Shown here: in pieces, positions 1 to 64,000 of the stretch
Position numbering within the stretch: position 1 is the first letter of the stretch
Layout of the letters: each line of letters opens with the position of its first letter
DNA from: Cordylochernes scorpioides
Lineage: Eukaryota > Arthropoda > Arachnida > Pseudoscorpiones > Chernetidae
DNA length: 64,000 nucleotides
Reading direction: 5' to 3'
Assembly (NCBI GenBank): GCA_030710605.1
Contig: CP092874.1
Location: 75,666,324-75,730,323, forward strand
Program-made: the position numbers and the translations under genes
Notes under the pieces: model-generated
Databases searched by the model: none
The model's input: only the letters and a program-made list of their open reading frames with translations
What the model was told of the DNA's origin: nothing

Positions 1-1189
1 ATGAATCGTTCGTTTTTAGCTATGTCAATCATTGGTTTTATTTTTTCGATCTTAATTTTATTATGTTTCAGATTTGTGCCCTTAAGTTGACTTTTTTTAA
101 TAGTATGAGTCTTGCTATGTGAAATATGAGGAGTTCCTGTTAGTTGAGTTTTGTTTCTAGATTGTGCATCTTTATTTGTATGTATTTTATTACCTGAATA
201 TTTACATCTATTTACAGAAATCCGCGGGTGTGCCTCTAGCTATGTTGGTTCTCCTTTGGCATTCACCACCTGTCCCTCCACTACCATGTAGTTGATGCCG
301 TTTAGGAGAAGTTTATTTTCCCTCAACTTCGATCTTATACCTTTCTTGTAAAGTTCCTTTCTCTTTTCTATTAGAATTTTTTTCTGCTCTCTAATCTGGA
401 GGCTGTAATCCCTGCTCATAAAAATATTGAGTATTCGAAGTTTGTACGAGTTCTTTAGGAGGCTTATTCTGGACTCGTGATCAGGAACTTCAATCAGAAT
501 AGGCGCCTTTGGTCCCCTGCCCAGGCGATGACATTCGGCAATTACCACATCATCAGCAATCTGCATATCTTCCGCCATTAACTTCTTGACCTTTTGTAGC
601 AGCAATTCCCGACTGTCAGTCTCTGCTGACTCGATGCCATATATTATTAAATTGTTTTCTCGGGCTCGTCTCTCCAAAGCCTCCGCGCCTTCTTCCAGAT
701 TCCTTATTTTTAGGGTATTGTGAGAAATTGACCTCGTGTTAGTCGCCAGTGCATCTGTGCACGAAGCTATAGATGTCTCCATTCCATTCGATCCCAATCC
801 TCCATCTTCTGCTCAATATTAAGCAACCTTGCATCCAATTTCTCTCCCAATCTATTCACTTCAGCCGAAAGGTTAATTATCAGTAGCTTTAAATCGTCCA
901 TTGATGCCTGATCCGGAGTTGAGTGAGGCATATTTGTCAATGTGGCCTGTCTTTTGGGCCCTGGATTTAGTTCTACACATCCAATTATCAGAAAGGCCGT
1001 GATCACTTTCAGCCAGTAAGCCATCGAACAGTCCATCAAAGTTACACCAGTTCTATCCTTGTAATATTTCATCTTATTGAGTTTAGTCTTAAAATCGGCA
1101 AATTTTACCGTAAGCTCTATTGGCTTTGTTATGCAAATCACCATGTATAAAACAATCATCAAATATGCAAATTTTGCGATCAGTCTCAT
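1..1189 (-). pseudogene. LINE ORF1 protein (CR1/L1-like), broken, with 2A-like motif
   Basis: Read on the minus strand, 1189-767 encodes an N-terminal part with a hydrophobic stretch followed by GCVELNPGP (roughly residues 70-78), resembling 2A-like motifs found at the N-terminus of some non-LTR retrotransposon proteins. A heptad-like segment then follows (LNIEQKMEDW). The frame shifts near 797, and 797-243 continues with RRARENNLIIYGIE, ECHRLGRG and KLRENKLLLNG, the pattern of LINE ORF1 RNA-binding (RRM-like plus C-terminal) domains. A TAG at 240-242 ends this part, but the same frame stays open from there to the window edge, so the TAG looks like an in-frame nonsense mutation. ORF2 (endonuclease/RT) would lie outside the window. 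The canonical Asp before V-E-x-N-P-G-P is Cys here, so ribosome-skipping activity is doubtful. Confidence 0.75.
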
Positions 1190-1374
1190 TTTGTTTCACC
1201 GTTAACTTTATTTTACTTTTCAATATGATATATATAGTATTATTTAGAATATCGAATTTAAAAGATCAAAAAGCAATAAGAAAATATTTTCAGGTCAAAA
1301 AAGAAAGAAAGAAAGTACACTTATCTGGAGCCGTAGCGCGGTGCGACCGTCCAGCCCTGTCTCCTAGCGGCGAA
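1190..1374. other. AT-rich spacer
   Basis: Nothing recognised apart from the start of a fold-back arm at its right edge. Confidence 0.4.
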
Positions 1375-1545
1375 TCGTTTATCATTACTCTTCACAATTC
1401 ATCCTTTCATACTTCATCCCTAAGGTTAGAAATAATCGTTATTTCTCCTTAAAATTAATTTCGATGCTTCGTTCAAAAGTAACACATGCGGGACAATTTT
1501 CAAATGTTGTTCTACACTCATAAGCCGCATTATATTGTGTTATAA
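1375..1545 (+). repeat. Fold-back family B, single right arm
   Basis: Contains CTTCACAATTCATCCTTTC, CTTCATCCCTAAGGTTAG and a stretch ending in GTTCTACACTCATAAGCCG. The same sequence recurs at 36660-36830 and 38864-39000, and in reverse complement at 38680-38820 and 46860-47030. At 38.7-39.0 kb both arms are present as a hairpin; here only one arm is seen. Confidence 0.7.
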
Positions 1546-1984
1546 GATACCTTTTTTCTTAATAAATGTATTTATCAACAAAACTAGCTTTCATTATGGA
1601 GTAAATTACAAATGGTTCAACTCCTTCATGAAACTCCATCACTGCTCATATCACATATACTTGGAGCAGCTCTTTGTTTTGGTCTACATTTTTTATCGAA
1701 ACTAGAATGTTGCCAGATAGTTCTTTTCACGTGATATAAGTTACTTCATTTTAAATTGGTATATCCATATGCATATATTTCACATATTTTCTTATATAAC
1801 GTTTATATATATAACTTTGTGGAAGAAAGAGTAAACCAACACAAAACAACCTTTAAAAAACATAGCCCATTATCACTTTTGGTGGATCGCGCACTCAAAC
1901 AGGACCATATACCAAATTTTGAAAAGGCAGAAATTATATACCACAATATTCAGGATAAGCACTCACCTTGATGGAGTGGCGTAC
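1546..1984. other. Unannotated AT-rich stretch
   Basis: No domain-bearing ORF or known TE end seen. A 71-codon open frame at 1756-1971 has no recognisable motif. Confidence 0.4.
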
Positions 1985-2478
1985 CTTGATTTATTCGGAA
2001 TATTTTAGAGTAATACCTTGATTTATTTCTGGAATATTTTAGAGTAATACCTTGATTTATTTCTGGAATATTTTTGAGTAATACCTTGATTTATTTATGG
2101 AATATTTTTGAGTAATACCTTGATTTATTAATGGAATATTTTTGAGTAATACCTTGATTTATTTATGGAATATTTTTAGTAATACCTTGATTTATTTATG
2201 GAATAAATTTTGAGTAATACCTTGATTTATTTCTGGAATAATTTTTCCTGCTATATTGAAATATTTCTGGAATAATTTTGCCTGCTACCTTGACTTATTT
2301 CGGGAATATTTTAGCCTACTACCTTGACTTATTTCTGGAAAATATTTGCATAATACCTTGATTTATTTTTGGAATAATTTTTCCAGCTACATTGACATAT
2401 TTATGGAATATTTTGCCTGCTATCTTGACTTATTTCTGGAATATTTTTTCGTAAAACATTGATTTATATCTGGAATAG
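1985..2478. repeat. Tandem array, about 34-bp unit, about 14 copies
   Basis: Successive units begin ACCTTGATTTATTTCTGG and end in TTTTTGAGTAAT (left half) or TTTTGCCTGCT (right half), so the array has two subtypes. Spacing between ACCTTGA starts is close to 34 bp. Copies diverge by a few substitutions each, suggesting an older minisatellite. Confidence 0.9.
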
Positions 2479-3549
2479 TTAATCAGTTAACAGAACAAAA
2501 CGTTATGGTGGTGATAAATAACAAGTTACAAAACCATTTTTGGCAAATTCAGAAAAAAAGCCATCCTGCATACCATGGATTTGGGCCCTCATAAATACAG
2601 GCGTCTTCGATTTCATAGCATCCTACGGGAAGAATTATGAAATCGTTTGAATTGACCAAAAGGGTGTTTAAGGCCGAATTTTTGCCTGGTATACAACATA
2701 AAGTTATATATTGTTTGTCTGTTTACTTTTTTACGAATAAAAAATGAGCTCAAAACCTAAAAAAAAACACCTATTTAGAGATCTCTACCTTGAAGGAAGT
2801 GATTGGTTAAAAAGCATTTAACAAATTTCGAACTTTTTTTTATTTGTACATGCTAATTAAGACTTGTTATACACTATGAAGGAGGTCTCTACATCGTGGT
2901 ATAGTTCTCGGATTTAGGTCTAGATATTGTGTAATAGGCCCTTGGAATTCGGAAGTAGGATTTGTAACGTAATGTTGTTGTTGTTGTTGCTTATTCCTCA
3001 AGTCGTTTAAACAATCACCATTAGGTTCCATTGTCTCAGCTTTTCTATTATAGTCCTGGGGTGGAGAAGGAATAGTAGGTTTCTTGGAATTGGGAATAAA
3101 GACTAATATCATCATAGCAGCCTTCTTTGACTGAAGAAACGGTATTTTCAAAATTCCATTGCAAGGCACTTTGAATTTGAAAATAAGAACTTATAAAACT
3201 TCTGGGAAGGTTTCTTGGACTTAAGAAAAGAGACTGGAATAGACTGTTGGTTCTTAGAATTGAGAAGTGGGATTCGTAACATCATTGTGCATTTAGCCTG
3301 CTATCCTCAACAGGCTGGGTTCTGGTATTGGAGAATGGGTTTTTCACAGCATCTGAGCCTAGGTCTTGGATTCTAGAGGGGGATGCCGGTCCAGGTTGTA
3401 GGTCTGCTTCCTCATTAGACACACTTCAAAGGCCAGCACATCGCCATTTTAGAAGAGCTTCTTATATTTATAGTTTAAAATATTTATATAAAATATATAA
3501 AATTCCCTCATTTTTCGTGTTAAAATGGCTAACTTTGAATTCCCGCACG
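2479..3549. other. Unannotated stretch
   Basis: No gene or TE family recognised. Two short open frames (2867-3169 minus, 3328-3555 plus) have no family motifs. A short GTT microsatellite lies near 2975. Confidence 0.4.
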
Positions 3550-3932
3550 AACTAGTCGTCAGGATAGAACGAGTGATCAGTTTAGTACATACACAGGTCA
3601 TATAACGCCCGTTTAAGTACACTTACTTTAGAGATTGAAAGTATTTTCATCAATTAATGATATGTCGTTATTGTCCGGTTATTCTTGACAATTTCCTCAA
3701 CAAGAGCCAAATTTTGGCCTGTTGTGACAGTTTAAGGTTAACCTAGCCTCTCTTTGTCATGAAGATAAAAATCATCTTTCTGGAAGCGCTGAACCCATCT
3801 CTGTATAGTGCTTCTATCCAATGTTTCGTTTCCATTTACTGACTGAAGTTTTGAGTGAATTGTTATGGCTGAAATTTCCCCGGACTTAAAGAGGAACTCG
3901 GTCACCGACCGTTTTCGGATTCTTGTGTTCAC
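3550..3932 (-). pseudogene. Mariner-like transposase, N-terminal helix-turn-helix fragment
   Basis: Minus-strand translation of 3932-3738 gives RKRSVTEFLFKSGEISAI, then STIQRWVQRFQKDD, matching the layout of the mariner N-terminal DNA-binding domain (first HTH, conserved W-x-x-RF, then a DKxR-G linker). After a stop, 3720-3600 in other frames reads like the second HTH (EEIVKNNRTITT, then a VSVLKRALYDL-like segment). The catalytic DDE/D domain is absent. Frameshifted, truncated remnant. Confidence 0.7.
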
Positions 3933-3935
3933 ATT

Positions 3936-4954
3936 AAGCTACATATCTGAAAAATACAAAATATATATCAATTCTGATTGCAGATCTGAAAATCAGAGTG
4001 TTTTATTTACCATAAAACATGTTTTTCTATTATATTAATTATTTATATTTTTTCTAGGGGTGATTGTGCATTACTTATTGACCCAACCTTGTATATACAG
4101 AAATATGTTTGCTTAAAACATAGAGGAGAGAAAAATAATGAAAATTCAAGGGGCTATAGATTTCTTTTAGCAATGGCCTAACATGGCGCAAATAACTTTA
4201 AGGAGAAATAGAATTATCCAGACAAAGTGACCTTAGCATATGCTCCAGGGATTCTTGCATTGAAAAAAATTGGGAGATCAGATTTTTATAAATTATTTTG
4301 CCATATTTCAACCTTTTATAACATCCAGTAATCTTCTTAAATCATATAACAATGAAGTTTAGATATAACTGAGAGCTTTTAGAAGATGTCCATTGATTTT
4401 TTCGGTCATTTGTTGAAACTTTCTTTTGTAGACGGCGACAAACGCTAGGTGCAACGGTCATAGATGTCCATCCCATAAATAGAACAGAGAGTAGATTGGA
4501 AAGTTCTAAAGTTTCTATAAAGTTTATAAAGCGCCACAATACAAGTTGAAGAAAAGATTGGCAAGAAATATTAACTCAGACAGCTGAATCTGCGTGCATC
4601 GGCCCTCGAGCATGTGGTAAACATTGGCTCATACAGAAAAATTGAGAGAGGTGAGTGAATATTAAACTCTGCCGGGAAATTTCCATTCAAACTCATCCAT
4701 ATTTTGTCAGAATTATTGAACTTTCGAACTTGATTCTGCCGTTAACAAAGTGTTAACATGATGCATTAGTGCGCCATCTACCTTGCGATTTCTTCTATCT
4801 GCTTATGTTGTTGCTTATTTGTTTAATGTATATGTTTATTCAATGATCTTTTTCTTAATTGTTTACTTTCTTTTGACAATTCTGTTACCTACTCTACTAC
4901 AATATTAATTATTGTAAATAGTTTTACGCGCAATTATCCAGATCGGATCTATAT
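3936..4954. other. Unannotated stretch
   Basis: AT-rich. The minus-strand open frame at 4342-4539 shows no motif I can assign. Nothing else recognised. Confidence 0.4.
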
Positions 4955-5345
4955 ATTTTTTTTTAAATTTATTTTTTATTAGAACGGTGTTTCAAAGATA
5001 TTTATTCATTTCAAGATGTTGTGAATCAGGATTACTCGTGGGCGAGCTTGTCAGCAAAGAGTTCAGGGTCGTAGATCTCCCTGCGAAGTTTCTCCAGCTC
5101 CATGTTGGGCTTCAGTCCGTAACGGTTGATCACCAGGAACTTCTGTGGGGTAGACCCTCATAGCGGTAGTAACGGGGAAGCTGCTTGTCCTTCGAGGTCA
5201 CAATAAGATCTCTTTTCTTGGTCACATTCCTCACGCAGTAGGCGATGGTACCGACAATGGCCACTGCGGAAAGGGCCATCAAGGGGATAATTTGATCAAC
5301 CCTCTCCCCTCCATCATCTTCTTTAGATCATAGCCCATCTTGTAA
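4955..5345 (-). pseudogene. Processed pseudogene (retrocopy) of a small single-pass membrane protein, family not recognised
   Basis: GC content is much higher than in the flanks. On the minus strand an ATG at 5338 opens MGYDLKKMMEGR. A frameshift leads into DQIIPLMALSAVAIVGTIAY (one hydrophobic segment), then VRNVTKKRDLIVTSKD and LPRYYRYEG. A second frameshift leads into KFLVINRYG, MELEKLRREIYDPELF and a stop after KLAHE at about 5035. Intact length would be about 105 residues. A polyadenylation signal (AATAAA at 4980-4975) and an A-rich tail at about 4974-4956 follow, with no introns, which fits LINE-mediated retrocopying of an mRNA. Size and the basic-membrane layout would suit a small mitochondrial or ER membrane protein; that is inference only. 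Confidence 0.65.
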
Positions 5346-5454
5346 ATTGGAGAAAAACCCCACGAAGAGACACACAAACGGCAAACTAGTGGTATAGCAT
5401 GTCTTATTTACAACTGGTAATAAATAAATAAATATGTGCGCCATCAGTAATAAG

Positions 5455-5610
5455 AAACAAACTATTTTTATCGCGAATTTTTATTTTTCAAAATAAAATA
5501 ATTTTTATACTGCCCTTACTTTAATGTTAATAATAGGTCCTCCTGTTATTTCATAATTTCAGTAAAGACAGTAGAAATTATATTTAAAAAAAGAACATAT
5601 GCGTCAAAAA
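5455..5610. repeat. Fold-back family A hairpin (degenerate)
   Basis: TACTGCCCTTACTTTAATG on the left faces TTTCAGTAAAGACAGTAG on the right, with TCCTCC at the centre. It is the same layout as the better copies at 7153-7303, 12412-12720, 36300-36530 and 47441-47835. Confidence 0.5.
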
Positions 5611-5916
5611 TAGCTTGATTTTTTTGTAACAAAGTGTGTTGGATTTAGGATATTGGTTTTTTTCATGTCATATCAATCTCTTGCTGCCATCAATTTTAGT
5701 TAGAATTCATAGTAATGTCTTCTACCATCCTCATCCTTTTAAAACTGTAATTGTCATATAAACAAATATTTTATAAAGGATGCCTACCTCCCAGACAAAA
5801 CTTTTAATTGGTTCCTGTGGTAAAACAAGCTTTATTTATTTAGACGTTAGGTACATTGTATAATTATTTACATAAAATGATAATAAGCATTCCAGAGAGA
5901 ATGTGTTATAGAGTTA

Positions 5917-6168
5917 TCTACTTATATAATTGCCTTATTCTGTCTGTGTGAAGTTCACTGTGTGAAGTTCACGGATAGATCTTGGTCAGAATGGATAAAA
6001 TAAAAAAAGTGTCAAGGGATCGGAATCGAACCCACGACCTTCCGCTTACCGGGCAGATGCCATGACCACTAGGCTACCCTGGACATATTTTTCCGTTCAT
6101 AAAGTTAATATTTGAATAAAAGCATTTAATCGCGTAAAACCCAGGCGTTGCCCGGGTCATTCGGCTAG
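5917..6168 (+). mobile_element. Non-autonomous Helitron (252 bp) with 3' hairpin and CTAG end
   Basis: The 3' end has a GC-rich hairpin (CCAGGCGTTGCCCGGG), then TCATTCGGCTAG followed by T: the Helitron signature of a short stem-loop about 10 nt before a CTRR terminus, inserted before T. The likely 5' terminus is TCTACTTATATAATTGCC at 5917, preceded by A. The 3' end is almost identical to those at 12123, 41975 and 44415. No Rep/helicase coding sequence is present. An antisense tRNA-like segment lies inside. Confidence 0.75.
6017..6090 (-). other. tRNA-like sequence (degenerate, inside Helitron)
   Basis: On the minus strand there is an A-box-like TAGCCTAGTGG and a B box GGTTCGATTCC at tRNA spacing. 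Acceptor arms pair with one mismatch (GTCCAGG/CCTTGAC). An anticodon arm TCTGC/GCGGA encloses loop CCGGTAA (formal anticodon GGT), but the T stem has a G-G mismatch. More likely a tRNA-derived SINE head or tRNA pseudogene than a working tRNA gene. Confidence 0.6.
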
Positions 6169-6640
6169 TACATTATATTTGAGTCGCTAAAATTAAGTCG
6201 AGATCTTTTCTGCATTATTGTCGTTATTAAAATCAACACCATAGGTTGTATATGATGTATTTAGTAATATCAAAAATCCTTATTATATCAATTGCTTCTT
6301 TAATTTAATTAGTTCGAGACTTAATGAAGAGTTTAGTATGATTCCCTCAATTAAATCTACGCTGATGAACGCCCAACACTTGGTAAAATAAAATAGCCTC
6401 GATTAATTTCGCGTTTTTTTACCAATAAGTTAATATTGTCACGGTAGAGAAGAAAAGTATTCTAAAAGCTTAATTTAAAATAATTTATTAATTAAACTTA
6501 TATATTGCAAAATGTATCAATCGATTTTTCAAGTGGTAATTTACAAGCATGGTAAGGAGTGATGACTATGCAAATATTTATGATGATAAACAACAGAGTA
6601 TTCAAAATTAATTATTCTGTGGAAATATAATAATTGTAGT
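6169..6640. other. AT-rich stretch with a dispersed 52-bp repeat
   Basis: 6349-6400 (CCCTCAATTAAATCTACGC through ACTTGGTAAAATA) recurs in direct orientation at 7647-7700, just before the mariner-end module. The 1.3 kb between them is filled with fold-backs. Nothing else recognised. Confidence 0.5.
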
Positions 6641-6718
6641 AGTCTGCTAAACTAAACAGCCGAAGCTGCTGCGAAGGTGGAAGTATGTCGGAAAACACTT
6701 ATGTAAATATTTTGTGAT

Positions 6719-7148
6719 ATAGAAAACAATTGTGTAAATTTATTTCTATGTTTAATCAATATATATGTAAATATCTCTTACTTTAAATAGTGTTCTTTAT
6801 TCTAAATAAAGGTTCTTCTTCTAATCTTAAAGGTCCCGACAAGTCCAGGCTGGGGATGTCAAATGTCGCGTAAAACGTGTCTACACCCAGGCTTCTGCTT
6901 CGCCTAGATGCCCTAAACTCCTTCTGGTCCCGGGAGAAGTTCTAGACCTTTCTTTAATCGCGAGAAAGTCTTTCAACTCCTAAAAAGTAGGCTAACTGAA
7001 ACCCGATGCTTGATCTAACACCAAAGACGACTACACTAACTAGCTCACACACAATCTTTATTTTGAATCAATTACACTATTTAAAGTAAGACATATTTAC
7101 ATATATTGATTAAACATAGAAATAAATTTAGATATTTGTTTTCTATAT
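6719..7148. repeat. Fold-back element, about 75-bp arms
   Basis: 6719-6795 (containing TTTCTATGTTTAATCAATAT) is the inverted complement of 7073-7148 (containing ATATTGATTAAACATAGAAA). The enclosed 280 bp is moderately GC-rich with no ORF. An outer weaker pair, TGTCGGAAAAC near 6687 and GTTTTCCGACA near 7630, suggests it is nested inside a larger inverted repeat. Confidence 0.8.
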
Positions 7149-7152
7149 GAAA

Positions 7153-7303
7153 ATTCGAAACTATTATAAACGCGTATGATTATTTTAAAAATTAAATAAT
7201 TTCTACTGCCTTTACTGCAATGCAAAAATTAATGGGAGGGCTCGGATCATCAGTGGTGAACCCTTTTAAAAGAATCATACGTGTCTATAATAGTTTCGAA
7301 TTT
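7153..7303. repeat. Fold-back family A hairpin
   Basis: The left arm starts TTCGAAACTATTATAAACG and the right arm ends CGTGTCTATAATAGTTTCGAA, with TACTGCCTTTACTGCAATG and GGAGGGCTCGG in the loop. The arms recur around 20166, 38518 and 40540. Confidence 0.75.
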
Positions 7304-7359
7304 TCATAACAGATGGAGCGCTAATGCATCTTAATATAATTGTTTTCTACGTATATCAC

Positions 7360-7640
7360 AAACAATATTTATTTAACTCTGAAAAAATAGTACAAATGTG
7401 ATATTGCACTGGGATAAGGTGCATGAATTATGAAAAAGGCATCTCCTTATCGTGCAACTGAAAGTTTCTGATGGCTTGCGCCATCTATCGGAATAAATAT
7501 AAACTATTCTCGTTGATTTTTAATTATTACAGAATTTTCCAAATACCCAAGAATGGTTGATATTTAATCCGAAGATGGAGCAAGGCATCAGCAACTTTCA
7601 GTTGCACGATAAGGAGATGCCTATTTATAATTTACATAAC
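7360..7640. repeat. Fold-back family C, short-loop copy
   Basis: The left arm (GGCATCTCCTTATCGTGCAA, then a GCGCCATCTATCGG block) faces a right arm reading TTGCACGATAAGGAGATGCC. The loop is only a few dozen bases. Longer members with large loops are at 9424-9832, 49260-49440 and 56120-56345. Confidence 0.8.
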
Positions 7641-7699
7641 TGTTTTCCGACACTCCCTCAATTCAATCTATGATGGGGAACGCTCAATACTTTGTAAAA

Positions 7700-8205
7700 T
7701 ACAGGGTGATCCAAAAGTCCCGCACTATTTTAAAAATTAATAACTCCGCGAATATTTGCGCTAGAGTAATGCGGTAAACACCATTGTGTTCAGGATGCAA
7801 TGGGATTTTTTATGGCAAATAATGAAAAATTCGAAATTGATTTTAGTTACAATTTTATTCGCCAGATGGCGCTCTACCAGAATCAGAGATTCAGCGGCCA
7901 AATTGTTTGATAAATTGAAAAATATAACTGATCGGCATGTATTTTTCCTTTTTGAATACCAGGAAAGCACCCTAATAATATCAAATAACAAATTAATAAA
8001 ACACCACTTCGCCAAAAGTATGAAGAATTGGTTAACGATTTTCAAATACAATCAGAGATATGTAAAATAGGTAAATGCAAATTAAAACATGTAGCAAAAA
8101 AGAAAATTGATATTTTAGATACGGTTTGTTTCCGAAGATAATAAATTTCTAATATTTTTAATTCAACTCTCACTCAGTATCGATTATATTTATTTTGATT
8201 CATTT
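7700..8205. mobile_element. Mariner-type transposon end module, copy 1
   Basis: Begins TACAGGGTGATCCAAAAGTC at a TA, typical of arthropod mariner/IS630-type termini. About 500 bp are shared with 23022-23508 and, reversed, 35596-36064. Open frames of about 95 codons exist on both strands in all copies but show no domain, and the DNA is conserved regardless of frame, so I treat them as non-coding. Confidence 0.65.
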
Positions 8206-8410
8206 GAAAAATATGTATCTATCTCTGATAATTTATTTTACTCTGGAATGCCGTTGTTGTTGTCGTGTCCAATAAAGAGCCTCAGATGTATCCATGTATC
8301 TCCATCACAGCAGCAGCAATGTCCACTATCTTAGGTGTGTAAAGCTGCTGCTCGGGGTCTATGTCTATTTTTTGCAAGGCTGCGGCCATTGCTGGCTATA
8401 AGAATATGTG
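8206..8410 (-). pseudogene. LINE 3' end (I/Jockey-like tail), cut by assembly gap
   Basis: The reverse complement matches 35360-35590: the end of a LINE ORF reading AAALQKID, DPEQQLYTP and MEMHG-like residues, then a 3' tail with CAACAACAACGGCATTCC. The copy runs into the N gap at 8411. The junction of this LINE tail with the mariner-end module is the same in both places. Confidence 0.65.
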
Positions 8411-8510
8411 NNNNNNNNNNNNNNNNNNNNNNNNNNNNNNNNNNNNNNNNNNNNNNNNNNNNNNNNNNNNNNNNNNNNNNNNNNNNNNNNNNNNNNNNNN
8501 NNNNNNNNNN
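8411..8510. other. Assembly gap (100 N)
   Basis: Exactly 100 undetermined bases, the usual placeholder for a scaffold gap of unknown size. Confidence 0.99.
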
Positions 8511-9423
8511 GATCAAATCAAGTTGAGGGTCGGATTCTGCTCGTCTGTTGACCAAGACTAGTATACAGTTTGGTTGTTTGAATTTTTCAAAATCTGGTTT
8601 TATGGCCAATTCACTGATCTGAAACTGTCCTCTTTGGCCATAGAAGATCAAGGAAGTACATTTCTGCGATGCATTTTTATATTGGAGAGGGTTTTCTTTT
8701 TAACGCATGAATATATATATTTTTTAATTACTTGGTTAAAAATAATTGCTGTAATTTTTCTATTTTCAATTCGACAACCTACATATTCATACTAAAATAT
8801 TTAATTTATGTCTGAAGGGGAAGAAAGTATAAGCAAATAGAGTAGACCACAATAGCTGGTGTGGTGCCTTATTATTGAACTCAGTTTGTAAAGACAGTCA
8901 GCGGATGGCAGCGCATACCTTTTACACCTATTTTGACGGGAGAGAGGTTTATTTTATACTTTTATAATAATAGCAAGCTATATACATTCGTGGACAATAT
9001 TTAAGCAAGTTTCATATCTTGATGTCGCTGGATGTCTATTTTTTTTCTTAATGAGATAGAGGCAATTTTGTTCACACTTGGTTATCTCGTGTGTCTTCAA
9101 TAAAAGTCACTGTAATATATTTCAGAGTTATTATCTGAATCCCCGATATACATGCTTAAAGATACAACTTCCTTAAGTTTTGTCCATGAGTATAGAATCG
9201 ATTATTATGTGTGTGTGTGACGCCACATTGTCATGTTATTCTTTCATAAAATATTTTACATGAGTTTTTAAAATTCGTTTTAGAACTAAGTCTTTATAAA
9301 TTATATGACGTTTTAAAATATGATGCAGTAGATACTGCAAATCTATTCTGCGCACATCGAAATAAAGGCACAACGGGTTCCGAGGTGATGCCTGTGTGTG
9401 AATGTCGATACTACAGGTGCCAG
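8511..9423. other. Unannotated stretch
   Basis: 8511-8650 is open on the minus strand (QRGQFQISELAIKPDFEKF), possibly LINE-derived, but I cannot assign it. The rest is AT-rich without recognisable features, apart from a short GT run near 9210. Confidence 0.4.
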
Positions 9424-9832
9424 TGAAAAAATAGTACAAAGTGACATAGTACTGGGATAAGGTGCATAAATTATTAAAAAGGCATCTCCTTATTATGTAA
9501 CTGAAAATTGCTGATGGCTTGCGCTATCTATCGGAATAAATATCAACTATTCTAGTTGATTTTTAATTATTCCATAATTGGCCAAATACCCATTGCTTGT
9601 TCCCGGGCCGGACGGGGACGGAGCGCTCTCGCGTCACACACCCGCCCTAAAGAGGCTCCACCCGGTCCGTGGTTAGCTTTTCTTGATTAATCAAGAATGG
9701 GTATCTGGCCAATTATGGAATAAAATAAAAATTAACGAGAATAGTTGATATTTATTCTGATAGATGGCGTAAGCCATCAGCAACTTTCAGTTGCACGATA
9801 AGGAGATGCCTTTTTCATAACAGGTGCCAGTG
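9424..9832. repeat. Fold-back family C element with GC-rich loop
   Basis: Arms of about 125 bp: 9476-9600 (AAAAAGGCATCTCCTTAT, GGCTTGCGCTATCTATCGG, GGCCAAATACCCA) pair with 9697-9823 in reverse. The loop at 9600-9680 is GC-rich and itself forms a stem (GGACGGGGACGGAGC with GCTCCACCCGGTCC). A short palindrome CTTGATTAATCAAG precedes the right arm. No coding sequence. Confidence 0.85.
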
Positions 9833-10114
9833 TTATTTCTGTCTGGATACACACCATGTTGTTAGAAGGTGCTGAGGCCATGTTTGTTATGCACCTACCT
9901 GTTTGTATTTACGTATCAAAATGGAGGTACACCAATTGCGTCAATGTCACTCTGGGGCCATCTACATGGCGAAATTGCGGTTCAAAAAAATCTCCGGCTT
10001 ACATCTGGAAACATACGTTTTAAAATGGACGTGCAACAGGTACCACGGTCATACCCGGGTGCATCTACATGTATAAATGGTGTTACAAACATTTAGGGGT
10101 CATGTCGTTGCTTA
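9833..10114. other. Unannotated stretch
   Basis: An open frame at 9869-10096 has no recognisable motif. Nothing else seen. Confidence 0.4.
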
Positions 10115-10560
10115 CTTCTTCTTCTTTCTTATCTCCACTCAATCATATTAGGGTATCAAGCTTGTAGAGCTTGAGATGTTTGATGGCGTCTGCTGGGGAT
10201 GAGTAGAGCTCATCAATGGATAAACACATCCAGTCAAAAGGACAACCGTCATGATTGGGTGAAGTAGAATGTGTCTGCTTTTGTCATTAAAACTGGAGGT
10301 ATTACTCAGTGGCAGGCCGACTTAGCTCCAAAAGAAATGGCCGCCTCTGACACGAGGAACAGACGCCATGTACAGCCGCTCCTAACATGGAGTACAAACT
10401 TTGCTCATCCTGTATCCCTGGATTAGGAGCCCTTACAGGGTACTATCAGCCGGGCCAGCTGAGCCCAGGTTTTTTAGCGAGCTTGTTACTGTTCCCCCTC
10501 CTCCTTTTTGATCTGGGCTTGGGGCCAGCAAAGGCGGAGTTTCGTTGCTTGCTTATATAT
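10115..10560 (+). repeat. Dispersed repeat family D, copy 1
   Basis: About 440 bp, largely alignable to the reverse complement of 37175-37545: shared blocks include CTTATCTCCACTCAATCAT, GCCGACTTAGCTCCAAAAG and AGGAGCCCTTACAGGGTAC. GC content is higher than the surroundings. No TIR, LTR or RT motif, so the class is unknown. Confidence 0.75.
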
Positions 10561-10976
10561 AGAAATGGCGATACAAATATGTTTGTAGTCACATTGTGGG
10601 TCTAGGTAACACAATTATGACAGAGACTTTATTGGCTCCACCTCTGGGATCTCAACTAGTGGAACCTTCCCAACGTCTATCCCGTATTTTCCACTATGGC
10701 CCTCCCACGAAGTCGTCCCCAATTAGGGATGATTGACCGCGCAGCTGGAATTACTTTGTTTTGAGGAAGACCTAGATTATTGTAACACCAACTTATAGTA
10801 AAGTAGGATCTTTATATAGGGGCTCTAAAGGAAATGTTGGGATACCTTTCCAATAAGTTTTTTTTTGGTCGAAATATGAAGACTTAGTTGATTATTTCAA
10901 TGAAAAAACGTGAAACGTTTTAAAATTAAAATTCATTTTTAGAATATCTGTGATTAAAAAAAGGGAAATACAAGTC
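10561..10976. other. Unannotated stretch
   Basis: May hold the divergent remainder of repeat D (a GGAACCTTCC block is shared with the other copy). No gene seen. Confidence 0.35.
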
Positions 10977-11310
10977 TTCACCATGACAATGCAAGACCGC
11001 ACACCTCAGCCAAAATATTAGACTTTTTAGCCAAATTTGGTGTCCAATTAATCACTTATCCACCAAACCTAGCACCTTGTGACTTTTATTTCCAAAAGTT
11101 AAGATATTGTTGAAAGGGATAAAATTTAACACTGATGATGAAGAATTGCAAGCCTTTATCAATGCCGTAAATTCCATCCCCGAAGATGACTGGTGTAAGT
11201 GCTTCGATAATTGGTTTTCACGGATGAAATCTTGCATTGGTGCTAAGGGTGAATACTTTGAGAAACTCAGAAAATTTGAAAGCTGCAGCTTTAATGAAAA
11301 TAAGTAATTG
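10977..11310 (+). pseudogene. Mariner transposase, C-terminal fragment
   Basis: The first frame reads FHHDNARPHTSAKILDFLAK (second catalytic Asp in HDNARPH), then GVQLITYPPNLAPCDFYF (third catalytic Asp in APCDF; the usual SPD before LAP is missing). A frameshift near 11100 leads to KGIKFNTDDEELQAF, SIPEDDWCKCFDNWF and GEYFEKL, the usual mariner C-terminus. No N-terminal half nearby, so it is a fragment. Confidence 0.85.
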
Positions 11311-11559
11311 AAAAAATCTTTAGAGTGACCCTTATATATAAAGAATTATTCAAGCACTGTTGTCTGATTTGAATGAAATCTATCTTTAGATGTGCTCTAA
11401 CCTTTCTTTAAAACTAAGATAAAGGACGATGGCGCTGGTTTTAATTAACTGCAATAAAAATACCAATTGAATATTTTTATTACCGTTTATTATCTGAATA
11501 TACTTTTTGATGAATAAATAAAAGCCAACTAAATACACCTTCATTACTGTTAGTCAAAA

Positions 11560-11746
11560 GTCCAGCCCCACCAGCGAGTGCAAGTAACCAAACGGGGCTC
11601 TGGCACATTTGTAAGTGCAAAGTCGAACTGCTTTCCACATGTGTAGACATGTGGTCAACTTATAGTAAAAGCAGTCGCCTACTTCTACCCACCATGATTA
11701 CCATGGCCTGTACCACGTGTACTAGGGATAAGCAAAAAAAAAAAAA
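11560..11746 (+). mobile_element. tRNA-derived SINE, 5'-truncated copy
   Basis: The body matches the reverse complement of 13085-13270 (CACCAGCGAGTGCAAGTAAC, then a block around ACATGTGTAGACATGTGG, then AGGGATAAGC) and ends in an A tail at 11734-11746. The tRNA-like head seen in the other copy is missing. Confidence 0.8.
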
Positions 11747-11819
11747 GGTTGATCTTTATCAGCTTGGTGTAGGTGTACCTAACTATTCTATTCACAATTA
11801 TTAAGGGACTTCACCTTTG

Positions 11820-11844
11820 CCCCCCCCCCCCCCCCCCCCCCCCC
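11820..11844. repeat. Poly-C tract (25 C)
   Basis: Uninterrupted run of C. It could be real or length-uncertain because of homopolymer sequencing error. Confidence 0.9.
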
Positions 11845-11889
11845 ACTCGCTTTTTGGTTTTTGTAACTATTGTGTTGGAGCGGGTCGCT

Positions 11890-12123
11890 CCTTAAATAAA
11901 TGCATATATTAGTTAATAACTAAATGGAATCCTCTCTTTCTTTTTCCCAGTAAGAGACGCCTACGGAAGACAACAGTACATAGACAGATAAAGCACATAG
12001 GCTATAAATATTAACTAATATATGCATTTATTTAAGGCGCCAATTTATAATTGTAACAAATAGTATTTGAATAAAAACATTCAATCGGGTAAAACACGGG
12101 CGTTGCCCGGGTCATTCGGCTAG
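11890..12123 (+). mobile_element. Helitron 3' end
   Basis: Ends ACACGGGCGTTGCCCGGG, then TCATTCGGCTAG and T at 12124, the same hairpin plus CTAG terminus as the other Helitrons here. The segment CAATTTATAATTGTAAC before it is shared with 44190 and 44335. Upstream, TTAAATAAATGCATATATT at 11892 faces its inverse at about 12015-12037. The 5' terminus was not located. Confidence 0.7.
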
Positions 12124-12283
12124 TAGAATATCTCGGTCAAAGTGCATCCGAATGTTTCAACTCGTGGAAAAAACAGCAAAGTAAATAAATAACTCTTTTG
12201 ATAAAAATTATATCCTTTCTTATATTGAGACGAAGATTTCTGCTTAATTATGTGAATCTGAGTACAAATGGGAAATATAAACC

Positions 12284-12815
12284 ATTGAAGACATCTCCTG
12301 ATCGTGCAACTAAAAACTGTTGATGGCTTGCGCCATCTGTCGGAATAAATAACAATTAATCGTTTCTTTTTAATTAATACAAAGCAATAAGGCGCCATCC
12401 ATATATAACAAATGAAAACATTAAGACGCAAATGTTTCTATTCACAAATAAATCAAACTTCTACTGTCTTACTGTGATGAAAAATATTAGGAGGGCTTGG
12501 CTTATCAGTGTAGAATCCTCCCAGCGGTTTCACCAATTTAATCTACCAAACCGCTTCTTTAGAGCTCTAATACTGTATTGGATCATTCTGCTTTTATATG
12601 CCTCACTGCTGGGAGGGTTTACCACCGTTGAACCAAGCCCTCTCAATATTTTTTCATCGCAGTAAGGATAGTAGAAGTTTGATTTATTTGTGAAAAGAAA
12701 CATTCGCGTCTTAATGTTTTCATTTGATTTTTAATTAGTTGATATTACGACAGATGGCGCAAGCTATCAGAAAATTCATGTTGCACATGCAAGTTACAAC
12801 CAGGAGATGCCTTTT
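12284..12815. repeat. Family C fold-back arms with a family A fold-back nested inside
   Basis: The outer pair (CATCTCCTGATCGTGCAAC at 12287 and CAACCAGGAGATGCC near 12796) brackets an inner pair: GAAAACATTAAGACGCAAATG at 12413 and CATTCGCGTCTTAATGTTTTC near 12703, with TCTACTGTCTTACTGTGATG and its inverse just inside. This is one hairpin element inserted into another. Confidence 0.8.
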
Positions 12816-13084
12816 TATTAATTTATCCACCTGATCTCAGTATATTTTCACTTTTATACTTCTTTTTTTTTCAGATTTAAGTATGTGTTTTGTCAGTTGT
12901 AGGTTGTACCTTTTGCCCTTGTGGTGCCAAATATTTGATGAAATAATGGAAAAATATTCTGATATTACACACTTTACATTGAAAAAAAATATATATATAT
13001 GTAAACATTGATATAAAGGTTTTTTAAAATGCTTACAAGTGAAAGTGATAGATAAAAATGAAGATTCTTATAAAAATCTGGATT

Positions 13085-13395
13085 TTTTTTTTGCTTATCC
13101 CTAGTACACATAGTACAGGCCATGATAATCATGGTAGGTAGAAAAAGTCGACTGCTTTTACTGTAAGTGCACCACATGTCTACACATGTGAGAAGCAGTT
13201 CGACTTTGCACTTACAAATATGCTAGAGCGCTGTTTGGTTACTTGCACTCGCTGGTGGGGTTGAACTTTTGCAAGAATCGGGAGTCGTTGGAGCATTTTT
13301 TTAAATCAGTAAAAAGTGCCCACTACGGGAATCGAACCCGCGTCGTAGCGTTCGAAAACCAACGGTTTAGCCCATCCTTCCACCGACCCCAATAT
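13085..13395 (-). mobile_element. tRNA-derived SINE, near full length
   Basis: On the minus strand a tRNA-like head (13391-13316: GTCGGTGG A-box region, B box GGTTCGATTCC) leads into a unique body of about 200 bp and an A-rich tail at 13095-13085. Head, body and A tail are the standard SINE layout. The partner 3' end for LINE machinery cannot be identified by eye. An inverted 5'-truncated copy lies at 11560-11746. Confidence 0.75.
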
Positions 13396-13576
13396 ATTGA
13401 GAAAATATATATTCCTTTTATATAACTTACCGTATACACTTACAATTCTATAGCAGTATGGAGGAACTCATGTAAACTGGATCTTGAGCTATATATATAG
13501 TTAGACTCTTACAGATAGCAACCGTTTTTCGGTTATAAAATCAAAATCAATATAACGCAAAGAACTATAATCAATT

Positions 13577-13650
13577 GAGTCGGTGGACGAGTGGTTAAAG
13601 CCCTCGATTCCCGACAGCAACGAACCGGGATCCAATCCCGCATTCTACAC
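13577..13650 (+). other. tRNA-like sequence (probable SINE head)
   Basis: GTCGGTGGACGAGTGGTTAA resembles an A box and GGGATCCAATCCC a B-box/T arm at tRNA spacing. The start GTCGGTGGA is shared with the head of the 13.3-kb SINE. Arms do not all pair, so it is not called as a tRNA gene. Confidence 0.5.
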
Positions 13651-14594
13651 TTTTTCTGTGAAGAACCTGTTCATTTTTCTCATTGTAAATAACATAAGCT
13701 AGGTTGTTCTATTCGAGCGATACCTAGTAAAGTTATTTTGGAATAGGAACAGGCTATAATCAAGTGCTATAATCAGGCTATAATACGAGCCATCTAGTGG
13801 AACAGATATCAACTAAACATTGATTTAACCTGTTCTCCTTGATATTGTCGCGGAGATAAATAAAGCAAGGGCAAGTTTGGGGATAATTAATTTATTATAA
13901 GGGGTAATTATAGGGAGAGAGAGTTTTGTACAACTTACCCCCAGTTAAAGCTAATCCCGAATCAACGGCGTTAGCCACCGTCCCGTTTTCCTTATTTACA
14001 GATCAGCTTCCCAGAAGCCCCCACACCTATGGTCCCCCCCGGGGTCCAGGGATGATTGACAGTTGTCCCATCTGGATGGAGCTACTTGACAATATTTTCA
14101 TTTTTGAAAATTATTTTTTCAGAGAAGAATATGTGGAAAGAACAGCGTTGAAAATAATACTGAAAGAAGATAATCAATTTATGGATTTGTGAGAGAGAAA
14201 CAAAAAAAATTTCGCGAAAACATTTTAATTTCCGTTAAAAGAATTAAAGATATAGGATGGAAATATTGCTAAAAGGGATAATGGAAGCTTGTCCAGAAAT
14301 ATTTCAAAAAGGACAACAGGGAAAAGAGACAACTAAAGAAAAGATGGAAGGCTTAGACTTGGTTGAAGAAGAAGGAAATTGAGGAAAAAAGAAAGTGGTT
14401 GGAGAAGAATAAAGTTACCAGAGCTGTACGACAACTTAGAAACTTGGTCAAAATTGCTCCAAAAGTTTTTTTTATTTAGACTTTTTGAAACTATATATTA
14501 TTAATAATTTAGAAATGGATTGCGTATAGTTTTAGCTTTAAGTTCGAGGATAATTTAAAAAATATATTTATTTTATATGATTTAAAATGTAAAC
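13651..14594. other. Unannotated stretch
   Basis: An open frame at 13926-14192 lacks motifs. Polypurine-rich sequence at 14280-14420. No TE family recognised. Confidence 0.4.
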
Positions 14595-14674
14595 ATTTTA
14601 CATTAAAAGTGACCTGTCTATAGCACCTTATTTTGGTGAGTCCCAACAGGGGTCGCTATAGACAGGTTTAACTG
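14595..14674. repeat. MITE fragment, family of 44655-44825
   Basis: GACCTGTCTATAGCACC faces GGTCGCTATAGACAGGTTT and the right end reads ACAGGTTTAACTG before TA. The complete version with both TIRs is at 44655-44825. The left terminus is missing here. Confidence 0.65.
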
Positions 14675-14707
14675 TATATAAATACGATTCTATATTCAAT
14701 ACAATAT

Positions 14708-15178
14708 TGAAGCGATGCAGCAGAGAAATAGAAGAGAAGACGCCAAGAGAAGTAGAAGGGAAGAAAGTATGCAGAGGCCCCGTCCAGGAAGTGTGGATTG
14801 ACGAAATTCCAGGGGAGGGGGTGGCAGACAGGGGGAGGCAGGGATCAGCCGAGCCCAGCTGGTGTCGCCGTGGAGGAAGCCGGCCGGCTGCCGGGGATTG
14901 GTGTGTGCCGAGAAGACTGTCTGGCAGAGATAGCGGTCTGGGGGAAGAAGTCTGTCTGGTGACAACGGGGTATGGACTGACCGGGAAGACGGTAGCGGAG
15001 AAGGATCCCTCTAGTGGCGGACATTGAAGGCAAGTTAATCTTCTACTGTATAGTTACTTATATCCCTTTCAAAGATCTGGTAATAAATCCATAGTACTAA
15101 GCTGTATCCAAAACGAACTCACATTGTCTTCTCAGAAACCTTGCACGCAAACATCGACGGCTGAGAAGCGTCGCAACA
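14708..15178 (+). repeat. 5' LTR of the pol-less element
   Basis: 471 bp, begins TGAAGCGATG and ends CGTCGCAACA. It contains an AATAAA near 15080. About 320 bp of it is open reading frame, the same sequence that forms the C-terminus of the internal protein in the 3' LTR. Confidence 0.9.
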
Positions 15179-15180
15179 TT

Positions 15181-15197
15181 TGGTGTCAGAAGTGGGA
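15181..15197 (+). promoter_or_regulatory. Primer-binding site, tRNA-Leu type
   Basis: TGGTGTCAGAAGTGGGA lies 2 bp after the left LTR. It fits the complement of a tRNA 3' end with CCA, most like tRNA-Leu from general knowledge of LTR-element primers. Confidence 0.75.
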
Positions 15198-15253
15198 TAC
15201 AGCTTAGTTAATTTTAATTGAAGATTTTATTTTGCGCTAATTTAAAAAGGAAA

Positions 15254-17116
15254 ATGGAAAAACTAACCGACCTCGAAATTGAAAAATTCACAAAATTACT
15301 CAGACTATTAAGCCAGAAAGTAGATGAGCTCGGAGAAAACTTGGATACTCGATTGAGCCGACTGGAGCATATTCGGAATGTCAAACGTTCTGCCACACCC
15401 ATGTCTTGCGAAGTTAAGTTCAATGTACTACCGCCAGAAAATCCTGATGGCTTTTCAAAACCAATCACAGCAACCAATAGCCCACGTATTCAATGTCTGA
15501 GGGGACAAAAGACGATTCCAGGTGATGAAGATCCCGACAAGACCATCACAACAAAGATCATCACGTCAGGAGACGTTGTAAGTGAACTGCCAGAATCTAC
15601 GCTAGAAGATTCTCCCGTGATCCAGAAGTCCGAAGAGTGTCGACCACAGGAAATGATCCAGACTGGTTGTGTAGCGGAGGAGGATGAGCTGATCGCCTCC
15701 GACAACGGCTGTGGCACGAGTGTTTTGTATAAAATCAAGCGGACGGAAGGAGAATGCCCTCAAGGTGATATACAGAGCGAAAATTCAACCCCTGGGATTC
15801 TTTCTGAAATACTCCATGAGAACAGCAACGATCTTGGCGAGCTGCAGTGCGACAGCGTGGCTGACTTCAGCGACAGTGTCAGACTGTCAGGGACTACAGC
15901 GGCGATCCAACTGGATGGGACGGAGCTGGATGCTCCGTGGAAGTGCGACAAGGCTAGATGGTCGAAGCACCCTGAAGTTGGAGCCGGCAACCCGACTGAA
16001 CGGGATAGAGCACTGGACGCTCTGTGGAAGTCCGACGACAATGTCTGTGACGCGGAAGTCGCGCGCAATGTGTCAGCGCCGTCGTCTGCAATGCAAGCTG
16101 AAAAGATGTGCCAAGAATGTGTACCGTTCATCTTCGTTCCTTCGCCCGACAAGGTGCAGATCAAGCAGCCACCGCCTAGGAAAAGTTCTACCGACCTTGA
16201 GACTGCCACGGGATCCGACACCTCCAGAAGGTTAAAGAAATTCACAGCCCTGTGCGTGGTCGGCACTAAGGAGCCCAGGTTTGAAGGGTTAGGAAAAAGA
16301 GAGCCTCTAGAGCAAGAGAATGGGAAATCTAAAGAAGAAAAGGGAGGCCACGAAATGGACAGCGTGGATCAGGTGGACGAATCCACTGTAAAGATCGGCG
16401 ATCTACAGCCCCGTCGTGGAAGGAAGCGGCGAAAGCGCAACACAAACGATCACAACCCTTTGTACATTGTGGCTACAGAGTGTTCACAAGGGGAATTCAA
16501 AATATCAGATGGGAGCATCGTAGGCAGTGAAATATGGCCGCCATCTTGTGGAGAACCACCGCCCTGTGCTAGACAGCGAGACCAATCAATGGCGTCGGCA
16601 CTGGTTCAGAGTGGAAAGAAAGCCCGAGTTGAGATGTGGTTCTGCAAACAAGGGTTGGTGTTAACCCTGCCGCTACGCTTCCGGGAGGCGGACGACCCTC
16701 ATGTGGCCAGAGACGTCAGGGAGATCAAAGGGCCGCCGATCAGCGCCTCTGGTGAAATCAGCCTTTTCGGGACGAAAAGGATTGAGAAGGGGGCAGTGAA
16801 GCGATGCAGCAGAGAAATAGAAGAGAAGACGCCAAGAGAAGTAGAAGGGAAGAAAGTATGCAGAGGCCCCGTCCAGGAAGTGTGGATTGACGAAATTCCA
16901 GGGGAGGGGGTGGCAGACAGGGGGAGGCAGGGATCAGCCGAGCCCAGCTGGTGTCGCCGTGGAGGAAGCCGGCCGGCTGCCGGGGATTGGTGTGTGCCGA
17001 GAAGACTGTCTGGCAGAGATAGCGGTCTGGGGGAAGAAGTCTGTCTGGTGACAACGGGATATGGACTGACCGGGAAGACGGTAGCGGAGAAGGATCCCTC
17101 TAGTGGCGGACATTGA
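15254..17116 (+). CDS. Long uncharacterised protein of the pol-less LTR element, reading into its own 3' LTR
   Basis: Open from 15218; the ATG at 15254 (MEKLTDLEIEKFTKLL) is a better start because it begins a clear amphipathic helix, giving about 620 residues. Residues 1-40 look coiled-coil (KVDELGENLDTRLSRLEHI). A long acidic, low-complexity middle follows with an imperfect repeat (LDAPWKCDKARW and LDALWKSDDN). A basic patch RRGRKRRKRN sits near residue 390. The last 107 residues are encoded by the 3' LTR. No CCHC knuckle, no aspartic protease and no RT motif. By position it replaces gag, but no gag family is recognised. The frame is intact despite its length, in line with the young LTRs. 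Confidence 0.75.
   Translation: MEKLTDLEIEKFTKLLRLLSQKVDELGENLDTRLSRLEHIRNVKRSATPMSCEVKFNVLPPENPDGFSKPITATNSPRIQCLRGQKTIPGDEDPDKTITTKIITSGDVVSELPESTLEDSPVIQKSEECRPQEMIQTGCVAEEDELIASDNGCGTSVLYKIKRTEGECPQGDIQSENSTPGILSEILHENSNDLGELQCDSVADFSDSVRLSGTTAAIQLDGTELDAPWKCDKARWSKHPEVGAGNPTERDRALDALWKSDDNVCDAEVARNVSAPSSAMQAEKMCQECVPFIFVPSPDKVQIKQPPPRKSSTDLETATGSDTSRRLKKFTALCVVGTKEPRFEGLGKREPLEQENGKSKEEKGGHEMDSVDQVDESTVKIGDLQPRRGRKRRKRNTNDHNPLYIVATECSQGEFKISDGSIVGSEIWPPSCGEPPPCARQRDQSMASALVQSGKKARVEMWFCKQGLVLTLPLRFREADDPHVARDVREIKGPPISASGEISLFGTKRIEKGAVKRCSREIEEKTPREVEGKKVCRGPVQEVWIDEIPGEGVADRGRQGSAEPSWCRRGGSRPAAGDWCVPRRLSGRDSGLGEEVCLVTTGYGLTGKTVAEKDPSSGGH
16784..16793 (+). promoter_or_regulatory. Polypurine tract before the 3' LTR
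   Basis: GAGAAGGGGG, 3 bp from the LTR start, expected as plus-strand primer in reverse transcription. Confidence 0.65.
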
Positions 17117-17267
17117 AGGCAAGTTAATCTTCTACTGTATAGTTACTTATATCCCTTTCAAAGATCTGGTAATAAATCCATAGTACTAAGCTGTATCCAA
17201 AACGAACTCACATTGTCTTCTCAGAAACCTTGCACGCAAACATCGACGGCTGAGAAGCGTCGTAACA
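16797..17267 (+). repeat. 3' LTR of the pol-less element
   Basis: 471 bp, two visible differences from the 5' LTR. Encodes the C-terminal part of the internal ORF up to the stop at 17114-17116. Confidence 0.9.
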
Positions 17268-17589
17268 ATATATACAAAGGTAGAGTATAATATCAGTATT
17301 TTTTATAGAATCGTTTGTTATAAGATGACCTATTGAAGGACACTTTGCCAGGAAGTTGGTCAAACATAATTTACTAAATAACACGTAGTGTAAAGTAATA
17401 AGCTTACAAAAGAGTAGAATTGAATCGTTGATATTTTGGTCTTCGATCGCTTGGTAAAATTGAGGTTTACTATGATAACAGAACTCCGGGGTGGAGGCTT
17501 TCGTCCAGCAGCAAACTTAGGTTGAATGAGAAAGAGTTTAGGTTATTATAATTGACTGAATAATTGTTCTATTTGGTTCTATTCTATAT
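17268..17589. other. Unannotated stretch
   Basis: Nothing recognised. Confidence 0.4.
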
Positions 17590-18285
17590 CTACCGTCTGT
17601 TATTGGAATAACAATTGTTACGACGCACGAATCTTTTCTCATTTTTGTATTATAATGACAACAATTAGGGTTCAATTAATTTAACAATTGATATGACACG
17701 AATCCTTTCCCATTGATGTGTTATAGGAATAACAATTGGTACGACACGAATCCTTTCTCGTTGCTGTGTAATAGAAATAACAATTGGTACGACACGAATC
17801 CTTTCTCGTTGCTGTGTTATAGGAAAAAATTGGTACACGACAAGAATCCTTTCTCAATTTGGTGTTATAGGAATAACAATTGGTTCGACACGAATCCTTT
17901 CTCATTGTTGAGTTATAGGAGTTTTAATTGGTACACGACACGAATCCTTTCTCATTACTGTGTTATAGGAATAACAATTGGTTCGACACGAATCCCTTCT
18001 CATTGTTGTGTTATAGGAATAACAATTGGTATGACACGAATCCTTTCTCTTTGTTGTGTTATAGGAATAACAATTGGTACACGACACGAATCCTTTCTCA
18101 TTGTTGTGGTAGAGGAATAACAATTGGTACTTCACGAATCTTTTCTCAATTTGGTGTTATAGGAATAACAATTGGTTTGACACAAATCCTTTCTCAATTT
18201 GGTGTTATAGTAATAACAATTGATACAACAAGAATCCTTTATCTTTGTTGTGTGTGTGTGTGTTATAGGAGTAACAATTGGTGTG
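17590..18285. repeat. Tandem array, about 50-bp unit, about 13 copies
   Basis: Unit core GGAATAACAATTGGTACG, then ACACGAATCCTTTCTC and TTGTGTTAT. Spacing of successive AATAACAATTGG blocks is about 48-52 bp. Copies vary (GTTCG/GTACG, occasional insertions). Open frames on both strands through the array are by-products of the repeat. Confidence 0.9.
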
Positions 18286-18738
18286 ACACATCTATATCAC
18301 CTCAAAATTTCTGTCATTTATGAAAATCATATTAGGAAGATCTACTTATTATTGTGTTATTGACACACACATGACAATTATGGCAAATTAAATCTTTCAA
18401 AATATATATTTGAATACCAAAATATACCATTAGAGCATTGTTATTCTTTATGACTCCACAGTATTCTATTATTATTTTTATATTAAAAAAACTATTATCG
18501 TCAAACACAAATTAAAAGTTTTTAAAATTTATATAATTAGTATATATATTATTAGTTTTATATAGTATTCTTGCAAATAAAATTATCTACTTCATACCTC
18601 AATGAGCTTCATAGACATTTCAAAATGTTGTGCACACAGAAATGTTTATACGAGAGGAATTTGAAATAAAAATAGACACTAGGATCTTATAAGCATTTTC
18701 CTACAAAGAAGTCTATATATACGAACTAGGGATAATAT
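18286..18738. other. AT-rich stretch, nothing recognised
   Basis: No feature seen. Confidence 0.4.
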
Positions 18739-19254
18739 TGTTACGTAGAAAAAAAGGGGCGCATTCCAGAATAGAATGTTTTATAATGTTCAAAAATGTT
18801 GTAGAGAAATCGGAGAACAACTGATTGGCCAATCTAAAGCGATTGCGAAAGGCTTAGCGCTGGCAGCTTTCTGATTGGCTGACCAACCATGACCGTTCTG
18901 GAAAGATCTACTTCGGGATATATAGGGATGAGGAACTCATGCTGAGGAGAAGAAGAACGAAGCTACGTTGTGTACTCCAAGCAAACGCTGCTGTCTCAAG
19001 AGGTCGGACTGCTGTTTACCGCCGACGCTGGTGTACTTCCTGGAAGATTCTAGAAAGTTCTACCAACTTCTGTCTCCTGTTCTGCGCCTGCCTTCCTTCA
19101 CTGTACTGCAGTTGGAGAGTTTGTAACTACTGTTCTTTATTGTTGTTTTATTTTTGCACTCTCCTGTAATTATTTTATCGATTAGACTAAAATAAAGTAC
19201 TAAAGATCCTTTGTATCCACGAGACTTATTCTTTTTCAACGAACAACGCAACCA
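18739..19254 (+). repeat. Probable solo LTR
   Basis: Starts TGTTACGTAG after ATAT and ends near CAACGCAACCA, an imperfect inverse of the start. Internally there is a TATA-like GGGATATATAGGG near 18916, GC-richer transcribed-looking sequence, and AATAAA at 19190. GC content and promoter/poly(A) order fit an LTR of about 515 bp. No second copy or internal region is present. The right boundary is uncertain. Confidence 0.45.
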
Positions 19255-19815
19255 TATAATCAGTTTCATTCTCATACTTTTTCTCGATTTAACAAACAAT
19301 CTTCAGACCAAGTCTTCGGCCTTTGTACTTGTGCATAGCTCATTATTAAGCCTTTGCACTTTCCAATTCAATCACAATTCAAGTTCATCAAGTATGTGAA
19401 TACACTCATGGACAAAACTAAAGGAAGTTTCATATTATATAAGAAGCATAAACCACTCCTTATTTGCTTATATAATGACAGAATCCCCATACATGTAAAA
19501 TCGAAAACGTTCTTCATAATAATAATAAAAATATATGTACATGTTAAAAAGTACAACTTTCTTAATTTTTTTTTGCTAATGAGTGTATTTAAAAAATCAA
19601 AGGAATGTTGTTCTTAAATCTATTTGTTTAGGCCAACATTGAATTATTGATCTTCAAATTTATGTTAAAAAAAAAATTGATTATTCTTTGTATTTTTAAT
19701 ATTTTACATTTTAATTGGCTCGTTAATTGACAGAGATGATGTTAAAATGTTTGAACTGTCAATTGTTCTTCTCTTTTGCTCTGATGAAAGCAGATTTTAT
19801 TGATATATCGAGAAT
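19255..19815. other. AT-rich stretch, nothing recognised
   Basis: Short open frames only, without motifs. Confidence 0.4.
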
Positions 19816-20625
19816 CTATAGTTATCGTGTGTGTTGTTCACTAAACAATGGAAGAGACAATATGATGAGAGCTTTTTTCGATGGTATGAAACATAGAGGT
19901 AATAAATATATATATATATTGATGCATCAGCGCGCCATCTGTTATGAATATTTGAAACTATTGCCACGTAGAAAATTAGGGAAGACAAAAACTTATGAGA
20001 CAACAATTCATTACAGGCAAGAACAAACTATAAATGAAAAACAAAAGATAAGCAACGTGGGAAGTTTACAGAGTATAGCAAAATATAAACATAAAAAAAT
20101 GATACTCTGTTAATACTAGTGTAAAATAATAAATTCTTGTAAAATAAAACTAACTATGCTACACCATTATAGACGCGTATGATTCTTTTGAAAATTAAAC
20201 AATTTCTACTGCCTTTACTGCAATGGAAAAATATAGTTTGAATTAATCTAAACCTTTGATGAGCCAAACCCAGAGGTAATAGCTTGATGAAATTTCACAT
20301 TTTAAGAACTCATATTCTAGATGTACTTACATTGATGTCAAGAAAATATAGCTAAACTGTGTTGTACTCTAAACAATGAAAGATACAATATAATGATAGC
20401 GTCCATGGTATAAAACATAGAAGCAATAAATACAGATTAAATTTATATATATATATATATAGGCTTTGATGATTCAAACCCATTAAAGAGGTAATTTTAT
20501 TCATTTTACAATTATACAAATAATTTTATTCGCGATCGAACGTTGTGGTCTTAAAGAGGTAATAGCTTGGTGAAATCACACATTAGTAGAACTTATATTC
20601 TATCTGTACTTAACACTATCTGATA
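19816..20625. repeat. Direct duplications flanking a solo LTR
   Basis: 19820-19905 (GTTGTTCACTAAACAATGG, ATGGTATGAAACATAGAGG) recurs at 20350-20435. Separately, 20250-20330 (AGAGGTAATAGCTTGATGAAA) recurs at 20550-20625. The two duplicated blocks are about 0.3-0.5 kb apart, as in a local tandem duplication. A TA repeat lies at 20443-20461. Confidence 0.65.
19962..20163 (-). repeat. Solo LTR of the TRIM family at 50.4-51.2 kb
   Basis: Begins TGCCACGTAGAAAATTAGGG and ends ATGCTACA, aligning along its length with the two LTRs at 50447-50664 and 50995-51211. Flanked by CTAT (19958-19961) and CCAT (20164-20167), a target duplication with one change. It interrupts a family A fold-back arm (GAAACTAT before, TATAGACGCG after). 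Confidence 0.8.
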
Positions 20626-21460
20626 TAGGTGAATACTAGGTTAAGTATAGGACCATCCCAGCTGGATAAAGAGAGCAATGGAGCGACAAGATGGACACAG
20701 AATGTCAACCTACCGCTCCAAGATCCGCCCAGAAAGGATATCTGAGTAGTAAGGCGATGACAGTTGAGATAAGCTCTCCAGACATGTCAATAGCCCTTGG
20801 CCTTCTCCATTCACACAACTCTTTTTTTTTTCTTTTTAAAATAAAGTTTTGAAATCTTAAGATACGTTTTTAACATCAACCCAAATATAGTTGAACTTTG
20901 ATAAATCAAAGCCCAAGGGACAAAACAAAAAAATCGAATTATCCAAAAATTTGAATTAAAAACGGAAATTCTATTTATAAGAAATAGGGACCAAGATGAA
21001 TATTCGAATTGAAGACGTTTTTGAATTAACCAAGTTCTACGGTATTTTATTTTGTCAACATTTCTGTCACTTTCTGTCAGAATGTTGAAATGGTATATTT
21101 AGTTTATGCGTGGTAAGGACAAAATACTCAGGAGATGAGTTTCTTTCAAGAGTTTCTTGTAAGCCGAGCTTTCGAGCATTTCTACCCTTCTACAGGAGTA
21201 AAAATGGACCAATTTCGATGGTCGAATGCTCAAAATTTTCGGAAGCTCGGCTAAATAGAAAATATCTCACAGGAAACTCTTCGCTTCACGGATTTGAACA
21301 GGCTGATAAGTACTAAGAACTCCCTGACTAAGCTGAATGTCTCTATATATTGCCATCAACCCCGACATTGTGAAATTTTACTTTGATATATATAAAACAT
21401 GTCGAGACATACCTTTATAGAAGAGCTCTCAAAATTCCTTGGACAGATATGGTAACAAAT
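20626..21460. other. Unannotated stretch
   Basis: A GC-richer block at 20650-20810 has no open frame or repeat partner in the window. Nothing else recognised. Confidence 0.35.
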
Positions 21461-21694
21461 AATTAAGTCCTCGATCGAATGGGTGCAGAACGCCAGCTGA
21501 TAAAGTTCATAAAACAACGAAAACTAACGTTTTCTGGACATGTGATGCGCGGATCAGCGGGAGAGACATTGCTGACAGTGTTGGAAGGAAAGCTCCAGGG
21601 GAAGAGATCGAGATGGACTGGACGACATACCTACGAAGAGATGAAGAGGATGGCGGAGGAAGTATGGAGAGACCATGTGGCCCACCCTCAGTAG
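21461..21694 (+). pseudogene. RTE-type LINE ORF2, C-terminal fragment
   Basis: Reads VLDRMGAERQLIKFIKQRKL, then TFSGHVMRG, LEGKLQGKRSR and AEEVWRDHV, the usual C-terminus of RTE-clade ORF2 proteins (R-KL-FGHV-R, then GKR-RGRP-like and W-x-x-x). RT and endonuclease are not present upstream. The end of the ORF runs directly into the 55-bp array, whose units contain the same GGAGAGACCATGTGGCCCA. Confidence 0.85.
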
Positions 21695-22430
21695 AGGAAG
21701 GCATTGAAGGAGGGAGATATGGAGAGACCATGTGGCCCACCCTCAGTAGAGGAAGGCATTGAAAGAGGGAGATATGGAGAGAACATGTGACCCACCCTCA
21801 GTAGAGGAAGACACTGAAGGAGGGAGATATGGAGAGACCATGTGGCCCACCCTCAGTAGAGGAAGGCATTGAAGGAGGGAGATATGGAGAGACCATGTGG
21901 CCTACCCTCAGTAGAGGAAGGCATTGAAAGAGGGAGATATGGAGAGACCATGTGGCCCATCTTCAGTAGAGGAAGACACTGAAGGAGGGAAGTATGGAGA
22001 GACCATGTGGCCCACCCTCAGTAGAGGAAGGCATTGAAGGAGGGAGATATGGAGAGACCATGTGGCCTACCCTCAGTAGAGGAAGGCATTGAAAGAGGGA
22101 GATATGGAGAGACCATGTGGCCCATCCTCAGTAGAGGAAGACACTGAAGGAGGGATATATGGAGAGACCATGTGGCCCACCCTCAGTAGAGGAAGGCATT
22201 GAAAGAGGGAGATATGGAGAGACCATGTGGCCCATCCTCAGTAGAGAAAGACACTGAAGGAGGGAAGTATGGAGAGACCATGTGGCCCACCCTCAGTAGA
22301 GGAAGGCATTGAAAGAGGGAGATATGGAGAGACCATGTGGCCCATCCTCAGTAGAGAAAGACACTGAAGGAGGGAAGTATGGAGAGACCATGTGGCCCAC
22401 CCTCAGTAGAGGAAGGCATTGAAGGAGGAG
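21655..22430 (+). repeat. Tandem array, about 55-bp unit, about 14 copies, derived from the LINE tail
   Basis: Unit: TATGGAGAGACCATGTGGCC, then CACCCTCAGTAGAGGAAG, then GCATTGAAGGAGGGAGA. Spacing is 55-56 bp. Copies are very similar, with alternating subtypes (GGCATTGAA/GACACTGAA), suggesting higher-order units and fairly recent expansion. The first unit is the last coding segment of the RTE fragment. Confidence 0.93.
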
Positions 22431-23021
22431 GAAAACCTGTCTGAAGAACGTCCCCATTAACGACAACAACAAAGGACTTTTAAAGACATTTCGCCTTACA
22501 TAGATTCGTCCAAGTTTCCAATAAAGAAAAAGCAAACAATGTTATAAAGATTCAATAATATATAATCAGCCAGTCTTGGTGACATAACTGCACTGCACAT
22601 CCTATACTCATCTTTTTATTTATTTTTTAAACGATATTCTCTCTACCGAACTGCGTCAATGACTGGGAAATAATATTGAAAAATATAGATATGAAACCTG
22701 TTTTTAAGGTAATAAAATATATAATAAATAATAATGTTTTTTAAATGTAATAATTATATAGCATATATATAGAGAGAATTTCAATGTATTTGAAATGCAT
22801 ATTCTATGTGTGTGTGTGTGATATCAAAGAACAAATATAAAGATATATCATCACACAACTGAACAAAAATAACAAGTTTGACCATCCAAAATCTATCCTA
22901 TCAACCTTTAAAACAACGAGGTTTAGAAATATTTTAATTATTTGTTAAACTTATTTCTATCAATATGAATATATTCTAAATGAAAGACAATTCGCTATAG
23001 GAAGAGTTTATGTTTTATATA
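22431..23021. other. AT-rich stretch, nothing recognised
   Basis: Includes a GT microsatellite near 22809. No genes seen. Confidence 0.4.
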
Positions 23022-24690
23022 TACAGGGTGATCCAAAAGTCCCGCACTATTTTAAAAATTAATAACTCCGCGAATATTTGCGCTAGAGCAATGCGGTAAA
23101 CACCATTGTGTTCAGAATGCAATGGGAATTTTTATGGCGAATAATGAAAAATTCGAAATTGATTTTAGTTACAATTTTATTCGCCAGATGGCGCACTACC
23201 AGAATCAGAGATTCAGCGGCCAAATTGTTTGATAAATTGAAAAATATAACTGATCGACATGTATTTTTTCTTTTTGAATACCAGGAAAGAACCCTAATAA
23301 CATCAAATAACAAATTAATAAAACACCACTTCGCAAAAAGTATGAAGAATTGGTTAACAATTTTTAAATACAATCAGAGATATGTAAAATAGGTAAATGC
23401 AAATTAAAACATGTAGCAAAAAAAAAAAAATGATATTTTAGATACGGTTTGTTTCCGAAGATAATAAATGTCTAATATTTTTATTTCAACTCTCTCTCAT
23501 ACTGTACACAATTTTAAAGAATGTGTCCCCTCAAATAAAAATATTTTTTGAATCGACCTTTTGCGTTGAAAAACGTGTTAGTAAAATCATTTCGTATTTT
23601 ATTTTTTTGCACAAAATTTCTAAAGTTATTGGTGTACAGAAAATATTCCTTATGCTATTTCTTCTAATGAGCGAAAAGCTAAAAACTAAACATAAGGAGA
23701 AAAATTGTGTGTACCAGTGTTATTCGAGAAGTTATAACACTCTGGTTTGCACGACATAATATGTGAGCAAATGACAAACAAAAAATTACTGTTCACAAAA
23801 AAAAAAGTCAAGATGTGAGGACAGCATTTATTATCCCCATATCCCAACACAAAGAGCTGCAAAATATTGGTAGATAATATAATACATGGCAGCTTATATA
23901 ACACATGAGGTAACTGCCTTCTCTCTTGTATTAGGTCACAATCCTTGCTCAATGTAGCACCCTTCATTCTCAATAACCGCCTGCAGACGATAAATGACAG
24001 AATGGACAGCATTAAATAACATATCTGTTGAAATTGATAAAACGTTCCATCTGATAGAAGCATTCAACATGGCCAATATGGTAGGCCAGCATCGATAAAC
24101 ACCTGATTTAATGTACCCCCATAAACAAAAATCGCAAGGCGTCAAGTCTGGTGATCTTGGAGGCCACTGGTATATGGCGACTTATCCCACGAATTTCACC
24201 GAACGTATCCTTCAGCAATTGTTTGGCACCACGGGAGATATGAGGAGGTCCTCCAACTTTCATGAATGTTATTTCGCTTAGTGCTTTTTCCCTGCAATAT
24301 GGGAATACCCTTTTCTCTCAAAAGTTGAACATAACGTTCACCAGTTACAAAAACGGTTTTAAAAGTTCTTCCATTGATTTTTCAAAGAAAAATGGCCCAA
24401 TAATAAAAGAAGAAGTGAATCCACACAAAACTGTAACTCTAGGCTGATAAAGTGGCATTTCTGTAAGAATCCTAGGGTTGTCTGTTGCCCAAAAGCGGCT
24501 GTTTTGAATGTTAAATTCTCCGTTTAGAGAAAAGTGAGCATCATCTGTCCACAGAACATTCGACAGCCAGTTTTCATCACTATCAATTTGCCGGAAAACC
24601 CATGCAGCGAATTCTTGACGCATCTCAAAATCGCCAACTTTCAGCTCGTTATATCTTTGAATTTTGTATGGGTACACACAATAGAGACAT
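23022..24690 (-). mobile_element. Mariner/IS630-type transposon remnant with transposase
   Basis: The right-reading terminus TACAGGGTGATCCAAAAGTC sits at 23022. The transposase is on the minus strand. 24677-24345 has GDFEMRQEFAAWVF, VLWTDDAHFSLNG (first catalytic Asp) and PRVTVLCGF. 24270-24150 has FMKVGGPPH where the second catalytic Asp is expected: Val instead of Asp. After a frameshift, 24170-23936 has PPRSPDLTPCDFCLWGYIKS (third Asp in CDF) and the C-terminal helix VIYRLQAVIENEG. N-terminal DNA-binding region and the other terminus are missing, cut by the LINE that starts at about 24690. Inactive. Confidence 0.8.
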
Positions 24691-27144
24691 TAAGTGAAGC
24701 CTCTTCGGATATCACAATCATACACGGCGATTTTAACGCCAAAAGTTCAACTTGGGGATCATCTGTCCAGGATAACAAAGGTCACCGACCTCGACCTTAC
24801 ACCATTAAATAAGGGAGAGAACGCCTATCTATTCGAGTCCACAGGCACAGAATCCGCAATAGACATCACAGCGATAAATTTCAACATCGCACCCACAACA
24901 CAATGGAAAATCCTGAGAGGTGCAATCAGTGACCACAGACGAATTTTAACAACCCTAAACTTCAAAATTGAGAATGTCCAATAGAATAAAAGAACATGGA
25001 ACTTTAGGAAAGCTGACTTGAAATAAATCACAGAAAAGCTTGAAGAACTGTGCAACGAAAAATTGAATTACAGAACGCTTGGCAAAAACTTGGAAAACTT
25101 CTCTTCGAATATATCAAAAGCTGCAAAAGCATCGATACCTAGAGGTAGACGTAAAGACCTGCGGATACCTCACTGGAAGAACCACAACATCGAGGCAATG
25201 ATTTCAGAGAGAGACAATATCAATGAACTTCTTTAAAAAATAAAACAGAAGAAAAGAGAAAGGAACACATTGAAATTAGTCACAAAATAGAACAAGAAAT
25301 TTGGATATGCAAACAAGAAAAATGGCAGATTTCTGCGAAAAAATGGATCCAAGAAAGGACAGCCAACACTGGAATATGATTAGAGTGTTAGAAAACAATC
25401 AAAACCAACACCAATCCTCCAATACTCTAACCGATATAAATAGAACAGCGAGAAAACGAGAACAAACAGATGGCTATCATAAGTGCTGAATATCTGTCAA
25501 GCACTTCTATACTCAAATATACGAATGAAGACAGGACTCTAAAAATAATATAAACCAGTTAGTTAAACAAGCAAGAAACTTCCATCAACAAGATATTTTC
25601 TCGAAAGACTTCACACTTAATGAGCTAAACTCATCAATAAAAAAATCCAAGAGGTCACCAAAAGATAATCTAATGTTTGGTCAAATGATTAAACACTTTG
25701 AAGACAAAGCTAATAAACAACTCCTACGAATGCTAAACATTTCATGGTAAACTGGTAAACTACCAAAGAAATAGAAGATATCAATTACTGTGCCAATACT
25801 GAAACCAAACAAAGATGCCAAGGAATCCAAGAACTATCGGCCAATTGCTCTCACCAGCATACTTTGTAAAATAACAGAACGAATTATCCACTCTAGGCTC
25901 ATAGTCTGGCTCACTAACAATAATAAAATAAATTTCTACCAAACTGCCTATAGATCCCAGCACTGTACGACTGATCAACTGTTCTACCTCTGTCAATCAA
26001 TAATAGATTATTTCCAGGAAAAACCGCCAAAGAAGACCACGGCTATATTCCTTGATATGACCTCAGCTTTTGATCGAGTATGGAGGGAGAAATTACGTGA
26101 AAAGCTGCACAACATCGGAGTAAGAGGAAAAATCTTAACCTGGATTGCAGACTTCTTAAGGGGAAGAAGGTTAAAGGTTTGGGTCAATGGAGAATTTTCC
26201 AAGGAAGGAAGAACATTGGCTGGTGTAACTCAGTGAACTGTGCTCAGTCCTCTACTCTATCTGCTATATATTAACGACATCCATCCTTACCTCACTGAAG
26301 ACTCAAAGGTTGCATGTTATGCAGACGATATAGCCATATGGCACACAAGTAGCAGCATAGAAAAATCGTATAAAATACTGAACACATCAATGAGAGGACT
26401 GGAGAAGTGGGCAATGGAACTCCAAATGACCATAAACCCAATAAAACCAAACCTATGCGTCTTCTCCACTGACAGGGAAAAAGGCATAAATATAACCACA
26501 AAATAAGCATAAACAAACAAATAATTGATAAAATTAGAAATCCAAAATACCTAGGGGTGATACTGCAGTCCTGGATCTTTCTAGTTGGTCTCGAGGACCA
26601 CGCCATCACCATCTCCTACGTTTTCATCGTAGATCGCAAAATGCGTGGTGTTGCTGGAGACCCACTGGCGATTCTCCACCAAACTCTGCAGCGCTGGCAG
26701 AGGCGCCATATTCATTGTACATAGTGTATATAATGCATATTATCTTTTTTAAATAGTGCAGACTGTGCACTTTGCATGTATTGACAAGATGGCAATAAAA
26801 TTATTTTAACTGTCATTGATGAGGAATTGGAATTTTCAAAACACATAATTAGCACCTCAAATATAGCTACCAGAAAACTAAACATTCTGAGATGGCTATG
26901 TGGAACAAATTGGGAAGAAAAACCCAGAATTCTCAGAACAACATATATCACCTCAATAAGGCCGATAATGGAATATGTAACACCGGTCTGGGCTCCCTCA
27001 AGCTCATCACTAAAAGTAAGACTAGACAGTGTTCAAGCAAAAGCGGCCAAAATAATCACTGGTGCTGTTTCATCCACCAACAATGAGAAAATTCAGAGAG
27101 AATGTTTTCTAGACCTTCTCGCTCGAAAGCAGAAGATAAAATAA
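24690..27144 (+). pseudogene. I/Jockey-like LINE: endonuclease C-part and reverse transcriptase, broken
   Basis: Starts inside an AP-type endonuclease (IIHGDFNAKSSTWGS, then, after a frameshift, SAIDITAI and SDHRRI). A linker follows and the RT begins near 25640 (SSIKKSKRSPKDN-like). 25790-26236 carries PILKPNKD, YRPIALTSILCK, AIFLDMTSAFDRVW (motif A Asp) and GRTLAGVTQ, ended by TGA at 26234-26236 where the family has Gly in QGxVLSPL. 26240-26506 carries LSPLLYLLYINDI and CYADDIAIW (motif C). The thumb is split by a foreign insertion at about 26566-26812 and resumes at 26819 with EFSKHIISTSN, RPIMEYVTPVWAP and AKAAKIITGA. No RNase H follows. Dead copy, 5' truncated. Confidence 0.88.
26566..26812 (+). 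other. Insertion inside the LINE RT thumb, ends in AATAAA and A/T-rich tail
   Basis: The RT frame breaks after LGVIL and resumes with DEELEF, so the 250 bp between are foreign. ACTG at 26562-26565 and 26809-26812 may be the target duplication. The 3' end has GGCAATAAAATTATTTT, suggesting a short retro-inserted sequence. Family not recognised. Confidence 0.55.
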
Positions 27145-27151
27145 AAACAAC

Positions 27152-29415
27152 TTGGATCGGCACTTCGGAAACGAGGAACCAGAGGACGAGATCTCTCTGA
27201 ACACTTGTGGTTTGGTGGATCCGCCCTTTTCTGAGAATGAGGTGAAACTGACGGCTTTCAAGTTCGGGAAAAGGAAATCTCCTGGTCCCGAAGGGGTCGA
27301 TAAAACGGTCGTGAAAGCCCTGTTAAGAATGCACCCATCACTTCTTGCCAGGTTTTTCAATAGGTGTCTGGACACTGGTACTTTTCCTGAGGCATGGAAG
27401 GTTGCTCGAGTAGTGCTTCTCGAAAAGTCTGGTAGAAAGGGTAATTCTCCTAATGATTATCGTCCGCTTTCTTTACTAGTGTGTCTAGGTATGGTCCTGG
27501 ATAGCCTACTAGCTCAGCGACTGAAGCACTGGCTAGAGAGTAATGAGCTCCTTTCCTCTTTCCAACATGGTTTTAGGGAAGGGAACTTCACAACCACAGC
27601 TCTGAACGAGGTGTTAGAGGGGGTTGAGATGGGCTTAAATAAGGGTGCTTGGGTTCTTTTCGTGGCCCTGGACATTGATGGTGCGTTCAGCTCCATGAGC
27701 TGGAACAAGCTGATGAGAAATTTGATGGACATGGGTTGTCCTGATAATTTGTGCAGCTTGGTTCGTGACTTCCTGAGGGATAGACGGATTAGCCCTCAGT
27801 TTTGGTGGGCGGAAGTTGGAAAGAAACTGTGCTAGGGGTTGCCCCCAGGGCTCTTGCTGCGGACCTATTCTGTGGAATATCCTGGTAAACACCATTTCCC
27901 AGGAGGAGCTCCATGAGGGAGCCAGGCTGGTTCTCTATGCTGACGACCAGTTCCTCATCATTGAGGCTGCTTCGAGAGCGAAAGCTGAGAAGTGTGTTGA
28001 AGCTTCTCTCCAAATCCTCTCGAATTGGGCCCATGATTCTGGCCTTAAGTTCAATGTCTCCAAAACTAAAGCCCTCAGCTTTAAACCTAGGGACATAAGA
28101 ACTAAAAGGTAAGGGATCAAATGGGAGCACAAGCCGGCTATCCGGATGAAAGGACGGAGGGTAGTCATGGGGGTGGTCATTGATGACAAGATGGGTTGGC
28201 AATACCAGGCGGAGGAGATGGTGGCGAGAGGCAGGAAGGCGTTGTGCAGGCCTGTCCTGGTTGGCTCTCAACAGGGGGGGGGGGAGAAGGAGGGTACTAT
28301 TTTTAGGAACCTCTGCCTCTCCTGTGTCGAGCCAATCCTGCTATAACAGGGATCAGAAGGTGGCAAAAACTCTAGAGAGCGTGCAGAGGACAGCGGCACT
28401 CAGAATCACAGAGGGATATCACACTACCAGCAGTGAGGCCTTTTTGGTCCTCGCTGGGCTTATTTCCCTGTGATTGAAACTAGAGGAGAATACCATCAGA
28501 CAGAAGATCTGGGAGAACAGGGAAGATGCCCTGGGACTTGAAGCGGGTGCCCTGGAATGGAAGAGGGACCCAAGGAAGCCTCCGCAGTGGTTGCCAAAGT
28601 GGAATTGGAGTCCTGGAGGGCCGACAGGGATTGGCACGGTGGTTTTCACTGATGGTAGTAAGCCTGGAACCAATACTGGAGCTGAAGTAGTGATTTTCAC
28701 TAATGGAGAGCTGATCTTCCAAGAAAGCTTAACACTCAAAGTGGACGAATTGGTCTTTTCAACCGAGCTGGTTGCGATCAGGGTAGCCCTTAGAGTGTGT
28801 ACCGAGAAGAACTTCAGCCCGGACCGCCTCTATTCAGATTGTATGTCGGCCCTCGTCGCCATCAATCTGGTGAAAGGGCAACTCGCGCATCAAATAATCC
28901 AGGAGCTGGAGATGACAACGCGGGCTCCGGAGCTCTATTGGGTTAGGAGACACAGCCTCATCGAAGGTAATGAGTTCGCAGACAGGCTCACTAAGGCAAG
29001 ATGCTTTAGAGATAGATCACTGAGGACCCCAGTGACCAAGAAAGAAGTTTATAGGAGGATCAGGGGGCACGTCCAGGACTTATGGTTGGACAGATGGAGG
29101 AACAGTGTGAAGGGGAGAGTGGTATATTCAATTGGGTAACAACACCCAAGTACCTCTGTAAGGTAATGTCCCACAAATTCATTAGGGTAGTTCGGGACAT
29201 GGGCCCTTTCCCAGGAGTCTCCACAGATTTAAAATTAAGAGAAACCCTGATTACGTCTATGATGAAAGGGATGTGGATGCACGCCACTACGTCTTGGATT
29301 GTCCAAGGGTAGTGGGTGTGCAGGAAGAGAGAAGGAGGGCGAGGGGCGCGATCGAGAGTAAGCTGCTGAGAAATCACAGCAAGCTTCTTGAGAAAGCCCA
29401 CGACGTGGCTGCTTA
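27152..29415 (+). pseudogene. R1-like LINE ORF2: RT, RNase H and C-terminal zinc finger, broken
   Basis: RT: KSPGPEGVDKTVVKA, EAWKVARVVLLEKSG, YRPLSLLVCLG, FQHGFREGN and VLFVALDIDGAFSSMSW (motif A). A frameshift near 27825 leads to RGCPQGSCCGPILWN (motif B) and LVLYADDQFLII (motif C). Further breaks: TAA near 28110, a frameshift at the G run near 28270 and TGA near 28471. RNase H at 28474-29139 has VVFTDGSK, FSTELVAI, LYSDCMSAL and LIEGNEFAD, so the catalytic acidic residues are present. The C-terminal finger is seen at 29268-29310 (ARHYVLDCPR). Ends with TAG near 29414. The endonuclease is missing. GC content is clearly higher than the neighbouring LINE, so it is a different family placed end to end. 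Confidence 0.9.
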
Positions 29416-29590
29416 GCTTTTCCTCAGCTGTTAGTGAACAGAGTCGACCGGGGGCCGCCTCCCCGCGGTCCCTGCTGGAAACAGTAGATAGTGTCCTCTT
29501 TTGCTGTGATTAAAGGCCACCGGTATAGAAATCCTTCCAGACACGTTGTCTGGGAGGTGGTGTTTACAGGTACAATGTCCAAGCACTAGC
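29416..29590 (+). other. Probable 3' UTR of the R1-like LINE
   Basis: GC-rich, non-coding sequence directly after the zinc-finger ORF end. The boundary with the following minus-strand fragment is not precise. Confidence 0.4.
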
Positions 29591-29922
29591 TTGGATATCG
29601 TTACTTGGCTTATGAGTTGAACAGAATAGCAGCGAAGTGCATGCTTCGGGTGCCGGCTTGTGGACCGAAAGGTCTGGGTGGCCATCTACTTCTAGGGTGT
29701 ACCAACTGTGCTTAGGTGGGATCCTCCAGTTCTTGTTTATTTTTGTTTTGGCTACTGTTTCTATTTCTTTAAAAGTAAGTTTATTTTTCTGTAGCAAGGT
29801 TTCTTTTGTGCCTTTTTTCTCTAGCGCATCAGCAGCTTCATTGCCTTCAATGCTAACATGTAAGGGTATCCATTGAAGGTGAATATTTGAGCTATTGAGA
29901 GTTTTTGGAGATAACCAATCTC
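29591..29922 (-). pseudogene. LINE RNase H fragment
   Basis: Minus-strand frames read SPKTLNSSNIHLQWIPLHV, SIEGNEAADALEKKGTKE and KINKNWRIPPKHSWYT: the end of a LINE RNase H domain (His-x-x-x-x-GNE-AD) and its downstream linker. Only this piece is present, joined directly to the R1-like inverted fragment. Confidence 0.7.
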
Positions 29923-30180
29923 CTCCATCTGTCCAACCATAAGTCCTGGGACGTGCCCCCTGATCCTCCTATAAACTTCTTTCTTGGTCACTGGGGTCCT
30001 CAGTGATCTATCTCTAAAGCATCTTGCCTTAGTGAGCCTGTCTGCGAACTCATTACCTTCGATTAGGCTGTGTCTCCTAACCCAATAGAGCTCCGGAGCC
30101 CGCGTTGTCATCTCCAGCTCCTGGATTATTTGATGCGCGAGTTGCCCTTTCACCAGATTGATGGCGACGAGGGCCGACAT
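29923..30180 (-). pseudogene. Inverted partial copy of the R1-like RNase H
   Basis: Reverse complement of 28841-29099 with very few differences: MSALVAINLVKGQLAHQ through GNEFADRLTKARCFRD. One inserted base in GHVP(G)L shifts the frame. Together with the original it forms 259-bp inverted arms about 0.8 kb apart. Confidence 0.9.
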
Positions 30181-31588
30181 ACAATCTATTCCGTATATTT
30201 ATGGGTTACCGAAAATTCACAAAGAAAACATTCCCCTCAGACCTATTATTTCTTATCACCTCTCACCCGCCATGCCCTTATCTCGATTCTTATCATCATA
30301 CCTAACTCCTCTCATCCGTCCAACAAATAGATATTCAATAACCTGTATAACTGATTTTATAAATGAATTGAGAAACTCAAAACCAATGACAGATTGCATC
30401 ATGGGGTCATTTGATGTTGTGGCCTTATTCCTCAGTCTTCCTCACCATTTAATTATGAATAATTTGAAAGAAATATTGGAACGAAACTTAACTAATCCTG
30501 CAGAAAGCTCAAAAATAATTACTTTATTAAAATTATGTCTATCAACATCTAACTTCAGGTTTGAAGATAAACTCTACCAACAGATATGTGGCTCTCCTAT
30601 GGGAAGCCCGCTTTCATTGATTGCGGCGGAGATTGTCATGTCTGAATTAGATAGATGGATCAACAGTTTTGAGGAATTAGGTATAAGAAAATGGTATAGG
30701 TATATAGGTGATGTATTTTGCGAATTCCAAAAAGGAAAAGAGCATCAAATTTTAAATACTCTAAATAGATATAACTCCCAAATCAAATTTACTATGGAAT
30801 TAGAAACCAAATCGGTGTTACCTTTTCTTGATATCCTAATTTTAAAAACAGAACAGAAATTCCACTCCACAGTCTACTATAAACCTGGCATAGAATCTTC
30901 GTATTTGAATTTTAAATCATACAGCCCAATAGGACACAAAATATATATAGTGAAAACGTTAACTAAACGAATATGGACACATTGTTCTCTACCGATTTTC
31001 AAGAAAATTGAAAAACGAAATATCATCCAAAATCTGAGAAATAATGGATTTCCAATAGTTTTTATATATACACATTTCTACAACCAATCCCTCTCTATAA
31101 AACAAACAATATACCGGGCAAATAGTTATCTACAATATTCACCTGCTAATGAAAGATTATCCCATGAATTGAGGAAATATGGCATAAAATGCTTATTTAG
31201 AAATTCCCGAACCATAGGCCAGATCATTAGAAACCCCATAACCAAATCCAATAATAATACAGAGTCTAGAAACAAGCAGAACGCTATATACTTCATCTCC
31301 TGCCGACAATGCAATGCCTCTTACATAGGAGAGACCAGCAGATCAATAGACATAAGAGTTAAAGAACATAGCCGTAATATAAGAAACCAAGATAACAAAT
31401 CCTTAATATTCCAGCACGAAAATTCTACAGGTCATCAATTCAACCTACAAGATGTCACATGTCACTTCCATAGCATATTCTCCAAATACAATAGACTCAT
31501 TCTAGAATCTTTAATCTCCAAAGACAATAATAGCATAAACAGAAGAATTGATCTACCCCAACAGTTCCAGCATATTCAACGCAGATGA
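30158..31588 (+). CDS. Penelope-like RT plus GIY-YIG endonuclease, N-terminally truncated, RT active site altered
   Basis: The open frame is 476 codons; its first eight come from the antisense R1 fragment, so the start Met is accidental. RT: YIYGLPKIHKENIPLRPIIS, SFDVVALFLSLP (motif A), CGSPMGSPLSLIAAEIVM (motif B), WYRYIGDVFC (motif C) and PFLDILI. In motif C the first of the paired Asp residues is Gly, so polymerase activity is not expected. C-terminal GIY-YIG: AIYFISCRQCNASYIGETSR, then a conserved Arg (DIRVKEH), His and the NSTGHQF segment. The unit is otherwise intact over 470 codons, which points to recent loss of RT function. Full-length relatives are considerably longer at the N-terminus. 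Confidence 0.9.
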   Translation: MMATRADIQSIPYIYGLPKIHKENIPLRPIISYHLSPAMPLSRFLSSYLTPLIRPTNRYSITCITDFINELRNSKPMTDCIMGSFDVVALFLSLPHHLIMNNLKEILERNLTNPAESSKIITLLKLCLSTSNFRFEDKLYQQICGSPMGSPLSLIAAEIVMSELDRWINSFEELGIRKWYRYIGDVFCEFQKGKEHQILNTLNRYNSQIKFTMELETKSVLPFLDILILKTEQKFHSTVYYKPGIESSYLNFKSYSPIGHKIYIVKTLTKRIWTHCSLPIFKKIEKRNIIQNLRNNGFPIVFIYTHFYNQSLSIKQTIYRANSYLQYSPANERLSHELRKYGIKCLFRNSRTIGQIIRNPITKSNNNTESRNKQNAIYFISCRQCNASYIGETSRSIDIRVKEHSRNIRNQDNKSLIFQHENSTGHQFNLQDVTCHFHSIFSKYNRLILESLISKDNNSINRRIDLPQQFQHIQRR

Positions 31589-31760
31589 TGCCAAACCCCC
31601 AACGAAACAGTACCCTCTACAACTGCCACTATTTTTATTTTTGAATTTTTAAATGTATTTCTCTGAATCTCTATTGTATCTGTTGCACGCATTTGCGGAG
31701 CCAGTGGCCTGATGAAGCGCGACCGCGCGAAAGCTTGCCTCCCATACCTTAATAAAGAAA
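30181..31760 (+). mobile_element. Penelope-like element, 5' truncated
   Basis: The left edge is the end of the R1-like inverted fragment; the coding region starts mid-RT. The ORF ends at 31588, and a 3' region of about 170 bp follows with a hammerhead-like motif (31704-31740) and AATAAA at 31751. Penelope-like elements are known for an RT joined to a GIY-YIG nuclease and for hammerhead motifs near their ends, both of which fit here. Confidence 0.85.
31704..31740 (+). ncRNA. Hammerhead ribozyme-like motif in the Penelope 3' region
   Basis: CTGATGA (31709-31715), stem II GCGC/GCGC around GACC, GAAA (31729-31732), then a palindromic AGCT and T. Flanking GGC (31706-31708) pairs with GCC (31737-31739) as stem I. 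One extra A (31716) lies between the CUGAUGA box and stem II, so activity is uncertain. Position just after a Penelope ORF supports the call. Confidence 0.6.
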
Positions 31761-31808
31761 CTCTGCAAATTGAATTTTTGAATTGCAAATATTTGAAATT
31801 TATTTACC

Positions 31809-34759
31809 TCAATCATAACCAATTATGTTCCTGCTTACTTTGTCTCTAAGTTCCCTTGTGTGACTCAAGTGTTGTATTGCACTTCTACTATCAGTAAGAA
31901 TCCATATATCGTGATGTTTAGTGTTTCTGATGGATTTTAAGGCTTCATAGATGGCTATAAGTTCTGATCTGAAGACTGAGCAAAAATCTGGGTTTCTTCT
32001 GTTTATTTTCTCATTGCCATTTGTGGTTTTAATGAGAGAGTCACTGTCAGTGTGTCCCAACTCGTCTCTGCTACCATCGGTATAGATAGTTATTACATTT
32101 TTAGGAATTTTATATTAATTATTTCTAATAATAATTGTTTTAAGTATTCTGGATTTTGGTATTGTTTGTTAGTGGGTTCATTTAAAGTGGCATTAAAAAT
32201 AACATTTTGTTAGTGATTCGCATGGGGATATTTTTTCTGCTAAATAATATTTTTCCACTTTATATTTTAAAAATCCATTTCTTTTGGCCAGGTGGAGAGG
32301 GCCTTCTTTTTTGAGTCTTATATTGGATTCCCAATTAAGTATGCAATTGGATGTTCTGTGTTTGTTTTCATAACTCTTGATTTTGTTTATATATTTTGGC
32401 AGATTGAAGCTTCTTCTACCCTTTAAGGGCATAATGTCTGCCTCGTAAAGTACAATATTATTAGGGCAGGTATTTGTAAGACCTGTAATAATTCTAGCTG
32501 CATTTAGTTGTATCCTTTCCAGTGATTTTAGATTTGTTTCAGATGCTGTACCATAGATTTGATATCCATATTCCAAGATAGGTCTCATTAGAGATGTGTA
32601 AGTTAATTTTAGTGTTGTTGCTTCAGCTCCCCACTCTTCCTGAAATATATTTCAAGATTTTTAGTCGGTCTCTTCCTTTTCTAACAACTCCTTCAATATG
32701 TTTACTGGAGTTAATTTCTGGATCCAGGGTGTAGCCGAGATATTTAGGATGTTTATTATATTGCAATTGTTGTTCTTTCAGAATAATTTTTGGTCTTATT
32801 TTGTATAGTTTCTTATCGGTAGTAAAAAGACAGGTTTCAGATTTTTGGGGGTTAAATTCTAATTTATGTTTATTAGCAAATTTTTCTAGGTGGAGAAGAG
32901 TCTTGTTCAAATCTCTTTCAGCTTTTTTCCAGTTAGTGTTGCTGCTCCATAGAATAATGTCATCAGCGAAAAGTCCAATATTGGTTTTATGAGAAAAAAA
33001 ATCTTCTATGCCTGCAATAAATTGGGTGAAGAGATTTGGGCTAAGGACTGATCCTTGTGGTAATCCTTGATACAATTTGAAGGTTTTAGATAAAGTGCCA
33101 TTATATTTGACCCTGATGCATCTATTTTTAAGGGAATCATTTATCCAAGTGATAGCTTTTCCATCAAATTTGAAATGTTTGTATAATTTTGTAATTAACT
33201 TGTTTTTCCATACCTTATCAAAAGCTTGTGTAAGGTCTAAAAAGCAGCTATTGTGTGGTTAGTTGGTTTTCTGTTTTGTGCATCTTTTACCTTTTGTGTG
33301 AAAAATAAGGGTTGGTCTATTGTCCCATGTCCTTTCCTAAATCCATATTGTTCTTCTGGTCAGAGATTTCTTGTGTCGGGGTGGTAGGTGAGTCGTCTGA
33401 GTATAATTTTTCCATTAATTTTCAGCAAATACTTGTGAGAGAGATAGGTCGGTAGTTTTTTGGGTCATCAGCAGATTTGTAAAGTTTTTAAATGGGAATT
33501 ATTGTTGCATTTTTACAGTCTTGAAGCAATTTTCAAGTTTTCCAGTAGTTATTGAAAATATTAAGAAGTATTTCTTTGCCAATTTTGCCCAAGTTTGATA
33601 TCATTCGGCCATGGATTCCATCTGGCCCAGGAGTCTTGTTTAGGTCAGTGTTTTCTAATGCATAAGCTAGCTCTTTCATATTTATTTTTTTCATGGAAAA
33701 TATTATGAGTGCTGGTGACATTTTTACAGTCATGAATAATCCTTTGGGCCTTTGTTTCAACCTTGATTTTACTACTTATTTGATATGAATTACCTAAAAG
33801 ATTGGCAGCAATTTTGTCATTAGTTGCTGGTGTACCATCTGTATTCTTAATCATATTAGTTTTTTCAGTTTGTGACTGAGATCTGTCAATTTGTTTTGCC
33901 AAATTCCAAAGTTTTGTATTTGGGTTTCTTGGGTTCAGGTTTTCACAAATTTGTTTCCATTTTTCCCTTTTCACATTTACGTATAATCTTTTTATTTTTG
34001 CATTCACAATGTTCAGTTCAGTTCTACAATTCGTTTGGTTTTGGGTGCTCTTTTTTGTAGTTCATTTCTTTTAGTTATAAGTGTTTGAATATTTTTTGCC
34101 TGGTGTGTATAATTTGGAATTTATTTCTTAATATTACCTCTTAGTATTGAAACTGTAGCTGCTTTAATAATGGTGTTTTCGAAAGATATCCAATTAGCCT
34201 TTTTGAAGTTCCAGAATTTTTTTTAATTGAGCTGGTTTTGGTCTTGGTGCTAATTTCTATCAAATTAGGCAAATGATCACTTCCAATACTTTTTAATATT
34301 TGCTATTTGCATTTGTGGAAAATGTCAGGATAGTAAAAACTTATATCAAGGGCTTGTGCAGTATTATAGCTGTAGGAATGATGGGTAGGATTCCCATCAT
34401 TTAAGCACATGATGGCATTGTCGTCAAATATGTTTGAAAGTATTTTGCCTCTTTGGTTTTTGGCGTGGAACATCCCCATAGTTGATGTTTGGCATTAAGG
34501 TCACCTACAATAAGAGTTGTCTGTAAGAAATTGAGCCATTATTCCATCGTCAATAAGTGTATTGTTTGGAGGGTGATACATATTGTATGTATATGTTGAT
34601 GGCTTTGTTTTGATTGAGGTAGACTTTGATATCTTGGGCTTCGAGGTCTAATGTGTTTGAAATATTAACGGCTATGTCCTCATAGTACAAATTCTTGATT
34701 AAAAATGCTAGGCCACCCCCTTCAACAGCATATACAGATGGATCTTCAGACCTTACCAT
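31809..34759 (-). pseudogene. I-like LINE on the minus strand: endonuclease, RT, RNase H, broken
   Basis: Read from 34759 down. Endonuclease remnant (GGGLAFLIKN, AINIYIQYVSPSK); a decayed stretch 34550-34010; pre-RT linker (34007-33645, EKWKQICENLNPR); RT start KTPGPDGIHGRM (near 33630). The fingers (near 33400-33080) are open in shifted frames with FDKVW-like residues. 33075-32623 has YQGLPQGSVLSPNLF (motif B), GLFADDIILW (motif C) and HPKYLGYTLD. The thumb at 32588-32193 has MRPILEYGYQIYG and AARIITGL. RNase H from about 32100 to 31809 has IYTDGSRDELG, FRSELIAIYEAL and ILTDSRSA. Presence of RNase H places it in the I-related group. At least four frame breaks; not functional. Confidence 0.88.
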
Positions 34760-35595
34760 GAGTTATGGAGGGGCCGGAATTGACATAATACTGCAAGATG
34801 GAACGCACATCAAAATCAAAGAAGGAGCAGGACAGATTTCGTCAAACTTCACTTGTGAACTGACAGCTATCTGGAAAGTCCTTGATGTATGCCTTAACCA
34901 ACCATTCCTGCATCAAGCAGAAGGAAATTTAATATACAGTGACTCCATATCCGCTCTAGAAGCAATTCAGAAGGGCAATACTAAAATCACACAGAAAATA
35001 CACTCGTTACTTACCCAACTGGAACCATTGGAGAATAACTACATTCTACAATGGATCCCTGCCCGTGCTGGGATCGGGGGTAATGAAATGGCATTTGAAT
35101 TGGCAAAGGAAGCCAGAAGGTTGAGCCAAAGGAAAGAACAAATGTCATTATTTGACGCTGATTCTTTGTCAAAATACAAGATAATTAAACAATAAATAAG
35201 AAAAGATCAAAATGCGAAATAAACTCTGAGAGAAAAATGACAAAAACTATAACAAGACTTAGAACAAAACACTATAAAGGAATAACAATACATCCAGATG
35301 GCACAATAACCTATAGGGCATGCAACAATTGTCCTGGTGTGGAACTTACACCTACCCACATATTCTCATAGCCAGCAATGGCCGCAGCCTTGCAGAAAAT
35401 TGACATAGACCCAGAGCAGCAGCTTTACACACCCAAGATAGTGGACATTGCTGCTGATGTGATGGAGATGCATGGAGACATCTGAGGCTTTTTATTGGAC
35501 ACGACAACAACAACAGCATTCCAGAGTAAAATAAATTATCAGAGATAGATACATATTTTTCATATGAATTAAAATAAATATAATCGATACTGAGA
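34720..35595 (+). pseudogene. LINE RNase H and C-terminal zinc-knuckle tail
   Basis: AYTDGSSDLTMSYGGAG, TCELTAIW, NLIYSDSISALEAI and QWIPARAGIGGNEMAFELA form an RNase H domain. In the PARAGIGGNE segment the usual His is Arg. After the stop at about 35195 the remaining frame reads KTITRLRTKHYKGI, YRACNNCPGVELTPTHIF and AAALQKIDIDPEQQL, the C-terminal finger and tail of the same LINE type. The 3' end contains CAACAACAACAGCATTCC and runs straight into the mariner-end module. The first codons of the 34695 open frame belong to the reversed LINE, so the RNase H is 5' truncated at about 34720. Confidence 0.83.
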
Positions 35596-36064
35596 GAGAG
35601 TTGAATTAAAAATATTAGAAATTTATTATCTTCGGAAACAAACCGTATCTAAAATATCAATTTTTTTTTGCTACATGTTTAATTTGCATTTACCTATTTT
35701 ACATATCTCTGATTGTATTTAAAAATTGTTAACCAATTCTTCATACTTTTTGCGAAGTGGTGTTTTATTAATTTGTTATTTGATGTTATTAGGGTTCTTT
35801 CCTGGTATTCAAAAAGGAAAAATACTTGTCGATCAGTTATATTTTTCAATTTATCAAACAATTTGGCCGCTGAATCTCTGATTCTGGTAGTGCGCCATCT
35901 GGCGAATAAAATTGTAACTAAAATCAATTTCGAATTTTTCATTATTTGCCATAAAAAATCCCATTGCATCCTGAACACAATGGTGTTTACCGCATTGCTC
36001 TAGCGCAAATATTCGCGGAGTTATTAATTTTTAAAATAGTGCGGGACTTTTGGATCACCCTGTA
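35596..36064 (-). mobile_element. Mariner-type transposon end module, copy 3
   Basis: Reverse complement of 7700-8205 and 23022-23508, ending GGGACTTTTGGATCACCCTG before TA at 36063-36064. Attached to the same LINE tail as copy 1. Confidence 0.7.
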
Positions 36065-36104
36065 TAACGGCAATACAAGCTTTCAGGCTAAACTGCCTTT
36101 CGAT

Positions 36105-36180
36105 AAAAATAACTATACTATTAAAACTTTTAACTTTTGAACGAAAAATCGTAATTTATTTTAAGGAGAAATAACGAAAT
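36105..36180 (-). repeat. Fold-back family B arm fragment
   Basis: TTTTGAACGAAAAATCGTAA and TTTTAAGGAGAAATAACG match the arm at 38700-38760. Its partner arm is probably 36660-36830, with other repeats inserted between. Confidence 0.6.
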
Positions 36181-36299
36181 AAAAAGTGGCCAATTCGGGA
36201 TTCGATCTCGATTGCTAGTCGACAAGACGTGACAATTTACAAATGTTAAACACGAGGCACGTTATCTGTATACAAGACACGAAATTATTTAACATTTAT
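36181..36299 (-). other. B-box-containing tRNA-like fragment
   Basis: On the minus strand GAGATCGAATCCCG resembles a Pol III B box. No clear A box or cloverleaf, so only a possible SINE trace. Confidence 0.3.
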
Positions 36300-36530
36300 A
36301 AATATACGAATGGAAACATTAAGACTCGAATGTTTCATTCAGACAAAAAAAAATATATATATATACTGTCCTTTACTGCGATGACAAAATTTTAGGAGGG
36401 CTTGGCTCATCAGTGGTGAACCCTCCCAGTGGTTTCGTCAATTTAATCTTCCAGACCGCTTCTTTAGAGCTCTAATACTGTATTGTATTATTCTGCTTAT
36501 ATATTCTACACTGAAGGGTGGAATCTCAGA
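36300..36530. repeat. Fold-back family A fragment
   Basis: AAACATTAAGACTCGAATG, then CTGTCCTTTACTGCGATGA, GGAGGGCTTGGCTCATCAG and ACCGCTTCTTTAGAGCTC match 12412-12590 closely. The right arm is degraded. Confidence 0.7.
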
Positions 36531-36659
36531 GATGGTATTTAAGCAAACTATGGACCTAAGCTTTTACGAATGTAGAATTACATATAATATTTGTGTTATG
36601 TACTCTTCTACCTAATATTCAATAATCTTAGATAGCGTAGGTTTTCATTAGTATCCTGG

Positions 36660-36830
36660 GATACCCTTCACAATCCATTATTTCATACTTCATCCCTAAG
36701 GTTAGAAATAATCGTTATTTCTCCTTAAAATAATTTTCGATTTTTCGTTTAAAAGAAACACATGTGGGATTATTTTCAAATGTCGTTCTACAATCATAAG
36801 CCGCATTATATTGTATTATAATTTGATCTA
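36660..36830 (+). repeat. Fold-back family B right arm
   Basis: TTCATACTTCATCCCTAAGG, TAATCGTTATTTCTCC, then TGTCGTTCTACAATCATAAG, the same as 1375-1545. Confidence 0.7.
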
Positions 36831-37174
36831 TTAAAAGAGCTTCACTCCACTGGAATCTGCACTATCTCTAACAATAATAAGCAGGCACCAAGCATGGGAC
36901 ACTTCATCGACTAAGATATCTTTGAGATGATTCAATAAATGATCTAAAGAACAACTCACGTACTAATCAAGTGTCAGCTTCAGTTGTACGTAAGTAATGG
37001 AGGGTTCAAGCTGTGGCCAGCTAGATCAGCGATGTTATCACATCTAAACATGCCGTGGAGGTCGCAGCCTATCTGGTTGTTTATTGGAAGGTTCCCATGG
37101 TACTTCGCGTCCATGGTGGTGACCAAGTTCCCTGGTCTATTTAAAAAGTTAAAAATTCCATTTCTCGTTTTTAT
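36831..37174. other. Unannotated stretch
   Basis: Possibly the far part of repeat D (minus strand). No gene seen. Confidence 0.35.
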
Positions 37175-37545
37175 ATCTACATTCAAATCCGCCTTTTCCG
37201 GTCCCAAGCCCGGATGAAAAAGGAGGAGGGGTAGCAGTAACAAGCTCACTAAAAAACCTGGTCTCAGCTGGCCCGGCTGATAGTACCCTGTAAGGGCTCC
37301 TAATCCAGGGATACAGGATAAGCAGCGTTTGTACTCAATGTTAGGAGTGGCTGCACATGGCGTCTGTTCCTCATGTCAGAGGCGGCCATTTCTTTTGGAG
37401 CTAAGTCGGCCTGCCACTGAGTAGTGCTCCCAGTCTTAATGACAAAGGCAGACGCATTCTACTTCACCCAATCATGATGGCTGTCAAATCTCAAGCCTTA
37501 CAAGCTTGACACCCTAATATGATTGAGTGGAGATAAGAAAGACGA
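37175..37545 (-). repeat. Dispersed repeat family D, copy 2
   Basis: Inverted relative to 10115-10560 with shared blocks throughout (AGCCGGGCCAGCTGAG, CAGTGGCAGGCCGACTTAG). This copy extends further on its 3' side. Unknown class. Confidence 0.75.
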
Positions 37546-37919
37546 AAAGGATATCTATATTCATTTTCTACCAAAATATCCAGGCCCTCTCTCTATAGTA
37601 CAGCTCCTATTACAATTCATAAAATACTGGTAGCAATGGTAGATCAATGTAAAAACATGTAGAAATCTTAGACTGGGTAGTGAAATATGAATTATGATTA
37701 TTCAAAGTTAATGAGAATGAATGTATTCTGGCACAGCATTATGTTATCAAAGGCAAATTTCTGAAATAGTAGGTCTTCTTATGAGAAACTACTTTTAAAA
37801 ACATGGATACTCCTGGTCTTTCACAGGGATGGTCTCCCATTGGAAGGTAGACTTTCATTGAATCAAGAATGGCTGAAACTATAGCGAACACTAATGAAAC
37901 ATTCCGAGAATTTTTCTCA
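37546..37919. other. Unannotated stretch
   Basis: Nothing recognised. Confidence 0.4.
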
Positions 37920-38330
37920 TTTAGAATTTATTTTTATTTTCGTCCAAATTCATCACAAATCATGGTAATTTTGGAGAATTTCTGTCGAAAATCGGGGCAA
38001 CGGATGATCCTAGCTGCTTCTGTGGCAAAGAAAACCAAAACTCAATAGATTTATTAATAGAATGTACGATCTTTCACAGCTACAGAAGTAATCATTTTTA
38101 TCCCATCGAAGAAATTTTAACAAAGACACTTATGTAAAATTCAATAATTTTTGTAACTTCATTTTAGATTTTCTTTTCTGTTTGAGAAAACCAACGTGTC
38201 AGTTTTAATTTTGTTTTTATTCCGGTTATTGAATTGTATATAATGAATTGTATATAGGTTGATAAAATGTATTTAGGCGCAAGTATCCCAAGCTGGGATA
38301 TCGCGTACGATATTTCAAATGATTAATAAA
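37920..38330 (+). pseudogene. LINE C-terminal zinc-finger tail and 3' UTR
   Basis: The frame reads QIMVILENF-like then ATDDPSCFCGKENQNSIDLL and IECTIFHSYRS, matching the C-terminus of the LINE at 49456-50181 (SSCFCGIEEQTSRHLLIDCP). It continues into a 3' end with GGCGCAAGTATCCC and a final AATAAAAAA, as at 50285. 5' truncated, as usual for LINE insertions. Confidence 0.75.
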
Positions 38331-38679
38331 AAAAGGTAGACTAGATTAGGTCAAATCTACAAGACAACCTTTCAACTCAGTAGAAAACAATCTAGACAAC
38401 TAGAGCCAGATTGGAAAAAGGTAACCTGTATCCATTGATCTATAAAGAAGGTACAAAAACCTTATCTATATATATAAATGTACAAAATACAAAATTGAAG
38501 ATGGCCAGAATATATTACAATGTGAATTCAAAACTATTATAGACGCGTATGATTCTTTTTAAAAAGTAAACAATTACCTACTGAAATGAAAAATTAATGA
38601 GCCAGGCCCTCCCATTAATTTTTAATTGCAATAAGGGCAGTAGATATATACTTTATAATACAATATAATGCGGCTTATG

Positions 38680-39002
38680 ATTGTAGAACGACATTTGACA
38701 AATTTTACCGCAAATGTTTCTTTTGAACGAAAAATCATAATTTTATTTTAAGGAGAAATACGACTATTTCTATCCTTAGGGATGAAGTATGAAAGGATGA
38801 ATTGTGAAGAGTAATGATGAACGGAATTGTTCCCATCCCTGGACACTTTTATTTTTCCATTCATCATTACTCTTCACAATTCATCCTTTCATACTTCATC
38901 CCTAAGGATAGAAATAATCGTATTTCTCCTTAAAATAAAATTACGATTTTTTCGTTCAAAAGAAACATTTGCGGTAATATTTGTCAAACGTCGTTCTACA
39001 GA
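38680..39002. repeat. Fold-back family B, complete hairpin
   Basis: Arms of about 135 bp: 38682-38820 (GTAGAACGACATTTGAC, AGGAGAAATACGAC, GATGAAGTATGAAAGGATG) and 38864-39000 in reverse (CATCCTTTCATACTTCATC, CGTTCTAC). Loop about 43 bp. No ORF. This is the reference copy for the single arms at 1375, 36105, 36660 and 46860. Confidence 0.9.
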
Positions 39003-39006
39003 TATA

Positions 39007-40521
39007 CACTGGTCCGCAAAATTAAAGGAACAACACATGTTTAAGAAAAAGAAAAGTTATATTAAGGGATATATATCAATTTTTTGTATATTCAAAAGCT
39101 TCCATGAATTAAGAGAGTATGTAAAACAGAAAAACAAATAAAGTTGTTCCCAATATGCGAAATACCACTGTCTACTTTGACTCCGCCTCCAGCACGTGCC
39201 TGAGTCTTTCTCAAAGCGTCCTAATTTTACGCTCCACTATATTTTTATTGAACCTTTTTGGTTTTTAAAGTTTTCCTGGCTTATAGGCAACATTTATCAC
39301 AAGAAAAAAAATAGCAAGCTATTGGAAGGATGGAAGCAGGCCAATCACAGGCAGAAGTAGCAATCTGGCTTGGAGTGACAAGAAACGTTGTCTCAAGGCT
39401 TTGGAAAAAAATTTCAAACGGCAGCTAATGTTGCCAGAACACCCGAACAAGGACGGCCAAGGGTCGCAACGTTAAATCAAGACCGTTATTTGAGTCTCCT
39501 TGTGCGTCGCAATAGAAGAATGACAGCATCGCAACTACGAAGTGACCTCAATGCAGCTACAGGAGTCTTAGTATCAACTGATACAATACGCAGAAGGCTT
39601 CACAAGAAGGGCCTCTATGCTCGACGACCCATAATTTGTGGGCCATTGACACCACCTCAAAAGAGAGCAAGGAAACTTTGGTGCAGACAACATGTCGCCT
39701 GGAATCCAGATGAATGGAGGCGTGTAATGTTCACTGATGAGTCCAGATTCTCTCTAAACAGCGATTCTCGTCGTGTCTTTGTCTGGAGAGAGGTAGGAAC
39801 CAGAAATAATCCCCGGAATATGGTTGAAAGGGATCCCTACAGAAGCCAAGGTTTTATGGTCTGGGCTGGAATCTTCTTGGGCGGTCGCACAGCACTCCAT
39901 ATTTTTCGGCAAGGAACCCTGACTGGACAGAGGTATCGGGACGAGATCTTGGCAGCATATGTGATGCCTCAAGCATTGGAAATGGGAGAAAACTTTCTTC
40001 TAATGGATGATAAGGCCCGTCCACATAGGGCTGGTGTGGTCGACACTTTTCTCCAAAACCATGCAATTGCTCGGATGAATTGGCCAGCTCGATCCCCAGA
40101 CCTAAATCCCATTGAGCATGTATGGGACAACCTAGGACGGCGGATCTCATCCCTCCAACCCCCTCCTAGAAACACTGATGAGCTAGAAACAGCCTTAACA
40201 CAAGAGTGGGTGTTGATTCCACAGGAGCAGATAAACTCCCTAATTCTTAGTATGGGTCACCGATGTAGAGCCTGTCTATCAGTTAAAGGCGATCACACCC
40301 CATATTAACAACAATATCCAAGATATTTATGCACTGACTGCAAGAAGATCATTGCTTGACCGGCTAATTTGCATAAAATACGCGTTAGAATTCTTTGATT
40401 TCGGGTATTCTAATCAATAATGGAATAATAAATTTGTGTATAAAATTTCATTGATAAATGTTCAATAAAATTTGAGATAAACGAAAAAAATATGTTGTTC
40501 CTTTAATTTTGCGGAGCAGTG
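39007..40521 (+). mobile_element. Tc1-type transposon (1515 bp)
   Basis: Inverted ends CACTGGTCCGCAAAATTAAA and, reversed, CACTGCTCCGCAAAATTAAA, extending into GGAACAACA, flanked by TA at 39005-39006 and 40522-40523. The transposase is inside on the plus strand. TIRs are near identical, suggesting a fairly recent insertion into the family B hairpin end. Confidence 0.93.
39318..40308 (+). pseudogene. Tc1 transposase (DD34E) with one frameshift in the DNA-binding region
   Basis: The catalytic part (39388-40308) is open: RVMFTDESRFSL (first Asp), ENFLLMDDKARPHRAG (second Asp; MDDK where relatives have QDN) and SPDLNPIEHVWDNL (Glu), with exactly 34 residues between second Asp and Glu. The N-terminal HTH is in another frame: AIGRMEAGQSQAEVAIWLGV and VSRLWKK from 39318. 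The frames join near 39412 at an A run, so one indel separates them. The HTH frame is also closed upstream by TAG at 39312. The intact catalytic domain but broken N-terminus indicates recent inactivation. Confidence 0.9.
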
Positions 40522-40610
40522 TATAATTGCTTAATTTTTAAATAGAATCATGCACGTCTATAATAGTTTTGAATTCTCATAACAGATGACGCGCTAATGT
40601 ATAATATACT

Positions 40611-41347
40611 CCAATGTGTATTGAGGCGGACAATAATAATATATTAAAGGAACCGAAGAAAATACGTAATTGACATAAAGAGAACAATCTCCAAGTGTCT
40701 GAAGGGACAATAGGTAGGAATAAAATTTTATAAAAAGATGAAATATTTAAAAAAATTACAAAAGTCGATCATCAGATGGGTCGTTCACGTATGTATGAGG
40801 TTTTTTCTGCATCACTGGACTGACACCATCATAAGAACAAACAATATTAAAATGTTATAGCAGTTTGTAAATGAAATAAGCACAGAACGGCCTGAAAAAT
40901 CTATGTTTACGAGTCACTTCAAATAGCTTCACTAGGTACAACTAACCTCTATAAACCTATATATATGTTATATTAAAATATTTTTTCATTTAAAAAATAT
41001 ATTTTATAGATTCAAATATTCTGTTAAAATCGACCGTCAGAGGTCGCTCTTTCCCTATAAAAAAATAATTGTTGTTGTTTCCCGTTGTCTGGGGCTCAAA
41101 AATAATTTATTTTGGTTAGCAGCCCCGTAAATAAAGATATTTTATCTTTCCCGTTGTTAACCATATATACACGCTCACACATTATACCCAATATTATGTA
41201 TATACAAATATAAATATTCCCCCCTATTAATCTACCTTGTATAACCATATAACATCATGTACATAGATATTTACTATATAGAACACTCATTTTAGCACCT
41301 TAACTCTATACCCTATTATAATATATGTGCTAGCATGGGATTATATA
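40611..41347. other. AT-rich stretch, nothing recognised
   Basis: Short repeats of TATA type only. Confidence 0.4.
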
Positions 41348-41975
41348 TCTATATATATAAAAATGAATGTTTGTATGTTTGTTGGTTGGTTGGTTTGTAT
41401 GTCCGGTATACAAATTCGCAGTAGTTCACTAATTCAAACCAAAATTTCAATACATAGGTAAAAAATAACGAGGATGACGATAGGCTATTTTAAAAAAATA
41501 TATAAATCAATTATTAAAACTATATATTCAAATTATTCTAAATAGCTCATCTAGAACGCGGTGGAATCTGATGGCGGGGCGCGCCCATTGGACGGCCTGC
41601 GACACGTGGCTTCCCTGTGCGCGCGCATGCGCCGGGAAGGCACTCGCACGCCGGCAGCCGACGGGAGCTGTCGCTTGCTCGCCGGGAGTCAACGGGCGCG
41701 CGCATGCGCCGGGAAGCCACTCGCCCGCCGGCAGCCGACGGGAGCGGTCGCTTGCTCGCCGGGAGTCAACGGGCGCCGACATTTACTCGCTGGCAGCCAA
41801 CGGGCACATGTTTAATGTGTTTGAATAATACATTTAATCATGTAAACCAGGGCGTTGCCGGGCAACCCTAGGAAGCAAGATGTATACAAGGTGTAGACAA
41901 GATGAAGATTAAAACGTTTTTAAAATATATTCGCACTCGGGTAAAACCCGGGCGTTGCCCGGGCCATTCGTCTAG
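41348..41975 (+). mobile_element. Non-autonomous Helitron (628 bp) with GC-rich insert
   Basis: The 5' end TCTATATATATAAAAATG follows A. The 3' end has hairpin CCCGGGCGTTGCCCGGG, then CCATTCGTCTAG and T at 41976. A second degenerate 3'-end-like block (CCAGGGCGTTGCCGGG, CCCTAG) lies at 41847-41874, so two ends may be in tandem. No Rep/helicase. Confidence 0.85.
41580..41812. repeat. GC-rich short tandem repeats inside the Helitron
   Basis: A unit of about 75 bp, with CGCGCATGCGCCGGGAAG, CGCCGGCAGCCGACGGGAGC and TTGCTCGCCGGGAGTCAACG, occurs twice and partially a third time. It is very GC-rich against an AT-rich background; open frames on both strands are by-products. Origin unknown, possibly captured sequence. 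Confidence 0.8.
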
Positions 41976-42143
41976 TATAAATATAAAAAGAGAAATTTTC
42001 CCAACTAATACAACTCAAAATGGAGACTTTACTGGCACATAAAGTAAAAAAAAAAATTGTCAAAAAAAAATTATGATAATAATAAATTAAAAAAATTATT
42101 AACAATATATACAAATTATATAATGAAATAAATATATATATAT
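41976..42143. other. AT-rich spacer
   Basis: Nothing recognised. Confidence 0.4.
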
Positions 42144-42543
42144 AGAAGCAATGGGCGCTTCTCCCGTCGAAATAAACGTCAAAACCTGACGCCATCTATT
42201 GACCGTCGCCGCAACTATTTTTTCCTTGATTGATTTCCTCCCGGCAAATTTTACATCTATATTCTAGCCATAGATTTGGCCCAGCCACATTGCCAGCAAA
42301 ACACCTCTTTGGTAGATTGTGAAGATTCCATTAGATCCCGTGTGGATCTCATGGAATAAAGTCCGCCCTAGACTGACGAGGGCCATTAGCCCGAAACCAT
42401 GGTCTCTAGGTGGACGCTTCTCAGTTTGCCAAAGCTGATGTTGTGGCTTTGTCACCGACCCGAGGCCGCTAGTTGCGGCGACGGTCAATAGATGGCGTCA
42501 GGTTTTGACGTTTATTTTGACGGGAGAAGCGCCCATTGCTTCT
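42144..42543 (+). mobile_element. Inverted-repeat element (400 bp) carrying a hammerhead ribozyme
   Basis: 73-bp arms 42144-42216 and 42471-42543 are inverted copies with one difference (AGAAGCAATGGGCGCTTCTC at each end, CGTCAAAACCTGACGCC inside). The interior of about 255 bp holds the hammerhead at 42367-42410 and no ORF. A 58-bp block just inside the left arm (CCTTGATTGATTTCCTCC through CTAGCCATAGATTT, 42223-42278) recurs directly after the right arm (42545-42600). Not a canonical DNA transposon end; class uncertain. Confidence 0.85.
42367..42410 (+). ncRNA. Hammerhead ribozyme, all conserved core positions present
   Basis: Stem I CCTAGA (42367-42372) with TCTAGG (42405-42410), 6 bp perfect. 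CTGACGA 42373-42379. Stem II GGGC (42380-42383)/GCCC (42389-42392) with loop CATTA. GAA 42393-42395. Stem III ACC (42396-42398)/GGT (42401-42403) around AT. Cleavage-site C at 42404 (GUC triplet). All invariant residues of the family consensus are met. Stem III is part of the palindrome ACCATGGT, so a dimeric fold is possible. Activity is inferred, not shown. Confidence 0.85.
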
Positions 42544-42810
42544 ACGGATTGATTTCCTCCCAGCAAATTTTACATCTATATTCTAGCCATAGATTTATAT
42601 ATATATAATAAAGGCTATATTTCCCGTCAAATAGACGCAAAAACTACGCGACATTTGACGGTTCCCTCAAACCAGCAGAATCGGGTTAGTGATAAAACAG
42701 CAACAACAGCTTTGACAAATTTCAAACGCCCATCTAGAGACCATGGTTTCGGTCTAATGACCCTCGTCAATCTAGGGCGGGTTTTGATTTCATGAGATCA
42801 GTAAGGGATT
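42544..42810 (-). mobile_element. Second, diverged copy of the hammerhead element, inverted
   Basis: Reverse complement aligns with 42340-42530: GATCTCATGAAATC, then CCCGCCCTAGATTGACGAGG, ACCATGGTCTCTAG, then a far end with TTTGACGGGAAATATAGCC. It is head-to-head with the first copy and shares the CTAGCCATAGATTTA block between them. Confidence 0.75.
42734..42777 (-). ncRNA. Decayed hammerhead ribozyme copy
   Basis: Minus strand: stem I CTAGA/TCTAG kept, stem III palindrome ACCATGGT and GTC kept, but the CUGACGA box reads TTGACGA (invariant C changed) and stem II has a G/A clash (GGGT/GACC). Expected to be inactive. Confidence 0.75.
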
Positions 42811-43612
42811 CACGAAATTTTCAGAATTTTCCAAAACGGTGTTTAGTTATAAATGCGGCTAGGTCAATTGGTGTGTCTCCTAAGTTTTCAATTTGACTTC
42901 GAGGTATGTCTCTAGTTGAAAAAAAAAAACGTATTGTGAAATGGATACTCCCCTCCTTTCTGAGAGACAAAGATCCCAGGATGAAGTTGTGGAAAAATGG
43001 ATTCCAGTTGCGGGGGTATGGCCATGTGTCAAGGTGGACAGGCGCCAAAAACAGCAGTCTTGTGTGGGGGAGGACAGAGTCTGGTCACGTCGGGGGCGAG
43101 AAGTCGTGGAGAGTTGCCTCTGGGCGTATGGATGAAAATTTTTGCCGGAAAGACATTGATCTATAAAAAAAAAAAAGGTCTCGTCATAGATGGTGCATAG
43201 TTATTGAGTCTATTCTGACGGAAGATGTGAACCTTTCCTTTTAAAGATCAACATTCTTTAGGCAAAGTTTCCATTTCTTTAATATTTTATTGAAAGCCCG
43301 CAAGCTTCCGAGTTAAAATTCTTTTCTCCAGGCCTCTATATAAGTTTTATCTTAACATTGAACTGAGGGAACAAATGTTTATATTTTATTAATAAATTGT
43401 AAATAATATCATTTATCTTAGTTTATTTTCTCATTAATATTTGTAGCAATTGACTAAATGTCTAATAAAACATTTTGAATTGTTAATTGTCTTATCTAGG
43501 GGTTTCCTAATGGATATCTCTCTAGGTAAACACATTTGAAATACATTTTGAAAGGTCTTTGTCTAGTCCAGTCAGTAAGAGATTTTACAAACGGTATTTT
43601 TTTATTTTAGTC
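42811..43612. other. Unannotated stretch
   Basis: A minus-strand open frame at 42821-43048 and plus frames at 42906-43200 have no recognisable domains. Directly follows the second hammerhead copy, so it may be part of its parent element. Confidence 0.35.
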
Positions 43613-43735
43613 AAAAGGCGATCCATAAAATAAGTTTATATAAAAAGGCGCACCTGGATCTGTAAAGAAAAAAAAAATCATATATCCGGTATGATCCAGG
43701 TACGCCCTTCTACATGTATATAAACGGTATTTGTG
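43613..43735. repeat. Short hairpin
   Basis: GGCGCACCTGGATC near 43653 faces GATCCAGGTACGCCC near 43695, with TATATAAA on both outer sides. Small inverted repeat of unknown type. Confidence 0.55.
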
Positions 43736-43886
43736 ATGTTTATAACTAAGAGGAAACGCCTAAAGAAGAGTGTTTTTTAAACTCAAGCTCTTGCTTGAAT
43801 TGGAATGTTAACGTTGGCTATTGCCATTTATTTAACGAAAAACTATTTTGTTGTAAGGCCAATAGTTTTTGAGAAACGGTGATATA

Positions 43887-44415
43887 TCCATAAATATATA
43901 AAAGTCAGTGTATGTATGTATGTATGTTTGTCGGCTATACACGTTTACAATACGTCACTAATCTGACTGAAACTTTAAAAGTATATAGAGTAGAATCTGA
44001 AAAACCTTTAGTGAAAATTTCAGGTCTCTATTCCGAATATTCTTTGAGTTATTTGCAAATTGGCGTTGCAAATTTGCCCTTTCGCTCGCGAGCAGCGCCT
44101 CTAGTGGTGAAGATGAGAGGTAATATTAGCTGACCTAATGTACATGTAAAGTTTGGAGCGGGACGTTTCACAAGAGTGATATCCACGGCGACAATTTATA
44201 ATTGTAACGAATAGTATTTGAAAATCAAAATAATATAATTTTTAAATATCGTTGTGAAAATTTTCATTTTGATATTTTAAAAACACACAAAGTTTGAAGC
44301 GGGACGTCTCACAAGAGTGACATCCACGGCGCCAATTTATAATTGTAACGAATAGTATTTGAATTAAAACATTCAATCGGGTAAAACCCGGGCGTTGCCC
44401 GGGTCATTCGGCTAG
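43887..44415 (+). mobile_element. Non-autonomous Helitron (529 bp) with internal duplication
   Basis: 5' TCCATAAATATATAAAAG after A; 3' ACCCGGGCGTTGCCCGGG, TCATTCGGCTAG and T. An internal segment of about 70 bp (GTTTGGAGCGGGACG through ATAGTATTTGAA, 44153-44222) is repeated at 44292-44363, the second copy running into the 3' terminus. No coding sequence. Confidence 0.85.
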
Positions 44416-44654
44416 TTTTTAATAAAATCAGCAAAGCATCCAGGACTAAGTTTCTTGCGTAATTTTTATTTCTTAAACTTTCGGACTTATAAGACTTTGA
44501 CGGGAGAAACACACTAACAACTTCCCCCATCAAAGATATGATAAGTATGAAAGCTTAAGAAATAAAAATTATAAAAGAAACTTAACTCTGAATGCTTTGA
44601 TGATTTTATTAAATTCTAAGTCGAGGAAAGAGAATGTTTATATTAAAGTTGATA

Positions 44655-44825
44655 CAGTTAAACCTGTCTATAGCGCCCCCCCCCCCCCCCCCCTTGAGAC
44701 TCACCAAAATAGGGTGCTATAGAGAAGGGGTGCTATAGACAGGTCACTTTTAATGTAAATCGCATTGTTCTACGTATTTAAAATCGGACGCTATTTAAAG
44801 GGGGCGCTATAGACAGGTTTAACTG
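44655..44825. mobile_element. MITE (171 bp) with CAGTTAAACC termini and poly-C tract
   Basis: CAGTTAAACCTGTCTATAGC at 44655 faces GCTATAGACAGGTTTAACTG ending 44825, flanked by TA on both sides, as in the Tc1/pogo superfamily. Internal copies of CTATAGACAGG form further small hairpins. A run of 18 C (44676-44693) sits just inside the left end. A truncated relative is at 14595-14674. Confidence 0.85.
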
Positions 44826-45434
44826 TATATCTTTAATTCATATCTATATAATCTCATAAGATGACTTATTCTTCAATTAAAATCCTTGAAAACGTTGAAA
44901 TTTCGGAGTTGATTGCTTTAAGCAATATTTCATAATTTGTTTTTCATGGAAACGTTTTCCCAAAAAGAAAAATGAAATATAGAGGAAGTTTAAAATGATA
45001 AAATGATAATGGTTTTCATTATTACAAATTGTAAATAGAATTATGGACCAAAACATTTTCTTATATCTATATCATTATTCTATTATTATATATCTATATA
45101 AATAAACAAAAATGTTTTTTTTTTATTCCGCATATGTTTGTAAAATATTTGACCTATTCGGATGAGATTCTGACATGATATAGAGCTAGATCTAGATTGC
45201 TAGTTGCTCAAACAAAAATGTAAACACAGTCGGTTAAAGGCGAAGTTGATATAGTTACTTTAACGTAAAGTTGTTATAGCTTCTTGAAAACAAAGGACAA
45301 AAAAGTTAGAATTTCTGTAGCAGACTGGAAAAGTTCAAATTCCAGAAAATGATTTGGAAGAAAGCGACAGGTCTCGAGTTTTTGTGGTCGACACCAGGAG
45401 AAAGAATGGCGCTGATGTTGGGATGGATCGATGG
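44826..45434. other. AT-rich stretch, nothing recognised
   Basis: No feature seen. Confidence 0.4.
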
Positions 45435-46005
45435 GATGATTCTGTAGAGGAGTCGTACGTCCTCCGAGGCCACTTCGTTATGTCCATGGTACCTGAACTG
45501 TACGTCCTTCGAGGCCACTTCGTTATGTCCATGTTACCTGAACTGTACGTCCTCCTAGGCCACTTCCCCCGATCGTTTGCGTCCACGGTTCCAGAACTGT
45601 ACGTCTTCCGAGGCTATTTTTCCCGGTCGTTACGTCCACGGTACCTGAACAGTACGTCCTCCGAGGCTACCTTTCCCGATCGTTACGTCCACGGTACCAG
45701 AACTGTACGTCTTCCGAGGCCACTTACCCCGATCGTTACGTCCACGGTACCAGAACTCTACGTCTTCCGAGGCCACTTCCCCCGATCGTTTCGTCCATGG
45801 TACCTGAACTGTACGTCCTCCTAGGCCACTTCCCCCTATCGTTACGTCCACGGTACCAGAACTGTACGTCTTCCGTGGCCACTTCCCCCGATCGTTACGT
45901 CCACGGTGCCTGAACTGTACGTTTTCTGAGGCCACTTCCCCTGATCGTTACGTCCGCGGTACCAGAACTCTACGTCCTCCGAGGCCACTTCTCCCGGATC
46001 ATTGC
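45435..46005. repeat. Tandem array, 45-54-bp unit, about 11 copies
   Basis: Core ACCTGAACTGTACGTCCTCC, then GAGGCCACTTCCCC, CGATCGTTACGTCCACGGT. The left two units are shorter (45 bp). Both strands are open through the array (101 and 156 codons) because unit lengths are near multiples of three; no protein family is implied. Confidence 0.9.
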
Positions 46006-46109
46006 GACCACTATGCATTAATAATATGCCTTTAAGGATCGCAAACAGATCCTATATTCTCTGCCTGTTAAGGCCAAAATGAACCAATGATAATTTCCCA
46101 CTTGATATT

Positions 46110-46318
46110 ATGCTTGAAATGTATAATTTTATAATATATAATGGGTTGGGTGTGGCCAAATATTTTTGGAACAAGTTAAATCAACGTTTAGCTGCTTCTT
46201 GTTACACTAGATGGCGCGCTGTGCCGCTGTATCTAAAATGCTCATATAAGCGGTCAGGAAATGCCATTTGTTTTTATTATATAAATTTGAGTTCACAATT
46301 CAATCCAGTTACAAAATC
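46110..46318. other. Unannotated stretch
   Basis: Contains an ACTAGATGGCGCGC block, similar to short motifs common in TEs here. No gene. Confidence 0.35.
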
Positions 46319-46613
46319 AAGGTGAAAACATCAGGCTTCCAGGGATAGGTTTATTTTTAAAATTTTTATTTCAAATCTCAAGCTTTGGGGCATGATAACC
46401 CTTCTGTAGGAGAAACACATAATTGTTATTTTGTATTGTTGAAACACTTAAAATTATTGTACTAAAACTATGTATTATAGTAAAAACATCAGGCTTCCAC
46501 ATACACACAGGGATTAGTTCCTTAGTTATGTTTCTATCCTGTAGAAAGGCTATCATACCCAAAATCTAGAGATTTGAAAAAAAAAAATTTCCTTGGAAGC
46601 TTGATATTTTCAC
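46319..46613. repeat. Fold-back element, about 80-95-bp arms
   Basis: Left arm AAGGTGAAAACATCAGGCTTC through GGCATGATAACCC pairs with the right arm CTATCATACCC through CTTGATATTTTCACC. Loop about 120 bp, which itself contains a direct copy of AAACATCAGGCTTCCA at 46485. Confidence 0.7.
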
Positions 46614-46859
46614 CCTAATATATACTTCAAAAAATAATATTAATTGTGTTAAGTATTCATATGAAATATCTATTCATAGAAATTAGCAATACAATCATTT
46701 TTAGCTACAAATAATTTTGAAAACGACAACACTCTCTCTTGATACAACCCGGATTCCTAAAGTCATCAACTATCCAGGACGACAACAAGAACAGGGGTTA
46801 TAATAAAATATATCAAGGAAATATGATATTTATTATTTGATATTTTAAAAATTATTTTT

Positions 46860-47030
46860 ACTGTTATATTGTAGAACGACATTTGAAAATTATCAAGCAT
46901 GTGTTTCTTTTGAACGAAAAATCGAAATTTATTTTAAGGAGAAAAAACGATTATTTATAACCTTAGGGATGAAGTATGAAAGGATGAATTGTGAAGAGTA
47001 ATGACTAAACGGAAAAATAAAGTGTCCATA
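46860..47030 (-). repeat. Fold-back family B, left arm
   Basis: GTAGAACGACATTTGA, GAACGAAAAATCG, AGGGATGAAGTATGAAAGG and GTGAAGAGTAATGA match 38682-38820. The facing arm is absent. Confidence 0.7.
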
Positions 47031-47440
47031 TAGTGTTATATTATAACACTATTCGGCGCTGAGTTCGTTTATACAAAAATGTAATGGCTTGACAAAGGTT
47101 GGCGTTCAGCCAACATAAATATTGACAAATGAATCTTTTATTCAATCCAATATATGCCTTTTTATTATCTAAATATATGATTAATGGTCACATTTCTTTT
47201 TTTTAAATTGTCTTCATGAGCATTTCTCGTTTTATTTTATTGTGTAACATAAAATAGTATTCTGAATGATACTTTAAAAAAATCTGGATCAAATTAACCG
47301 TCTGTTTTTTTCAAAATTCACGTGCGTAACACACATTTTTAAATTCTAATATAGTGTACTTTAATAGGTATAAAAGAGAAATGTATGAAAAATATATTAT
47401 TAATATAAAAATAATTCCTATAAATGATAATTGAAACTAT
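47031..47440. other. AT-rich stretch, nothing recognised
   Basis: No feature seen. Confidence 0.4.
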
Positions 47441-47835
47441 TTTACGCAAAAATTTCCTATTTATAAATAAAATAAATTTCTACAGTATTTTTATTTACTG
47501 CCATAAAATAAATACATAAATTGAGGGTATGGTTGATCAGTGGTAAATCCTCCAAGCAGTTTTTGGTGAGTTCAATACAGACAAGCTCAATAATATTGTA
47601 TTGGGCTGCAATATATCTGTCATCATTTGAAATTTATTGCTTAAAGTATTTAAAGAAGTATTGGCATGAGCTTTGAGTTTGTAAGCAATACAGCCCAAAT
47701 GTAATAGTAGAACGGTTTGGAGATTTGAACTGGTGAAAACGCTAAGAGAGTTCACTACTGATGAACCAAACTCAAAAAATATATTGATCGCACTAAGGAC
47801 AGTAGAAATTTGTATTCTTTGTTGAAAAATTCACG
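47441..47835. repeat. Fold-back family A, long-loop member
   Basis: TTTCTACAGTATTTTTATTTACTGCC with GGTTGATCAGTGGTAAATCC on the left faces GGTTTGGAG, TTCACTACTGATGAACC and CTAAGGACAGTAGAAA on the right. The centre has a further inverted pair around TTGTATTGGGCTG/CAGCCCAAATG. Confidence 0.75.
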
Positions 47836-49259
47836 CTGAATCGTTTCAATCATCATTTCCAGATGGCATGCAAATTCCTTTTAACATATGAAGTCTAACC
47901 CTCCCATGCCGACTTTAGGAATCTTACTTGAAATATTCTATTAATAAACAGTTTCAATAACTAAACTCGTGATTATAAGCTGGAATCACTTTAAGAGACC
48001 CTAGAGAAACGTAAAGGAAGGGATTCTAATGTAATTAAATATTTAAAATCGTCAAACATATTTCGCATATTTAGGGATGAAGAGTAGAGGATAATCTGTG
48101 AGGTATTTTTTTCGACTAAAACAAAGATGGATATCTATTGAAACAGAAGAAATCAACTTCTAAAAAAAGAACATCAATCGGGAGCAAAAGAACAAGCAGC
48201 AGCCGATTCTCACACCCCCCATCCTATCCCCGCCCTTACCTCACATCCAGACGTTCTTGGAGAATGGACGTCCAACCCATCGTCTGTTCCTTCAGGACAT
48301 CGCCAGGACATCAATGGACATCAGGACAACCCCCGATAACCAAGCAGAAGACCATGCTAGCTTGTTACCTCACCAAGTATGGCTAAACATGGCGGCAAGC
48401 TTGCCAGAACGCATGCGTGATGGAGGCGGCGTCGATCAATAGGCCGTCTGCAGACAGCGTGGCGATGGAAGACGCCATTTTGAAGCCGAATCCCCATCAC
48501 CAGGCAAAGTCATCAGAGAGGAAGAATCTTTTGGTTCTAAAATTTAAAAAACTTTCTTAAATTTTAGTCTCACACGGAAAATTTAGCTTCATCATCATTT
48601 ATATTACATTCTATTTACCATTCTATTTTATACTAATTATGTTTAAACACATGTTTTAAAAATGTATAACAAAATGGCAACGGAATTACAAATTAACCAA
48701 ACAAGTTTTGATATATTTATACGAAAATTAGGTTTAAAAATACTTTATCATGTGTCACTATTAAATTTTATCCCATTATTATATATTGAATACCAAGAAA
48801 ATGCTAGGTATTCGCCTCTGAAATATATATAAATAAAAGGTTAAAGAATAAAAAATAAGTATAAAGGTAAACAGAAGATTTTTTGCCCAAAAAATAGGCT
48901 TGGCATTTGTTGGCAGACGTAGAGGGGCGGTTAAAAAGTGAGATTGTTCGCTCTCCACGGAGCAATTGATTTTCCAGTATTTGCATCACGCGCTTCGATT
49001 GATTCATCTTCATGCCATCAGCTGCCATGATGCCAGTAGCGTGGCCTTTCTCAATGTCCTCAATATGTAGCTCTTGATGATGTTGTGTCTTATGTAATCA
49101 CCTAGATGTGTTTTATATCTTAAATCCATATGGCGCTTACATTCACCTTGCATTGTTTTATATATGCGCGTCTATTTGGTGATGTATTTATTTGTTATGA
49201 GATTTCGTAAATATTTCATTATCTATATAGAAATATTACGTATTGATTTATTAAGAAAG
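47836..49259. other. Mostly unannotated; GC-rich block at 48160-48530
   Basis: 48160-48530 has markedly higher GC than the flanks, but its open frames (48138-48386, 48257-48442) show no motif and no splice-flanked exon can be argued. It could be an LTR or captured host sequence. The remainder is AT-rich with nothing recognised. Confidence 0.35.
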
Positions 49260-49440
49260 ACATTTCCAGACTTTCGCCATCTGTCGGAATAAATATAAAC
49301 TAATTGTTTTTTTTTTAATTATTCCAGAATCGGCCAAATAAACCTTTTTGATTAATCAAAAAAAGCTAACCTCATAAGCGTTTCAGGCTTTTGGCCTTCT
49401 TCAGCGTAGTGCAAGCTATAGCTCAACGACCGAAGAAGCT
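49260..49440 (-). repeat. Fold-back family C half with hammerhead-like loop
   Basis: The left part (CGCCATCTGTCGGAATAAAT, AATTATTCCAGAATCGGCC) is the family C arm as at 9524-9590. It is followed by TTGATTAATCAA and a hairpin segment (49376-49410). The right arm is lost where the LINE at 49456 begins. Confidence 0.7.
49376..49410 (-). ncRNA. Hammerhead-like core, probably decayed
   Basis: Minus strand: CTGAAGA, stem II AGGC/GCCT around CAAAA, GAAACGC. Box and stem II fit the family. Stem III is not palindromic and stem I pairs poorly, so it is probably a degenerate copy of the kind at 56242. Confidence 0.45.
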
Positions 49441-49455
49441 AGTCTCTGTGGCTTC

Positions 49456-50310
49456 TTGAAAAACAAAATAAATTTTACATACCACATAGAAGAAATAGTA
49501 AATCGTACAAAACGTTTTAAAAATGATCTCTTCTCAATTTGTGGGAAATCTTGGGGTCTAAGCACCCAGAAAAGGCTAACTTTATATAAATCCATTTTCA
49601 GACCAATACTTACATATGGAGCCGAAATTTGGTTCAAATATTTAAATAAAAAATGTCTACAAAAATTAAATTCAACCCAATATCAAATACTAATATGGTG
49701 TATACAGGCCTATAAATTCACATCATATAGCTGTGTTCATAGTTTGGCCAACATTCCTCTGATCTCAGACTTTATCGAATCCAGAATCATGATATCTGAT
49801 CTGAGAAACTTATCCACAGATGATCAACAAATTTATTACCCATTTATTCCAGGAATTATAGATACCTTTCTCAAATCAAGAATGGATGTTCTGAAAAACG
49901 AAGCAAATAATACTTTCTTAAGCTTTTTTCCCCAAGAAATCCCTAAATACTTTCGTCCAAATTTTTATAATACTCAATTTGTTACAAACCACGGAAATTT
50001 CAAAAGTTTTTTAAATAGAATAAAGGCAGTGGAGGATTCAAGTTGCTTTTGTGGTATTGAGGAACAAACCTCAAGACATCTACTGATCGATTGCCCAGCC
50101 TTTCAAGATTATAGAAAGAAGAATGAACTAGTTGTTTGTGAACTTAACGATTTGATTTCCGATAAAAAATCATATTTATAGTTCAATTCATTTTGTAAAT
50201 ACATTCTAAACTTTCTACAAAATCTGGATCTCTAATGTTTTCATGCGTTGAATAATGTAAATAACTTATGTAAATAAACTTTTCTCCTTGTTTGGCGCAA
50301 GTATTTTATT
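49456..50310 (+). pseudogene. LINE RT thumb and C-terminal zinc finger
   Basis: 241 open codons: LYKSIFRPILTYGAEIWF (thumb), PKYFRPNFYNTQFVTNHG, EDSSCFCGIEEQTSRHLL and IDCPAFQDYRKKN (CCHC finger), stop at 50179-50181. The catalytic RT part is absent (5' truncation). The 3' UTR ends near TTGGCGCAAGTATTTT. Sister fragments: 37920-38330, 51240-51600, 51601-51969. Confidence 0.85.
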
Positions 50311-50446
50311 TTTTATTTAACAGTTGGGAGAGACACGCCATATCCACAATTTGGATAATTGCGTGTATATTTTAAATTATATACAATTAATACAATTGAA
50401 CATTGGGAATCATGAAAATTGAAGTTCGATGTCAAATTTTGCATAT
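50311..50446. other. Spacer
   Basis: Nothing recognised. Confidence 0.4.
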
Positions 50447-51211
50447 TGCCACGTGGAAAATTAGGGAAGACAAAAACTTCAGGAGGAAACAAAATTTATT
50501 TCAGGGAAGGACAAACTATCAAAGGTAAACAAAAGATAAGCCACGAGGGAAATTTACAGAGTCGCAAGATATAAAACATAAAAATGACCACTCTGTTAAA
50601 TAAAAAATAATAAAATTAAGAAATACTATGTTACATAAATAAAATTAATAAATACCATGTTACATAGCTTCTTCCCTATGGGAGCTGTGACCCACAGCTA
50701 GCAATTATTGTAGATAGTGACGTGGATTTGACGTGCTTCTGCCAAGGATTCCATCGAAGTCTTGGAACTTTGTCCCTAGTACCTTTGCGTCCATTTTCTT
50801 GCGGCGTGAAGAGCGGCTTTGTCGTCGTATCGTCTATATGGACATCGTCATCTTCGAGGGAAGTCTTGGCTTTAGCACGGCGGTGGAATCCTGATGTCAG
50901 TCTCCGAAAATGTAGTCACAGCACCCATGGCTTCAAGGTCTTCTCGGCGATCTTCAGTTTGTCTTCCCTAACTTACCCAGCATCTCCACCAAAATGCCAC
51001 GTGGAAAATTAGGGAAGAAAAAACTTCAGGAGGAAACAAAATTTATTTCAGGGAAGGACAAACTATCAAAGGTAAACAAAATATAAGCCACGAGGGAAAT
51101 TTACAGAGTCGCAAGATATAAAACATTAAAATGACCACTCTGTTAAATAAAAAATAATAAAATTAAGAAATAATATGTTGCATAAATAAAATTAATAAAT
51201 ACCATGTTACA
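50447..51211 (-). mobile_element. TRIM-type LTR retrotransposon (765 bp)
   Basis: LTRs 50447-50664 and 50995-51211 (218 and 217 bp, about six differences), target duplication ATAT at 50443-50446 and 51212-51215. On the minus strand the LTR runs TGTAACATGG to CCACGTGGCA. A primer-binding site TGGTGGAGATGCTGGG (50991-50976) lies 3 nt inside the upstream LTR, and a purine tract AGGGAAGAAG (50677-50668) lies before the downstream one. The internal 330 bp is GC-rich and non-coding. All four LTR-element hallmarks without protein genes define a TRIM. Confidence 0.9.
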
Positions 51212-51239
51212 ATATAGTAATTATAAATAGTAGCTTGAA

Positions 51240-51600
51240 ATATGTACAGTCAATACTTTCGCCTCAAAATATACATCCTGCAGAATCTATTAAACTTTAT
51301 GTATTGGTCTTTATTGCAAGCAGCTTGTTTTGTATTAATCAGGTAAAGTTGGTTTTCTTCCCTTAGATCAGAAGTTAATGGACAGTCTATCAGAAGATGT
51401 TCAGGGGTTTGTTGTTCGTTTCCACAAGTGCACGCAGGTGAATCAATTTTGCCAATTCTAAACAAATATGTGTTAAAGTCACCATGTCCAGTAAAAAATT
51501 GAACGTTATAAAAGTTGGGTTGAACATAGTTAGGAATTCTTGAAGTATCAAAGAATCCCTTGAAATCATCATTGGCACCCCCATAGTATTCCTCAAATTT
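51240..51600 (-). pseudogene. LINE C-terminal zinc-finger fragment
   Basis: IGKIDSPACTCGNEQQTPEH, LLIDCPLTSDLREENQ, with an upstream frame carrying the preceding segment (FTGHGDFN-like). Same domain as 49456-50181 but diverged, so a related LINE family. Confidence 0.75.
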
Positions 51601-51969
51601 CTGGTTTAAAAAATTAGATATAATTTTTCTTTTTATTGGAAATAAAAATACTTGGATCTGTTACTATTAAATCATTTTCGATTCTATTATCTTGAAAAAC
51701 AGGACAATCTAGTAAAAGTGGAATTGAGGTTCGTTTCTTATGTCAACAAAAACAACTCGGTCTTCCACCGCTATAATTCTTTTTAAAAAAGTTTCTGAAA
51801 TTTCATGATTAGGAATGAATTGAGAATTAAGAAAGTTTGGTCGGAAATATTTTGGTATGTTGTTAGAAAAGAAGCTTTGAAAAGTTTCATTTGTGTTGTT
51901 CTTTAAACTGGTCGATATATGCTGATAACATATCAACAACATTAGAAATACATATATTGGAAAATGCAA
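51601..51969 (-). pseudogene. LINE C-terminal fragment
   Basis: NTNETFQSFFSNNIPKYFRP, NFLNSQFIPNHEISETFL and IAVEDR correspond to the segment before the finger in 49456-50181. The finger itself follows in shifted frames down to about 51601. Confidence 0.7.
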
Positions 51970-52130
51970 TAGCTAAAGCAGAAAACGAAACAGATATTGA
52001 TCAAGTGACAAGTGGAATCACGAATCTATTAATAGAAGCCGCCTACCAATCTTTGGAAGTTAAGCCCATAAATCTTTAAGAGTTCTCTAGAATTAACTGG
52101 TGGAATAGAGAACTGGAAAAAATGAAAACG
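51891..52130 (+). pseudogene. LINE endonuclease-RT linker fragment
   Basis: LENAIAKAENETDIDQVTSG, ITNLLIEAAYQSLEVKPI, then WWNRELEK-like residues: the segment between endonuclease and RT in I/Jockey-type ORF2. Interrupted at about 52132 by the LTR of the gypsy element. Confidence 0.6.
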
Positions 52131-52408
52131 TATTGTTTTGTGCTTGTTATTAAAGTTTAAAACACATTTAAACTTTATATTGATACGTGCTGTGAACATC
52201 TCAAAATTATTATTCTCATATTTAATTTTTCATAGAACTTTATTCCAATAATCATCATCACTTAGCTTTGTTTACATGACGACCTTATGCAAAAAAAAGG
52301 AGACGTTGGTTAAAAATAAAAACTAACGAGACATACATTCTTGATTATTTATTTCCTTTACATTAAAAATAGCTATAAAAGAAAAACTTACATACATCCG
52401 CTACATAC

Positions 52409-52740
52409 TTGGCGCAGCCGGCAGGATATTCGAAAGAAAATTAAAAAGGTAAATTTTTAATCAAAAGATTATATATTTCAAATTTAAATAACTCATTTAG
52501 AAACATCTTTATTTTTATAATGGCAAATTTACATAGATTTGAAAAATATTCTGGCAGTAAGAATAATATAAAAATTGAAAGTTGGATTAAGTTGTATGAA
52601 GTAGAAAATTTAAAAGCAAACGATGAAGAAAAAATACACAATCTTATCTACTACACTGGTGTCCAAAAAATAAGAAACTTAGCTAATATTGAAATTTCTC
52701 AAAAGCTAATTTATCAACAAATATAAAATTTAGTATACAA
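52409..52740 (+). pseudogene. Second gypsy element in the opposite orientation: PBS and gag start only
   Basis: TGGCGCAGCCGGCAGGAT at about 52410 resembles the tRNA-Ser-type primer site of gypsy-group elements. A gag N-terminus follows at 52520-52726 (LHRFEKYSGSKNNIKIESW, DEEKIHNLIYYTG). It ends after 68 codons, with the minus-strand gypsy pol beginning about 170 bp later. Fragment joined to the other element. Confidence 0.65.
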
Positions 52741-52897
52741 ATAGTTTAAACTATGGAGAATTTTACTAGCTATTTAAAAATTAAAAAAATATTTGAAATT
52801 ATGAAATATGCAAATTATTACCAACATACCCAAAGCTAAGGTTCCAGATCTTAAAGAAATAAGATATTAATAGGGAGTATTTTTTTTTCATGAACAT

Positions 52898-53905
52898 TTA
52901 AAGTTCTGGAAATGAAACACACATGCCTTCCTTCCCATCCTTCAAATGTGAAAGGGTTGCTCCTTTTCCCACCTGACTTGCATCACAAGAAAGAATCAAA
53001 GGAAAATTTAGGGAATAATGCGATAAAAATGTGGTCACATCTAATACATTTTTACAGGAATTGAAAGATCCATCTGTCTCAACATTCCAAGACCATTTCA
53101 CATTCTTTTTTAATAGGTTGTATAAAGGATATGCTAAATCTAAAAGATTTGGCAAAAATTTACTATAAAATGACAAAAATCCAAGGAAGCTTTTTAATTC
53201 AGTTATATTCTTAGGAAATGGACAATATTTTATGCAAGCTAGCTTGTCCTTCAAGGGATATATACCAAAACCATTAATTGTATGTCCAAGATATTCAATC
53301 TCATTTTTAACAAATAAGCACTTATTTTTGTTCATCGTAAAATTATTTTCTTTAAGAATATTAAGTGTTCTCTTAAGAATATCTAAATGGTTTTCCAAAT
53401 TCTCTGATGCAATAAGAATATCATCAAAATAAATGTAAACATCAATGATTCCCGAGAAGAAGGATTCTATTGTCTTCTGAAATATTTCAGAAGCAGTCTT
53501 TATACCAGAAGCCAAACGATTATATTTATATAAACCTTTGCGGGTGGAAACAACCAAATACTTCTTTGAAATATCATCCATCTCAATTTGATGGTAAGCC
53601 TTTGACAAATCTAATTTAGTAAATAATTTTTTTCCTTGAAAATTACTTAAGACTGAATCAATGTTAGGGATAGGATATTTAACATCCTCCAAGTAAGGAT
53701 TTAAACTATTTTAAAAATCAGCGCAAAGTCTAATTTGACATCTGGTTTTGCAACACAAACAAGTGGTGAAGCACCCTCACTTCTATCTATAGGAGACAAA
53801 ATATTTAAATAAACCAATTTATCAATTTCATCTTCCACTAGTTGTTTTAAGGCAAAAGGAACTTGTCTGAACTTGTAAAACTTTGGGATAAAGCCAGCCC
53901 TTACA
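52898..53905 (-). pseudogene. Gypsy reverse transcriptase and start of RNase H
   Basis: 53905-53700 carries the RT N-terminus in broken frames (YKFRQVPFALKQ, EGASPLVCVAKPDV). 53692-52898 is open: FTKLDLSKAYHQIEMD (motif A), DVYIYFDDILIASEN (motif C), FLGFLSFYSKFLPN and LILSCDASQVGKGATLSH (RNase H Asp). A frameshift near 53700 separates the parts, and the ORF ends within RNase H. Confidence 0.85.
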
Positions 53906-54427
53906 TCAAGATGGCATTTGATACCTTATAATAGGGCCAGATTTGTATTCAATAATGGATTTATAATAATTTATGAGTGACTCAACATTAAAAGAGTTCA
54001 ATATATGTAAAGAATTGAAATAAATATTAAAAAAACTAAGGAAATCTCTTCCTAAAAGAAATTTAGAGAAATTTAAATCAGTTATGAGTATATCAATCAC
54101 CCTAGAAACATTTCTAAATTTTATTTCAAATTTAGCCTTGCCTAAAATAGGTATTTTAGAACCACTATAGCCTGTTAAGATGGTATCACATTTGTTTAAC
54201 CCAATATTTTCAAAATATTTAAAGTAAACACATTTAGTTAAAGTAGTAATGGCTGCACCAGTATCAATTTCAGCTAAAAGTTCAATCTCATTTACATACA
54301 CAGTTTCAGTTAAAGGAGGATGAAAATTTATATTATACAATGACAAACTATTTTGAGAATTTGAAGGATTATTAACATTAGGGTGCGACTTAAATTTATT
54401 AAAATTATTTTTAGAATTTATAGGCAA
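53906..54427 (-). pseudogene. Gypsy aspartic protease
   Basis: AEIDTGAAITTL is the retropepsin active-site motif and LLGRDFLSFF the conserved C-terminal loop. 174 codons, in a different frame from the RT part. Placed between gag and RT as expected. Confidence 0.85.
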
Positions 54428-54440
54428 ATTATGGTCAGAC

Positions 54441-55140
54441 TTAAAGTCTTTTTTTTTTATAACATATTGTGGATATATGGCCTAATTTACCACAAACTTT
54501 ACAAGTAGCAGATTTAAAGAAACAATTATAATGAAGATGGTTAGTCTTACCACAGTGTTTACAGGTATTATTAATGGCGTGAAGATACTGTGGAGACTGA
54601 TGGGCATTTTCGGATCCTTTGATATTATGTAGCTCATTATCCGCTGATTCCGCAGACAGAGCTATGTCTACTGCACCATCAAAAGTTAAGTTTTCTTCTT
54701 GTAGGAGTTTCTTTTGGGTAGATGAATCAATGATGCCAGCAACAAATCTGTCACGTAAGGATTTTGTAAAAAATCTCCAAAAGAACACTTTTGAGCTTGG
54801 TCTTTTAGGCGTATCATATATTTAGAAATAGTTTCTCCAGACTTTTGATTCATTTTCTGAAATATAATTCTTTCATATATTATATTAGTTTTTGGATTAA
54901 AATGTTTTAATAAGATCATACATAATTTATCAAAAGGAACTTGAGCAACTTCTTCTGGAAAAACTAAATTTCGCAAGATACTAAAATATTTAGGGCCTAT
55001 ACTTGAAATAAGAAATGGCGTCTTAAAATCTTCCTTTGTTTTAGAAATTAACATAAATTGTTTTAAGCGATATATATAATTTTCCACATTTTCTAAATTT
55101 TAATCAAATTTCTCAAACGTACCTGAAGACATATTTGAAG
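54441..55140 (-). pseudogene. Gypsy gag with two CCHC zinc knuckles
   Basis: 55087-54686 is a gag core (MENYIYRLKQFMLIS, KNPYVTDLL-like C-terminal helix). 54788-54441 continues in a shifted frame with LRDRFVAGI, CKHCGKTNHLHYNC and CKVCGKLGHISTIC (both CX2CX4HX4C). The frameshift lies at about 54760. A TAA near 55103 separates the first codons at about 55135. Confidence 0.85.
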
Positions 55141-55540
55141 TATAATTTCTTCTGCCCAATCAATTTCTTTGTTCTTTAAAAAAATTCGCTTTTCCTCGTC
55201 GCCAGTTGTTTTGTGCTTGTTATTAAAGTTTAAAACACATTTAAATTTTATATATTTTATTCAATTAGGATCAAAATTACATAAACATCACATTTAATTA
55301 TATATCATCACAAACAATTATATATCATAACTACATAACATCAAGCCAAACCATTTTCAGTTTTGTTTTCGTCACCGGTCCAATATTTTTATTTTCACAG
55401 ACTAAATTATGAGATTAATTTATAAATGAAAAATATGCAAAACAAATAAACAACTATATACATCACGTATTTCCACTATATAAGAAATTTATATCATAAT
55501 GGAACAATTAATTATACTATATATAAATCAGTTAGGAATA

Positions 55541-56040
55541 CAGTCGACTCTCCTATAACGCGAGTTTTTACAACGCGATTTCGCACAACGCGATAAAAAA
55601 AAATTGCGACAAATTTATTTATACAACGCGAATTTTCGTATAACGCGTTATAAAATAAAATTCGGAAATTCCCATATTGACAACTGTACAATACATTTAA
55701 TTTTTATGCACACGCGTTTAGATATTAAATTAGAATTTACATGTAAATATTTTGCAAATATAAAAAATTACGAAACTTGTGCTCCCCAGGCATGATGAAT
55801 AAAGTTGGAAAAAAATAAAAATTGAAAAGGAGATATACTGTATCATGTAAAAATGTATTGTATAAAATGATGTATATAGGAAAATAATTAAATACTAAAA
55901 CAAAACTAAATGTTATATTATTTTATATGCAAATGTATATAAAAAAACAACACAAATTACGTAGTGAATAAACTTTAATTCCTATAACGCAATTTCATAC
56001 AACACGGAACACATTAATCGCGTTATAGGAGAGTGTACTG
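55541..56040. mobile_element. Pogo/Tigger-type MITE (500 bp)
   Basis: CAGTCGACTCTCCTATAACG at the left and CGTTATAGGAGAGTGTACTG at the right, flanked by TA on both sides. Further ACAACGCGATTT-like internal repeats near each end. No transposase. The TIR is of the same kind as the Tigger copy 0.5 kb away but not identical (CTCCTATAACG against CTCGTTATAACG), so a different source is likely. Confidence 0.88.
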
Positions 56041-56119
56041 TAAATACAATAGTGCAATAAAAATAGATAACAGAATCAATTGGCGATTCGTTATAGAAGA
56101 AAATCGTACTAATAATTCG

Positions 56120-56345
56120 TTTGGAAACGCATTTAACATGTTAAGCGTATTTACGCAAGTTTGGCCTTAAATACCCATTTCTTGGTTTCTCAAGAAGCCT
56201 CTGGGACCAAAAATATTTTTGGTCGCAGTGGTACAGCCTACTCCACGCTGACGAGCGCCAACAGCGCGAAACGCGTTCCTGGATGGCTTTTCTTGATTTA
56301 TCAAGAAATTGGGTTGGCCAAATATCAGGGAACAGGCTAAATCAG
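56120..56345 (+). repeat. Fold-back family C member carrying a hammerhead
   Basis: GGCCTTAAATACCCATTTCTTGG at 56163 faces CTTGATTTATCAAGAAATTGGG and TTGGCCAAAT at 56291-56322. Inside are a small hairpin (GACCAAAAATATTTTTGGTC) and the hammerhead at 56242-56284. Same layout as 9424-9832 and 49260-49440. Confidence 0.7.
56242..56284 (+). ncRNA. Hammerhead ribozyme, near-complete
   Basis: CTGACGA 56248-56254; stem II GCGC (56255-56258)/GCGC (56264-56267), loop CAACA; GAA 56268-56270; stem III the palindrome ACGCGT (56271-56276); cleavage-site T 56277. Stem I TCCACG (56242-56247) with CCTGGA (56278-56283), five of six pairs with one C/C mismatch. All invariant core bases are present. Stem III has no loop, so only a dimer could fold properly. 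Confidence 0.75.
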
Positions 56346-56550
56346 ATGGCGCTGTGGGGGCGCTGCTTGCGAGTTAAATCTACAAATCTGCAAATAACTC
56401 TAAGGATATTCAAGATATTCAAGAAATTATTTTTCAGAAACCTTCCCAGTACTATACTAAATAACTTCCCAAAGTTTCATGGCGTTCCAATGAGTGGTTT
56501 GGTCAGGCATAAAGGACAGACACACACACACATACATTCATTTATATATA

Positions 56551-58601
56551 CAGTCTACTCTCGTTATAACGCCACCATCCGGATTTTGCAAAAAAGCGGC
56601 GTAAGGTGAGGGTGGCGTTGTATCGAACACACACGTTTAAAATGTGAAATTCAAAGATACAATAAATCATTTATAACAATTACTAATAACAATTTATACT
56701 CTAAGTCAATATATAGAATGCCGACATTAAATAATTAATATGATAAATAGAAAGCATTAATTTATAATTCATCATAAAAAAAGTAATTACATTTTCTCAA
56801 AAGAAGTCTGTGATCCCAACTTGTCTTTTCTCTCCCTAACTTATGGCATAGACACGGCGTAACAAACCCGCAGATAGATTGACATCGTCAGATGCTGCTC
56901 TCTTGGAGTGCTCAAGAAACAACAAAACTATCTCAGCAGCTGTTCTGGCTTCCCATAACGATGGTAGGCGCGGAGTCACTTGTTGCATCATCATCCTCGC
57001 CAAGTTCTTCTTTCGCTGTAACAGTGGACACCAGAAAATTGTCATCTGTTGGCTTCACTACCGCCTCCTGGGAATCATCAACCAGTTGAAACTCCCTTTC
57101 AGTCATCAAATTCTCTGGTGTAATAGCGAAGATGTCGCGAATGCGATTGAGCAGATTTCCATAATTAAGAGGCTCAACTGCAGCAGTAGAAGTGAAGCGA
57201 ATGCCTGTGTGATTCAGCAGTTGCCCAACAGAATCCCAAGCCATTTTACAATAGCGCACAGCGTAATCCAGACGTAATTCTGTGGGTAGATGGGCATCCG
57301 CCAATTCCACCTTTTTCTGGAGTTGAAACTTGCGATATTGAGCCTTGAAACTTTTGATGATGCTGTGTGTTTGTTGCTGAGACCATCATTAGGGATGCAG
57401 TGAGACGTAGCGTTATCTAACAACAGTAGGATACGACGTCCTTCAGAGTCAAGCTGCTTGTTGAACTGCAGTAGCCATTCTTGAAAGATGCTAGAGGTCA
57501 TCCATGCTTTGCTGTTAGGTGTGTAAGTGCAGTAGAAGTGTGGATTAAAGTTTCTGAAGCATCGAGGCTTTACCGATTTTCCAATAATCAGCAATCGCCG
57601 CTTGTCTGTTCCAGTAGAGTTGCAGCACAGTAGAACAGTGATTCGTTGCTTCATCCTTTTGACACCACGGCAGTTTTCATCTTTGTTAGCAAGTGTTCGG
57701 TCAGTAATGAGCTGAAAAAATAATCCTGTTTCGTCTGCATTGTATATGTTGGCTGGGTCATATCCGGAGTTCGTCAGCATACTGTTCAAATTTGTAAGGT
57801 GTTCATCAATAAAAAGCTGGAGAAATCGATGCGCTTTCCCCACAGAGCCGTCGTTGCGAAATATGGAATCTCCCTTTAAATCGCTGCAGCCACCCACTGC
57901 TGTACTTGAAATTTTCTGGTACGTCCAACTGCCCGCCAAGTTTTTTTGCCTTTTCTCTTAGGAGGTCATCAGTAATAATAATATTATTGGCACGCTTTTG
58001 GGTAAACCAGTTGAAGAGAGCGTCTTCCAAGTCACTAAATTTTCCGACACTTTGAAGAACCAACAGTATAATTTTCCCACTTCTCAGCCTGAGTGAGAAT
58101 ATCACGGACAGTTGTTCGTGGAAGTGAGAAACGCTCTCCAATCTCATTCTTCGACATCGTAGGGTTATTTCTTGCCAACTGGCATATCTCCTTCTTTTCA
58201 ATGGTGATCGATTCACGTTTACGCTTTTGGGAACTCATGATACGACAATAAGGTTGTTGTGTTGACGTTAGCAAAGGATGAAGCGACTGTATATGTCCCA
58301 GGCACAAGAAGGAAATGGGTCTGCTGGCTGTTCACACAATCTGTTGTGTCAACAGCAGGCAAAGTCCGGTGCCGCTGGCGGAAAAAAATGCAGATAGGAA
58401 AAGGGGAGGGGGAGACGTTGTGAGCGGCGCTATAACGAGTGTTTTTTGCTACTTGGGATACGAGAAATCAGCGGCGGAAGGCGAACAGCGAGGGAGTGGC
58501 GTTATATTGAGAAAAATACATTGATGTCGATTGGGACAAAACGAAAAAGCGGCGTGAGGCGAGGGTGGCGTTATATCGAGTGGCGTTATAACGAGAGTAG
58601 A

Positions 58602-58604
<3 letters not shown>
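56551..58604 (-). mobile_element. Tigger (pogo-superfamily) DNA transposon, 2054 bp
   Basis: Ends CAGTCTACTCTCGTTATAAC at 56551 and, reversed, the same at 58604, with TA on each side. A subterminal block GGCGTAAGGTGAGGGTGGCG is mirrored at the other end. The transposase lies on the minus strand. Confidence 0.93.
56836..58238 (-). pseudogene. Tigger transposase, four frameshifts and loss of the third catalytic residue
   Basis: ATG at 58238: SSQKRKRESITIEKKEICQL, MSKNEIGERFSLPRTTVRDI (N-terminal CENP-B-type HTH). After a frameshift: NWFTQKRANNIIITDDLL and GWLQRFKGRFHI (second DNA-binding domain). After another: YNADETGLFFQLI (first Asp) and ILLLLDNATSHCIPNDGLSN (second Asp). The segment that should carry FLPPN and the third Asp is missing: the reading moves from GLSN to IIKSFKAQYRKFQL in another frame, implying a deletion of about 20 codons near 57380. 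The C-terminal part (ELADAHLPTE, KMAWDSVGQLLNHTG) follows. About 465 residues in all if joined. Inactive. Confidence 0.88.

Positions 58605-58650
<46 letters not shown>
58605..58650. repeat. TA microsatellite at the Tigger target site
   Basis: About 22 TA repeats directly abutting the transposon end, in line with TA-target insertion into or beside a TA run. Confidence 0.85.
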
Positions 58651-59986
58651 TACATATTAAAATAAAAAAGGCATTTCCTGACCACGAGCACATGTGGTCA
58701 CCTGACCCACTTGTCTTTTATTTTTTTCTATTGTTGGCTTATTGTTGGCTATTTGTTTTTTTTATACACATATATATATGTGTTGTAAACCCGGGTAAGC
58801 CAACAAGTGAGTTGGAAGCAGTCGGGGTTGAGTGGCAAGGCGTGCAGAGTGGGAAGTCCGCACGGGACAGTAAGGACAAAGTTTGGGATCAAAAGACGCG
58901 CTCTCTCAGTACGTCTCAAGTGGCACCAGAACCAGGGGGAAGTTGAGGATTAACAGAGGAAAGCTCGGCGTCCAGCCTGAAGCCGCGGGGACCGTCGTGA
59001 GATAATCATGGCCTAGAACTGAGCGGCCTGTCCCAAAATATCCACTGTAACCTAACTAACTGTCAACATCCGTACCAACGCCCCTTTTTTGTCCCTCCCT
59101 GGATCCCCCGAGTGTCCGGTGGCAAGCTGGTGTCACTTTGAGACGACTAGAAAAGACGTCATACTTTATTACTTACATATCTCATTGTTTAAATTACGAT
59201 ATATATATCTGTGAAAATGATAAAAAATAATAAAAAAGGTCAGGTGTTGATATTGAAAATAAAAAAAGACATATCCTGACCAATAACATGAGCGTTTTCT
59301 AGATGGCAGAGCGCCATCTAGTGGTGCAGAGATTAACAAAACGTTGATATAGTGTTTACCCTGATATTTGACGAACCAATTTTCTTGATGAATCAATAAA
59401 AGCCAATTCTTAAAATTTTAAAATTGAGTTTTATAAGTATTTATAAATATATATGTTGCAATATATTCCAATATATATATTCCCATGTGTTATATAGTTA
59501 TAGTGAAATTACCAAATTGACAAAATAAAATTTCTAGTGAATGACCGCCGGCGCCAGGACAGGAAAAGGTCCAAAAACATGTCGGGGTTCCCAGGTGTGC
59601 CCTCTGTTTGCTCAAACAGATTAGCCCGCTTTGAGACACGATGATTGACAGACCCCTCTCTACAGATCTGCCCTGACCGTCGTCGGCTACACTTACTCTC
59701 TCGCCATCTCTATGGTGACATCCAACATGCCTTGTCCTTTTGTGTAATTCATTTCACACCTTGAAACCACTCTAAACATTGTGGCCACCACGACTGCAAC
59801 CAACATGCCACACTAATGACATACAACAGAATAACAAAACTACATTACTAAATATATATTTTTGAAAACCCGTTAGGTTGACTTTATTGACATTATCTTT
59901 GGAAAATAATGTATATTTCTCTAAAAATGTTACATTTGTGTCGGTGGGTAGGTGTAAAAAACTGTAAAAACTAACGATATATACAT
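58651..59986. other. Unannotated; GC-richer blocks at 58780-59150 and 59540-59820
   Basis: Two GC-richer blocks without domain-bearing ORFs. They might be remnants of LTRs or an untranslated leader of the downstream gypsy element, but no repeat pair or primer site was found. A self-complementary CAGAGCGCCATCTAG block sits near 59308. Confidence 0.35.
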
Positions 59987-60373
59987 GTGTATAAATATCT
60001 GAAATTAACTCGTGCTGAAATTAATTGTGCGGAAAATGAGCTTTACTTAAAAAAAGCTCCTATGAAGGAAGAACTCTGTTCATTAGACACCTTTCGCACT
60101 TTAGAAGAAAACATTATTCCACCCAACTCAATCAAGCAAATAACTGTTGTCTGTAGCGACATTACGGGAGTTCAAGAATTTGCGATTACTTGCTCTAAAG
60201 CTCGTACTTTGGATAAAGAAATAATTATTCCGGCCTCCGTTGTCAGTCTCAACCATGAAAGGAGCAAGGTTTGGATGGCGAATGGGAGTGACTTTGCAAA
60301 GATCATTCCTGTAGGGATGAAAGTTGCTGAACTATCTCTCATAGACAGCAGTCATTTATGCGGCATAGATTGA
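59987..60373 (+). pseudogene. Gypsy pol: region between protease and RT
   Basis: LEENIIPPNSIKQITVVCSD and ISLNHERSKVWMANGS-like residues are typical of the spacer after the protease, where a beta-rich domain precedes the RT. Ends at TGA near 60372. The protease D-T/S-G motif is not included. Confidence 0.6.
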
Positions 60374-60412
60374 GGCAATGATGATTTTGAGAAGAATGAA
60401 AATAGATGCACT

Positions 60413-61188
60413 GTGGACTTGGATAAACTTGTGACCCTTATAGATACTGATATATCCAATGAAGATAGAGTGAGACTGTTGTATGTTTTTAGGAGATACA
60501 CAGATCTATTTGAATTTCAAAAAGCGAACCTTAAAACTTCATCATTGAAAGTTAAACTTCGCATTGATACAGGAGATCATGCCCCTATTAAGCAACACCC
60601 ATATAGAGTGTCACCAAAAAAAAAGAAGTGTTATTCAGACAGAAGTGGACAATATGCTTAAACTGGAAATAATTCAACCATCGGATAGTCCCTGGTCCTC
60701 TCCTGTTGTCTTAGTTAAAAAGAAAGATGGAACCTGGAGATTCTGTGTGGACTACCGCCGATTAAACAAAATAACCAGAAGAGATGTACACCCGTTACAC
60801 AGAATTGATGACACTTTGGACTCGTTGAGGGGTGCTTCCATATTCTCCACAATGGATTTGAATTAGGGGTATTGGCAGATAGAGGTTGATGAGACCGATC
60901 GCTGAGACTGCTTTTGTGACTCCTGATGGCCTCTTTGAGTTTAAAGTAATGCCCTTTGGTTTATGTAACGCCCCCGCGACCTTTGAGCGAATTATGGATA
61001 ATCTCCTACGAGGACTCAAATGGACCATCTGTCTCTGCTACTTAGATGACATCATAGTATTTTATAAATCTATGGACGAACATCTACAACGTCTGGAAAT
61101 GGTGTTAAGTTGTTTTGCAAAAGCGGGCCTCAAAATTAATTCGGATAAATGTAATTTTTTTTTGTTGATAGTCAAATATAAGTGCTAA
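60413..61188 (+). pseudogene. Gypsy reverse transcriptase
   Basis: 60413-60661 has YTDLFEFQKANLKTS and [11 protein letters not shown]. The frame shifts at the A run near 60620 to [20 protein letters not shown] and [20 protein letters not shown]. Motif A TMDLN is followed by TAG at 60864. After another shift 60886-61188 has KVMPFGLCNAPATFERIMD (motif B) and LCYLDDIIVFYKS (motif C). A T run near 61150 breaks the end. Confidence 0.87.
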
Positions 61189-61690
61189 GACACTTAATTG
61201 ATAGAGATGGTATTTATCCTGACCCGGAAAAAGTAGAAGCTGTGATTGATTTTCCAAGACCAAAAAATGTATCAGAAGTCAGAAGCTTTTTGGGTCTCTG
61301 CTCCTACTACCGCCGATTCATTAAGAGATTTGCTAAATATCAGGACCGCTAAACGAACTACTAAGGAAGGGGAAATATTCATATGGACTGATAGTCAGGA
61401 AGCTTCGTTTAATCAGTTGCAGTCGGCATTGACTTCTGAACCCGTTTTAGGTCACTTTTATGAGACTGCACCAATATACGCTCATACCGATGCGAGTGGC
61501 TATGGTGTCGGTGCTGATTTGGTACAACTAAAGGATGGATGTGAAAAACCAATTGCCTATGCATCCCGAACTCTATCTAAAGCTGAGAGAAACTATACAA
61601 CAACTAAAAAGGAATGTTTGGCCGTAATTTGGTCCATCAACAAATTTCGACCTTGCCTGTTTCGACCGCCCTTTTTCTATCGTGACTGAC
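61189..61690 (+). pseudogene. Gypsy RT connection and RNase H
   Basis: RHLIDRDGIYPDPEKVEAV, EVRSFLGLCSYYRRFIKRFA in one frame, then after a shift IWTDSQEASFNQLQSAL, AHTDASGYGVGA (catalytic Asp), KPIAYASRTLSKAERNYTT and KECLAVIW (Glu). Ends at TGA 61687-61689, where the third Asp motif (VTDHHSL) continues in another frame. Confidence 0.87.
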
Positions 61691-61745
61691 CATCATTCCT
61701 TGTGCTGGCTATCAAATTTGAAAGACCCGTCTCGCAAGATGGGCT

Positions 61746-63139
61746 TTGCGACTTCAGGAGTATGAAGTCACCGTTTGCTATAAAAACGGTCGCAAGCACA
61801 AAGACGCTGACTGCCTTTCCAGAAGCCCATTACCTGACACTTCGGAAGAAACAGAAAGAGATATACCTTCCTTGACAATATTTACTGAGGTAGAAAAGGA
61901 ACAAAAACTAGATCCTTCATTGGCAAAGATGATGAAAAACTGTGATGACCCGAATTTTAAGAGATTTGCGATTATGAATAGAATACCTTACAAGAAAAAT
62001 TATGATCCTTTAGGACGACCTTGGTTGTTAGTGGTTCCAAAGTCCTTATGTTTGGAGGTGCTTAGATCATTTCATGGCGCCCCTACAGCCGGACATCTAG
62101 GGTTTGCCAAAACATATGACAGGATACGCAGACGAATTTATTGGCCTGGTCTCTTCAGAGGTGTTCGAAATTATGTCGGACATTGCAGAGAATGCCAACG
62201 GCGCAAAAGCACACCTCAACTACCACCTGAAAATCTTAAACCCATAATTTCCTCCTCAACTCCCTTCCAGAAAATAGGTATAGACTTGTTGGGTAGATTC
62301 CCTTTGTCTAGAGATGGCAACCGTTGGGTGATCGTTTTTGACTGATTACCTTACCAAGTACGTAATAACGAAAGCACTACCGACCGGAGGAGCTGTTGAA
62401 ATAGCAAATTTTGTATTGAACGATATTATACTCAAGCACGGAGCTCCTAGAGAAATGATAACGGACCGAGGACGCTCGTCTCAATCGAAGCTCGTAAACG
62501 AATTAACTAGAATGTGTGGAATGTCTCAGTACTTTACAACGACCTATCACCCACAGACCAACGGCCTGGCCGAGAGATTAAATAAGACCCTAGGATACAT
62601 GTTATCGATGTACGTTGATGTCGAGCAGAAGAATTGGGACTCTATTTTACCGTTCGTTACTTTCGCATATAATGCGGCTAAACAAGAAACCACTGGGTTT
62701 TCACCATTCTATTTAGTTCATGGACGAGAGGCGGAAACAATGCTGGAGACTCTATTACACTACCAGCCAGTTTATGAAAACGACGAATATCTGAGCCAGT
62801 TAATTATAGACGCCGAAGACGCCCGACAACTAGCCCGCTTACACACCCTTAGAATTCAGGACATTGATAAGAGACGGTACGAATCAAGATATAGGCCTGT
62901 TTATTACAACGTCGGCGACCTGGTCTGGATCTTCACACCCGTGCGTAAAGTCGGCTTATTCGAAAAGTTTTTTTAAAAAAATATTTCGGTCCATACAAGA
63001 TAACTAAAAATATTTCGGACGTTAACTATGAAGTAATGACAGTGGACGAATCTAGCAGGAGGAAGAGGTCCAAAGATGTAGTTCATGTTTTGCGGATGAA
63101 ACCCTACAAAGATCCTGGACAACAGAACAGTGACGTTTA
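61746..63139 (+). pseudogene. Gypsy integrase with zinc finger and GPY/F-like C-terminus
   Basis: 61746-62345: HKDADCLSRSPLP, then the HHCC finger (AGHLGFAKTYDRIRRRIYWP, CRECQRRK) and FQKIGIDLLGRFPLS (first Asp), stop at 62343. 62338-62976: KHGAPREMITDRGRSSQS (second Asp) and HPQTNGLAERLNKTL (Glu), so D-D-E is complete but in two frames. An A run at 62970 shifts the frame; the last part reads KYFGPYKITKNISDVNYEVM and VLRMKPYKD, ending at TAA near 63137. Confidence 0.87.
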
Positions 63140-63208
63140 AATATACGGACTTCCTTTATATTTCGTAAGTAAAAACATTGGGACGCTGTTCTCCTGGGGA
63201 AGGAAATC

Positions 63209-64000
63209 TGTCACGAAATTGGTTTTATGTAAATCAAATGTAAAGCAAATGTCTCTATTAATAAATATGTAAATAATTTTGTTTAATGTTATATAAGTAA
63301 GGTATGTAAATTCTATAACGGATATTACCATTTCTTGTTTATAGTTTTGTTGTGAGGAAAAAATCACTCACGAAGTTTATCAATTGATTAATAAAATTCT
63401 AATTTGAAACCGTGACGATATTAATGATTGATACAGTGGTTTTGTAAAAGAATAGTGATAAACATCGATGAGAACTTTCATTTATATAAAATAATCTATA
63501 TTCAACGTGTATTCAATAAGTGCCCCAACAACTATATTGGTTGAAAAAAAGAAGAAGCTAGAGAAAAAAAAAGAGAAATAAATAAATACTTTTTTGTATC
63601 TAATTATTGTACTTACAGTAGGCAGGTGATATTCTGGAGGTAGTGAGCAACAAGACTTGATGAATTTAACATAATGAGCTTTATTCCCTTATGATAATAT
63701 GATGTATAAAAATAAAATAATTTCAATCGGAGTGATTATCCTGAACTATTATGCTAATCACCAATCTTCTTGCTAACTTTAGCCTCTTCACTTTCTTCAG
63801 TTTATACAATTGGCTTCTTATTAAATTCTTTATACTTTTATTATTTTCCTCTGAGCTTGAGTTCTTTATCTCCTAGGCTCAGGCACTCATAACCAAATTT
63901 TCCTCTGAGCTTGAGTTCTTTAACTCCTAGGCTCAGGCACTCCTATTCTTATATACAATCCTTACAAATCCTTACAATCCCTGCGCCGGCCATCCCGGAA
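63209..64000 (+). other. Possible 3' LTR start, then unannotated; short direct repeat
   Basis: TGTCACGAAATTGG at 63209 after a purine tract may start the LTR; no end or second copy is in the window. 63847-63890 and 63899-63942 are direct repeats (TTTTCCTCTGAGCTTGAG, then CTCCTAGGCTCAGGCACTC). Confidence 0.4.

Follow-up and report, generated by a model that had tools for sequence, protein, structure and literature searches.

Background

Animal retrozymes have been described as non-coding, multi-copy tandem repeats of about 150-450 bp carrying a type I hammerhead ribozyme, with published RNAs of ~170-400 nt, duplications of more than 4 bp at the insertion site and, as a general but non-defining trait, a GC content below 50% (PMC7229834). 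Further traits ascribed to them are the lack of PBS, PPT and LTRs and the expression of unit-length RNA in linear and circular form. Their existence is established, and Penelope-like elements (PLEs) have already been suggested as their mobiliser (PMC7229834, PMC11722881). PLEs were named as a strong candidate in the first of these sources, and the autonomous element was left open between LINEs and PLEs in both, in 2020 and in 2024 respectively. As for PLEs themselves, the Anolis element is reported to cut and extend both strands of AT-rich targets and to initiate reverse transcription at two internal sites next to each other, separated by the 30-40 bp that make up the tail (PMC11167929). In rotifer Penelope copies, the pLTRs are described as head-to-head, one of them carrying a 31-bp tail, and the duplications as 8-10 bp long (PMC3846280).

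Here we analysed a 64-kb stretch of the Cordylochernes scorpioides genome (the window, 64,000 nucleotides of TE-rich eukaryotic DNA at 36.6% GC) together with related copies in the host genome. We estimate at roughly 80% the probability that the element studied is a retrozyme whose RNA, probably circular, was inserted by the PLE machinery via two-sided target-primed reverse transcription.

The hammerhead ribozyme

The hammerhead reported in a preliminary description at positions 42367-42410 of the plus strand is real. All core bases are present (CTGACGA, GAA, the A-U pair and C17 at 42404), and cleavage is predicted after 42404. Stem II consists of 4 bp (GGGC/GCCC), as had been described. Stem I does contain the six pairs initially counted, but it is longer: beyond a 2x1 internal loop, four extra pairs (GTCC 42361-42364 with GGAC 42412-42415) extend the motif to 42361-42415. 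Stem III, first given as 3 bp, is more realistically made of 2 bp (42396-42397 with 42402-42403) beneath a palindromic CATG tetraloop, because a third pair would leave a loop of 2 nt. The axolotl HHR_Amex2 hammerhead (PMC7229834), which differs in sequence and host, likewise has a two-pair stem III capped by a tetraloop; the activity of the present motif is a prediction. The open stem being stem I, the ribozyme is of type I.

Searching the window with a full three-stem descriptor, we retrieved this hammerhead and one weaker match on the minus strand (19233-19306), whereas 100 first-order resampled windows gave a mean of 0.01 and a maximum of 1 match per window. The covariance search that had been suggested as a check was run with Rfam and reported no hammerhead at the gathering threshold over the whole window, nor at E<=10 when the query was shortened to 1401 or 121 bases. 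The identification therefore rests on the descriptor, the core bases and the comparison within the family. In an energy model of the isolated 55-nt segment, an alternative fold reached -22.2 kcal/mol versus -14.9 kcal/mol for the hammerhead fold. We infer that the motif is active as a ribozyme.

The simpler pattern CTGANGAN13GAAA matched 6 times in the window against 0.17 expected. One match (56248, plus strand) belongs to a PLE pLTR and another (49381, minus strand) sits in a weak pLTR match of 68% identity. Two others (29020, plus, and 29980, minus), lying inside an inverted duplicate that overlaps an RNase H-like ORF, were taken as chance. A looser pattern leaving stem III free was uninformative (9 matches versus 6.3 expected). 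A hammerhead-like sequence, CTGATGAAGCGCGACCGCGCGAAAGCTTGCC, was noticed at 31709-31741, about 120 nt 3' of an RT-containing ORF (30158-31588); with a stem I of only ~3 bp by eye, it could be a small variant or a chance occurrence.

Repeat unit and classification

The host genome (2.62 Gb, 24 contigs) was searched for further copies, as had been proposed; in what follows, fetched loci are numbered with the prefix L and contigs with the prefix C. One bantam-like locus of the host scored 60.1 bits, slightly below the 61-bit cut-off, and is suggestive of a protostome. The exact 32-nt hammerhead core occurs 8774 times on both strands, and the reversed-pattern control 0 times. Mapping of the genome copies defined a repeat unit of 319 bp with one type I hammerhead each, numbered from the base following the predicted cut (unit 1 = 42405). 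Over 75 mapped pieces with an identity of 88% or more, variation is lower in the 44-nt hammerhead (0.96%) than elsewhere in the unit (3.15%), with 25 of the 319 circular windows of 44 nt being more conserved than the hammerhead. Random loss of core bases in otherwise conserved copies, named beforehand as an observation that would speak against the ribozyme, was looked for and not seen.

Judged on sequence, the element is an animal (non-LTR) retrozyme. It combines a type I hammerhead with a full catalytic core (on which Rfam gave no report), a short tandem unit whose 319 bp fall within the published range, duplications longer than 4 bp in the family (unreadable in the window copy) and no ORF of at least 100 aa overlapping 42142-42596, in agreement with the non-coding character attributed to it from the start. 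Its GC content, at 50.2%, lies marginally above the stated limit of 50% (PMC7229834). A plant LTR retrozyme, with a type III hammerhead in its LTRs and 4-bp duplications, was rejected: stem I is open and the duplications are longer. Nor is the retrozyme itself a PLE, as no ORF with RT and GIY-YIG domains is found in an insert devoid of any ORF of at least 100 aa. Its anatomy is nonetheless that of Penelope/Poseidon-type PLEs as far as these are described (PMC11167929, PMC3846280), with a hammerhead upstream of the proposed start sites, inverted head-to-head arms, AT-rich targets with short duplications, and two internal 3' ends 30-40 nt apart with a tail at one end. This tail measures 36 nt in the family, the window copy being an exception. 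Among the differences, the retrozyme unit encodes no protein, and no homology to PLEs was detected beyond the hammerhead core in the 30 GIY-YIG loci compared.

Structure of the window insertion

By unit mapping, the young insertion covers 42142-42596 and is bordered by a TA tract on either side. It is made of a minus arm (42142-42217) running from unit 141 down to 66, a 10-nt filler (42218-42227) and a plus arm (42228-42596) comprising units 143-319 then 1-192. The left outer end corresponds to the site called A below. The right outer end, at unit 192, is atypical, and its junction has a single occurrence in the whole genome. The insertion is thus larger than the element of 42144-42543 initially delimited, and treating a 400-bp inverted repeat as the unit was a misreading: the unit is the 319-bp repeat and the palindrome is the centre of a (-)(+) insertion. 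The inverted arms do differ by a single mismatch, as first reported, but they are 75 nt long instead of 73 (42143-42217 and 42470-42544) and correspond to the stretch, from unit 141 to 66, that the short minus arm shares with the plus arm. On sequence grounds, we read them as two cDNA arms and not as transposon terminal repeats. In the window alone, the near-perfect 75-nt arms and the TA-rich target would also suit a MITE, that is a non-autonomous DNA transposon with 75-bp terminal inverted repeats and a TA duplication, the hammerhead being there by coincidence.

Beyond the insertion and a TA tract lies an older, inverted retrozyme copy of 75% identity (42622-42867, minus strand), whose hammerhead (about 42731-42776) is degraded: C3 has been lost from the core, which is TTGACGA. 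In the window, the plus core consequently precedes a degraded minus core. Since both flanks of the young insertion are TA tracts, any duplication around the window copy is unreadable.

Arms, joints and divergence

The fetched inserts are mostly head-to-head, with minus units on the left and plus units on the right. Each arm extends from a fraction of one unit to about eight tandem units (L027). Among the first 100 cores along contig C1, 12 neighbouring pairs lie within 1.5 kb: 9 are -/+, 2 are +/+, 1 is -/- and none is +/-, the three same-strand pairs being spaced by exactly 319. The inner joints are scattered across the unit; of 31 joints, 15 show an overlap of 1-26 nt, 12 contain filler and 4 are flush. 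These variable arm lengths and scattered joints argue against a MITE.

Tandem and inverted units also occur in satellites, and some of the loci look by eye like segmental duplicates (L012/L018, L015/L022, L016/L023 and L034/L038). Both points would be accounted for if the arrays and palindromes had arisen by satellite amplification at the DNA level (unequal exchange, hairpin replication) in place of RNA-primed insertion. We regard this origin as very improbable given the dispersed sites, the defined ends, the target duplications and the fixed pair of ends described below.

Pooled divergence was 0.7% between units of the same arm, 1.2% between arms and 5.4% between loci, L027 supplying almost half of the within-insert positions. 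In the per-locus comparison, from which units 128-181 were left out, divergence between arms was below the between-locus median in 24 of 28 loci and not below it in 4, and divergence within an arm was below it in 13 of 18 and not below it in 5; between-arm divergence was at or below that of the nearest other locus in only 8/28. Pieces of less than 86% identity were dropped for divergence and end mapping, and those of less than 88% for hammerhead variation. Internal divergence was 0 of 1275 positions in L026 and likewise near zero in L027. This pattern fits the copying of one monomer, best a circle, and a homogeneous linear multimer would also fit.

A linear multimeric transcript could indeed have been mobilised by a PLE with the hammerhead dispensable for insertion, a variant whose odds overlap with those of our preferred explanation. 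Homogeneous source arrays could explain the identical units, and hammerhead mutants of the Anolis PLE are reported to insert in vitro unaffected (PMC11167929). Against it, the hammerhead is conserved, and multi-unit inserts with near-zero divergence such as L026 and L027 are most simply derived from one circle. We hold this variant to be unlikely, with a share of the odds that is far from negligible.

Outer ends

Two positions in the unit, ~141 (A) and ~177 (B), account for most outer ends and are separated by 36 nt. They were mapped on 35 non-duplicate inserts, drawn from 37 fetched loci and the window, with both ends in view in 33. One A and one B were found in 28 of these 33 inserts (the left end being A in 14 and B in the other 14), while A/A and B/B were never found. 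The five exceptions are L015 (162/162), L040 (121/141), the window (141/192), and L034 and L039, in which no left minus arm was mapped. We left out L018, L022, L023 and L038 as segmental duplicates, and, from the end counts, L026 (assembly gap at the left) and L030 (left end beyond the fetched stretch). Fragment rows were also left out (L012 4022-4072, L015 2667-2720 and 3462-3515, and duplicate rows of L018 and L022). The short plus arm of L033 falls below the 86% filter, and this insert was counted as A/B from the unit mapping. The retrozyme pair at L015 2042-2498, with its likely duplicate L022, terminates at unit 162 on either side, and its flanking sequences are inverted repeats too; the two-site rule does not account for it.

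The fetched loci are biased toward the structure of the window, as they were chosen as best matches to its 400 bp. Three samples were not chosen by that structure: the core-order list given above, four -/+ inserts and the end pairs of C1. The four inserts, taken from the nine -/+ core pairs on C1 irrespective of their ends, were all A/B (4/4), the right end of L076 mapping to 150 and reaching ~144 (A) only after subtraction of the duplication. Over the whole genome, 1130 A ends and 1334 B ends are fused to a TA tract, against 1 for a third unit position, the single position used as control. In the first 172.6 Mb of C1, the ends joined to a TA tract number 63 for A and 100 for B; the patterns select TA-tract targets, and most of these 163 ends have no partner in the lists. 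Twenty pairs of neighbouring ends lie within 4 kb: 18 are facing (-/+) and all 18 are unlike, the two others being same-strand (A-/A- and B+/B+). Shuffling the labels gave on average 8.6 unlike facing pairs and reached 18 in 0 of 20000 trials. The outer ends of an insert correspond to two distinct positions of the unit and not to the mirrored identical termini of a TIR DNA transposon or MITE. The RNA stage and the retroelement relationship put forward in the preliminary description are strongly supported.

The end structure also bears on which machinery is involved. A LINE enzyme could have moved the retrozyme by twin priming (5' inversion), as in L1, and LINE-type RT and RNase H pieces are present in the window. 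In favour of a LINE, twin priming also leaves duplications and inverted arms whose joint shows microhomology. With twin priming in L1, however, the 3' terminus forms one of the outer ends and the second site of priming has no known fixed position, whereas the retrozyme ends are of two kinds, paired one of each. Moreover, the insert ends displayed with their flanks lack an A-rich 3' tail. We therefore consider mobilisation by a LINE improbable.

Relative to PLEs, the rule of one end of each kind is stricter than the tail described as 'optional' for these elements. Relative to the animal retrozymes of Cervera and de la Pena (2020), what is documented in the present family is both arms, the two end sites and their pairing; the words inverted, head-to-head and tail are absent from the main text of that article (PMC7229834). 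No report of two-ended retrozyme insertions was found in the literature searched, a search that left bioRxiv and many subscription journals outside its range.

Target sites and duplications

A TA tract of at least 8 nt flanks 19 of 37 inserts on both sides and another 7 on one side. Exact duplications of at least 10 bp, not mostly made of TA, were found in 11/37 of the inserts' own flank pairs versus 10/1330 mismatched pairs, one of the 11 (L035a) running into a neighbouring insert. Examples are TAAGCTAATATAGA (L012), TCCACATATGAT (L019), GTATCTTTATTA (L028) and AAAGATCACT (L079). At a threshold of 9 bp, the counts were 15/37 versus 54/1330. These duplications are longer than the TA of a MITE, and with the unequal ends and variable arms they leave that possibility next to no credit.

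Retrozyme or PLE inserts adjoin the ends of other such inserts in the window (42597-42616) and in L009, L027, L030, L032 and L035. The spacers between them are short and often TA-rich, as if an insertion left a fresh target for later ones. In 6 of the 37 fetched loci (L009, L024, L027, L030, L032 and L035), a PLE piece and a retrozyme insert were observed at most 100 nt apart.

Proposed mode of insertion

The unit, the polarity of the arms, the two ends, their pairing one of each, the target preference and the duplications are all read directly from the DNA. We infer a circular template and the action of a PLE enzyme, and the insertion may be pictured as follows. Tandem copies would be transcribed and the type I hammerhead would cut the transcript into 319-nt monomers, which, by analogy with published retrozymes, would be circularised. 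A Penelope-like enzyme, with RT and GIY-YIG endonuclease domains, would bind the RNA and cleave an AT-rich target, the breaks in its two strands being staggered by ~10 bp. The 3' ends released in this way would serve as primers for reverse transcription, one target strand starting at the internal site A (~141) and the other at B (~177). Several rounds of the circle may be copied, and each arm would then hold units in tandem. Finally, the two cDNA arms would be joined centrally by microhomology or a short filler to form the palindrome.

The secondary structure predicted for the RNA is consistent with a highly paired circle, as for published animal retrozymes (PMC7229834). Folded as a circle, the 319-nt unit has a predicted energy of -122.8 kcal/mol (z -3.9) and the window unit of -118.8 kcal/mol (z -3.6), each against 100 first-order resampled sequences. 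The proposed start sites fall in a predicted domain (42488-42579, plus strand) closed by a stem pairing 42488-42495 with 42572-42579, i.e. units 84-91 with 168-175. In this prediction, site A is inside the domain and site B at its foot. C168, in the outermost inner pair of the closing stem, is an A in the window copy. The closing stem is not clearly kept in the older L012 copy, and the start-site domain is thus to be taken as a fold prediction only.

How the one-of-each rule might be enforced can be suggested tentatively, at somewhat less than even odds. A PLE dimer would hold one retrozyme RNA, or one folded start-site domain, asymmetrically, so that its protomers start once each at A and B and extend one strand each of the same staggered cut, both arms being rolled off the same circular RNA. 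If this were true, the retrozyme would be a minimal natural PLE substrate, consisting of a start-site domain and a circle-making ribozyme. More generally, insertion by the PLE machinery predicts two RT start sites on the 319-nt RNA, and the end structure points to PLEs for the open question of animal retrozyme mobilisation. The one-of-each rule also implies that the two start sites seen with a PLE in vitro could be halves of one integration and not alternatives.

Penelope-like elements in the genome

At least 146 GIY-YIG matches were found in the genome (150 of 17015 first-look candidates having been scored). No intact single PLE ORF with RT and GIY-YIG domains was found among the frames read, the domains lying in separate broken frames; in L060, an RT-containing frame ends ~440 bp upstream of the GIY-YIG match. 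NCBIfam profiles added nothing decisive for the GIY-YIG loci. In L046, L051 and L054, GIY-YIG lies close to the N-terminal end of its frame, and these loci were not counted among the Penelope-type examples. A hammerhead descriptor gave a match in 2 of 30 GIY-YIG loci (L058 and L073). Comparison of the retrozyme unit with these 30 loci revealed homology limited to the hammerhead cores, apart from a 29-nt stretch in L050 (E 0.61) that looks like chance; a shared 9-mer, TAGATGGCG, was not significant. Likewise, no PLE with a start-site domain homologous to that of the retrozyme was found among them.

A pLTR family with its own hammerhead lies beside the GIY-YIG matches of L073 and L058 and ends mostly at ~+160 and ~+206 from the cut; its inserts have inverted arms. 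In the predicted fold, the first end is located in a hairpin loop and the second lies past the hairpin. Of 55 pLTR matches, 12 end at the first site (query 280-290) and 24 at the second (325-349, a bin made wide by a T run), 8 run on and 11 end elsewhere. By eye, five pLTR inserts have one of each end (L073, L009, L024 and two in L032), as do further pairs at C15:31337589, C20:15674015, C21:63384696 and C24:64595924. Misfits, also by eye, are L011 (+160/+186), L058 (+113/+160), L044 (~+153/+160) and the pair at C11:48448489, with both ends at the second site; other rows have one clear end. Given these exceptions, the end rule looks looser in the PLE family than in the retrozyme.

In the window, seven clusters match one Penelope-like pLTR, several of them weakly (68-79% identity): 9665-9818, 13789-13846, 46146-46280, 49275-49420, 56156-56342, 58654-58735 and 59223-59405. 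The cluster at 56156-56342 is a plus-strand fragment of the L073 family (91% identity) that keeps the full hammerhead core, at 56248. That at 58654-58735 is a small inverted pLTR remnant with one outer end at the +160 site.

Other features of the window

An inverted duplicate of 99% identity (28836-29101 and 29921-30187) overlaps LINE-like RT/RNase H ORFs. Other ORFs encode a Tc1-like transposase (39388-40308), RT/RNase H (52898-53692), a DDE_1 transposase (57214-57939) and an integrase zinc-binding domain (61746-62345). Minisatellite arrays are found at 1982-2477 (34-bp units), 17682-18253 (48-bp), 21655-22428 (55-bp) and 45520-46011 (53-bp).
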